Source of the DNA: Oculatellaceae cyanobacterium Prado106
GTDB taxonomy: Bacteria > Cyanobacteriota > Cyanobacteriia > Elainellales > Elainellaceae
DNA length: 41,740 bases
Direction: 5' to 3'
NCBI GenBank assembly: GCA_025454315.1
Contig: JALOOP010000004.1
Span: forward strand, 1 to 41,740
This document shows positions 1-41,740 of the stretch, piece by piece; within the stretch, counting starts at the first letter, position 1; each line of letters begins with the position of its first letter. Both the position numbers and the translations under genes were made by a program. Below the pieces are notes generated by a model. It was not told the DNA's origin. It ran no database searches and saw nothing but the letters and a program-made list of their open reading frames with translations.

Positions 1-1
1 T

Positions 2-955
2 TTGATTACCTCTCGGTTTGACTTTTTGCGTAAACGTCCGCCTATTCCCAAGCATAATCATGTGGTTCTGGTGGGGGTGGGTCGCTTGGGGCAGCGCATT
101 GCCGATCTGCTGCAAACCTTCCGTCAACCCTTTGTAGCCATCACGGAGCAAACGGATCTGGCTTCTCGTAGCTCCATGCCGATCCTGTTGGGCAACCCGC
201 TGCAAGAATTGCCAAAGGCTAATCTGGCTTGGGCAAAGAGCATTATTGTGGTCACCGATGACCAGATGCTGAACCTGGAAATTGCTCTGCTAGCCCGGAA
301 CGCGGCGCAGCAGTTCCAGCGCGAAATTGGTCTGGTGGTGCGAACCTACGATCAGCGGTTTAGCGACAACCTGAGCAATCTGCTGCCGGATGCCAAAGCG
401 CTAGCTGCCTATGCGCTCTCGGCGGAGGCGTTTGCGGGTGCGGCCTTTGGAGAAAATATTTTGAGTTTGTTTCGGCTCAACAACCAGACGATTCTGGTGA
501 CCGAATATTTGATTCGCCCTGGAGATACGCTGATTGGCAAGCTCCTCTCGCAGATTTCCTATGGGTATAGCGTGGTTCCCATCCTGCATCAGGAAAACCA
601 TCCCTCACTCCAGGGTGATCCCAGTCGGTTTCTGCTGCCGCCGGATGAACGGGTGTTGGAGGAGGGCGATCGCCTCGTCATTCTCTCTTCGATCAACGGA
701 CTGCGAAGAATTGAACATGGTGACATGCTCCCCCCTCGCCGATGGCGCTTGCGGGTTGAGCAAACGTTGAATCAAGCGATTTTACAGGAAGCGAGTAGTC
801 GATTGTTTCGGATTGCAGGCTGTAGCCTGGAGCAGGCTCGGGCATTGATGGAGCAGTTACCGGGGGAAATGGAATTGGAGCTTTATGATTACCAGGCTCA
901 TCAGTTGGAGCAGGAGTTGGGGCGGTTGTTGCCCACGAGGTTATGGATGATTTGA
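2..955 (+). CDS. TrkA/RCK-domain NAD-binding protein (5' end outside window)
   Basis: This is the C-terminal part of a cytoplasmic K+-transport regulator or channel gating domain. An RCK_N Rossmann fold starts near residue 20 with the glycine motif GVGRLG. A TrkA_C-like domain follows near residues 165-230 (RPGDTLIGKL through EGDRLVILSS). The last 80 residues are a helical extension. The only start available is a TTG at base 2, with no visible ribosome site, and cyanobacterial proteins of this type are often twice as long with a second RCK unit. I therefore read the frame as entering from outside the window. The stop is followed 8 nt later by a GGGTGGAT array. Whether it gates its own pore or is a separate Trk/Ktr subunit cannot be told here. 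Confidence 0.8.
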   Translation: MITSRFDFLRKRPPIPKHNHVVLVGVGRLGQRIADLLQTFRQPFVAITEQTDLASRSSMPILLGNPLQELPKANLAWAKSIIVVTDDQMLNLEIALLARNAAQQFQREIGLVVRTYDQRFSDNLSNLLPDAKALAAYALSAEAFAGAAFGENILSLFRLNNQTILVTEYLIRPGDTLIGKLLSQISYGYSVVPILHQENHPSLQGDPSRFLLPPDERVLEEGDRLVILSSINGLRRIEHGDMLPPRRWRLRVEQTLNQAILQEASSRLFRIAGCSLEQARALMEQLPGEMELELYDYQAHQLEQELGRLLPTRLWMI

Positions 956-962
956 GAGAAAA

Positions 963-1247
963 GGGTGGATGGGTGGATGGGTGGATGGGTGGATGGGTGA
1001 CGCGATTTGGCTCTTTTTTTGCTAAGTAACTCTTTTCCCGTTTATCCTTTTTCTTTCTAATGGGGGAAATGATTACGCTTGAAATGAGTATTTGAAGTAG
1101 GAGGAATGCAAGCTGTGAAGCTAGAAGGCGATTTGGGAAAGGTTGTGACTCCTTAAGATAGAGGAGTCCCCCTTCTAGAAGTGCATGTGTTTCAAACATT
1201 CCTGCATCCTTTACCCATCCACCCATCCACCCTTCCACCCTTCCACC
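963..1247. repeat. Facing pair of 8-bp arrays: GGGTGGAT / ACCCATCC
   Basis: About 4.5 copies of GGGTGGAT run from 963 to 998, just after the RCK gene stop. Four copies of ACCCATCC/ACCCTTCC run from 1213 to 1247, just before the stop (on the minus strand) of the Uma2 gene. The arms are inverted relative to each other across about 215 bp and could pair as a long stem between two convergent genes. I see no gene in the spacer. Confidence 0.85.
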
Positions 1248-1250
1248 TAG

Positions 1251-1982
1251 CTAAAGGCGATCGGGATCTTCTCCCAACTCCCGGAGCTTGGCTGCCAAAC
1301 GGTCTGCTCGCGATCGCTCCCGCTCTGCCCGTTCCCGCTCCTGCTCTAGCAAAGCTTCTGCTTCCTGTCTGGCTAGAGTTTCCTGCCGCAGGGCTTGGAT
1401 TAGTTCATCCGAAGCCAGCAGCTTTTCTCCAGTGTCCTCTCGATAGAACCCGATTAGCGACTCTTCCACGGTTAACCGCAGTTTCAGGGGGTCGCTTCGT
1501 CCGTCTGTGATGGGTACATATAAACCTGCTTGCAAGCGATAGCCCCGCAGCTTTTCGGGAATCCATTCGCCTTTGGGGTCGAACTGCCAGTATTCAGGGA
1601 TGTCGAGACTTTCGTAGAGATCTTTCTTGGTTCCCTCGTCTCGCTCCTGGGTGCCTGCCGAAGTCATCTCAAAGATCACGGCGGGAACCTGTCCTTCTTC
1701 CCAGACCTTATAGTTGTCTCGCGCTCCCGGCGGGACGTTGAACACGACCATGATATCTGGCGCAACGCGGAATTTGGGAAAGCCTTGGACATAGTAAAGA
1801 AACTGATCGGCCAGGACGATCGCTTGCTGTCCTTCCAGGTAGTTCCGCAGGGCAACGACAGCATGAATAATGGCATCGATATGAACAGAGGTTTCTGCCA
1901 AAGGTTCACCGTCCGAGCTAGGGTAAACGACTTCGGTTCTTTGGGAGAGCGTGGTTTGGGGCAACGGCAGGAGCGAAGTCAT
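1251..1982 (-). CDS. Uma2 family (DUF820) endonuclease-like protein
   Basis: It belongs to the Uma2 family, proteins with a restriction-endonuclease-like fold that are greatly expanded in cyanobacteria; their biological role is unsettled. The family pattern is visible: an APDIMVVF segment with D76, an acidic strand VIFEMTS with E105, then the lysine pair K119-K120 in TKKDLYES, followed by IPEYWQFDP. Residues about 180-235 form a charged E/R-rich coiled-coil tail typical of many cyanobacterial members. At 243 residues the length is normal. It stands alone, convergent with the RCK gene, and its stop lies 4 nt from an inverted 8-bp array. The family assignment is secure; nuclease activity in this copy is inferred only. 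Confidence 0.85.
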   Translation of the reverse strand: MTSLLPLPQTTLSQRTEVVYPSSDGEPLAETSVHIDAIIHAVVALRNYLEGQQAIVLADQFLYYVQGFPKFRVAPDIMVVFNVPPGARDNYKVWEEGQVPAVIFEMTSAGTQERDEGTKKDLYESLDIPEYWQFDPKGEWIPEKLRGYRLQAGLYVPITDGRSDPLKLRLTVEESLIGFYREDTGEKLLASDELIQALRQETLARQEAEALLEQERERAERERSRADRLAAKLRELGEDPDRL

Positions 1983-2067
1983 AGTTAGTCCTGGGAATAC
2001 GCTTGTGGTGATCTTAACAAGCGATCGCCATAGAGCTTGTCTCCAAACAGTTTATTTTTATTGATTT

Positions 2068-3321
2068 CTAAGGAGCCGCGATCGCTTCTTCCGTCACCAA
2101 ATCAAACAAATGAATTTTCTCAGGCGTAATGGAAAGCCAAAGCGTTTCGCCGAGGCTGACCTGGCGATCGGATTCGATGCGGACTTGCAGGGGGGGAGAA
2201 GCATCCGGATATTGGTCGGCATCGCTGAGGCGGACGGTGAGGTAGGTTTCGCTGCCTAGGGCTTCGATGCGATCGACGGTCACCGGGATATTTTTGGAGG
2301 CAGGGACGCTGATGTGCAGATGCTCGGGGCGGATGCCGAGGGTGACGAACTGATCGTCGTAGTTTTTCAGGGATAGCTCCCAAATTTCGGGGAGGGAGAT
2401 GCGAAAGAGAGGGTGCAGCAGGAGGGAGGGCAGTTTGATTTGGACGGGCAGGAAGTTCATCGGCGGGGAACCAATGAACTCGGCGACGAAGCGGTTGGCG
2501 GGTTGGTTGTAGAGTTCCAGGGGACGGGCGATTTGTTGGATTTGTCCGCCGTTCATGACGGCAATGCGATCGCCCATGGTCATCGCTTCGGTCTGGTCAT
2601 GGGTGACGTAGATTGTGGTAATGCCCAGTTTTTTTTGCAGATTGACGATTTGGGTGCGGGTTTCGGTGCGGAGTTTGGCATCCAGGTTGGAGAGCGGTTC
2701 GTCCATCAGGAAAACCTGGGGATTGCGCGCCATAGCTCGACCGAGAGCAACCCGCTGCTTTTGGCCGCCAGAAAGCTGCTTGGGCAGTCGATTGAGGAGG
2801 GTGTCGATTTGTAGCATTTCGGCAATGGTGCCGACTCGGTGGGCGATCGCCCGTTCCTGTTCCGACTCATATCGCCATCTTCTGGGCAGAGGCCGGGTGC
2901 TGCCTACCATCAGTTTTTCGATCCAGTTGCTCTGTTCCGCTTCAACCCATTTACCGCTACGGCGCAATCCAAAGGCCAGATTGTCGTAGACCGTCATGTG
3001 CGGGTAGAGCGCGTAGCTTTGGAACACCATGGCAATGTCTCGCTCTTTGGGCGGGAGGGTGTTGACGAGGCGATCGCCCACTCGAATATTGCCGCCTGTG
3101 AGGGTTTCCAACCCAGCAATCAACCGCAGCAGGGTGCTTTTGCCACAGCCAGAAGGGCCGACCAGCACCATGAACTCGCCGTTCTCGATCGAGAGATTAA
3201 TCCGCCGAAGCACCTGGGTAGCGGCTGGATGCTCTTCCGGCGCAGACGACTGCGGGACGCTTCCCTTGCCCGATCGCTGGGAAAAACTTTTGTAGACATT
3301 CTCTAAATCAACTTGCGCCAC
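2068..3321 (-). CDS. Carbohydrate ABC transporter ATP-binding protein (MalK/UgpC type)
   Basis: This is the ATPase of a CUT1-type sugar or glycerol-phosphate importer, acting at the inner face of the plasma membrane. Walker A is GPSGCGKST (near residue 56), the Q-loop is VFQSYALYPHM, the signature is LSGGQKQR, Walker B is VFLMDEP and the switch region is IYVTHD. A C-terminal TOBE/regulatory region follows (LGIRPEHL motif). An extra stretch of about 35 residues lies between the Q-loop helices and the signature (starting GKWVEAEQSNW), making it longer than E. coli MalK there. No permease or binding protein adjoins it; the only sugar permease in the window is 5.4 kb away. Cyanobacteria often share one such ATPase among several scattered importers, so the substrate cannot be named. 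Confidence 0.9.
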   Translation of the reverse strand: MAQVDLENVYKSFSQRSGKGSVPQSSAPEEHPAATQVLRRINLSIENGEFMVLVGPSGCGKSTLLRLIAGLETLTGGNIRVGDRLVNTLPPKERDIAMVFQSYALYPHMTVYDNLAFGLRRSGKWVEAEQSNWIEKLMVGSTRPLPRRWRYESEQERAIAHRVGTIAEMLQIDTLLNRLPKQLSGGQKQRVALGRAMARNPQVFLMDEPLSNLDAKLRTETRTQIVNLQKKLGITTIYVTHDQTEAMTMGDRIAVMNGGQIQQIARPLELYNQPANRFVAEFIGSPPMNFLPVQIKLPSLLLHPLFRISLPEIWELSLKNYDDQFVTLGIRPEHLHISVPASKNIPVTVDRIEALGSETYLTVRLSDADQYPDASPPLQVRIESDRQVSLGETLWLSITPEKIHLFDLVTEEAIAAP

Positions 3322-3683
3322 GGTGATGAATCGTCCTGTTTAGCTTTTACCGAACCGGGGAAGGGGGAAGGGGAAAGGGGGAAAGGGGGAAACCATGAGT
3401 TTGTGGGCGTTAGAACCGGGGAAAGGCGAAAGGCGAAAGGCGAAAGGGGGAAACAATGAGCCTGTGGGCATTGAAGTCGGTCGCGGAAAGGACAAGAATC
3501 AAGATCAATAAAATCCCTTTCCCCTTTTCCCTTTTCCCTTTTCCCTTTTCCCTTTTCCCTTTCCCCTTCCCCCCTTCCCCCTTCCCCCACTCCATACCCT
3601 CTGAATAAACCCTAACCCTCCAACCAATAGAGCAGTGTAGCGAATTTCAGTCACTCTCTCTTGGATTTTGGGATTTTAAGGTT
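3322..3683. repeat. Spacer with duplicated 62-bp unit and facing G/A - C/T arrays
   Basis: Between the divergent ABC ATPase and PPC genes, positions about 3352-3412 and 3413-3475 are a tandem duplication of roughly 62 bp. Each copy starts GAACCGGGG, carries a GGGGAAA or GGCGAAA heptamer run, and ends near ATGAGYYTGTGGGCRTT. A long complementary array (CCCTTTTCCC type) follows at 3514-3592. The purine arm faces the pyrimidine arm, so the region can fold as a large hairpin. Promoters for both genes must lie within this spacer, but I cannot pick them. Confidence 0.8.
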
Positions 3684-4793
3684 ATGTCAGAACTTACTTC
3701 ACGTACTCAGACTTTTGCTCAGTCCGCTCGTTCCAGGGCTGCCCAGACGATTCGGGACTCGCTCAATCGGCGGACGAACCGGGTGGATACGTTCACCGTT
3801 AATCTCAGTAAGCGTAGCAGTTTTAACGCCAATCTCAGCGGTATTAAGCGCAAAAACAATGTGGATTTGGAACTGCTCAACAGCAGTGGGACTGTGATTG
3901 CGGCCTCGCGGAATCCAGGTAGACGCAGCGAACAGATTGTCCTGGGAGACTTGGCGGCTGGCACCTACACGCTGCGGACAACGCTGAAGCGGGGCAAGCA
4001 GACTGCCTATCGCTTGGTGCATGATTCAACGCCTCTCACGCCTGCGGATTTTGCTGGGAATACACCTGGAACGGCGCGTAGTCTAGGTTCACTGAGTGCT
4101 TCCCCGATGACGATGTCGGACTATGTGGGTTCAGAAGACAGCAATGATTTCTATGGCTTTACCGTGGGGGAACCGGGTTCGCCCAGTGCCAAGCTGAGCC
4201 TGAAGCTGACGGGGGCGGCAGGTGGATTGCTGAGAAACGGCGACAGGTTTGGCAATATCTCGGTGAAGCTTCGCAACAGCCTCAATGAAGTCATTGAAAC
4301 AGAGTCTTCGGTGTTTGATGGCAATGCGATCGAATTCACCCAAACGCTGGCCGCTGGCAACTATTTTGTGGAGATCGTCCCCTACTTTAGAGATGGCGGT
4401 GGGGATTATGACCTGACCTTAAGTGCGGCGGCAATCGCAGACTCCGCAGGCAACACACCCGCCACGGCTCGCACCGTTGGCCTCAGTTCGATTCCCGCCA
4501 GCTTCCAAGATTTCGTCGGCGCAGGTGACCCCTCCGATTTCTACAAGTTCACCTTGGGCAGCCCCAGGACGCTAAACCTAACCCTGACCGGGGTGGGCGG
4601 CAATCTCCTGGAAGATGGCATTCAGGTAAAACTGCGCGATAGCCTGAACAATGTGATTCGGACGGAAAATTCAGTGTTTGATGGAGCCAGTATTTCGTTG
4701 ACGCGATCGCTGACCGCAGGCACCTATTTTGTAGAGGTTTCACCCTACTTCGACAGCGACAATACGCCCTATGTGTTGAGTTTGTCGGCGTAA
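3684..4793 (+). CDS. Pre-peptidase C-terminal (PPC) domain repeat protein
   Basis: The protein consists of about three consecutive PPC-type beta-sandwich modules. Recurring features are VDTFTVNLSK/DFYKFTLGS strands, L-x-L-T-L-TG, and the closing GTYxxEVxPYF-D(x)nYxLxLS motif (ends near residues 115, 245 and 369). PPC domains normally flank secreted proteases, but no catalytic domain is present and I see no signal peptide at the chosen start (MSELTSRTQ). It may be an adhesive or carbohydrate-binding structural protein exported by another route. The ATG at 3684 follows an AT-rich leader with no strong ribosome site. The stop codon abuts a GGGGAAA-type array. The domain call is firm; the role is unknown. 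Confidence 0.8.
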   Translation: MSELTSRTQTFAQSARSRAAQTIRDSLNRRTNRVDTFTVNLSKRSSFNANLSGIKRKNNVDLELLNSSGTVIAASRNPGRRSEQIVLGDLAAGTYTLRTTLKRGKQTAYRLVHDSTPLTPADFAGNTPGTARSLGSLSASPMTMSDYVGSEDSNDFYGFTVGEPGSPSAKLSLKLTGAAGGLLRNGDRFGNISVKLRNSLNEVIETESSVFDGNAIEFTQTLAAGNYFVEIVPYFRDGGGDYDLTLSAAAIADSAGNTPATARTVGLSSIPASFQDFVGAGDPSDFYKFTLGSPRTLNLTLTGVGGNLLEDGIQVKLRDSLNNVIRTENSVFDGASISLTRSLTAGTYFVEVSPYFDSDNTPYVLSLSA

Positions 4794-5023
4794 GGGAAGG
4801 TAGGGGAAAGGGGGAAGGGGAAAAGGGAAAGGGGGATCTCTGGCTGGATGTCGAAGATCTGGCTTAGTTCTCTCAATAATCAGAAAGCCGAGGATTGGGT
4901 TCATTGCATTTCAATGTTGATTCACAATGCCCAATCGATGTTCGAGACAACATCCCAACCCAACTTTTAAGCCATTCCTCCAATCCGCTCCCTTTCCCCT
5001 TTCCCCTTTTCCCTTTCCCCTTC
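4794..5023. repeat. Facing pair of GGGGAAA-type arrays between convergent genes
   Basis: A purine arm at 4794-4835 begins at the base after the PPC gene stop. A pyrimidine arm (CCCTTTCCCC type) at 4988-5023 ends 4 bp before the stop of the convergent nucleotidyltransferase gene. The arms share the motif and are inverted across about 150 bp with no gene between them. Confidence 0.8.
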
Positions 5024-5027
5024 TTAT

Positions 5028-6194
5028 CTACTGTCCATTAATACTCAGCAACTCCGCGATCGCCCGATGCTCATCCGGGGGAACGGCGGGTAGGTCGTGG
5101 CGGGTGTCGGTGATCAGCCAGTCGAGGGCAGCGGCTTGGACATCGATCGCGGCTCCGGTTTTATCAACACAGTGGCGACCGAAGACGAGCTTATCGACCA
5201 AACGAACGCCTTCACCGAGGCGGGAGTATTGGAAAATGACGCTGTTATCGACCGTGGCGTTGCGGCAGATGTGGCAGTTGGGGCCAATCATGGAGGGGCC
5301 GATGATGGTGGCACCGTCTTCGACACGGGTCATGCCGCCGATGTAGATGGGGCCTTCGACATGGACTTTGTCCCAGTTGATATCGACGTTGAGTCCGGTG
5401 TAGATGCCGGGGGCGATTTCATGGCCAGGAATTTGGACATTTTTGACCTTGCCCTTCATCACGTCGCGGATGGCCTGCCAGTAGTCGGGGACTTTTCCAA
5501 TATCGACCCACTCAAATTCCATGGAGATGCCGTAGAAGGGCGCGCCTTTCTCCACCAGCTTGGGAAACAGTTGGCTGCCGATGTCGTACTCAACGCCGGA
5601 GGGAATGTAGTTAAAAATCTCGGGTTCAAAGATGTAGATCCCGGTGTTGATGTCGGTGCTGAGGGCTTCTTCGACCGGGGGTTTTTCCTGAAAGGCTTGG
5701 ATGCGGCCTTCTGCATCCGTGACGACGACACCGTAGCTGGAGACTTCTTCGCGAGGGACGGATTTCATGATGACTGTGGCGATCGACCCTTTTTCCCGGT
5801 GTTTACGGACGGCTTCGGTCAGATCCAGGTCGATCAGGGCATCGCCGCAGAGAACAACAAAGGTATCGTCGAAGAAGGGGGAGAAGTCCTGGATGCGGCG
5901 CATTCCTCCGGCGGAACCAAGAGCTTCACCGACCAGTTCGCCGTCTACAATACGGCCTTCAAAGGAGTAGGCGATCTGGACGCCAAACCGCTGACCATCG
6001 CAGAAATAGCTTTCAATTTCGTTGGCCAAGTGGCTGACATTGACCATAATTTCATTAAAGCCATGTTGCCGCAGCAACTCAACCAGGAATTCCATCACTG
6101 GCTTTTGCAGGATGGGCATCATGGGCTTGGGGATGGTGTACGTAATGGGTCGCACCCGAGTTCCCTTACCAGCCGCCAGAATCATGGCTTTCAT
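5028..6194 (-). CDS. Sugar-phosphate nucleotidyltransferase (NDP-sugar pyrophosphorylase)
   Basis: This cytoplasmic enzyme transfers an NMP to a sugar 1-phosphate, as mannose-1-phosphate guanylyltransferases and glucose-1-phosphate nucleotidylyltransferases do, supplying NDP-sugars for polysaccharides or glycoconjugates. The N-terminus has the signature LAAGKGTRVRPITYTIPKPM. Next come the GEALGSAGG and CGDALIDLDL loops, then EWVDIGKVPDYWQA. The last 120 residues are a left-handed beta-helix of hexapeptides (GPSMIGPNCHI..., ATVDNSVIF). I start at ATG 6194 because AGGA lies 5 nt upstream and the protein then begins MKAMILAAG; an upstream in-frame start would add 19 unrelated residues. Length is 388 residues. 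The exact sugar and nucleotide cannot be assigned from sequence alone. Confidence 0.9.
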   Translation of the reverse strand: MKAMILAAGKGTRVRPITYTIPKPMMPILQKPVMEFLVELLRQHGFNEIMVNVSHLANEIESYFCDGQRFGVQIAYSFEGRIVDGELVGEALGSAGGMRRIQDFSPFFDDTFVVLCGDALIDLDLTEAVRKHREKGSIATVIMKSVPREEVSSYGVVVTDAEGRIQAFQEKPPVEEALSTDINTGIYIFEPEIFNYIPSGVEYDIGSQLFPKLVEKGAPFYGISMEFEWVDIGKVPDYWQAIRDVMKGKVKNVQIPGHEIAPGIYTGLNVDINWDKVHVEGPIYIGGMTRVEDGATIIGPSMIGPNCHICRNATVDNSVIFQYSRLGEGVRLVDKLVFGRHCVDKTGAAIDVQAAALDWLITDTRHDLPAVPPDEHRAIAELLSINGQ

Positions 6195-6520
6195 AGAATT
6201 CCTAACCTTTCCCTTGTTTTTTTGATTTCGTTTGAATGAGCGATCGCCCATTCAGCCACTTCGTAGGACTTTCAGCAGTGATCAATGGTTAGACAAGCTT
6301 TGAGCAATTGATTGACATCAATAGGGGTCAGCATCGCCTCCAAAATCCTTTAGCTCAAAATTCTCTAGCTGTAGACCATCCTCTAGTTTTTCACAATTTT
6401 TTAACCATGCTGATGACAACGCAACAATTTTGCAGAATTTAGAGGGGAAATGCAAGCCGACATCCCGATGCTCAAACCTGAAATGCCTTTAGGCTAGCCA
6501 CTTCCCCCATCTTTGCAACA

Positions 6521-6580
6521 ATTGTGGACATTAAGATTGTGGACATTAAGATTGAGGACATTAAGATTGAGGACATTAAG
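6521..6580. repeat. 15-bp minisatellite, four units
   Basis: There are four exact-length head-to-tail units: ATTGTGGACATTAAG twice, then ATTGAGGACATTAAG twice. The single shared T/A change between the first and last pair suggests stepwise doubling. The period is a multiple of three, which creates a spurious minus-strand ORF with an LMSSI-like repeat. Confidence 0.9.
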
Positions 6581-6808
6581 GTGTAGCTATTGAGACTAGA
6601 CAGGTAGAAAATCAAATGCGATCGCACCCTAATCAATACCTGACTATTTGCACCATACAACCCAGACCTCCCATCCCAAGTGTCCCAAACGGTGGAAATT
6701 GGTGAGGGTGTCAGGAGATTTTTGAGGCTGCTGAAAAAACTCCATGGGGCAATTGTGCCTCATCCAGCCAATTCCGTCATAAAACCATGCCCCATCCTCC
6801 ACTGCAAC

Positions 6809-6905
6809 CTATAGCGTTCCGATTTAATTTTTGAAATATTTGCTGAAGGGATAGGGGCGGACTTAACCCGCCTAGCCCTTCAATAGACATTTTGGATTGC
6901 TATAG
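6809..6905. mobile_element. MITE-like palindromic element with CTATAGC/GCTATAG ends
   Basis: The 97-bp element begins CTATAGCGTTCC and ends GGATTGCTATAG, giving 7-bp perfect terminal inverted repeats. It contains an inner palindrome (AAGGGATAGGGGCGG against CCGCCTAGCCCTT). It encodes no protein. The shape fits a non-autonomous transposon relic or REP-like sequence; the parent transposase is not in the window. Confidence 0.5.
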
Positions 6906-7092
6906 AACATTGAGACATAGAGAGACATAGAACAATGTGCCCACTCGCTCAGAACAAGCGACTCTAACCCCAAATTCAATCAGGAAAGCTAATTTTAATC
7001 ACAATACTGATTAGTCTAACGGATATCTCAACGGCTTGGCAGGAAATCATTTTGTGATATAGTACAAATGAATTATGTTTTAGGTTCAAAAA

Positions 7093-8010
7093 TTACTCAT
7101 CCAGTTTCAGACTCCGAACCTTCAAGTCCTCATAAAAGGTTTCCTGAGCCAGCTCGACTTTAGATTGTGCTGAGAGAAATAGCAATGCCCAAAAAACACC
7201 GACGCGATCGTGGGTGGTAGCAGGTGTAACAACGGTTGAAGGAGTCGTCGAAGCTGCTAGGTTGGAGGAGGCGGGCGATCGCGGGGACGAGCTTGGTTTA
7301 GGTTTGCTGCTTTTCGCTTCGGGGTTGGAGTCAGCTTGGTTGCTGCCTTCAATTTCGTCATAAAGCTCAGAGTTGACCCACATCTCCAGGAGAATTTCAA
7401 ATTCGCACCATTCCTGATCCTGGTTAATTTCTTGCCAATGCAGCGCCAGAAACTGATCGAGGGCAGCAGCCACTTCGGAGAGGTTTTCCTGGTGGGCGAG
7501 TTGGGCGATCGCACGGATGGCCTGGGTGCGGGACTGAGGACGGGGACGACGAATCGTGCCCCGCTGAGGCTTGGGGTCAGCCACAGCCGCCGCCATAACG
7601 TTGAGTTGGGCAATCAGTTCTTGCAGCGTGACTCGACGATTTTGCGCCGGGGGCGAAGTGGCGCGGCGACGAATCCGGCGTTCCAGATTCAGAGGAAGCG
7701 GGGCATCGAGAAAGCTTTCGCCGTCTAAAAATTCTTCAGAGGGGACTTCTTCGGTGGCTTCGGCCTCCAATCTCGCCAGAGTGTCCGCTTTCAGCAGCAG
7801 CAGCATGGAGGCATACAAAAATGCCTGCCCCGATTGCAGCAGGTCGGCTTCGTAGGGGGCACGCCCTTCTTCGTTAACGCGAACCGGCTGGAGCTTACTT
7901 AAGAAGCGATCGATAACTTCCACAACCTGAACATCCCACGGGTCAATCTCTCCTCGTTCGGCTAAGTCGATGAGGAGGGCGATCGCATTTTGAGCCAGGG
8001 AGAGGGTCAT
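7093..8010 (-). CDS. scpA: Segregation and condensation protein A (ScpA, kleisin)
   Basis: ScpA bridges the Smc ATPase heads with ScpB and helps compact and segregate the chromosome. The N-terminus LAQNAIALLIDLAERGEIDPWDVQVVEVIDRF is the kleisin helix that contacts the Smc neck, here without the long leader of Bacillus ScpA. Middle helices carry LLLKADTLARLE and the R/P-rich ERRIRRRATSPPAQ. The winged-helix C-terminus (FWALLFLSAQSKVELAQETFYEDLKV) is intact. A low-complexity S/P/T-rich insert lies at about residues 225-268, just before the last domain. Length is 305 residues. Two tiny ORFs and a sugar permease lie upstream on the same strand; whether they are cotranscribed is unknown. Confidence 0.88.
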   Translation of the reverse strand: MTLSLAQNAIALLIDLAERGEIDPWDVQVVEVIDRFLSKLQPVRVNEEGRAPYEADLLQSGQAFLYASMLLLLKADTLARLEAEATEEVPSEEFLDGESFLDAPLPLNLERRIRRRATSPPAQNRRVTLQELIAQLNVMAAAVADPKPQRGTIRRPRPQSRTQAIRAIAQLAHQENLSEVAAALDQFLALHWQEINQDQEWCEFEILLEMWVNSELYDEIEGSNQADSNPEAKSSKPKPSSSPRSPASSNLAASTTPSTVVTPATTHDRVGVFWALLFLSAQSKVELAQETFYEDLKVRSLKLDE

Positions 8011-8086
8011 GAAGGCGCGCGTCTAGGGGGAGTCTGGGGGGAATGGGTCGATGGATTTCAGTGAATTTTAGAAATGCTTTGACCTT

Positions 8087-8197
8087 TTACCTGATACTAG
8101 CGCGGACAAAGTAAATTGCTGCGATGAAAATCAACATCAGCAGGGCGATCGGTACCCAGAGGCTCCAGAGGCTAGATGGATCAAGAAGGGCTGACAT
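8087..8197 (-). CDS. Possible 36-residue single-span membrane peptide
   Basis: The reading frame runs from ATG at 8197 to TAA at 8087. It encodes a short polar N-terminus with two tryptophans (DPSSLWSLWVP), one hydrophobic helix (IALLMLIFIAAIYFV) and a basic end (RASIR). This is the architecture of small cyanobacterial photosynthetic or NDH-1 subunits, but I do not recognise it as a named one. There is no strong ribosome site, and it sits between scpA and another small ORF on the same strand. The amphipathic design with a positive tail makes chance less likely, yet coding status rests only on composition. Confidence 0.4.
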   Translation of the reverse strand: MSALLDPSSLWSLWVPIALLMLIFIAAIYFVRASIR

Positions 8198-8242
8198 TAA
8201 GCGAGTACATGGCGGACAGGGGCTGGCAGGAAATGGGGCTGC

Positions 8243-8431
8243 TTATAGACGGCTTTTGACCATGGCCTGCAACCGCTCTAAAGGATATTCTGCCGCAAAG
8301 CTATCCCAACGCTTGGCATGGCCAGCCGCATTGTAGACATAAAAAATTCCGGCAATGGTACGGCTAGAAGTAATTAAGTCTAAGGCTCTTGCGAGGTTTA
8401 AACACTGGGTGAATTCGTTTGCAGGGGTCAT
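8243..8431 (-). CDS. Small conserved-looking hypothetical protein (62 aa)
   Basis: It encodes a compact 62-residue soluble protein: helix LNLARALDLITSSRTIAG, strand IFYVYNA, then AKRWDSFAAEYPLERLQAMVKSRL. The balanced composition and a clear W/Y/F core suggest a real fold. No catalytic motif is visible and I cannot name a family with certainty. It precedes the 36-residue ORF and scpA on the same strand with short gaps, so a small operon is possible. No strong ribosome site is seen before the ATG. Confidence 0.5.
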   Translation of the reverse strand: MTPANEFTQCLNLARALDLITSSRTIAGIFYVYNAAGHAKRWDSFAAEYPLERLQAMVKSRL

Positions 8432-8618
8432 TTCAGTGTAGTGCTTTATTTAAGATGCTAAAGAAGAATTGCGATGATCAAGATAGATGTAACATTGCGA
8501 TTTAATGCGTACAACAGCCTTGAGGTAGATCCATCCTTTAAGAGTAATCAGATCTTGGCATGTTTGCCGCAATTCAATGGGCAAACCGAAATAGACAGAT
8601 ACACTTCTTAAAGAAACA

Positions 8619-8710
8619 GCATCACGCGATCGAATCGGAAGTCTGTTTGACCCCGTTTTGCGCGGCATCACGAGATCGAATCGGAACCTTGTTTGACCCA
8701 GTTTTACGCG
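8619..8710. repeat. 46-bp tandem direct repeat
   Basis: There are two adjoining 46-bp copies (8619-8664 and 8665-8710), each beginning GCATCACG and containing GATCGAATCGGAA, TTTGACC and GTTTT.CGCG. They differ at about six bases. The repeat lies just past the 3' end of the ABC permease gene. Confidence 0.85.
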
Positions 8711-8724
8711 GTGATCTAAACCGC

Positions 8725-9603
8725 TTAGTTTTTTACCCCGGTTGTGGCAATTCCCCGAATAAACTGACGTTGACTCACCAGGAACAAGAGAATCACAGGC
8801 AGAGTAGTAATCACCACTGCGGCCATTAACAGCGACCAATCGTTAGTAAACTGCTCCTGAAATTCCGCCAAGGCCAGTTGAACCGTGCGGAGTTCTGGGC
8901 GCGTTGTGAAGACTAGGGGCTTAAACAGGTCGTTCCACTCAGCCGTAAAGGTGAAGAGAAACAGCGTCAGCAAGGCCGGACGGGCAAGCGGCAGCATCAC
9001 CTGCCAGAGAATTTGCCAGCGAGTGGCACCGTCTAGGGCTGCGGCCTCCTCCAGTTCCACCGGGATGGTTTGAAAGTATTGTCTTAATAGGAAAATGCCA
9101 AACCCATTGGCGGCGGTCGGCAGAATCAAGGCTCCGTAGGTGTTGATCAGGTGTCCCCACTTGAGCACCAGGAAAATGGGGACGACGAGTAGCTGAAAGG
9201 GGATGATGAGGGTGGCCAGAATGATGAGGAGAATGGCCTGCTGTCCTTTGAACTGGAACCGCGCTAGGGCGTAGCCTGCCAGGGCGGAGGTGAGGATTTG
9301 TAGGGCGGTGACGGCTAGTGCCACGAGGGTGGAATTGGCAAAGGCTAAAAGAAAACTGCCGCGCTGCCAAGCGGCTTGATAGTTCGCCCAAGTCCAGCCC
9401 CCGGTTTGGGTGCCTTCAATGGGGGTTCCCGCAACCATGCCCCCAGCGGTCAGGGAGGTGAACAGGACGATCGCCAAAGGCAGCAACACCAGAACTGCGC
9501 CCAGGATAAGGGCGGTGAGGTTGAGCCAGGTGAGGAATTGGGCGATCGCAGATTGAGCCGAGAAGGGGGAAGTGAAGGGGCGATCGGGGGTGGTGGGTGT
9601 CAT
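8725..9603 (-). CDS. Carbohydrate ABC transporter permease (MalG/UgpE type)
   Basis: This is an inner-membrane permease of a CUT1 sugar importer. Six hydrophobic helices are visible (for example LILGAVLVLLPLAIVLFTSL, ILLIILATLIIPFQLLVVPIF and the last near VILLFLVSQRQFI). The cytoplasmic EAA loop that docks the ATPase is present as ELEEAAALDGATRWQILWQV. I start at ATG 9603 (292 residues, MTPTTPDRPF), which gives the usual length. An in-frame GTG at 9696 would add 31 Ser/Pro-rich residues; neither start has a good ribosome site. The second permease and the binding protein expected in a sugar importer are not adjacent. The ATPase at 2068-3321 is the nearest candidate partner, by inference only. 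Confidence 0.85.
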   Translation of the reverse strand: MTPTTPDRPFTSPFSAQSAIAQFLTWLNLTALILGAVLVLLPLAIVLFTSLTAGGMVAGTPIEGTQTGGWTWANYQAAWQRGSFLLAFANSTLVALAVTALQILTSALAGYALARFQFKGQQAILLIILATLIIPFQLLVVPIFLVLKWGHLINTYGALILPTAANGFGIFLLRQYFQTIPVELEEAAALDGATRWQILWQVMLPLARPALLTLFLFTFTAEWNDLFKPLVFTTRPELRTVQLALAEFQEQFTNDWSLLMAAVVITTLPVILLFLVSQRQFIRGIATTGVKN

Positions 9604-9837
9604 ACCGACTGAGGAGGAAAATGGGGAGGAAAATGGATTTGCTGTGCTTATCCGTGGAGCAGTAAAAGAAAGTCTATGCCTATTACTATCTATCACAGCT
9701 TGTAATTAAGCACCTGAACCCAGTAGGGTGTAATTTGGGAAGACTTTAGCGTGCCGACCCTAAACTCTTCGTTGTGTCATACTCAGGATTACGCTCATCT
9801 CATCGGCATGTTCTTAACTTAGGAGACGACAGAACCT

Positions 9838-10530
9838 ATGCAGCTTGCAATCAGCTCAGATCTTGATTTTCAAAGCGAGACTTATAAGGATGCCTACAGC
9901 CGGATCAACGCCATTGTAATCGAAGGCGAGCAGGAAGCTTATGAAAACTATCAGAAACTCGCTGAATTGCTCCCCCCCGAAGCCGAACAATTGCTAGGTC
10001 TGTCCAAGATGGAAAATCGCCACAAAAAAGGCTTTCAGGCTTGTGGAAAAAATTTGAGCGTGACACCAGACATGGACTTTGCCCAGGTCTTCTTTGCCGA
10101 TCTACACCGCAACTTTCAGGAAGCGGCTGCGGAAAATCGTATTGTCACCTGTCTGCTAATTCAGTCGCTGATCATTGAGTGCTTTGCGATCTCGGCCTAC
10201 AACATCTACATTCCGGTCGCAGATGATTTTGCGCGCAAGATCACCGAAGGCGTGGTCAAAGACGAGTACATGCACCTCAACTTTGGCGAGGAATGGCTGA
10301 AGGCAAACTTTGAAGCCTCGAAGGAAGAATTGGAAGCTGCAAATCGTCAAAACTTGCCGATCGTTTGGCGGATGCTGAATGAGGTGGAGCAAGATGCCAA
10401 GGTGCTGGGGATGGAAAAAGAAGCCCTCGTGGAAGACTTCATGATTAGCTACGGTGAGGCTTTGAGCAATATTGGGTTTACGACGCGTGACATTATGCGG
10501 ATGTCGGCTTATGGGTTGACGGCGGCTTGA
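9838..10530 (+). CDS. ado: Aldehyde-deformylating oxygenase (alkane synthase)
   Basis: The enzyme converts fatty aldehydes made by acyl-ACP reductase into alkanes (mainly C15-C17) plus formate, using O2 and ferredoxin electrons at a di-iron centre. The sequence matches the cyanobacterial family end to end at 230 residues. The metal ligands are in place by comparison with the Synechococcus elongatus enzyme, shifted by one: E31 in EGEQE, E59 and H62 in KMENRH, E114 in IIECFA, E143 and H146 in DEYMH. GGAG lies about 12 nt before the ATG. Acyl-ACP reductase normally follows immediately in cyanobacteria; here a terminator hairpin and the convergent PAM68 gene follow instead. Confidence 0.97.
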
Positions 10531-10543
10531 TTTTGACCGCAGA

Positions 10544-10588
10544 GACGCACCAGACGCAGAGGGGGGAAACTTCCTGTGCGTCTTTTAT
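10544..10588 (+). terminator. Terminator after ado
   Basis: GACGCAC (10544-10550) pairs with GTGCGTC (10576-10582), followed by TTTTATTTTTT. It lies 13 nt after the ado stop. Confidence 0.75.
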
Positions 10589-10654
10589 TTTTTGGGATTT
10601 TGTGGGTTGCTGTGAGGGTATTCGATTCCGCCAGTGATTCCGCGATAGAAATGC

Positions 10655-10702
10655 AAAAGACGCAGAAGGATTTTTTCGGATTCCCTTTGCGTCTTGTTTT
10701 TC
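10655..10702. terminator. Bidirectional terminator between ado and PAM68
   Basis: AAGACGCA plus GAAGGA pairs with TTCCCTTTGCGTCTT, flanked by A-rich and T-rich runs. It lies 26 nt beyond the PAM68 stop and can serve the minus-strand rpsO-PAM68 transcript and back up the ado terminator. Confidence 0.7.
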
Positions 10703-10728
10703 TGGAATTGGAATAACTTGGGGGAAGC

Positions 10729-11376
10729 CTAGTCTCCCTTTCTCTGCCTTTGCTGGCGGGTGCCTTCCCGCCATGCGGCGGTGGTGCGGCTCCAGTTGAG
10801 TTTGAATTCTTCGAGACCTAGTTTGCTGCCGGGGGTGTCTTCTTCCCAGGAGGAGGAGAGGACACCGTAGCTGAGTCCCAGAACACCTAGTCCAAACCAA
10901 CCCAGGCTGACCAGAAGGACGGCGTAAGTGGGGAGGGCGAAGAGATCTTGGCTGACGACGAGATAGCTGATGATGAAGGTGGACATGCCCAAAGCGGAGG
11001 GAATGCCACAAAATAAGGCCATTCGGCGAATCATTCGACGGCTGACGGCCTCGGGGATATCCGAGGTGGTTTTGGTCGCAGGAGCCGATTTCGCTGAGGA
11101 ATTAGGCGTTTTTTTCAGAGTGTCTTTTTGGGCCGCATCCCTATTTACCGCATTTACAGCGTTCTTTTTAGAAGCACTGTTTACAGTATTCTTTTTGGCC
11201 GTGTCATTTTTGACTGCATCTTTTCTAAGTGCGTCTTTCTTAGGTGCGTCTTTTTTGGCCGTATTCTTTTTGGAAGACGGCTCAAAGGGCATTGGTTTAC
11301 GAGTTGCAGCGTCGTCCGATGCCCCAGATGATGCCCCGGATTCGTTCTTGGGACGGTCTGCTTCAGGCTGAACCAT
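10729..11376 (-). CDS. PAM68-family photosystem II assembly protein
   Basis: PAM68 proteins are thylakoid membrane factors that assist early photosystem II assembly; the Arabidopsis homologue is needed for PSII biogenesis. The C-terminal core has the conserved RMIRRMALFCGIPSALGMS, two membrane helices (FIISYLVV..., YAVLLVSLGWFGLGVLGLSYG) and the LSSSWEED..GSKLGLEEF.LNW signature. The first roughly 100 residues are unusual: a lysine-rich run of five-residue repeats (KKNTA, KKDAP, KKDAL, RKDAV). The gene begins 8 nt after rpsO on the same strand, a pairing that supports the call and suggests cotranscription. Length is 215 residues, longer than usual because of the repeat tail. Confidence 0.9.
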   Translation of the reverse strand: MVQPEADRPKNESGASSGASDDAATRKPMPFEPSSKKNTAKKDAPKKDALRKDAVKNDTAKKNTVNSASKKNAVNAVNRDAAQKDTLKKTPNSSAKSAPATKTTSDIPEAVSRRMIRRMALFCGIPSALGMSTFIISYLVVSQDLFALPTYAVLLVSLGWFGLGVLGLSYGVLSSSWEEDTPGSKLGLEEFKLNWSRTTAAWREGTRQQRQRKGD

Positions 11377-11384
11377 AGGTTGGC

Positions 11385-11654
11385 CTAGCCCCGAATACCC
11401 AAACGGGTGATGAGGGCGCGGTACTCGTCCTGGCTCTTCTTTTGGATGTAGGCAAGGAGGCGTTTGCGCTGACCAATCATTTTGAGCAGGCCACGACGGG
11501 AGGCATGGTCTTTTTTGTTGGTCTTGAGGTGGGCGCTGAGCTTGTTTATGCGCTCGGTGAGCATGGCGACCTGGACTTCAGAAGATCCAGTGTCGGTTTC
11601 GTGGATTTGGTACTCAGAAATGAGTTCTTGTTTGCGTTCTTGCAGCAGTGCCAT
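11385..11654 (-). CDS. rpsO: 30S ribosomal protein S15
   Basis: S15 binds 16S rRNA early in assembly of the small-subunit platform. The 89-residue sequence has the full family pattern: [37 protein letters not shown] and [14 protein letters not shown]. It starts at ATG 11654 and is followed 8 nt later by the PAM68 gene. The region upstream (11655-11730) is AT-rich and must carry the promoter. Confidence 0.97.
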
Positions 11655-11731
11655 GAGCTTGATGGGTTCCTAGTTCATTAATATACGCAGCTAACTATGC
11701 TATCACAAGTTGGTGGAAGGGAGGGAAATTT

Positions 11732-11934
11732 GTGGGAGTGGGGAGTAGGGAATAGGGAGTAGGGAGTAGGGGTGGTGGGGAGATAGGGGAATGGGGAGGT
11801 GGGGAGGTTCTTTGAATGGATACTTGAAAAGGCTGAAGAAATATTCCTATTCTCTCTCTCCAATTGATTCTATGAATGAGTCCAAGTTTCCCCCCTTCCC
11901 CCCTACTCCCTACTCCCCACTCCCTACTCCCCTC
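11732..11934. repeat. Facing pair of GGGAGTA / TACTCCC arrays
   Basis: The purine arm at 11732-11808 is built of GGGAGTA, GGGAATA, GGGGTGGT and GGGGAGGT words. The pyrimidine arm at 11889-11934 is CCCTACTCCCTACTCCCC. Both arms use the GGGAGTA word and are inverted across about 80 bp. The pair sits between the divergent rpsO and K+ channel genes, where no stop codon adjoins it. Confidence 0.85.
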
Positions 11935-12031
11935 AAAAACCGTTGGTTGCAGCACATCTATTTTGGCGTAGGTTGGAGATAATGGGCGATCGCGGGGGCG
12001 ATGTTGAGTTTAGTAGAGAGAGGCGGTAAGT

Positions 12032-13084
12032 ATGCGATCGCCAAGGCAGGGCATTTTTACGGGGGCTATGATCTTCGTCGTCACTCTGGTGGGGGCGGCT
12101 TTTGGCTATATTTTGTTTGGGTGTCCGCCTTTGGATGCCATTTATATGGTGGTGATTACCATTTTTGGCATTGGCTATGGGGAATTTTGTCCGGTTTCTC
12201 CGTTGCAGCGGGTGTTTACGATGCTGGTGATCATTGCTGGGGTTGTGTCTGCTGCGTTTATTGTGGGAGGGATTGTCCAAATGGTGACTGAGGGTGAACT
12301 GCATCGGGCGTTGGATAGCCGCAAGAAGACCCGAGACATTGAGCAATTGCAGGGGCACACGATTATCTGTGGCTTTGGCCGTATTGGTCTGATTTTGGCG
12401 CGGCGGTTGGAGGCTGAACAAGAGTCCTTTGTGATTGTGGATAATAATTCGGAGCGGATTCTGGGGGCGGAGGAAATGGGCTTCCGGGTCTATCAGGGGA
12501 ATGCCACCGATGAGGATGTTTTGCAGGCGGTGGGGATTCAGCGGGCTAGGGTTTTGGCGACGGTGCTGCCGGATGATGCGATTAATGTGTTTATTACGCT
12601 GACGGCTAGGGGGTTGAACCCGAATCTAATGATTGTGGCGCGGGGGGAGTTGCCCTCGACCGAGAAGAAACTGCGGTTAGCAGGGGCAGATCATGTGGTG
12701 TCGCCTGCGACGATTAGTGGGCAGATGATGTCGAATTTGATTACCCACCCGAATATGGTGGAGTTTTTGAGCCAGAATGACGAGCAAGCTCGGTTGAATG
12801 AGCTGCTGGCTCAAATTCAAGTGCAGGTGGATGAACTGAAGATTCCCCATGATTCGCCGATGGTGGGCAAGACGATCGGGGATTTGGAGGTGCGGGGCAA
12901 GGGGACGTTTATTGTAGTGGCGCTGCGAAAGCGGGGCGGTGATATTATGCTGCATCCCGGCTATGCCACGAAGTTGGATCAGGGCGATACGGTGATTGTG
13001 CTGGGGCATCGGGGGGATATTCCCAAGTTCACTCGGTTGTTTGAGGTGAAGAAGCAGTTGCGGTATCGGGGGGCGAAGACTTGA
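12032..13084 (+). CDS. Two-TM potassium channel with RCK domain
   Basis: The protein has one membrane helix (IFVVTLVGAAFGYILFG), a pore loop whose filter reads GIGYGEF (about residues 46-52), a second helix (VFTMLVIIAGVVSAAFIVGG), a cytosolic RCK_N Rossmann domain (ICGFGRIG at 113-119, DNNSERI) and a TrkA_C domain (VGKTIGDLEV, GDTVIVLG). This MthK/Kch-like plan fits a ligand-gated K+ channel. At 350 residues it is complete. The ATG is preceded by GAGGCGG about 10 nt upstream. The stop codon is immediately followed by a GGGGAAA array. The GYGE filter differs from the usual GYGD and is seen in other bacterial channels. Confidence 0.9.
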   Translation: MRSPRQGIFTGAMIFVVTLVGAAFGYILFGCPPLDAIYMVVITIFGIGYGEFCPVSPLQRVFTMLVIIAGVVSAAFIVGGIVQMVTEGELHRALDSRKKTRDIEQLQGHTIICGFGRIGLILARRLEAEQESFVIVDNNSERILGAEEMGFRVYQGNATDEDVLQAVGIQRARVLATVLPDDAINVFITLTARGLNPNLMIVARGELPSTEKKLRLAGADHVVSPATISGQMMSNLITHPNMVEFLSQNDEQARLNELLAQIQVQVDELKIPHDSPMVGKTIGDLEVRGKGTFIVVALRKRGGDIMLHPGYATKLDQGDTVIVLGHRGDIPKFTRLFEVKKQLRYRGAKT

Positions 13085-13144
13085 GGAGAAGGGGAAGGGG
13101 AAGGGGGAAAGGGAAAAGGGGAAAGGGGAAAGGGGAAAGGGGAA
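13085..13144 (+). repeat. Unpaired GGGGAAA array after the K+ channel gene
   Basis: A 60-bp purine run of GGGGAAG and GGGGAAA units starts at the base after the channel stop codon. I find no facing pyrimidine arm before the next gene. The following 180 bp hold a 12-bp duplication (AGATCAATACAG) and a 19-nt word, CGCACCAGACGCAGAGGGG (13222-13240), that is also found at 10546-10564. Confidence 0.8.
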
Positions 13145-13326
13145 ACACGGATAAAAATTCGATGAACACAGAGGCACTTAGATCAATACAGAGATCAATA
13201 CAGATGGGTGAATTATGGAAGCGCACCAGACGCAGAGGGGCATTTCTAAATTGCCTTGGGGGTGGGGAATCTTGGGTTTAAAGTTTGGGGGTGAATTGGG
13301 TTTAGACGATATATTCTATTGACGAC

Positions 13327-13872
13327 TTAGCGGTAAGCACCTTCCCAAGGGTCGATGGGTTGGCTGGGTAGGGAGACGGAGTGTTGGGTTTGGTCGTAGA
13401 GTTGGAAGCCTCGGGATTGGTAGTTTTTGAGGGCGTAGGGACCGTCTAGGGAGCAGGTGTGAACCCAGACTCGTTGGGTGTCCATTGCCCAAGCTTTTTC
13501 AATGCCGACACTGAGGAGATGGCCGCCGAAGCGTTGGCCGGTGAAGCCTTTTTGGAGGCCAAAGTAGGCGATTTCGACTTGGCGATCGGGTTGGGCTTCC
13601 AGTTCGACATAGCCGATGGGGGTGCCGGAGAGGTAGGCGACCCAGGTTTGGACTTGGGGGCGATCGAGATAGGTGAGCCAGCGATCGCGCGTCCAGGAGA
13701 GGCGATCGAGCCAGTACCAGTCTCCGCCGACGCTAGTGTAGAGGAATCGGCTGAATTCTGGGGAAGGGACGATCGCCTGTGCAATTTTGAAATCTGGGTG
13801 AGTCGATTGAGTGGGCTGGAGTTGCTCGGGGCGGAGCATTTCTAGATACCAGACGGTGACGGAGGTCAGCAT
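13327..13872 (-). CDS. GNAT family N-acetyltransferase
   Basis: This is a soluble GCN5-related acetyltransferase of unknown substrate. Strand VAYLSGTPIGYVELE, then VEIAYFGLQKGFTGQRFGGHLLSVGIEKAW form motif A, with QRFGGH as the acetyl-CoA pyrophosphate loop. The C-terminal part VWVHTCSLDGPYALKNYQSRGFQLYD is motif B. Length is 181 residues. The start could be ATG 13872 or the internal ATG at 13839; neither has a clear ribosome site. It lies 40 nt after the hypothetical gene 13913-15031 on the same strand, so the two are probably cotranscribed. Confidence 0.85.
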   Translation of the reverse strand: MLTSVTVWYLEMLRPEQLQPTQSTHPDFKIAQAIVPSPEFSRFLYTSVGGDWYWLDRLSWTRDRWLTYLDRPQVQTWVAYLSGTPIGYVELEAQPDRQVEIAYFGLQKGFTGQRFGGHLLSVGIEKAWAMDTQRVWVHTCSLDGPYALKNYQSRGFQLYDQTQHSVSLPSQPIDPWEGAYR

Positions 13873-13912
13873 TCAAAAAAATAGGGTCAGGAATAGGGCG
13901 CAGGGATTGAGG

Positions 13913-15031
13913 TTAGCCTCTGAAGATGCCGGACTGGTTGAGGAGGGTGAGAAAACTGGGGTAGTTCTGGTAGTCTCGTTGGATTTGTTTGATTTGCTCG
14001 ATGAACTGGGCGAGGCGGCCTTGATGTTCGGCGAGGTCGCGCAGGTCGATGAGATATTCGATCGCCTGTTCGTAGGCTTTGGTTTGTTTGAGTTCGATCA
14101 GGCGGCTGACCTCTTGCCACATGATGGCTTCTTTGGATGCAAGAGATTCAAGTTGGGCGATGCGGATTTGTCGGGAGACTTGCTGTTCGCGGGTTTTGCG
14201 GTATTTTTCTTTGTCGGCGGCGATATTGAGGAGTTGGGCGAGCGATCGCTGGGGTTGTGGCGGGAACTGGAGGATGGGCTGCGGTTGAAATTCCTCGCGG
14301 AGGCGTTTGAGCAATTGGCCTGCGACATGGGGTTCTCCCCGAGCGATCCGTACCAGGAATTCGTTGCGTTCGGCTTCGGGCAGGGCTGCTACCCATTCAT
14401 CTAGGGGTTCTTCGGTTTCATCTAGGAGCGGACTCGCTTCTGCGGCGGCTTCAATCAGGTCTTGGTCGAGGCCAAACAGATCGACAAAGGCTTCAAGACC
14501 CGCAGAGAGATTGCTGAGGTTGGCGGGAACAGGCGGTTCCAGGATGGTTTCATCTTCGCCTGCTAGTTCAATTTGGGCGGCAATCAACCAGGCCAGATAG
14601 AGGAGGCGAAAGTCTCCTCGGAGTAATTCTTCTCGGAGGGGAACGAGTTTGGTCAACCAGTCTTCATCGCGAATCCAGCCCATGCCTTCTTCTTCGCAGA
14701 TGTCGATGTCGAGTAGAACAAACTCTTCGGTGAAGGAGACGGTGAGAAACTCGGGGACTTGGTAGGCGGCAAAGACGGCGGGATTGATGAGCGATCGCGG
14801 AAACCGAAGAATCAGTTGCTGGACGCCAAAACTCGCCTGGTAGAGCATGGCATCGAAGCATTTTTCGACGACTTGCTTCGGCTGCACGGGAAAATCCCCA
14901 TAGTTATAAACGAAAACGGCTTTGGTGGGAGTTAGCTCGACCCGACTGGACAAGCTTCTGACATAGGATTGCTCTGCCCGAGTTAGGGGGCGATCGATCG
15001 CCTGAAATTCATAGTGCTGGTACTCACTCAT
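13913..15031 (-). CDS. Conserved hypothetical protein (372 aa)
   Basis: It opens MSEYQHYEFQAIDRPLTRAEQ, followed by SSRVELTPTKAVFVYNYGDF and CFDAMLYQASFGVQQLILRFP. This is an N-terminal pattern I associate with a widespread family often encoded beside SWIM zinc-finger proteins (recalled, not verified here). The middle is acidic and Leu-rich; residues about 265-372 are helical and charged (KEKYRKTREQQVSRQIRIAQLESL, then AYEQAIEYLIDLRDLAEHQG), resembling a TPR-like or coiled-coil tail. There is no membrane segment and no catalytic motif. No SWIM gene is present in the window; the downstream neighbour is a GNAT. Function is unknown. Confidence 0.75.
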   Translation of the reverse strand: MSEYQHYEFQAIDRPLTRAEQSYVRSLSSRVELTPTKAVFVYNYGDFPVQPKQVVEKCFDAMLYQASFGVQQLILRFPRSLINPAVFAAYQVPEFLTVSFTEEFVLLDIDICEEEGMGWIRDEDWLTKLVPLREELLRGDFRLLYLAWLIAAQIELAGEDETILEPPVPANLSNLSAGLEAFVDLFGLDQDLIEAAAEASPLLDETEEPLDEWVAALPEAERNEFLVRIARGEPHVAGQLLKRLREEFQPQPILQFPPQPQRSLAQLLNIAADKEKYRKTREQQVSRQIRIAQLESLASKEAIMWQEVSRLIELKQTKAYEQAIEYLIDLRDLAEHQGRLAQFIEQIKQIQRDYQNYPSFLTLLNQSGIFRG

Positions 15032-15224
15032 AGCCGCTGGAAGGAGAAGTGCTGAGTGCTGAGGGGCTAGTGCTGAAGGGCAAATGCTAAGGGCTGGGGT
15101 GGGGGGAATAGTTCGTTTTTTTAGCCACAGATCCCTGACGATGAGTCAAGGGGATGAGCTTTGGCGGTTTCAGCGCGAGTAATCAGCACTCGATGGGGAT
15201 AGTCTGTTGAAAATGGGGCTGGGT

Positions 15225-15818
15225 TTAGGAACTGTAGCGTTCTTCTGCCCAAGGTTCGCCACGATGGTGGTAGCCGTTGCGCTCCCAAAAGCCGAGTTCC
15301 TGGTGGTCGAGAAATTCTAGGCCATTGATCCACTTGGCGCTTTTCCAGGCGTAGATGTGGGGGACAACCGATCGCATGGGGCCGCCATGCTCAGGGGGGA
15401 GGGGTTCGCCGAAGAGGGTATGGGCGAAGAAGTTTTCTTCTCGGATGAAGTCATCCATGGAGATATTGGTGGTGTAGCCACCGTAGCAATGCTCCATGAC
15501 ATGGACGGCTTTGGGGTCAACTTCAATATGTTGGAGGAAGTCGGTGACTTTGACACCTGTCCATTGGACATCTAGTTTTGACCAGGTGGTGACGCAGTGA
15601 AAATCGGCGGTGAAGTTGTTCTGGGGCATGGCCATGAAGTCGTCCCAGGTGAAGGTTTTGGGTGTTGCTAGTCCCCAAACTTTGAATTCCCAGGTGTCGC
15701 GGTTCACGACCGGGGTTTGGCCATAGGTCAGCACTGGAAAGCCGCTGGCGAGATGTTGGCCGGGGGGAACTCGATGTTGTTGATCTGCTCCCGGCTTTTG
15801 GAAAAATTTACCGATCAT
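15225..15818 (-). CDS. Sulfite oxidase-like molybdopterin oxidoreductase
   Basis: This is a small (197-residue) member of the sulfite oxidase/MsrP fold that binds molybdopterin. The Mo-ligating cysteine is C75 in DFHCVTTWS; TWDDFMAMP precedes it, and HGGPMRSVVPHIYAWKSAKWINGLEF is the conserved cofactor segment. There is no Tat signal, so it is probably cytoplasmic, unlike periplasmic MsrP. No heme or membrane subunit lies beside it. It stands alone, 193 nt upstream of the hypothetical-GNAT pair. The substrate is unknown; the reductase or oxidase direction cannot be judged from sequence. Confidence 0.88.
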   Translation of the reverse strand: MIGKFFQKPGADQQHRVPPGQHLASGFPVLTYGQTPVVNRDTWEFKVWGLATPKTFTWDDFMAMPQNNFTADFHCVTTWSKLDVQWTGVKVTDFLQHIEVDPKAVHVMEHCYGGYTTNISMDDFIREENFFAHTLFGEPLPPEHGGPMRSVVPHIYAWKSAKWINGLEFLDHQELGFWERNGYHHRGEPWAEERYSS

Positions 15819-15940
15819 AAAGCCTCTACGGGGTTGTGTAAGCTTTTAGGGGGGATGGGGCGATCGCCTTATTTCCTTGAATTGTAGCGTTTTCAAGCAA
15901 GATGGAGCGCGAGGAAGAATGCCAAAGGAAAGATATGGAG

Positions 15941-15981
15941 AGAGGATGGAGTGACCCATGCTCAAGGTCACTCCATCCTCT
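15941..15981. terminator. Perfect 16-bp inverted repeat downstream of rpmF
   Basis: AGAGGATGGAGTGACC (15941-15956) and its exact complement (15966-15981) enclose a 9-nt loop. It lies 77 nt past the rpmF stop. No strong T-run follows on the minus strand, so it may be an mRNA-stabilising hairpin or protein site rather than a simple terminator. Confidence 0.6.
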
Positions 15982-16057
15982 ATTTCCATTGAAGACTTTC
16001 CATTAAAGACAGTTACGAATAGATTGACCGAAGGCTAACCTATTCCCAATCCGAATC

Positions 16058-16228
16058 TTACTCTTCCTCTTCTTCATCCTGTGGATAAATAAAGCTGGTG
16101 GAGCGGTTCGTTAGAACGGATTTGCCGAGGGAGAGCGCTTTTTGTGCAGCAACAGCGGCCTTCCGCTTCCAAGTTGCTTTGCGTTGATCGCGTTTGCCGT
16201 TTGAGGTTTTCTTCTTAGGGACTGCCAT
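16058..16228 (-). CDS. rpmF: 50S ribosomal protein L32
   Basis: L32 is a small protein of the large ribosomal subunit. The 56-residue frame reads [20 protein letters not shown] at its start, the L32 signature, and ends in an acidic run, DEEEEE. The cyanobacterial type lacks the zinc-binding cysteines found in some other bacterial L32 forms. The start is ATG 16228. The gene is monocistronic as far as can be seen. Confidence 0.93.
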
Positions 16229-16300
16229 GGCCGGACGGGGTGATTTTTACAACCTTTCTATAGTAGCGGGTAAAGGGGAAATTGGTACCAAACTTTATTT

Positions 16301-16476
16301 GGGGAGTGGGGAGTGGGGAGGTAGGGAGATGAGGAGATGAGCATAAACCTTTGCCTTTCCCCTTTCGCCTTTCCCCTTTCGCCTTTCGCCTTTCCCCTTT
16401 CCCCTTTCGCCTTTCCCCTTTCGCCTTTCGCCTTTCGCCTTTCCCCTTTCGCCTTTCGCCTTTCCCCTTTCCCCTT
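16301..16476. repeat. Facing arrays: GGGGAGT arm and long CCTTTCG/CCTTTCC heptamer array
   Basis: A short purine arm (GGGGAGTGGGGAGTGGGGAGG) lies at 16301-16337. A longer heptamer array (CCTTTCC and CCTTTCG alternating, about 18 units) fills 16347-16476 and ends 1 bp before the stop of the minus-strand ABC gene. The two arms use different motifs. The CCTTTCG/CCTTTCC alternation looks like an ordered higher-order repeat. Confidence 0.9.
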
Positions 16477-16477
16477 C

Positions 16478-17497
16478 CTACCTCATATTCTGCTTCTTCT
16501 CCGCCTTCAAATCGCGGCGACTGCTGGCGGCGAGTTCGGCGTCGAGGATGGTTTGGCCGGTGGCGGCGAGGTAGACATCGTCGAGGCTGGGGCGGGATTG
16601 GGAGATGCCGAAGGTAGGTAGACCCGCTTGCTGGAGGGCTTGCTGGATGGTCATCAGGGCTTCGCTTTGGGGGGTGACGACTAGGTTGAGGGAGTTGCCT
16701 TGGGATGAATTGATGATCACTTCCTGGACGAAGGGGAGGGACTGGAGGAGGGTTTTGACGGTTTCGGCTTCGTCGGTGGGGGTGAACTCGCGGATGCGGA
16801 GGGTGACGCGATCGCCCCCAATTTCATCCTTGAGCGCAGCGGGTGTGCCGGAGGCGATGACTTTGCCCTGATCGATAATGGCGACGCGATCGGCTAGGGC
16901 ATCGACTTCTTCTAGGTAGTGGCTGGTGATCAGAATGGTGGTGCCACTGGCGCGGAGTTGGCGGAGGAAAGTCCAGACGGTGACCCGGCTTTCGATATCG
17001 AGGCCGACGGTGGGTTCGTCAAGGACGAGGACATCGGGGTTGTGGAGGAGTCCAGCGGCCAGATCTAGACGTTTTTTGAGGCCGCCGGAATAGGTTCCCG
17101 TTTTTTTGTCCGCCCAGTCGCGTAGACCCAGGAGCGCGATCGATTGTTCGATGCGATCTTTGATGAGGGTGCGGGGGAGATGGTAGAGGGCGGCTTGGAG
17201 CTGTAGGAGTTCGCGCCCGGTCAGAACTTTGTCGAGGGCGACTTCTTGGGCGACGTAGCCGAGGCGCTGCCGCGCCAGCTTGGGGTTGTCGAGGACGGAA
17301 ATGCCGGACACCTCAACGCGGCCTGCATCGGGGCGCGCCAGAGTGCAGAGGCAGCGGAGTGTGGTGGTTTTGCCAGCGCCGTTGGGGCCGAGTAGGCCAA
17401 AGATTTCGCCCGGTTCGACCTGGAGCGAGACTTCTTTGACGGCTTCGACGGTGCCGTATCGTTTTTGTAGTTTGTCAATCAAAATCGCAGGGGGCAT
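16478..17497 (-). CDS. ABC transporter ATP-binding protein (DrrA/ABC-2 type)
   Basis: This is the ATPase of an ABC-2-type exporter in the daunorubicin-resistance (DrrA) subfamily. Walker A is GPNGAGKTT, the signature is [10 protein letters not shown], Walker B is [12 protein letters not shown], and ITSHYLEE carries the switch histidine. The C-terminal extension ([10 protein letters not shown]..., ending [11 protein letters not shown]) is typical of this group. In several cyanobacteria a drrA-like gene follows ctaB and is itself followed by an ABC-2 permease (established context, recalled). Here ctaB lies 263 nt upstream, but downstream there is only the CCTTTCG array and then rpmF, so the permease is missing from this site. 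Substrate unknown. Confidence 0.9.
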
Positions 17498-17760
17498 GGC
17501 GATATCCCTCCTCAGTCAATATCTAGGACATGGGTAGTTACTTGAGTAATTAAGTATTCTAATACTAAGTTTCGGTGTTCGGGGACTTAGGTCTTAGTAT
17601 TAAAATTTACCTATCGCTGGAGACTGATTGATGGGTAAATGCTTTTGGGATGAGAGGGGGATTTGGGTTAAACCGCAGAGGCGAAGAGGGAAGAGGCTCA
17701 GAAAGGTTTTTCGTCCTGCTTAAGCCTTGGGGAAGGGCTAGTGGTTTTGGTGTTTAGTTC

Positions 17761-18720
17761 TTAAGCTATATGGTTGGCGATCGCCGCTACAATCTCATGG
17801 GTAATCTCGTGGGTAATCGGGAGGCTGTCGATCGCCATGCCAGCGGACAGCAACATCATATAGAGAATGGAGTACTTGAACAGCGATCGCGCCAATCCCA
17901 AATCAGTCGGGGTTTGCAGCAGGTTCCAGGCTTTGACAAGGAAGACGCTGCCGAGGGCGAGGGCGATCGCGCTGTACACAACACCCAGCACATGCAGCGG
18001 ATAGACCATTAAAAAGGTGCTGGGCAGGAGCAGCAGTGTGTAGATCCAAATTTGGCGCGCGGTGGGAACTTCGCCTTCAATGACAGGCAGCATGGGGACG
18101 CCGACTTTTTCGTAGTCTTTGCGGATCATCAACGCCAGTGCCCAGAAATGAGGCGGAGTCCATAGGAAAAGAATGAGGAAATAGATCCAGGCCGGCCAAC
18201 CGAGATGTCCGGTGACTGCCGCCCAGCCCACGAGCGGTGGAATAGCGCCTGCGGCTCCACCAATGACAATATTTTGGGTGCTATGGCGCTTCAGCCAGTG
18301 CGTGTACACCAAAACATAGGTGACAATGCCGGACATGGCTAGGGAAGCACTGAGCAGGTTGGCAAAGACGGTCAATAAACTAAACGAGATTGCCGCCAGG
18401 GTAAAGGCAAAGATCAGCGCGTCACGAGGTTGAATCCGACCGGAGGGCAGGGGGCGGTGGCGAGTGCGCTCCATGTCGTAGTCGATGTCGCGATCGTAGA
18501 AGCAGTTGATCACATTGGCAGAAGCCGAGGCAAGCCAGCCGCCGACCAGGGTTGCGATCGCCACTACAGGATCAACCACGCCTTGCCCTGCAACCCACAT
18601 GCTGCCAGCGGTGGTAACCAATAGCAGAATAATGATGCGCGGCTTGGTGAGTTGCCAATAGCTCTGAACAATTTGCCGAAAGTTGTCGTGATGACGAGTT
18701 GGGAAGAGTGTGTCTTGCAT
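17761..18720 (-). CDS. ctaB: Protoheme IX farnesyltransferase (heme O synthase)
   Basis: CtaB attaches a farnesyl group to heme B to give heme O, the precursor of heme A for cytochrome oxidase. It is a UbiA-superfamily membrane protein with many helices. The prenyl-diphosphate binding motif is at residues 72-90 ([20 protein letters not shown]), and the second conserved block is [27 protein letters not shown]. At 319 residues it is full length. It lies downstream of ctaA on the same strand, 201 nt away across a pair of arrays, and upstream of the drrA-like gene. Confidence 0.96.
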
Positions 18721-18731
18721 GATGAGTGAAA

Positions 18732-18921
18732 CGGGAGGGAGGGGAGTGGGGAGGTGGGGGGATGGGGAGTGGGGAGTAGGGAGGTGGGGGGATGGGGAGG
18801 GATTCAGGAGGAAATCCTAGGAAGTGATTCGGGGGGAGGACAGGGAGGTTTCTTAAATTTCTCTAAGAATTGATTCAACGCTCACCCTTTCCCCTTTTCC
18901 CTTTCCCCTTTCGCCTTCTCC
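18732..18921. repeat. Facing arrays between ctaA and ctaB
   Basis: The purine arm 18732-18811 consists of GGGGAGT and GGGGGGAT words with an internal duplication of about 35 bp. The pyrimidine arm 18883-18921 (CCCTTTCCCC type) ends at the ctaA stop. The two arms use different motifs. The pair interrupts what would otherwise be a ctaA-ctaB operon. Confidence 0.85.
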
Positions 18922-19899
18922 CTAAGCTTGCTGTTCGACGAGATGGCGATCGCGCAAGGCCAGGACGGTGAAACAAACGAGGGTTCCGAGGAGCGCGGCA
19001 CCGACGGCTTGATGGGCGACGGTGACGAGTTCGATTTGGAGGTGGAGGCGGAAGGTGGAGAAGCCCAGGAGGATTTGCACCAGTAGGAGTAGGCCGCACC
19101 AGTGGGCGAGTTGGCGGAGGGCGGCGTTGAGGGCGGGGGTGCGTAAGACCATGACGACGACGGTGAGAGCGGCGATCGTGGCGGGGACGATGCCAATGAG
19201 GTGGGTGTTCATCACCATGCAGAGTTGGTCACCGGCGAGGCATTGGTGGAGCGCCCAGCGGGAGCCGACTAGGGCACCGGAGAGGCTTTGGAGATAGACC
19301 AGAATGGCGGCGGTGAGTCCTATCCAGGGAAGTTTGCCGACGGTGCCAGTGCCTTTGTAGGGGAGCAGCAGGGTGCCCATGACCAGGAGGGTGGAGAAGA
19401 AGGCGAGGGCGGTGCCCAGGTGTGCAGTAACGATGTCGAAGCGCAGTAGTTGGGTGACGGTGAGGCCGCCGAGGATGCCTTGGAAGAGGATCAGCGCCAG
19501 TGCCAGGACTGCTACTTTGGGCGTCCAACGGGGGAGGCTGCGACGGTGCCAGACGGAGAGGCCAACGAGGGCGATCGCCATCAGGCCAATCAGGCTAGCA
19601 TCCAGGCGGTGAAACCATTCTAGAAAGACCTGGAGGTTCATCTGCTGGGCGGGGAAGAGGGTGCCGTAGCAGAGCGGCCAATCGGGGCAGGCGAGTCCGG
19701 CATCCATGACGCGGGTGGCGCTGCCGATCGCCATCAGCAGCCAGGTGGCAAAGGCCATTTTCCAGACCAATCGACGAATCTGATCTTGGGGCGTGGCTTT
19801 GGCGGTCGCTGGGGCAGCGTTGGACGCGCCAGTCATTGACGCAGACATGGAATCAGCGGAAAAGCCTTCGCGATCGGGGCGAATACTGGGATTAGCCAT
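18922..19899 (-). CDS. ctaA: Heme A synthase (COX15/CtaA family)
   Basis: CtaA oxidises the C8 methyl of heme O to give heme A. It is an eight-helix membrane protein with histidine-ligated hemes. Visible landmarks are SATRVMDAGLACPDWPLCYG, the conserved EWFHRLDASLIGL with its histidine, TAHLGTALAFF, and a later ALHQCLAGDQLCMVMNTHLIG loop. The first 40 residues are a Ser/Ala/Thr-rich leader. I start at ATG 19899 because GGAGGT sits 7 nt upstream; the alternative GTG at 19905 would be too close to it. It points away from the ctaCDE operon, with 2.4 kb between them. Confidence 0.94.
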   Translation of the reverse strand: MANPSIRPDREGFSADSMSASMTGASNAAPATAKATPQDQIRRLVWKMAFATWLLMAIGSATRVMDAGLACPDWPLCYGTLFPAQQMNLQVFLEWFHRLDASLIGLMAIALVGLSVWHRRSLPRWTPKVAVLALALILFQGILGGLTVTQLLRFDIVTAHLGTALAFFSTLLVMGTLLLPYKGTGTVGKLPWIGLTAAILVYLQSLSGALVGSRWALHQCLAGDQLCMVMNTHLIGIVPATIAALTVVVMVLRTPALNAALRQLAHWCGLLLLVQILLGFSTFRLHLQIELVTVAHQAVGAALLGTLVCFTVLALRDRHLVEQQA

Positions 19900-20601
19900 T
19901 CGCACGACCTCCTGAAAATGGGGAAAGAAGTTGGAGAAGATTGTTTAGAATCATCGGTTGCCTAAGCCTGAATGTGACTAATTTTTGAAGAATATGGAGG
20001 GATTTCCGATTAAAACTATAATTTCCTGAGACTTTACTGCCTTTTGCCTTGTTTCACGGGTTTTCCTGAAGGATGGCAAAGATAGCTTGTAAAAAAAGAT
20101 AGCTTGTACAAAGTAGATGTCTGTATAACTATCTTTTTGAGGTTGGCGATCGCACTCAACCCGCTCAAAGCAACTGTGATTCCTCACGAGTCTTCTGATT
20201 GGCGATCGCTCGTCAACTCATTGCCCAAGAGAGGCTCAAGAGATGCCCAGGAGAACCGTCCAAGAGCGTATGACCAAAGGGTAAACGATCGATTCTCGTG
20301 AAACATCTACCGATCAGCATTTTTTGCTTTGCGAGGTTCCAGGCAAAGGCTAAATCTAGGCTCAGCAAGGCTTGGAATATTTGAGGAACAGGAGAGTTAG
20401 GAAGATTGGTCACAGGAATTTTGTAGGGTTCGACACCCTTTTGAAAATTATCAACAAAGCTCTAGGCAATACTTTAAGGGACGTAATCTGAAACTAGGGC
20501 AAAGCTTTAGAAAATTCTCCAAATTGCATCTTGGCGACATGGGAACAGCACCGGGACAGCATCAACATTGCGACCCAGTTGTCCCTGGAATCGTATGCTT
20601 A

Positions 20602-20661
20602 AAACCGCTGTCAAACAAACCGCTGTAAAGCAAGCCGCTGTAGGGCAAACCATTGTAAAAC
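20602..20661. repeat. 15-bp minisatellite, four units
   Basis: There are four 15-bp units of the form AARCCNYTGTNNRRC, starting AAACCGCTGTCAAAC. The third and fourth have diverged more than the first two. It lies mid-spacer. Confidence 0.75.
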
Positions 20662-22245
20662 TACGCCAAAACTGGTAGACACAGGATGCACCGCTTCAGA
20701 GTCTTGAGCAATCCTTGAGTCATTCTTGAGCAGTTCCTTTAGGAATGCTAAAAGCACATGAAGAATGGGGTGGTGTGTACAGGTGACTGACAACAGATTG
20801 GAGGCAGCACCTTCAAAAACAGTGTGTGAAAGACATTACCCTAAAGACATTGCCTTAAAGATTGTCTTAAAGATTCCTTTAAAGACAGTCTTAAAGACAG
20901 CGCTTCAAGGATAGCGAGGATAGCTGCTATATTGCAGGCTGTTGAATTGCAAATAGATTGCTGAGAATCAATTGATGTGAAGCGTTGAGTGTCATACCTG
21001 TTTTGCAGTGGACTGCTTTTCAGAGAGGTGAGTGTTGAAAGATTTTTGTCTAAAAATAAACTTCTGGGGAGTGAACTTTTGATGGGGACAGGGTTACAAG
21101 GTAGATGCGATTACAGAGGAGTTGTTACAAAACGAGATGTTTCGATAAACCGTTATACAAACGTTATACACAGTTTATGAGAAATTTGCTAAGGCATAGA
21201 GGGACGAAGCGTTCATCGGTGAATTTATGAGCAATCATAGCGAAAATCCTCAATGCATGTGTTCTCCGTAACTTAAATCCTCCCAATGCGGGATGTCGAT
21301 CCCAAAGCAAATCTTAAATTTTTTGGGAATAGACTAAAAAATCGGGTTTTGGTAGGGGCGATCGCACCCAGTCATCTATCAATGGTTTACCTTAAGGAGT
21401 GGATCGGATCAAATTCAATCCGATTGAATGTTGAGCGATCGTTAACCGTTTTACTATTGGAGATTTCTGAGGATTGCGATTTTTGAATCAACACTTAAGA
21501 GAATGTTAAGAAACAGACTCCATTTATGAGACGGGCATTCTGTCTATCTCGATCCAGGGATAGGTGAGATGCCTATCCTGCAAGGGAGTGGTTCAGTTTT
21601 AAGGTTGGACTTTTCTTAGATTAGATCTTGGATTAGATTTCATTTGGATTAGATCAATGGGTTACGAGGTTTATGACATTAAAACTTTAGGCAGGGCAAA
21701 TTTAAGCAGGGTAAAGTTTTTCTTCGGTTTCGTGCTGGTTCATCCTCTGACGAATCGGCTAAACGTTAACGACCTTTGAACCTTTAACTTATCTGAACCT
21801 TTAACTTAGATGTTCAACGGTTCAGCTTTGTCCGAATTTGCTTAACTCAAATTTGTCTAACATTTTGCCTAAAATAAGGTTCAGCAAAGCCCGTGTTTAA
21901 TACAGTTATTTCGTCTAGGGTTATTTCGTTCAGCCCGTTATCGCAGCTTCTTCTATCACAGCTTCTTCGCTGTAGGTTTCTCACGAAAGCTTCATTGATC
22001 AGCAGCAAACCTTATCAGTAGCAGACTTTTATCGGCAGTAGACTTCCCCTGAAAGCCCTTTCGGATGCATCCACTGCCCCAAGCCCTACCGAATCATCCA
22101 CACACCCTCGTTAGAAGATTCGCTATGCTGGCGATGTTCAGGGATACCGATCATTTCCCTGATCCCCCCTTCACCCTACGGCTTGCCGCTCATCCCCTAA
22201 CTCAAAACTTTACTTAGAACCCTACTTAGAAAACGACTCAGAACC

Positions 22246-22276
22246 CTACTCCCCTACTCCCCACTCCCTACTCCCT
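22246..22276. repeat. Unpaired TACTCCCC array upstream of ctaC
   Basis: ACTCCCCTACTCCCCACTCC-type heptamers lie 16 nt before the ctaC start, with no purine arm nearby. It occupies the place where a ribosome site would be expected. Confidence 0.75.
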
Positions 22277-22292
22277 CAAAAAAACGTAAACC

Positions 22293-23432
22293 GTGAACAT
22301 TCCTTCCCAAATCCTTACATTACTCGCTGGCATCGCCTTAACGTTGATCAGCCTTTGGTACGGCCAAAACCATGGGTTGATGCCCGTTCAAGCCTCTGAC
22401 GATGCTGTTGCTGTTGATGGCCTGTTTAACGCCATGATGACCGTCAGTATGGGGATTTTTCTCCTGGTACAGGGCGTGTTGATCTTCAGCATTTTCAAAT
22501 TTCGTCGCCGTGCTGGAGATGAAACCGACGGCCCACCGATTGAGGGCAATGTGCTGCTAGAGATCGTCTGGACGGCCATTCCCGTAGTGATTGTTCTGGT
22601 GATTAGCGTTTACAGCTTCGATGTCTACAAGTCGATGGGCGGATTCGACCCGGAAGCCTCGGATGATCCGGGTCTGGTGCAGGTGGCGATGATGCCGGAC
22701 AGCGAGTCAAACGCAGCCTTCAACACGGCCTCTGACACCGCATCAGCGCCGCTGATCAACGCCCCTCGCCATCATCACCATCACTCGGTGGCGCTGGGCA
22801 TTGGGGCTTCCCCCGAGACGGCCAACAAGCCTGCGGATGTCACCGTGAATGTCCTGGGAATGCAATATGCCTGGATTTTTAGCTATCCCGAGAGCGGTAT
22901 TACCAGTGGTGAACTCCACATTCCCGTGGACAAAGATGTGAAGTTGACCCTGAAGGCGCAGGATGTGATCCATGCGTTTTGGCTGCCTGAATTTCGTCTG
23001 AAGCAGGACACGATTCCTGGACAGGATTCAGAACTGCGGTTTGTGCCGCGCCGAGTGGGCGACTATCCCATTGTCTGCGCCGAACTCTGTGGGGCTTATC
23101 ACGGCGGTATGGTCAGCCGTCTCTATGTGCAAACCCAGGAAGACTATGACCAGTGGGTGCAATCCCAAGTGGCTCTAAAAGACTCCCAAGAGTCTGCTAA
23201 GACTTCTACGGTGGCGAGCCTGGATGCGATCGCCGACCCCACCCCTAATATGGGCGATCGCGCAACGACTTCCCCAGACCCGATTCGTCAGCAAATTTCC
23301 CAGAAGTTTGGCATTGATGACTCGCTGCTCAATCAGGTTCAGCCTGCGACACCGACAACTGCAACACCGACAACTGCAACACCAGCAACCGCGACCCCGA
23401 CAACCGCGCCCCTGAGCGCAATGCATTCTTAG
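22293..23432 (+). CDS. ctaC: Cytochrome c oxidase subunit II
   Basis: Subunit II carries the dinuclear CuA centre that receives electrons from cytochrome c6 or plastocyanin on the lumen/periplasm side. An N-terminal hydrophobic helix, then FNAMMTVSMGIFLLVQGVLIF and VLLEIVWTAIPVVIVLVISVY, form the membrane anchors. The CuA ligands are in CAELCGAYHGGM near residue 268, with the upstream histidine in VIHAFWLPEF. Two oddities are an inserted Asp/Ala/Ser-rich loop of roughly 60 residues containing five consecutive histidines before the cupredoxin domain, and a C-terminal tail with TATPTTATP repeats. The start is GTG 22293. It heads the ctaC-ctaD-ctaE operon. Confidence 0.95.
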   Translation: MNIPSQILTLLAGIALTLISLWYGQNHGLMPVQASDDAVAVDGLFNAMMTVSMGIFLLVQGVLIFSIFKFRRRAGDETDGPPIEGNVLLEIVWTAIPVVIVLVISVYSFDVYKSMGGFDPEASDDPGLVQVAMMPDSESNAAFNTASDTASAPLINAPRHHHHHSVALGIGASPETANKPADVTVNVLGMQYAWIFSYPESGITSGELHIPVDKDVKLTLKAQDVIHAFWLPEFRLKQDTIPGQDSELRFVPRRVGDYPIVCAELCGAYHGGMVSRLYVQTQEDYDQWVQSQVALKDSQESAKTSTVASLDAIADPTPNMGDRATTSPDPIRQQISQKFGIDDSLLNQVQPATPTTATPTTATPATATPTTAPLSAMHS

Positions 23433-23441
23433 GACGGAGAC

Positions 23442-25115
23442 ATGACGCAAACCGAAATTTCTACAACTTCTGCACCTGAGGCGGTTCCTGCCCATGCCCC
23501 AACCGCTCAATGGAAATGGTGGCAGTATTTCACCTTTAACACTGACCATAAAGTGATTGGGATTCAGTATCTCGTCACCTCGTTTATCTTTTACCTAATC
23601 GGGGGCGCACTGGCGACTGCGATTCGTACCGAGCTAGCCACACCCGCGCCCAATCTAGTCACCCCAGAAACCTACAATGGGCTGCTGACCCTACATGGCA
23701 CGGTGATGATCTTCCTCTGGATCGTTCCGGCAGGGGCAGGGTTGGCCAACTTCCTGATTCCGCTGATGATTGGCGCTCGGGATATGGCTTTCCCCAAACT
23801 CAACGCCGTCGCCTTCTGGATGATTCCCCCTTCTGGGCTGCTGCTGGTTCTTAGCTTCTTTTTAGAGTCTCCCCAAGCGGGATGGACTTCCTATCCGCCC
23901 CTGAGTTTGATGACCGGGAAAGTCGGTGAAGGGCTATGGATTTTTAGCCTGTTAATTTCGGGGACTTCCTCGATTTTGGGCGGACTCAACTTCCTCACGA
24001 CGATTCTGCGGATGCGGGTTCCCAGCATGAAGTTGAATGACATGCCGCTGTTTTGCTGGGCAATGCTGGCCACTTCTGGACTGATTTTGATTGGCACTCC
24101 GGTGCTAGCAGGGGCTTTGATTCTGCTGGCGTTTGATCTGTTGGCGGGAACCGCCTTCTTCAATCCCACGGGCGGCGGTGACCCGGTGGTGTATCAGCAT
24201 ATGTTTTGGTTCTACTCCCACCCGGCGGTCTACATTATGGTGCTGCCGCTGTTTGGCGTGATTTCGGAGGTGATTCCGGTTCATGCTCGAAAACCCATCT
24301 TTGGCTATCAGGCGATCGCCTACTCCAGTCTGGCAATCTCCTTCCTAGGATTAATTGTCTGGGCACACCATATGTTTACGAGCGGCACCCCGGCTTGGCT
24401 GCGGATGTTCTTCATGATCACCACGATGATTATTGCGGTGCCGACCGGGATTAAGATTTTTGGCTGGTTGGCGACCTTGTGGGGCGGCAAAATTGCCCTC
24501 AATAGTCCGATGCTGTTTGCCTTAGGCTTTATCGCTGTGTTTGTCATCGGCGGCATTAGCGGTGTCATGCTGGCTTCTGTGCCCTTTGATATTCACGTCC
24601 ACGATACCTACTTTGTGGTGGCTCACCTGCACTATGTCTTGTTTGGCGGCAGTGTCTTTGGCATCTACGCCGCTATCTATCACTGGTTCCCCAAAATCAC
24701 CGGGCGCATGATGAATGAACCGTTAGGGATCGTTCACTTTGTCCTCACCTTCGTTGGCATGAACCTGACCTTCATGCCGATGCATGAACTGGGTCTATTG
24801 GGGATGAATCGTCGAGTCGCTCTCTATGATCCCAGGTTTACCACATTGAATCAGGTCGCGACCGTGGGCGCTTACGTGCTGGCGGTTTCCACCCTGCCTT
24901 TTCTGTTCAATGCCGTCTGGAGTTGGATGAAGGGTGAGAAAGCATCGGAGAATCCCTGGCGGGCGTTGACATTGGAATGGCAGACTAGTTCGCCTCCCGA
25001 AATCGAAAACTTTGAGGTGCTGCCCGTGTTGACAACGGGGCCTTATGACTATGGAATGAATCATCATTCAGAGTCGATGGCGGAAACGACTGCGGCAGCG
25101 ACGGGTTCATCGTAG
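23442..25115 (+). CDS. ctaD: Cytochrome c oxidase subunit I
   Basis: This is the catalytic subunit of the aa3-type terminal oxidase, which reduces O2 to water and pumps protons. The heme a ligand is in LTLHGTVMIFLW, the CuB histidine-tyrosine pair in FYSHPAVYIMVLP, the CuB histidines in WAHHMFTSG, and the heme a3/a ligands in HDTYFVVAHLHYVLFGG. Length is 557 residues with about 12 membrane helices. It starts 9 nt after the ctaC stop with GGACGGAG as ribosome site. A 134-nt gap with a hairpin separates it from ctaE. Confidence 0.97.
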   Translation: MTQTEISTTSAPEAVPAHAPTAQWKWWQYFTFNTDHKVIGIQYLVTSFIFYLIGGALATAIRTELATPAPNLVTPETYNGLLTLHGTVMIFLWIVPAGAGLANFLIPLMIGARDMAFPKLNAVAFWMIPPSGLLLVLSFFLESPQAGWTSYPPLSLMTGKVGEGLWIFSLLISGTSSILGGLNFLTTILRMRVPSMKLNDMPLFCWAMLATSGLILIGTPVLAGALILLAFDLLAGTAFFNPTGGGDPVVYQHMFWFYSHPAVYIMVLPLFGVISEVIPVHARKPIFGYQAIAYSSLAISFLGLIVWAHHMFTSGTPAWLRMFFMITTMIIAVPTGIKIFGWLATLWGGKIALNSPMLFALGFIAVFVIGGISGVMLASVPFDIHVHDTYFVVAHLHYVLFGGSVFGIYAAIYHWFPKITGRMMNEPLGIVHFVLTFVGMNLTFMPMHELGLLGMNRRVALYDPRFTTLNQVATVGAYVLAVSTLPFLFNAVWSWMKGEKASENPWRALTLEWQTSSPPEIENFEVLPVLTTGPYDYGMNHHSESMAETTAAATGSS

Positions 25116-25125
25116 ATTCTGGAAT

Positions 25126-25187
25126 GGTCATGGGTTCTTGAGTTGTGGTCGCGCCTTTGGGGTTCAGATGACCCATAACCCATGACC
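25126..25187 (+). promoter_or_regulatory. Inverted repeat between ctaD and ctaE
   Basis: GGTCATGGGTT (25126-25136) and its exact complement (25177-25187) enclose 40 nt. No T-run follows. It could lower readthrough into ctaE or protect the ctaCD part of the mRNA. Confidence 0.45.
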
Positions 25188-25249
25188 CAGTTATCAATAG
25201 CGCCCTTCACCTGCAAACATCTTTCATTCAAGGAATCAAACCAAGACCT

Positions 25250-25873
25250 ATGCAAGGCTCAATTGTTGATCCAACCCAGGTAGAACTGAATCATCATGCG
25301 GGGGGTGCGATCGCCAACTCCCACGAAGCCCATCCCGATCACCGGATCTTTGGCTTAATCGTCTTTCTAGTTGCAGAAAGCATGATCTTTCTGGGATTAT
25401 TTGCGGCCTATCTGACGTTTCGCGCCGTTTACCCCGAATGGCCGCCCGTGGGCACTCCCGAGCGCGAGTTACTGCTGCCTGGGGTGAATACGCTGATTCT
25501 AATTGGCAGTAGCTTTGTGATTCACAATGCAGAAAGTGCCATCAAACAAAACAATGTCAAAGGGCTGCGCCTTTGGTTTGGCGTCACGGCTCTGATGGGC
25601 ATCATCTTCCTGGCTGGACAACTTTACGAGTACAGCCATTTAGAATTTGGCCTCAAGACCAATCTCTATGCCAGCACCTTTTATGTGTTGACGGGCTTCC
25701 ACGGACTCCATGTGCTGTTGGGGGTGGGCTTGATTTTGGCGGTGTTGGGGCGATCGCTCCAGCAAAACCACTATTCCGACGAGCATCACTTTGGTGTGGA
25801 AGCGGCTGAGATCTACTGGCACTTTGTCGATGTCGTCTGGATTGTTCTGTTTATTCTTCTCTACTTGATTTAA
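25250..25873 (+). CDS. ctaE: Cytochrome c oxidase subunit III
   Basis: Subunit III stabilises the oxidase and its proton uptake. The 207-residue protein has five membrane helices and the family landmarks FLVAESMIFLGLFAAYLTFR, TFYVLTGFHGLHVLLGVGLI and VEAAEIYWHFVDVVWIVLFILLYLI at its end. It is the short bacterial/cyanobacterial type without the first two helices of the mitochondrial form. No clear ribosome site precedes the ATG. The stop codon is directly followed by a GGGAGTA array and then, about 105 nt on, by a strong hairpin terminator. Confidence 0.96.
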   Translation: MQGSIVDPTQVELNHHAGGAIANSHEAHPDHRIFGLIVFLVAESMIFLGLFAAYLTFRAVYPEWPPVGTPERELLLPGVNTLILIGSSFVIHNAESAIKQNNVKGLRLWFGVTALMGIIFLAGQLYEYSHLEFGLKTNLYASTFYVLTGFHGLHVLLGVGLILAVLGRSLQQNHYSDEHHFGVEAAEIYWHFVDVVWIVLFILLYLI

Positions 25874-25977
25874 GGGAGTAGGGAGTAGGGAGTGGGGAGT
25901 AGGGGGCAATCAAATAACCTTCAATGGCTCTCGGGTTCCTACTCTTTTTCGATAGGGTTCGGTGTTTTCCAAACCAG

Positions 25978-26037
25978 AAAATCCCAGATTTGCGGTGATG
26001 TGATAAAGCCTCACTGCAACAAATCTGGGATTTTTTT
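25978..26037 (+). terminator. Terminator of the ctaCDE operon
   Basis: AAAATCCCAGATTTG (25978-25992) pairs with CAAATCTGGGATTTT (26020-26034), and the 3' strand continues as a run of T. The loop is 27 nt. It is a strong candidate Rho-independent terminator. Confidence 0.8.
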
Positions 26038-26064
26038 GCTGTTATTTTCTTTGGCAGAGGTCGC

Positions 26065-26143
26065 CTTACTGGGTACACACCTTAATGGGTACACACCTTA
26101 ATGGGTACACACCTTACTGGGTACACACCTTACTGGGTACACA
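26065..26143. repeat. 16-bp minisatellite, five units
   Basis: The units are CTTACTGGGTACACAC or CTTAATGGGTACACAC, head to tail, in the order C-A-A-C-C at the variable position. Confidence 0.9.
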
Positions 26144-26335
26144 AAAGTTGCAGTTGTTTTTTCCCTTCTAGACTTCATGCGCTCCAGCCTACTCAGGAGG
26201 AGTCGATCATCATTCAAGAGAAAATCATGGAAGCAAAGCCAATGAGAGCATAGAAACACCTTGACTCAATTTAGGGAAAGGCCAAGAACTTTCAACAAAT
26301 CCCCCACTCCCCACTCCCCACTCCCCACTCCCCAC

Positions 26336-28123
26336 TTATCGGCCAGAAGTCAGGTTGTCCTGGATATACTGCAAGACACCTCGGGCGATCGCCTGTGCCA
26401 TCTGGGTGCGATAGTCGGAGTCGCTGAGACGACGTTGGTCTTCGGCTCCGGTGACAAAGCCGACTTCCACGAGGACGGCGGGCATGGAGGTGCGGCGCAG
26501 GACATAGAATCGGGCAGTGCGGACACCGCGATCGCGAATGTCCATACTATCGAGGATGCTGCGGTGAATGTCAGAGGCTAAGCCTTGGCCACTGGAGTAG
26601 TAATAGGTTTCTAAACCATTGACATCGGGGCGGCTCATGTTGATGGCATTGGCATGGACACTGACGAATAAATCAGCATTTACCTGTTCTGCATAGGAGA
26701 CGCGAGGTTCGAGATCGATTTCGACATCGCGATCGCGGGTCAACACAACCTGCACACCCTGCTGGGACAGAATTTCTGCCAGCTTTTTGCCAATATCTAA
26801 CACAATGTCGGCTTCTCGAATCCCGTCAATGCCCACGGCACCCACATCAGCACCCCCATGACCGGGGTCAACCGCGACGACAATTTGGCCTTGTCGCACC
26901 TGGGGCAGCGGGGCACTCGATCGACCCGACTGTGACTCAGAGCCTAGGCGCTGGAGTTGTTCGAGGGCATCGCGGGAAGCGGTCGTTGTGGCAGGTGGGG
27001 AAGGACGGCGCGGGGTGATTCTGGAGGTAGAACGCGGCGGCGGCACATCGACCACGCTGTTGTCTTCGGAATTGTCTTCGGGGTCGCGGGTAGAGGGGGC
27101 GGTAGCCGTGGTGTTTGAGCTGGCGGCTTGACGGGCGATCGGCGGCGACTGGGTGAGAGACGCACGCACCCGGTTGTAGCTGCTGGCCTCCTGGTAAATG
27201 GCAAATCCATCTTCATCGTTGGCGCGAATGTCAAACTCGGGGGCATCGTCTTGGAGCCGCAGCGTCAGTCGGACTCGGGATTGCCCCCGAGCATCCCGTT
27301 GCTCGACTTGTAGACGCTCAACTCCATACCGTCCAACATTAAAAATCCGCCCAGAAGCGACATTGTTAGACAGGGTGGCATTGTCAATATTGACTTCCAG
27401 GGTATTGCGGCTCGGACTCGGGTTCCGATCCCAGGCGACAGCACCACCGCTAGTCCACACATAGATACCTTCGCGGGTCACTTCGATGCTTTCAACCTGA
27501 GTTGTGCCCTGTTGGGAAGCGCTCGTTGGCGCAGTGGCTGTTGTTGAAGCGGGGCGAGTAGCGTTGGAGTTGCGGGACGAACTGCCTGTTGAATCGTCCG
27601 TTGAACTGCTGGTTGAACTGCTAGTCGTTCGATTGGTTCGGCTGGCAGAAGTGTTGGAAGAAGTGCTGGAAGCAGGACGGCTAGCGTCGCTGCGGGTGGG
27701 TTCTGGGAGCTGAACCGTCCATTGTGTCGGGGAAATGCCCCGGAAGCGGATGCTCTGTGGGTCGATGGTGTAACCCGGTTGATACTGGACGATGATTCGA
27801 GCCGTCTGGCGGTCAAGCTGTTCGAGGCGAATCGATTGAATCGCGCCTTCGCCCTCCTGGGTCACTGGGTTGGAACCGACCTGAATTCCAGGCAGGTCAA
27901 TCACCAACTGCAAAGGATCGGTCAGAAGCTGGGCACGAGGCTGCACCCCTTCATCGGTGTTGAATTCCAGCCGATTTTCGGAGGGATTAAACTGCATGGA
28001 GTCTACCCGCCCCGCCCGTGCGGGAGTTGCAAGCAGGAAGACGCTAACTAGACCCGGTAAAAGCCAATGGAGTCTCAAAACAGGTTCACCTTTTCTTAGA
28101 GCGATTTTCAGGGGCTTTGCCAT
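26336..28123 (-). CDS. amiC: N-acetylmuramoyl-L-alanine amidase with AMIN domains (AmiC type)
   Basis: This periplasmic zinc amidase cleaves the amide bond between MurNAc and the stem peptide, splitting septal peptidoglycan; in filamentous cyanobacteria AmiC-type enzymes drill the septal nanopores. A signal peptide (LPGLVSVFLLATPARAG) is followed by two AMIN-like domains (about residues 40-135 and 205-310) joined by a Ser/Thr/Arg linker. The Amidase_3 domain runs from about 410 to 595: VAVDPGHGGADVGAVG (zinc histidine), SVHANAI (zinc histidine) and VLVEVGFVTG (catalytic glutamate). Length is 595 residues. It converges on ctaE. The gene symbol is by architecture; paralogues may exist elsewhere. 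Confidence 0.92.
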   Translation of the reverse strand: MAKPLKIALRKGEPVLRLHWLLPGLVSVFLLATPARAGRVDSMQFNPSENRLEFNTDEGVQPRAQLLTDPLQLVIDLPGIQVGSNPVTQEGEGAIQSIRLEQLDRQTARIIVQYQPGYTIDPQSIRFRGISPTQWTVQLPEPTRSDASRPASSTSSNTSASRTNRTTSSSTSSSTDDSTGSSSRNSNATRPASTTATAPTSASQQGTTQVESIEVTREGIYVWTSGGAVAWDRNPSPSRNTLEVNIDNATLSNNVASGRIFNVGRYGVERLQVEQRDARGQSRVRLTLRLQDDAPEFDIRANDEDGFAIYQEASSYNRVRASLTQSPPIARQAASSNTTATAPSTRDPEDNSEDNSVVDVPPPRSTSRITPRRPSPPATTTASRDALEQLQRLGSESQSGRSSAPLPQVRQGQIVVAVDPGHGGADVGAVGIDGIREADIVLDIGKKLAEILSQQGVQVVLTRDRDVEIDLEPRVSYAEQVNADLFVSVHANAINMSRPDVNGLETYYYSSGQGLASDIHRSILDSMDIRDRGVRTARFYVLRRTSMPAVLVEVGFVTGAEDQRRLSDSDYRTQMAQAIARGVLQYIQDNLTSGR

Positions 28124-28186
28124 TTCAGATAGCGTTTAGAGCATCGTCAAGGGCATTGGTGTGACAGATAGCGTGACGGATATTGT

Positions 28187-28274
28187 GGGACAAAGACGTT
28201 GATGGGACAAGGATGTTGATGGGACAAAGGACGTTAATGAGACAAAGGATATTGATGGGACAAAGGAGATGGAT
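28187..28274. repeat. 17-18-bp minisatellite, five units
   Basis: Units are of the form GGGACAAAGGACGTTGAT: the first two are 17 bp, and the next three are 18 bp after gaining one base. The length change inside the array marks an indel during its growth. Confidence 0.8.
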
Positions 28275-29460
28275 GACGAATCACGAACCCAGCCTATTGA
28301 ACCGTTGTGCATCTTATGCGGCTTTGAAAGCGAGAATTGTTCGTTCTCTAACCAAAATAAGATTCTAAGGAGTATGAAGCAGTGCCATCCTATATGGACT
28401 AGACGTGAAAGCAATCTAGCAGGGTTTTTGGGATTGAACCGGGAGGATTGCCCTACCCACTCCAGCGCTATTCTCTGGTCAAATTCCGATACCTGAAACA
28501 TTGACCATTAAATAACCCATCGAGAATTTGATCCAGTCAACGTGATGACAAGGTGAATAAATTTTTTGAGAAGCAATCTGGGAAAGGGGCTGGAAAATGA
28601 TCTGGGAGACAAGGAAGAGTCAGGGATTGGGTGAAGGAATGGCGCATTAAATCGTAACTGTGAACGATCGCCTGAGTGCAACCGCAGCCAACCGATCGCC
28701 TGAATCGATCGCCCATTTTTAGCCAGTTAGATTTTAGACAAGATTTATTCAGTTTTGAGCGGCACACCCATCAAGATGGAGAAAACGAACTGGTTCTTGA
28801 CTGGTTCTTGACTGTTTCTTGGGATTAGCGATCGCAGAACATATCTTCTAAGCGATTTTCCAAATTGACGCATACCGCTCAATAAAAGTGCCATAGCTCG
28901 CACCGCTCGTCAGGCGATTTCGGAAAATTGTCATAAAAGTTTACAGCAATTAGGATGAATTAGATCAACCTCCTGACAAATTCTCAGGAACTGCTTGCAG
29001 AAACACTTTGAGGATCGGGATAGCGAATGGGGGCGATCGCAGGACAAGCGGCGAATCTAGAAGCAGAGTCGTCGTTTTGCAGAGTTTACGCAAGATAATT
29101 GGCCAAAACACCGCAAAGGAATGCGGCATACTCACACCTTCAGTTGGGCTAGGGAATGGGTCAGAGTTCATCAGCCCTTGGATTGGGTCATGGAACAGAA
29201 TGGCGATCGGATCATCAGGATCTTCGGGATTTAGTTTAGAAGTTCCTGCCCGCTAAGAGAGTCCGTAGATTTACCGAAACCGTCACCTAGAGCCTTATTG
29301 CTTCTTCACTGATTCTTCACACTACCGACCTATCGAACTTTCCTACGGATGACCTCCGTAAAATTGTGGAAGATGATTAAAAAATGATAAAGATCTTAAA
29401 GCGTCTGTGTGTCACCTTTAAGATTCGCCGTAATTTCCCTGTGTGATGGTCTGTTCGGTT

Positions 29461-29538
29461 CAAGCCTTAGATGCAAGCCTTAGATGCAAGTCTTAGATGC
29501 AAGCCTTAGATTCAAGTCTTAGATTCAGGTCTTAGATT
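29461..29538. repeat. 13-bp minisatellite, six units
   Basis: There are six units of CAAGYCTTAGATK, all exactly 13 bp. The first three end in G and the last three in T. Confidence 0.9.
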
Positions 29539-29722
29539 ATTCAAGTCTTCGTTGCGCTGTTTCTCAGTCGCTGTTGAGATTGAGTCTGTTTGTCGGTTCG
29601 ATCGCTGGTATGACGAAGTTTTAGGCTAATTGATATTGGTCTAGTTTGTTGTGGCGATCGCATTTTATCCATACTTTTCAGAAGCATGAAGCTTCTAAAG
29701 GAGATCAATCAGACATCTACCC

Positions 29723-29794
29723 GGTATTTTGTCTAGCATTTTGCCCAGCGTTTTACCCAGCGTTTTACCCAGCGTTTTACCCAGTATTTTGCAT
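29723..29794. repeat. 12-bp minisatellite, six units
   Basis: The consensus is AGCGTTTTACCC. Three identical central units are flanked by diverged units on both sides, which points to expansion from the centre. Confidence 0.85.
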
Positions 29795-29815
29795 GGGTAA
29801 TCTCCTAGATTGCGT

Positions 29816-29907
29816 GCCCCCCAGCCCCCAACTTTGGGGGAGCCGAACCTTTTGGGAGAAGTCAATGACCCTTCAAAGTCCCGCAGAATTGAGGGATTTA
29901 GGGGGCG
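29816..29907. mobile_element. MITE-like element with C-run/G-run ends
   Basis: It starts GCCCCCCAG and ends TTTAGGGGGC. Inside are the hairpin CCCCCA/TGGGGG (29825-29840) and a second stem TCCC/GGGA around 29880-29897. C-rich/G-rich elements of this form are familiar dispersed repeats in filamentous cyanobacteria (recalled); no transposase is present. Confidence 0.5.
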
Positions 29908-30368
29908 AAAACCTGGAAGCGAACCAGTTTAATTGAGTTGAATTCATGGGTGTATACCGTTAATTCTGAGTGTTTACCAGAGTGAGCGATCGCTGTTCAA
30001 TCCTGAATCTCTGTCCTGAATCTCTGTGAAGGATTCCAAGGTTGATGCGCGATAGTTTTTGTGGCTAATTCTTTGTGATTTTTAGGGAACGAAACCCAGT
30101 GTTTTGATCTTCTAGAAATGGCGATCGCTTTGCTATGGAAACTTGGATAAACCTGTGCGTTCAGGAATAGTAGAGATACTGTTTTGATATTCTTTGAATC
30201 TGGTGCGATCGCCACCAGGTAAAACTTTTGTGGATTTGCGATCGCCACACTCAAGCCTCCAATTCAACGACAATTCATCTCAATATTTGCTTGACAAAAT
30301 TCGATAGCTTCATGCAATACTAGCGATTAGAAATTTATATTTTCTTCATGTCTCTAAGGAGATAGGTG

Positions 30369-31118
30369 ATGTTTGCTTCCGCGTCCCAAGATCATCAAAC
30401 TCACAATTACCAGAAACATTCGCAGGAATATTCCAAAATCGGTATTGAAGGCACCTATCTCTTAGCCTTCAATGCGGTGGCAAAGCTGATCACTCACTCC
30501 GCTGAGTATCGACAACTCTGGGGAAAACCAGCCCTCGACTTTGGTTGTGGAACGGGGCGATCGACCCGATTTTTGCGGAGTTTAGGGTTTGAAACCCTGG
30601 GAATCGATGTCAATCCCCACATGCTAGCAGAAGCAGGACAACTCGATCCTAGTGGGCAATACCAACTGATTGAAGGCGATGATTTGCCCTTTCCATCTCA
30701 ACGATTTGATCTAATTTTTCAAAGTTTTGTCTTGCTCGAATATGCCACGATGGCACAGATGATCACCCTAATGCAAGAACTCTACCGGGTTCTGAAACCT
30801 CATGGAAAAGTCATCATTGTCACCGCCACAGAGGCATTCTACACCCAGGACTGGTACTCGTTTGGCAATCGCATCCCCGAGAACCAAGCGCTCCAGTCCG
30901 GGGATATGGCACGAGTCGCAATCCAGGGTACGGATATTGTGCTCTACGACTACTACTGGAGCGATCGCGACTACCGTGCTGTCTTCGAGCAAGCTGGGTT
31001 TGAGGTCGCCCCGCCCCTGCGGCCTCTGGCTCAAGGTCACGAACCCTATGTTTGGGTAAACGAACTTGAGCATCCTTGCTGGGCGATTTATTCGCTGAGC
31101 AAGTCGGAGGGGTTTTGA
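30369..31118 (+). CDS. SAM-dependent methyltransferase (class I)
   Basis: This is a soluble class I methyltransferase of 249 residues. Motif I is ALDFGCGTGRST (residues 55-66), the motif II acidic residue is in LGIDVNPHML, motif IV is FDLIFQSFVLLEYA, and HGKVIIVTATE is the following strand. The fold matches the Methyltransf_11/25 group acting on small molecules. I start at ATG 30369 because AAGGAG lies 7 nt upstream; a GTG directly before it is too close. It is followed by a terminator-like hairpin at 31282-31320, so the next gene is not necessarily in the same transcript. The acceptor is unknown. Confidence 0.88.
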   Translation: MFASASQDHQTHNYQKHSQEYSKIGIEGTYLLAFNAVAKLITHSAEYRQLWGKPALDFGCGTGRSTRFLRSLGFETLGIDVNPHMLAEAGQLDPSGQYQLIEGDDLPFPSQRFDLIFQSFVLLEYATMAQMITLMQELYRVLKPHGKVIIVTATEAFYTQDWYSFGNRIPENQALQSGDMARVAIQGTDIVLYDYYWSDRDYRAVFEQAGFEVAPPLRPLAQGHEPYVWVNELEHPCWAIYSLSKSEGF

Positions 31119-31281
31119 TTCGTGTATAAGGTGTATCTACAGGCTTGAATTCAGGTGCATTGAAAGGTGCATCTCCGGCTTGATTGAATTGCAATTGAGT
31201 GGCTGGGACGGTAAAACGCTCATTACGAGAGTTTTGCAGTTTAGCTGCTGAATCTTGTAATGCAATTAGGTGTCCCCCGGT

Positions 31282-31320
31282 TGAGGGCAGATGGATGCAA
31301 TCTGTCTCCCTCAGCTTTTC
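31282..31320 (+). terminator. Possible terminator after the methyltransferase
   Basis: TGAGGG plus CAGAT pairs with ATCTG and CCCTCA, with a 3-nt bulge, followed by GCTTTTCT. It lies about 165 nt after the stop; moderate strength. Confidence 0.45.
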
Positions 31321-31428
31321 TCCCAATTGATGCAACTCTCTGAATCAATGCAACTCAGGGAAGTGATGGTCTGTAGCATAACGCTGGCACACGCAGGCTC
31401 ACACACATAGGAAGAGGAACCGTCATTT

Positions 31429-32895
31429 ATGGTTATTGGATTACAAAAGCCCACGCTGATCTCTACCCTAGAAGGAGAAAACATTGTTCAGATTGTGTTG
31501 CAGGACGTGCTGCGGACCTTTGGGGATGACGGCGGCGAGGTCTACATTAGCGGCATTGAGGAAAGCCGATTCCTGGCGGCTGACCCAGAAGGCACCGCCA
31601 AGACCTGGCATGAGTTGGCCGAATGGGGCATCCAAGCACGCATTTTGACTCGCTATGGGGATGCGTTTTCCCTGCAAAATTCGCGCTCGTTCCACCGCTG
31701 GATTCCCGAACATTTGTTTAATCCCACTACGATTTTTGTTTATGCTGACAAGGTGACCACGATTCTCTGGAGTACGACTCCCCAGGCGCTCGTCCTGCAG
31801 GACTTTACCTTGGCCGATGCCCACCGCAAGCAGTTCTTTTGCATGTGGGAACAAGCCGAAAGCCCCACCACCCACAGCAGTGGTCTGGAGGACAAAAACA
31901 AACTGGCCGAACGGGTGATCAAACGCTTTGGTGGGCGAGTCAGCTACATTACCCGGAAAGATCGTCAGTTGTTCCGAGATTTCCGGTTGCTCGACCAAAC
32001 CCAAACCTACGGCAACAGCTTTTACTTTGTGTGTCAGGCAGCTAATGGGTTAGGTCCCGATCGCCTGGGACTCAAGTATTTTGACGGACGCATGTTGGCC
32101 GGCATTGGCATTGGCAATCGCTTTTCTTTGGGCGGAAACTGGCACTTCCATGTCGTCAATCCCATGGGCGAATTCAATGCCGAAAGCATTCTTCGCCTGT
32201 CGCGCCATTTGCTGGAACTGAGCGGCGTTCCGGTTTTTGTCAAAAAGCTCACCGATGATGAACGCGACCAGCTTTTGCAGATTGGCTTTTCCCCCATTGA
32301 AGACTATCCCTGGCACGCCCAAGCGATGGAGGAAGATGACACCTTCGCAGAGCAAATCCTCGATGTCAACGCAACGCTGAACAAACTCGAAATCCATCAG
32401 CGCAGTGGCCTCAAAACCAACTACCGCTATTTTCGATCGAAGTTTGGCGATCAGGTGACGGTGGAAGACCTGGGAGAAGAAAATGCCGCTGAAGCCCATG
32501 ACATTGTCAATCAGTTCTTTGATTATCTCGACATTAAACAACTCCACATTTCCCAGGTGTCCGACTACGACAACATTATCCATTACCCGCCAATCGGCAA
32601 TAATGGCAAGATGTATTTCTCGCAACTCTTCCGCATTGGCGGCAAGGCCGCAGCGTTCTTTGCCATGGAACCCGTCAGCGAGGACACGGTCGGTCTATAC
32701 GCCAGCATCACGCTCCATCAGGAATTCCCCAACCTCTCAGAGTTCCTGATCGTAGAATGCTGCCGTATCGCCCAAAAAGCAGGCTACCGCTATCTCAATT
32801 TGGGTGGTTCTGAAACCAGCGGTCTGTTTGCCTTTAAGGAGAAGTTTTCTCCGGTTGCTTACACCAAGATGCAATGGGTGGTGTATAAGGTCTAG
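31429..32895 (+). CDS. PLD-like sensor domain fused to a DUF2156/LPG-synthase-like tandem GNAT
   Basis: I do not recognise this 488-residue protein as a named enzyme. Residues about 1-145 resemble the PLD-like effector domain of TrmB-type regulators (GGEVYISGIEESRF, WGIQARILTRYGD, TTIFVYADKVTTILWSTTP, FFCMWEQA) but carry no HTH. Residues about 165-320 look like a first, degenerate GNAT-like unit. Residues about 340-488 match the aminoacyl-transferring GNAT fold of lysyl-phosphatidylglycerol synthases, ending KAGYRYLNLGGSETSGLFAFKE. There are no membrane helices. AGGAAGAGG precedes the ATG. It may be a soluble aa-tRNA- or acyl-CoA-dependent transferase; neighbours are a methyltransferase and a 2OG oxygenase. 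All domain calls are by eye. Confidence 0.65.
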   Translation: MVIGLQKPTLISTLEGENIVQIVLQDVLRTFGDDGGEVYISGIEESRFLAADPEGTAKTWHELAEWGIQARILTRYGDAFSLQNSRSFHRWIPEHLFNPTTIFVYADKVTTILWSTTPQALVLQDFTLADAHRKQFFCMWEQAESPTTHSSGLEDKNKLAERVIKRFGGRVSYITRKDRQLFRDFRLLDQTQTYGNSFYFVCQAANGLGPDRLGLKYFDGRMLAGIGIGNRFSLGGNWHFHVVNPMGEFNAESILRLSRHLLELSGVPVFVKKLTDDERDQLLQIGFSPIEDYPWHAQAMEEDDTFAEQILDVNATLNKLEIHQRSGLKTNYRYFRSKFGDQVTVEDLGEENAAEAHDIVNQFFDYLDIKQLHISQVSDYDNIIHYPPIGNNGKMYFSQLFRIGGKAAAFFAMEPVSEDTVGLYASITLHQEFPNLSEFLIVECCRIAQKAGYRYLNLGGSETSGLFAFKEKFSPVAYTKMQWVVYKV

Positions 32896-32947
32896 TCCAG
32901 GTTCCGCACAGCTTACCTGAATTCACACTGCTGAGAAATTAGAATCG

Positions 32948-32987
32948 TCAAGTGTGTGGAGCATTACATTATGAACCACACACTTGA
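32948..32987 (+). promoter_or_regulatory. Perfect 12-bp inverted repeat before the oxygenase gene
   Basis: TCAAGTGTGTGG (32948-32959) and its exact complement (32976-32987) enclose 16 nt. No T-run follows, so an operator or an mRNA-processing hairpin is as likely as a terminator. It lies 80 nt upstream of the oxygenase start. Confidence 0.5.
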
Positions 32988-33066
32988 AATTGCGATTGCC
33001 ATCCTCCCCACAGTTCTTCACCTCAGCTTTTCGACATCTTTTGAGTATCATTTGAGGAATTCCAAG

Positions 33067-34092
33067 ATGCATCGATTTTCTATCCCAATCATTGATATTG
33101 CCCCGTTCTTCACCGGATCTGCTCAGATTAAACAACAGCTTGCCCATCAGGTTGCGATTGCCTGTGAGACGATCGGGTTTTTCATGATTACAGGCCACGG
33201 TCTTCCCGAAACCGTGATTCAGGGTGTGTTTGAAGTCTCTGCGGCTTTTTTTGATTTACCCCTGGCGGCGAAAATGGCGATCGCCACCCCCACTCAAGTT
33301 ACCCGTGGCTATGTCGCAGCAGGCGGCGAATCCCTTTCCTATAGCCTGGATCAGGTTGCACCACCTGATCTTAAAGAGTTTTTTCTGATGGCGGCTGAAG
33401 CACAGGCAGATGATCCCTATTATCAGGCACCCGAAGCTGGATATTTCTTTGCCCCAAATCAGTTTCCCCAATATCCGCAGCGCTTCCAAGCCGTGTTGGG
33501 CGATTACTTCCATCGCATGGAAAACCTTGCTGCAACCCTGATGCAAATCTTTGCCCTGGGTCTGCATTTGCCCGAAGACTTCTTTGCAGACAAAATCAAC
33601 AAACATGTCTCCGAGATGGGTTCCTTTCACTACCCCGCCCAAACCACCGCTCCCCAACCGGGGCAGCTTCGCGCAGGTGCCCACACCGATTACGGCAGCC
33701 TTACCATCCTCGCTTCCGATGACGCTCCCGGAGGGCTGCAAATTTACACCCCAGATGAAACCTGGATCGATGTCCGTCCGGTTCCTAGTGCATTCGTCAT
33801 CAACATCGGTGACCTCATGGCGCGTTGGACAAACGATCGCTGGAAATCCACCCTGCACCGAGTTGCTAATCCCACCACAGATGAGGGATACCCGAAGGGA
33901 CGACAGTCGATTGCTTTCTTCCACCAACCCAACTACGACGCTCTCATTCAATGTTTAGACAGTTGTTGGAACGCTGAGAATCCACCCAAGTACACCCCGA
34001 TTACTGCTGGTGAGAACACCTTTGTCAAGTCCGAGAAACATCGCAATGCCACAACCGAGGTTAAACCAGAGAAAATGCTGCTGGTCACCTAA
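33067..34092 (+). CDS. 2-oxoglutarate/Fe(II) oxygenase, isopenicillin N synthase family
   Basis: This non-heme iron dioxygenase has 341 residues. The N-terminal DIOX_N domain opens with IPIIDIAPFF and has ETIGFFMITGHGLPE. The iron ligands are H206 and D208 in AHTDYGSLT and H264 in STLHRVANP; the co-substrate arginine is R279 in GRQSIAFF, in the RxS arrangement typical of 2-oxoglutarate users. I start at ATG 33067, where GAGG lies about 10 nt upstream and the family N-terminus begins; the longer frame from 32956 adds 37 residues that overlap a hairpin. The last 35 residues read as an unrelated charged tail. The substrate is unknown; such enzymes hydroxylate or desaturate amino acids and natural products. 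Confidence 0.9.
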   Translation: MHRFSIPIIDIAPFFTGSAQIKQQLAHQVAIACETIGFFMITGHGLPETVIQGVFEVSAAFFDLPLAAKMAIATPTQVTRGYVAAGGESLSYSLDQVAPPDLKEFFLMAAEAQADDPYYQAPEAGYFFAPNQFPQYPQRFQAVLGDYFHRMENLAATLMQIFALGLHLPEDFFADKINKHVSEMGSFHYPAQTTAPQPGQLRAGAHTDYGSLTILASDDAPGGLQIYTPDETWIDVRPVPSAFVINIGDLMARWTNDRWKSTLHRVANPTTDEGYPKGRQSIAFFHQPNYDALIQCLDSCWNAENPPKYTPITAGENTFVKSEKHRNATTEVKPEKMLLVT

Positions 34093-34094
34093 TC

Positions 34095-34226
34095 GAGTGT
34101 GCAATTTCATGCGCGATCGCCCAAGGCACTTCCTTAGAACTCTCCCTTCAAGCCGAACTAGATGCACTTGTAGAAGCTGAGATGGAAGCGAATATTCGGC
34201 GATCGCAAAGACTCTTCCAGCTCTAA
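34095..34226 (+). pseudogene. Possible 3' remnant of a small gene
   Basis: The plus-strand frame ending at TAA 34224-34226 reads as a helical, acidic C-terminus (LSLQAELDALVEAEMEANIR, then RSQRLFQL) with no start codon upstream that would give a complete gene. It may be the tail of a lost small protein, perhaps an antitoxin. Evidence is composition only. Confidence 0.3.
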
Positions 34227-34261
34227 TAATTCAGCATTTACCAATTCTGGTTCAAAATTTT

Positions 34262-34711
34262 TCATAAACCCCATTCCTTGAGAAAAGCCTGAACCTCCGA
34301 TCGCGTTTCTTGTCGGAAAGCTTTAAGCTGATCCTGATTCATTGATGCATGGTGTTTAAATCGATCGAATTCACCAGGTTCACGTTCATAGAGAAGTTTG
34401 CCATCACGGGCGATCGCATGAGCCAAAATCTTAGAGCATTTTCCCAAATCAACCACATCAAGGGCATCATCAGATAAATCTAGCTCTTGCTGAATAATTG
34501 ACCAACCCCTAAGCCAATCCCAACCGCCCCTTTCAACTTCTTTTCGTTGTGCCTCATCGTAGAGAACCGCGATATCCCAATCACTCGTCTCATCATGGTC
34601 TTCTCTTGCCCTAGAACCAAATAGGATGATCAGCTTGACATAGGAAATCTGCTCAAGAATCCGTGGAATGGATACTTGGACATCATTGAGATTTAGAAGA
34701 GGTTTGTGCAT
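34262..34711 (-). CDS. MNT-type minimal nucleotidyltransferase
   Basis: This belongs to the polymerase-beta superfamily of minimal nucleotidyltransferases. The active-site signature is ILFGSRAREDHDETSDWDIAVL: G-S at 32-33 and the two metal-binding aspartates D44 and D46. Many such proteins are MntA antitoxins that AMPylate a HEPN (HepT) toxin, normally encoded next to them (established for type VII systems). The 149-residue protein carries an extra helical C-terminus (FDRFKHHASMNQDQLKAFRQ). No HEPN protein adjoins it here; the flanking sequence is a nuclease-like gene on one side and a possible gene remnant on the other. It is either a solitary enzyme or the remaining half of a decayed pair. 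Confidence 0.8.
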   Translation of the reverse strand: MHKPLLNLNDVQVSIPRILEQISYVKLIILFGSRAREDHDETSDWDIAVLYDEAQRKEVERGGWDWLRGWSIIQQELDLSDDALDVVDLGKCSKILAHAIARDGKLLYEREPGEFDRFKHHASMNQDQLKAFRQETRSEVQAFLKEWGL

Positions 34712-34807
34712 CCGTATCGCTTCCTACTTCACTAAATCAATAAGCACTTGACTGGCTGTTAAATTAGCTGTTCAACTTAAAGGTACACCTTATTAAAACA
34801 GATCGCT

Positions 34808-35428
34808 CTAATGGTCTAAAGGTGAGAGTGCAGCTACTAAAATTCGCATCAGGTCGTTCAAGTCTTCGGGAGCCCGATAGCTTTCTAAGCCTTGGTCGAT
34901 GTGGCGAGACTGGCGATCGAGCAAGCCAAATTGCCAAAGGGTTCCGGTGGTGATTGCACCCAAGAGAGTGGGTTGTGCGGGGCTGCGATCCCATTGGTCG
35001 AGTGCGATCATTTTCGCGATTAGTTGGGTGAACCCATAGTCTAAATCTTGGCGTTTGGCTTCAATGACAATTAGGTGAGTTTGCGTTCTTAGCAAGTAGT
35101 CTAAATACCCTTGAAGTTGCTCTGTGACCTTGAGTGGATACTCAATGCGAAGCTGTGCCTTCGTATAGTGAACCAACTCTAAAACAATCCGAGAGATGAG
35201 AACTTCTCGCCGAGAGGTTTCACTGGAGAGGTCAACATAGGGCAAAACTTCCTCAATGCGATCGCGCAATTCCAACAATCGATCCAACTCACCCCGGTAC
35301 TGGGGCAGATTCAAAAATTTACGATTCAGGGTGTAGCCCGTTTCTTCAGCATAATCATCAGCACGAATTTTGAGGTCAAAAACTTTGCGAAAAGTGTCGG
35401 ATTGGATGGGGGCTAGGAGGGGAGTCAT
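34808..35428 (-). CDS. Hypothetical protein with PD-(D/E)XK nuclease-like core
   Basis: This 206-residue soluble protein is not one I can name. Residues 95-145 show a pattern typical of restriction-endonuclease-like folds: a glutamate helix, GYLDYLLRTQ with D110, then the strand LIVIEAK with E123 and K125, and a following Q135 helix (YGFTQLIAKMIALDQWD). The N-terminal 90 residues are charged helices. Similar cyanobacterial proteins are annotated as hypothetical or as PD-(D/E)XK nuclease superfamily. The gene lies 97 nt upstream of the MNT gene on the same strand; a shared defence or stress role is conceivable but not shown. Its ATG lies about 14 nt from a purine array. Confidence 0.65.
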   Translation of the reverse strand: MTPLLAPIQSDTFRKVFDLKIRADDYAEETGYTLNRKFLNLPQYRGELDRLLELRDRIEEVLPYVDLSSETSRREVLISRIVLELVHYTKAQLRIEYPLKVTEQLQGYLDYLLRTQTHLIVIEAKRQDLDYGFTQLIAKMIALDQWDRSPAQPTLLGAITTGTLWQFGLLDRQSRHIDQGLESYRAPEDLNDLMRILVAALSPLDH

Positions 35429-35441
35429 TTTGTTGAGACGG

Positions 35442-35637
35442 TGGGAGAGGGGAAGGGGCGAAGAGGGCGAAAGGGGAAAGGGGAAGGGCGAAAGGGATGT
35501 CTTTGGAAGGCATCCCTGAAGAAGCCGTAGAAATGTTCTCCGTTCTTCCTCCTTGAATCTATTCCATGAATTCCATGAGTTCTATGAAGTAGTCCAAGAT
35601 CCCCCTTTCCCCTTTTCCCTTTCCCCTTTCCCCTTCT
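35442..35637. repeat. Facing GGGGAAA / CCCTTTT arrays
   Basis: The purine arm 35442-35497 (GGGGAAA, GGGCGAAA words) sits just upstream of the nuclease-like gene start. The pyrimidine arm 35600-35637 abuts the nitroreductase stop. Both arms use the same motif, about 100 bp apart. The spacer also has a short TTCCATGAATTCCATGAGTT duplication. Confidence 0.8.
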
Positions 35638-35639
35638 TT

Positions 35640-36284
35640 TTACTCCCCAAACGGAGTTCCAAACTGATCCACAAAAACATTAGCCGACAACGGCAGCCGT
35701 CCAGGATTTTTTCGGGGTTCGGCGGCATAACCGACGGGGACGAGGAGGGCGATCGCTATTTCGGGGCGATCGCTCAATCCCACCACGGCTTTAACCTTCT
35801 CTTCGATCCAGCCATTCATGGGGCAGGTGGCCAGTCCCAGGCTTTCGGCGGCCAGCATCAGGTGGGTGGCGGCGATGATAGCGTCTTTGATGGCGTATTC
35901 TCGGCGTTTTTCGCCGAGGGTGGTTTGGAATTGGGGGATGGCGGATTTGAAGTAGTTGACCGTGGCTTCCGTCCAGGCTCCGGTGGCTAAGCCGGATTCG
36001 TAAATGGCAGACAGGTCGCCTTCTCCAGCGCTGGTATCGGCGGCAAAGACAACGGTGACGGGTGCCTGGGTAATCTGCTGTTGTCCCCAGGAGGCTTCGG
36101 CGAGGGCGGCTTTTTTGGCTTCGTCCTGCACCAGAATGATGCGCCAGGATTGGGTGTTGAAGCTGCTGGGGGCGGCGACGGTGAGTTCGAGCAGATATTG
36201 CAGGGTGTCGGGGCTGATGGGGTTGGGCTTGAAGGTTTTGATGGAACGGCGTTGGGCGATTGCAGTGGGCACATCGAGGGGCAT
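35640..36284 (-). CDS. Nitroreductase family FMN oxidoreductase
   Basis: This is a homodimeric FMN-dependent NAD(P)H oxidoreductase of the nitroreductase superfamily (214 residues). The FMN-binding start AIAQRRSIKTFKPNPI is typical, followed by AAPSSFNTQSWRIILVQD, IKDAIIAATHLMLAAESLGLATCPMNGW and the closing EIAIALLVPVGYAAEPRK. The physiological substrate may be a quinone or a nitroaromatic compound; it cannot be read from sequence. It stands alone on the minus strand, ending at a pyrimidine array. Confidence 0.92.
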   Translation of the reverse strand: MPLDVPTAIAQRRSIKTFKPNPISPDTLQYLLELTVAAPSSFNTQSWRIILVQDEAKKAALAEASWGQQQITQAPVTVVFAADTSAGEGDLSAIYESGLATGAWTEATVNYFKSAIPQFQTTLGEKRREYAIKDAIIAATHLMLAAESLGLATCPMNGWIEEKVKAVVGLSDRPEIAIALLVPVGYAAEPRKNPGRLPLSANVFVDQFGTPFGE

Positions 36285-36490
36285 AGTGTTTCTCCTGAAA
36301 TGGGGGTGAGCTTATTCAATGAATAACCTTGGATCGATTGAATGATCGCAAGGATCGGATCAACTGCTCGTTCATCCAACAATCAATCTGTTGGATTCAG
36401 CCTTCTGAGAGCTTCCTGGATTGATGAACCTGTTAGTCCAGAAATCCAGGATTTTGCTGGCGAATTCAAGGGCTTGAATCGGCTTCGTTT

Positions 36491-36634
36491 GTAGCCCGCC
36501 CGTCGATGAATCACGGGCTATTAGCCAAAGTCCATTCAAATGGGCTGCGGAGTCTGAAAGGCTTGCTGGATATGCCTTTCAACCCATTTTAATGGGTTCT
36601 GCCTATTAGGCCGCAATTCATTCGCGGACGGGTT
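36491..36634. mobile_element. REP/MITE-like nested palindromic element
   Basis: The outer arms are inverted relatives, about two-thirds identical over 31 bp (left CCGCCCGTCGATGAATCACG; right CCGCAATTCATTCGCGGACG read on the opposite strand). Inside are two perfect stems: TGAAAGGC/GCCTTTCA (36555-36581) and AACCCATT/AATGGGTT (36581-36598). It encodes no protein. The shape resembles bacterial REP/BIME elements mobilised by RAYT/IS200-type transposases. Confidence 0.5.
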
Positions 36635-36793
36635 TGGAGCGCAGCCAGTTCAGGTGATTGAGTCATAAAACCTGCGTCAGCAAGGCTTTTTGGATTTGCC
36701 AGCAGTATCATGCATGAGCCAATTTGAGTGAATCCGAATTTTTCTCTTACTGAGTATATCAATCTAGAATTCTCTCGGCTGCATCGAGCTAGA

Positions 36794-36830
36794 TATTAAA
36801 AGAGGTGCCGCACATTTCGTGCAGCACCTC
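36794..36830 (-). terminator. trxA terminator
   Basis: On the minus strand, GAGGTGCTGCAC pairs with GTGCGGCACCTC (one mismatch) and is followed by TTTTAAT. It lies 30 nt past the trxA stop. Confidence 0.8.
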
Positions 36831-36859
36831 CTTCAAACAAGCGAGATGAACAAAAGAAA

Positions 36860-37183
36860 TTAGAGGTACTTTTCGATCGTGGTGGCCAGGGTGGACTTGG
36901 GCACGGCTCCAACGACCATATCCACCTTTTGACCGCCCTTGAAGACAATCAGCGTGGGGATGCTGCGGATGCCGAACTGGCTGGCGACACCGGGGTTTTC
37001 GTCGGTGTTGAGCTTGACGACCTTGAGTTGACCGTCGAACTGGGTTGCCACCTCATCCACCACCGGAGCAACCATCCGACAAGGGCCACACCAGGGTGCC
37101 CAGAAGTCAACCAGGACAGGGAGAGCGCTGTCGAGGACTTCGGTTTGAAACGAACTGTCGGTTACTTGGGCAACAGCAGACAT
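36860..37183 (-). CDS. trxA: Thioredoxin
   Basis: This small cytoplasmic dithiol-disulfide oxidoreductase is reduced by NADPH- or ferredoxin-thioredoxin reductase and passes electrons to Calvin-cycle enzymes, peroxiredoxins and others. The active site is WCGPC at residues 31-35, followed by the conserved PVVDEV segment, the buried D26 (VDFWAPWCG), the cis-proline in [10 protein letters not shown] and a C-terminal VGAVPKSTL. Length is 107 residues, an m-type thioredoxin. AAGGAG lies 9 nt before the ATG. A terminator hairpin ends the transcript. The divergent neighbour is an ArsR-type regulator 520 nt away. Confidence 0.96.
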
Positions 37184-37704
37184 GCAGGTAACTCCTTGTT
37201 GAAGAGATAAATTGAAGAGATAAATTGCTCCTCGGGGGTGGGACTTGCCAGGGAATGCCTAGCTCCCGGTCAAACTTTCCGGTTAAAATTCCCGGTCAAA
37301 ATTCCACGCCCGGTCAGCGCCACGAACTCCATTGAGGAATATAATCTTGTACCTCACTATAAAACAAAGCTGCACCTTCCAGGTGGTTTGTTGTCAACTG
37401 TTCACCGAAATTGTTCCGGCACGCATGGATCACAATTCAGTTAACAATCGTACAAAACGCCTTAAAACAATCTTTGGGATCGTGGGTAAATGCGGCTGTA
37501 CTCCATGCTGTACTCCATAAAGTGAGGCAGGCAAATGAGAAAGTCAAATGAGGCACTTGATTCTCATCGTTGCGGGTTTGGCTGGCTTGAGAGCAATTTG
37601 ATTCAAGAACAGTTTGATTCAAGAGCGATTTGATTCAACTTTATTCGATTGTTCGAGAAACTCGAACAATTAAACTATAGCGGTTTCTATGGCATAATGC
37701 AAGC
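37184..37704. other. 521-bp spacer between divergent trxA and ArsR-type regulator
   Basis: No gene is supported. Near 37265-37318 there are several CCGGTCAAAAT-like words in loose tandem (CCCGGTCAAACTTTCCGG and relatives). Near 37600-37635 TTTGATTCAAGA-like 14-mers recur. The regulator operator palindrome lies at the right end. Confidence 0.6.
37648..37670 (+). promoter_or_regulatory. Operator palindrome upstream of the ArsR-type regulator
   Basis: ATTGTTCGAG and its exact complement CTCGAACAAT flank AAA. The 10-bp perfect arms, 35 bp upstream of the regulator ATG, are what ArsR-family dimers bind. A CATAAT at 37692-37697 could be the -10 element, placing the palindrome near -35. Autoregulation is inferred. 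Confidence 0.7.
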
Positions 37705-38043
37705 ATGAGGCTGATTTATCACCCCGATCAGAAAGATTTGTCCTTGGCCAGTGTCCTCTACGCACTGGGTGATCCGGTGCGGCTAGAAATCGTTCAGCAG
37801 CTCTCTCGCCAGGGTGACCAGCCTTGCTGTCTCTTGTCGAAAACTGCGATCGCCAAGTCCACCCTCTCGCACCATTTCAAAGTCTTGCGGGAGTCCGGCG
37901 TGATTTATTCCCGCAAAGAAGGAACTCAACTCATTAATTCCCTTCGCAGAGAAGATTTAGAGGTGCGGTTTCCAGGCTTGTTAGATGCGGTGTTACGGGC
38001 GATCGAAGCTGAAGCCACCTGGAATTCGCCCGAAAGAGTTTAG
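37705..38043 (+). CDS. ArsR-family winged-helix transcriptional regulator
   Basis: This is a 112-residue DNA-binding protein. The N-terminus LASVLYALGDPVRLEIVQQL is the ArsR opening helix pair, AIAKSTLSHHFKVLRESGVI is the recognition helix-turn-helix (about residues 48-67), and KEGTQLINSLR forms the wing. The usual metal motif ELCVCDL is absent; two adjacent cysteines, C41-C42, precede the recognition helix, which suggests thiol/redox or metal sensing (inference). A perfect palindrome lies upstream of its own start. No target gene follows; the next gene is on the other strand. Confidence 0.88.
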   Translation: MRLIYHPDQKDLSLASVLYALGDPVRLEIVQQLSRQGDQPCCLLSKTAIAKSTLSHHFKVLRESGVIYSRKEGTQLINSLRREDLEVRFPGLLDAVLRAIEAEATWNSPERV

Positions 38044-38045
38044 GT

Positions 38046-38077
38046 AATCCCTAAGAAAAAATCTGGGATTTTCTTTC
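38046..38077 (+). terminator. Weak terminator after the ArsR-type gene
   Basis: AATCCC (38046-38051) pairs with GGGATT (38065-38070), followed by TTCTTTC. Confidence 0.45.
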
Positions 38078-38115
38078 ATGGAAATGTCCTTAGCTCCAGG
38101 ATTTGCAATAGGTTC

Positions 38116-39069
38116 TTAGCCCGTCTGATCCAGGGATGCCCTCTCAGAAGTGCTGCACCAACGCTCCACCGCCTCCAGCGGCAGGGTGTGATGGAAATGG
38201 GTGTAGTCTAGGTAGCGATCGCCATTCGGTGACTTGTGAATGATGTCCATAAACCGATGATCCCAGCGCACTTCCTGGGCGCTATAGACATGGCGAGAAT
38301 GAATCGTGTAGGCCACCGTTTCATCAAGTCCCGTCAACGAGATCACAATTTGAGCGCGGCTTTTGGCCAGGGATTCGGGCGTTTCTCCATACAATGGGCT
38401 GTCTTCATCGATGGGATGCATAATGCTCCAGGTGAGAATAAAACTGGGCGATCGATGGCGTGCCAGTTTCATCTCATAGAATCGCCGCATGAAGTGACCT
38501 TCCTGGGTCTTCTCATCGCGCAGCAAGGTCATCATCACCTGAGCTTCCACAATCTGGTTATGCCGCCCGTTGGCCGCTCGAAAGGTCAGGGTATCCAGGC
38601 CGTTGTAGCGTTCCACGACCGCCACTTCGCTAAAGATAATGCGCGCCGTGGGCTTGGAAAAACGAGCGAAAGCTAGTCCGGTGACGACGGCGATCGCCAA
38701 TAAACTGACAATCGACTCCACCATGACGATCGTATGGGCATAGAAAGTCTTGGGACTCATCACCCCGTAGCCGATCGAAGCTAGCGTCTGCACACTAAAG
38801 AAAAACGCATCCCAGAAATCTCCGGGCTTCGCCCCAATAATGGCATCCCCACCCAGCAGAAAGAGAATCGCAAAAATCACATTAATCAGCACATAGGCTC
38901 CCGAAACAATGCCCACGAACCCCCACCAAGGCACCGTCAACATCAAATGATAAGGATCACGCCAATAGACATACCAGGCTCCTAAATCCGCCACCGCAAA
39001 TTTCCCATCCCGATTTTCAATCCGACGAACGGAGCGAGGTAGTTTTTTGCGGTGGAGGAGGCTTTTCAT
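38116..39069 (-). CDS. Inward-rectifier-type K+ channel (KirBac family)
   Basis: The protein has 317 residues with a slide helix (WYVYWRDPYHLMLTVPWW), membrane helix 1 (FVGIVSGAYVLINVIFAILFLLGG), a pore loop with filter IGYG at 99-102 (TLASIGYGVMSP), membrane helix 2 (AHTIVMVESIVSLLAIAVVTGLAFARF) and a C-terminal immunoglobulin-like cytosolic domain (LTFRAANGRHNQIVEAQVMM onward). This is the KirBac layout. The start ATG overlaps by 4 nt (ATGA) the stop of a short upstream ORF that encodes the beginning of an ABM-domain protein, and no ribosome site is visible, so translational coupling is possible. The leader is a GGGGAGT/ACTCCCC array. Confidence 0.92.
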   Translation of the reverse strand: MKSLLHRKKLPRSVRRIENRDGKFAVADLGAWYVYWRDPYHLMLTVPWWGFVGIVSGAYVLINVIFAILFLLGGDAIIGAKPGDFWDAFFFSVQTLASIGYGVMSPKTFYAHTIVMVESIVSLLAIAVVTGLAFARFSKPTARIIFSEVAVVERYNGLDTLTFRAANGRHNQIVEAQVMMTLLRDEKTQEGHFMRRFYEMKLARHRSPSFILTWSIMHPIDEDSPLYGETPESLAKSRAQIVISLTGLDETVAYTIHSRHVYSAQEVRWDHRFMDIIHKSPNGDRYLDYTHFHHTLPLEAVERWCSTSERASLDQTG

Positions 39070-39257
39070 AGGGAGTGGGGAGTGGGGAGTGGGGAGTAGG
39101 GGCGAAAGATATTCACTCCCAAATGACCCTCAAATTGCATCGCCGCATTGCAGATTCCGGTGATAATTTCTTCAAACTCAGCTTCGTATCCCGGCTTCAC
39201 TCGCCGCAGCACACAGACCGTCACAGGAGGATCATGAGAATTGAAGGAGGGATTCAT
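39066..39257 (-). pseudogene. Truncated antibiotic-biosynthesis-monooxygenase (ABM) domain protein
   Basis: The frame starts at ATG 39257 and encodes PPVTVCVLRRVKPGYEAEFE...FEGHLGVNIFRP, the first part of an ABM ferredoxin-like domain. It then runs into the heptamer array, read as YSPLPTPHSL, and stops at TGA within the ATGA overlap with the Kir gene. Full-length cyanobacterial relatives are recalled to be much longer, so about two thirds is missing. Either a deletion or array growth removed the rest, or the short ORF now serves as a coupled leader peptide. Confidence 0.6.
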
Positions 39258-39585
39258 GGCGGGGGTGATTAAACACAGCAGGAAGAATCGAACGGTTCGT
39301 CCAAAATCATACTGCGAATTGCCCCAATGAAATCCTTGAGGAACATGAACCAAGAAAATCAGTAGAACCAGTCAGCGTCAATTGCGATCGCCCAAACGTC
39401 AGACCTTAGCCAATGAACTCCCCAACTTTCACTGACCCACTTTAGAGAAAATTAGATCCTATTGCAGTCAGGCTCCGAATCCAACCTGATTCTTAATAAC
39501 AATTCAGAAAATTGCACTAATCCATGCAATTATTTACATTGCCACTCCCCACTCCCCACTCCCCACTCCCCACTCCCCACTCCCT
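39071..39585. repeat. Facing GGGGAGT / ACTCCCC heptamer arrays
   Basis: The purine arm 39071-39103 (about four GGGGAGT units) is followed by the ABM remnant and then by a pyrimidine arm 39542-39585 of six near-perfect ACTCCCC units, ending 2 bp from the MBL gene stop. The motif is identical in both arms, about 440 bp apart. Confidence 0.9.
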
Positions 39586-39587
39586 TC

Positions 39588-40460
39588 TTAAACCGTCTCC
39601 ATCCAGCTCAAACACAACTGCATCTGCTGCTGCATGGTGGTGCGATCGCCATAAAACCGCCGCCCATGCCCCGGCAACACCCACTCAAAGGAATAGTTCG
39701 CCAACTTTGCCATGGATTGCTTCAACTCACTCCAGGAATACCAGCAGGCACCGCGAAATGCATAGAGATGGTTCAGTTCTGATGACCAGGCCAGGTGATC
39801 TCCAGTGAATAGAACCGTGTTTTTGTAAAGTAAAACCGTGTGTCCTTTGGTGTGTCCGGGAACGGGGATAATCAATAAATCCTCAGCGAGTGAGTAGGGT
39901 TCAGTACCCGTTAGTTGAATTTCGACCGATTGGGTGTCTCGGTTGATTTCGTCTTGGTGGAGAATGCGATCGCACCCAAAATGCGCCTGAAACTTGGCAT
40001 GATCGGCCACATCATCCCGGTGCGTCAAATAGAGATACCGCACACCACCCAGCGCTTCGAGTCGTTTGACCAAGGGGGGCGCAAACCGGGGTGAATCCAC
40101 CAGCACATTGCCTTCGGGGCGGACAATTAAATAGCTGGCGGCTCCAAAGGAACTTTCGGCATGATAGCCACAGTGATACACAGCGTCGGTGACGGGAATG
40201 GGAATGCTGGCTTGCACCTGGTGGATATCGATGGGTTTTTCGACGGTGCCAATGGAGGCGGTGGGGCAGGCTAGGAGGGCTTGCATGGCTCGCAGTCGCT
40301 CGGTTTCATTGGCGGGTTGGTGATGCACGGCGGACTGTTCATCGACTTCAAAGAAGACTTCGGGAGCCATCCAGCGGCAGGTGTCGCAGTCAATGCAGGT
40401 GGAATCGACGTAGAACTCGCCGCTGACATTTTCGGGACGACGCTGAGCGAGGTGAGCCAT
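39588..40460 (-). CDS. Ferredoxin-fused metallo-beta-lactamase-fold hydrolase
   Basis: This 290-residue cytoplasmic protein joins two modules. Residues 1-70 form a single-cluster 4Fe-4S ferredoxin (C22, C25 and C28 in CIDCDTC, and C65-P66). From about 85 on it is an MBL hydrolase: THRDDVADH is the metal-binding HxxxxxDH variant, PGHTKGH gives another ligand, TGDHLAW carries the bridging aspartate, and VLPGHGRRF the last histidine. I start at ATG 40460 because GGAGG sits 5 nt upstream; the longer frame adds four residues. The fused ferredoxin suggests a redox-linked activity. The substrate is unknown. The gene ends at an ACTCCCC array. Confidence 0.88.
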   Translation of the reverse strand: MAHLAQRRPENVSGEFYVDSTCIDCDTCRWMAPEVFFEVDEQSAVHHQPANETERLRAMQALLACPTASIGTVEKPIDIHQVQASIPIPVTDAVYHCGYHAESSFGAASYLIVRPEGNVLVDSPRFAPPLVKRLEALGGVRYLYLTHRDDVADHAKFQAHFGCDRILHQDEINRDTQSVEIQLTGTEPYSLAEDLLIIPVPGHTKGHTVLLYKNTVLFTGDHLAWSSELNHLYAFRGACWYSWSELKQSMAKLANYSFEWVLPGHGRRFYGDRTTMQQQMQLCLSWMETV

Positions 40461-40471
40461 AGAATCCTCCA

Positions 40472-40624
40472 ATTTGATGCCATTGCCTCCCTCATTGTAG
40501 AACGAGAATGTTTGGGGACTGCAAATCGGATGAAATGGCCTCGATCGCGCAATTGGAGGGCGATCGCCAACATCGGATGCAGATCGCCCAAAGAACCCAT
40601 TGTTGTTAGAGAATCCGACTCATG
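40472..40624 (-). pseudogene. N-terminal remnant of a GT1 (UGT/MGT-like) glycosyltransferase
   Basis: On the minus strand the frame just upstream of the MBL gene reads LTTMGSLGDLHPMLAIALQL followed by RDRGHFIRFAVPKHS. This is the unmistakable first beta-alpha unit of family-1 glycosyltransferases (TxGSLGDLHPxxAIA). It has no proper start, and the frame dissolves after about 50 codons at the MBL start region, so only a fragment remains. Confidence 0.7.
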
Positions 40625-40912
40625 ACTACGTTGGTCGTTCCTTGTTGATTGCGATCGCCCCAAAAGCATATCGTCCACTTGAATGCTTCGTCAACTTAAA
40701 TCAGGATGCTGCCGATGATGAATTCAGTGAAGCAAAATAACGAGGAATTGTAAGGGGTGTGGAACGTAGAGTCCGCGCACTTCGCTTCGTTGATAGGTTA
40801 GGTACGTACTCTGTGAGAAGCAAGCTATCACTGCGTTTTCACGCACCCTACGGTGATCTTGGGGATCTGTTGGCGGTATTGTTGTCATTCTTGTGATTTG
40901 GACTGTGATAGA
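40625..40912. other. Spacer with no supported gene
   Basis: No convincing frame is found. The stretch from about 40750 to 40855 (GTGTGGAACGTAGAGTCC ... CACGCACCCTACGG) has the look of a dispersed intergenic repeat, but only one copy is visible here. Confidence 0.4.
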
Positions 40913-40913
40913 A

Positions 40914-40944
40914 AAGGGAGATGGATTTTGTGTCCATCTCCCTT
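40914..40944 (-). terminator. Terminator of the RTX-protein gene
   Basis: AAGGGAGATGGA (40914-40925) pairs perfectly with TCCATCTCCCTT (40933-40944) around a 7-nt loop. On the minus strand it is followed by TTCTATCAC after the stem's own T bases. It lies 25 nt past the RTX stop. Confidence 0.75.
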
Positions 40945-40969
40945 GCAAGATTGCGTTGTTGAAACGAGG

Positions 40970-41740
40970 TTAGATCGTGATGACGGAGATGCTTTGGGCG
41001 GTTAGGGCGAGGCCGGGTGTCATGCGGGCGAGTTGGATTTGGGGGGCGGTGCCGGAGCCGTCGGAGTCGAAGTAGAAGCCTCCGGTGCTGGCGTTGTAGA
41101 TGTAGCGATCGCTGGCATCCATCGCTTTTTCGCCGACCTGGAACTGGCTGGCTTTGAGGGTGCCGACTTTGAGGCCGGAACGGAACTCGCTGCCAACCAC
41201 ACCAATGCGATCTTCGCCGACTCTGAAATCGCGGATGCGATCGATGCCCTGTTGCCGACGGCGGAACTGGAAGAGATCGCGACCTGCACCGCCGATTAAC
41301 GTATCGTTGCGGAAGCCGCCGATGAGGACATCGTCGCCCGTACCGCCGTCGAGGAAGTCTCTGCCGTCACGGCCAAAGATGATGTCGTTGCCGTCCCCGC
41401 CAAAGAGGCGATCGTTGCCGTTGCTGCCAAAGATCAGGTCATCGCCGCCGTTGGCTTGAATGTTGTCGTTGCCGTCGTTGCCCAAAATGGTGTCATTGTT
41501 GGGGGTTCCGGTGAGGGTGTCGTTGCCGTTGGTGCCGACGATGATGCGGGTGGCGCTGGGGTTGTTGGGCAGGGTGTCGTCTCGGACGGGGGGCGTATTG
41601 GGGTTGGTGGTGGCGGTGCGATCGTCGTTGGTGATGGTGGCGATGCCAGTCTTCTTGGTGACGGTGGCATTGAGGGATTGGATGATGTCGAGGGTGAAGT
41701 TCTCGTTGGGTTCTACCTTGGTGTCGCCGTTGACTCGGAC
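40970..41740 (-). CDS. Calx-beta / RTX calcium-binding protein (N-terminus outside window)
   Basis: This is the C-terminal 256 residues of a large secreted calcium-binding protein. At the window edge the frame shows the end of a Calx-beta domain ([11 protein letters not shown]...GIATITNDD), then a Thr/Pro/Asn linker. A block of RTX nonapeptides follows ([41 protein letters not shown]), which folds as a calcium beta-roll. A C-terminal domain ([18 protein letters not shown]...) that usually serves as type I secretion signal ends the protein. The frame is open to base 41740. The gene terminates at a perfect hairpin. Confidence 0.88.

Follow-up and report, generated by a model that had tools for sequence, protein, structure and literature searches.

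In the cyanobacterium Oculatellaceae cyanobacterium Prado106, the start codon of a gene encoding a Kir-type potassium channel abuts a heptamer array, on the far side of which lies a fragment of an ABM-domain gene. Sequence comparisons make it likely that this array belongs to the Kir gene as its boundary array, that the ABM fragment beside it is a relic, and that the Kir mRNA is translated independently of a Shine-Dalgarno (SD) motif by means of an unstructured leader. The locus was analyzed as part of a stretch of 41,740 nucleotides, referred to here as the window.

Results

The Kir-type channel gene (38116..39069, minus strand) begins at the ATG at 39069 and is present as a single copy in the source genome. 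Its 317-aa product scored above the cut-off against the Pfam profiles IRK_C (PF17655, 105.5 bits) and Ion_trans_2 (PF07885, 31.2 bits) and just under the cut-off of 22.7 bits against PF01007 (22.4 bits); it contains a GYG filter (SIGYG) and combines the IRK_C domain with the pore that together mark an inward rectifier. The array touching its start codon consists of 4.4 copies of GGGAGTG (39071..39101, plus strand) and is C-rich in the Kir mRNA. A 440-bp spacer (39102..39541, with no strand assigned) separates this array from a second one of opposite orientation (39542..39584, minus strand; 6.1 copies, reading CCACTCC on the plus strand), which lies 3 nt from the stop codon of the neighboring gene, a ferredoxin/metallo-beta-lactamase fusion (39588..40472, minus strand; Fer4_13 and weak lactamase B matches) that forms the other flank of the spacer. 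The spacer holds the ABM fragment and the 284 bp upstream of its ATG. When these 284 bp were compared by blastx with ORFs from the retrieved ABM and Kir loci, the best match had an E value of 0.74, the window's own ORF aside, and no second copy of the spacer was found in the source genome at an E value of 0.01.

The ABM fragment (39066..39257, minus strand) is an ORF of 63 codons followed by TGA, read from 39257 to 39066, in which 53 codons for the N-terminal part of an ABM domain are joined to 10 codons of the array (MNPSFN...EGHLGVNIFRP-YSPLPTPHSL, then the stop). The homology breaks off after FRP, the remaining 10 residues being read from the (CCCCACT)n array, and the alignments to relatives end at residues 53-61. 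The earlier note had proposed that the ABM domain is cut at the array, and this is borne out, because relatives measure ~190-200 aa and the match stops at the array edge. Its further observation, that the array supplies the C terminus and a stop overlapping the channel start, likewise holds: translation of 39257..39066 places the TGA over the Kir ATG at 39069 as ATGA. That the ABM frame reads through the array is expected, since all three frames are open through 39071-39101. The frame is also open upstream as far as a TTG at 39353 and need not start at the ATG at 39257. Against the Pfam ABM profile (PF03992), the fragment aligned with positions 2-44 of 78 only (E = 0.0013) and scored 19.2 bits, below the curated gathering cut-off of 23.1, and is best described as a fragment of an ABM-type gene; a full-length relative of 196 aa scored 23.5.

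We searched 60 genomes for ABM relatives, a set that includes the source genome and in which none of the 59 others belongs to the same genus. Matches were present in 25 of the 60, and the 51 matches in other genomes fell mostly in open frames of 188-317 aa (47 matches), with four in frames of 70-134 aa. The usual neighbor of such genes is an SMP-30-like gene, present at 13 of the 20 ABM-type loci compared (immediately upstream at 11 of them, downstream at L077 and L087), for which the source genome has only a 42% match, on contig C125. A search of the source genome with the C-terminal part of an ABM relative from genome G025 returned two matches: a full-length paralog on contig C236, which matched the query at 47%, and a weak match of 21 residues on contig C417 (E 0.04). 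The missing C-terminal part was not found beside any other array, and the 3-kb stretch around the C417 match has no heptamer array. The C417 match (L074, 1501-1563, in G000) is itself surrounded by other apparently shortened genes.

The fragment was then compared with 11 full-length relatives of 190-199 aa over 43 aligned codons. Its mean difference from them at codon positions 1, 2, and 3 was 0.29, 0.22, and 0.64, against 0.24, 0.12, and 0.59 among the relatives themselves; its mean identity of 0.61 was the lowest of the 12 sequences (the next being 0.64), and two of 15 invariant residues were changed. These values suggest that the fragment is under relaxed constraint, as far as a small sample of 43 codons can be read.

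Judged by gene order, the Kir side of the locus is old. G018 and G027, whose Kir proteins are the most similar among the relatives, both keep the block in which Kir is joined by an ArsR-type regulator (37705..38043, plus strand), which adjoins Kir in both, and a thioredoxin gene (36860..37183, minus strand); a nitroreductase gene also lies near Kir in G027, and the G018 contig begins nearby. In the G027 assembly (C53; L097 around 7182), Kir appears frameshifted near residue 41. In the comparison with related strains that the earlier note had proposed, ABM was not found in any of the 20 Kir neighborhoods retrieved (tblastn, E 1e-6; several contigs were short), and, conversely, Kir was found in none of 20 ABM-type neighborhoods at the same threshold (18 from relatives and two from the source genome; 19 of the 20 contained an ABM hit). 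Among the neighborhoods compared, the pairing of ABM with Kir is thus confined to the source genome.

The ABM fragment is probably a pseudogene relic, because its missing part is not beside another array, it bears signs of relaxed constraint, and ABM is absent from the 20 Kir neighborhoods. Against this, 53 codons of the ABM frame have remained open and 13 of the 15 invariant residues are retained, as would be the case for a young relic or a leader in use. With respect to the suggestion that the array destroyed the ABM gene, the gene is indeed broken at the array edge, and the array may have been the cause.

One way in which such a relic could have formed is recombination between dispersed arrays, which would have fused the end of an ABM gene to the Kir locus and left a reciprocal product elsewhere. 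This account overlaps with the reading of the fragment as a relic beside a boundary array, and we consider it possible but doubtful. The breakpoint sits at an array, and where a relative has matches to both genes, these fall on separate contigs or, in G050, ~98 kb from each other. Further, G018 and G027 have a histidine kinase gene ahead of Kir, whose best match in the source genome (62%, clipped by the contig start) is on contig C599, away from the only Kir gene of that genome. However, the reciprocal product was not found: no heptamer array lies between the C599 kinase and the next ORF or around the C417 remnant. In addition, greater stability at such arrays is described for Xanthomonas in the available part of one report (PMC4692102).

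To place the two arrays of the locus in context, we sampled every tenth contig from C10 to C600, taking at most 20 kb of each, giving 60 contigs and 626 kb or, with the window, 667 kb (~9% of the genome). Arrays were defined as G- or C-rich, with a period of 7 and a length of at least 25 bases; ORF calling was crude (longest ORF from the first ATG or GTG), and the two sides of an array were treated alike. This yielded 104 arrays, the commonest units being GGGGAAA, GGGGAGT, and GGGAGTA. According to the available part of the same report, G-rich heptamer arrays lie on the noncoding strand just upstream of ORFs and on the coding strand just downstream of stops (PMC4692102). The sample follows this strand rule. 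Sixteen of the 104 arrays were inside ORFs of at least 110 aa; among the 88 outside, 74 were flanked by genes left and right, and for 60 of these the nearer gene was the one that the rule specifies. An ORF edge lay within 50 bp on the rule side in 49 of 85 cases, compared with three of 77 on the other side, and the effect was larger at stops (34/44 versus 1/40) than at starts (15/41 versus 2/37). Neighboring arrays less than 600 bp apart were arranged G-then-C in 19 cases and C-then-G in none, with three GG and three CC pairs; leaving out the window, the counts were 15, 0, 3, and 3 (p = 6e-5 for 15/15). We conclude that many heptamer arrays in this genome sit directly at gene edges and are oriented such that their G-rich strand points outward from the gene. 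Both arrays of the locus obey the rule, one for Kir and the other for the ferredoxin/lactamase gene; with respect to the ABM frame, were it counted as a gene, the orientation of the Kir array would be the rare one.

Several other features of the arrays were noted. GGGGAGT arrays are greatly expanded here relative to related genomes: a three-unit 21-mer gave 659 overlapping hits in the source genome, whereas among 34 other genomes it gave 1-14 hits in six and none in 28. The order of the G- and C-arrays that flank a spacer is fixed. A long period-7 array in the window (16348-16476; 18.6 copies of CCTTTCG) is one base off a stop codon. We also considered whether bracketed spacers are gene graveyards in general. 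Nine ORFs from five of 18 other spacers gave no Pfam match better than E 0.086, the ABM frame giving E 0.006 in that search, so spacer relics are not established as a general feature.

The abundance of the repeat also bears on whether the ABM fragment was joined to Kir artificially, by misassembly through a sequence present hundreds of times. The assembly is in 609 contigs, and six arrays lie less than 100 bp from sampled contig ends, compared with 1.7 expected, as such a chimera would have it. However, the array at the Kir start is just 31 bp long, and the usual sequencing reads are longer than that; random joins would blur an orientation rule that is strict in the sample; and the search for the missing 3′ part of the ABM gene beside other arrays, described above, came back empty. 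We therefore regard a chimera as improbable.

The Kir gene is one of 11 in the sample for which an array lies within 15 nt of the start codon. At the 10 others, nine of which encode Pfam domains, the array ends 0-7 nt before the start. As the earlier note had stated for Kir, no SD-like motif was found upstream of the gene, and this was true of all 11 array-touching starts; among 301 control starts, 30% have such a motif. The predicted RNA folding energy at the start had a median of -0.4 kcal/mol for the array-touching genes versus -6.0 for the control starts, and this low level of structure is accounted for by C-rich composition alone. Among Kir relatives, we inspected 17 of 34 related loci (L039, L041-L054, L067, and L068, the last two being nearly identical) and found an SD-like motif at three, close to the background rate of 17% at random positions of the window; G018, which has the closest Kir relative, carries an SD-like GGAG. 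Seven of the Kir relatives listed likewise begin with MK close to the aligned position, which makes it plausible that the array-abutting start codon of Kir is the original one.

The ATGA overlap and the missing SD-like motif could also be read in another way, namely that the ABM remnant is translated as a leader and that the Kir protein is made mainly by termination-reinitiation at ATGA. In the available part of one study, strict coupling is reported for 13 of 14 tested overlaps in Haloferax and Escherichia coli (PMC6728339). At the Kir locus, the remnant frame is open from either TTG or ATG, and one further gene of the sample, a radical-SAM gene with an array at its start (L155, 713-1447), is arranged alike, with an upstream frame ending at ATGA. 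However, Kir and L155 are the only two of the 11 array-touching genes at which an upstream frame bearing a start codon ends in this manner. At the 10 others, such a frame reads across the start in five (L134, L154, L155, L158, and L167), and none reaches it in the remaining five (L129, L151, L162, L176, and L178). Further, six of the 11 array-touching starts, Kir included, begin with ATGA and thus share the stop in the +1 frame, so the overlap at Kir is no more than would be expected by chance; given that Kir begins with ATGA, a chance upstream frame meets that stop one-third of the time. Scans for transcription signals, which are weak, gave no sigma-70-like match in 39000-39700 (0.7 expected) and a terminator-like match upstream of the ABM ATG at 39304-39288 on the minus strand (two found in that scan versus 0.8 expected). 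We think it unlikely that the remnant serves as such a leader. The claim that Kir translation depends on the short ABM ORF is likewise doubtful by these comparisons: 14 of the 17 Kir relatives also lack an SD-like motif, and half of the other array-start genes have no upstream frame with a start codon that extends to their start. Nor is it necessary to suppose that the array built a leader for Kir; by the placement rule seen across the sample, this is most likely an ordinary gene-edge array beside a relic.

Finally, the length of the array determines how the two frames meet. At the present copy number, they form the stop-start overlap; one heptamer unit more would give an in-frame ABM-array-Kir fusion, and one unit fewer would give an out-of-frame overlap. 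It is conceivable, but in our estimation very improbable, that copy-number slippage makes the array a three-state translational switch. If it did, slippage would vary the dose or the N terminus of the channel, and other array-touching genes could share this logic.

Discussion

Overall, the array at 39071-39101 is best explained as the 5′ boundary array of Kir, with the ABM fragment a probable relic caught between it and the array that bounds the next gene. The 3′ two-thirds of the ABM gene are gone, perhaps through a deletion or a rearrangement that had one of its breakpoints at the Kir array. The array would set an unstructured, C-rich leader against the Kir AUG, where Kir most likely initiates without a Shine-Dalgarno sequence, aided by the scarcity of RNA structure at that site. 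The ABM remnant may be translated, and its stop may be coupled to the Kir start at ATGA, but neither would be needed, and such coupling, if present, would be a by-product. The combination of a missing ribosome site and an ATGA overlap beside a heptamer array should hence be taken as weak evidence for coupling in genomes of this kind, and an unstructured array leader could replace a ribosome-binding site.

Heptamer tandem repeats in cyanobacterial genomes are known as short tandemly repeated repetitive (STRR) sequences. The arrays described here resemble STRR sequences as heptamer tandem repeats, a likeness drawn from their general description. A closer parallel is provided by the G-quadruplex-forming heptamer arrays of Nostoc PCC 7120 (GGGGA(C/T)T) and Xanthomonas (GGGAATC), as described in the available part of that report (Rehm 2015, PMC4692102). 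Both sets consist of G-rich heptamer units in tandem, dispersed over the genome, and the strand rule of the published arrays is followed here by the two arrays of the locus and by the sample at large. The units differ: GGGGAAA, GGGGAGT, and GGGAGTA are neither GGGGA(C/T)T nor GGGNATC. By placement and type, as far as sequence can tell, the arrays are of the same kind as those of PMC4692102 but are not members of those exact sequence families. They also differ in that the GGGGAGT type is far commoner here than in relatives and in that arrays come as close to start codons as at the 11 genes above. Prado106 is thus another cyanobacterium with boundary arrays that obey the published strand rule, here right up to the start codon.

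With respect to translation, the locus shares the ATGA stop-start overlap of co-directed frames with the termination-reinitiation pairs of PMC6728339; unlike the pairs in the available part of that study, the upstream frame here belongs to a broken gene whose end is encoded by the array. SD-independent initiation through a local lack of structure has been described (Scharff 2011, PMC3121790), and non-SD starts have significantly weaker structure in seven of nine cyanobacteria (PMC5397173), in both cases according to the parts of these reports available. The array-touching starts resemble those of PMC3121790 in lacking an SD-like motif and in having next to no predicted structure, and they differ from them, within the available part of that source, in that the unstructured leader is a tandem array.
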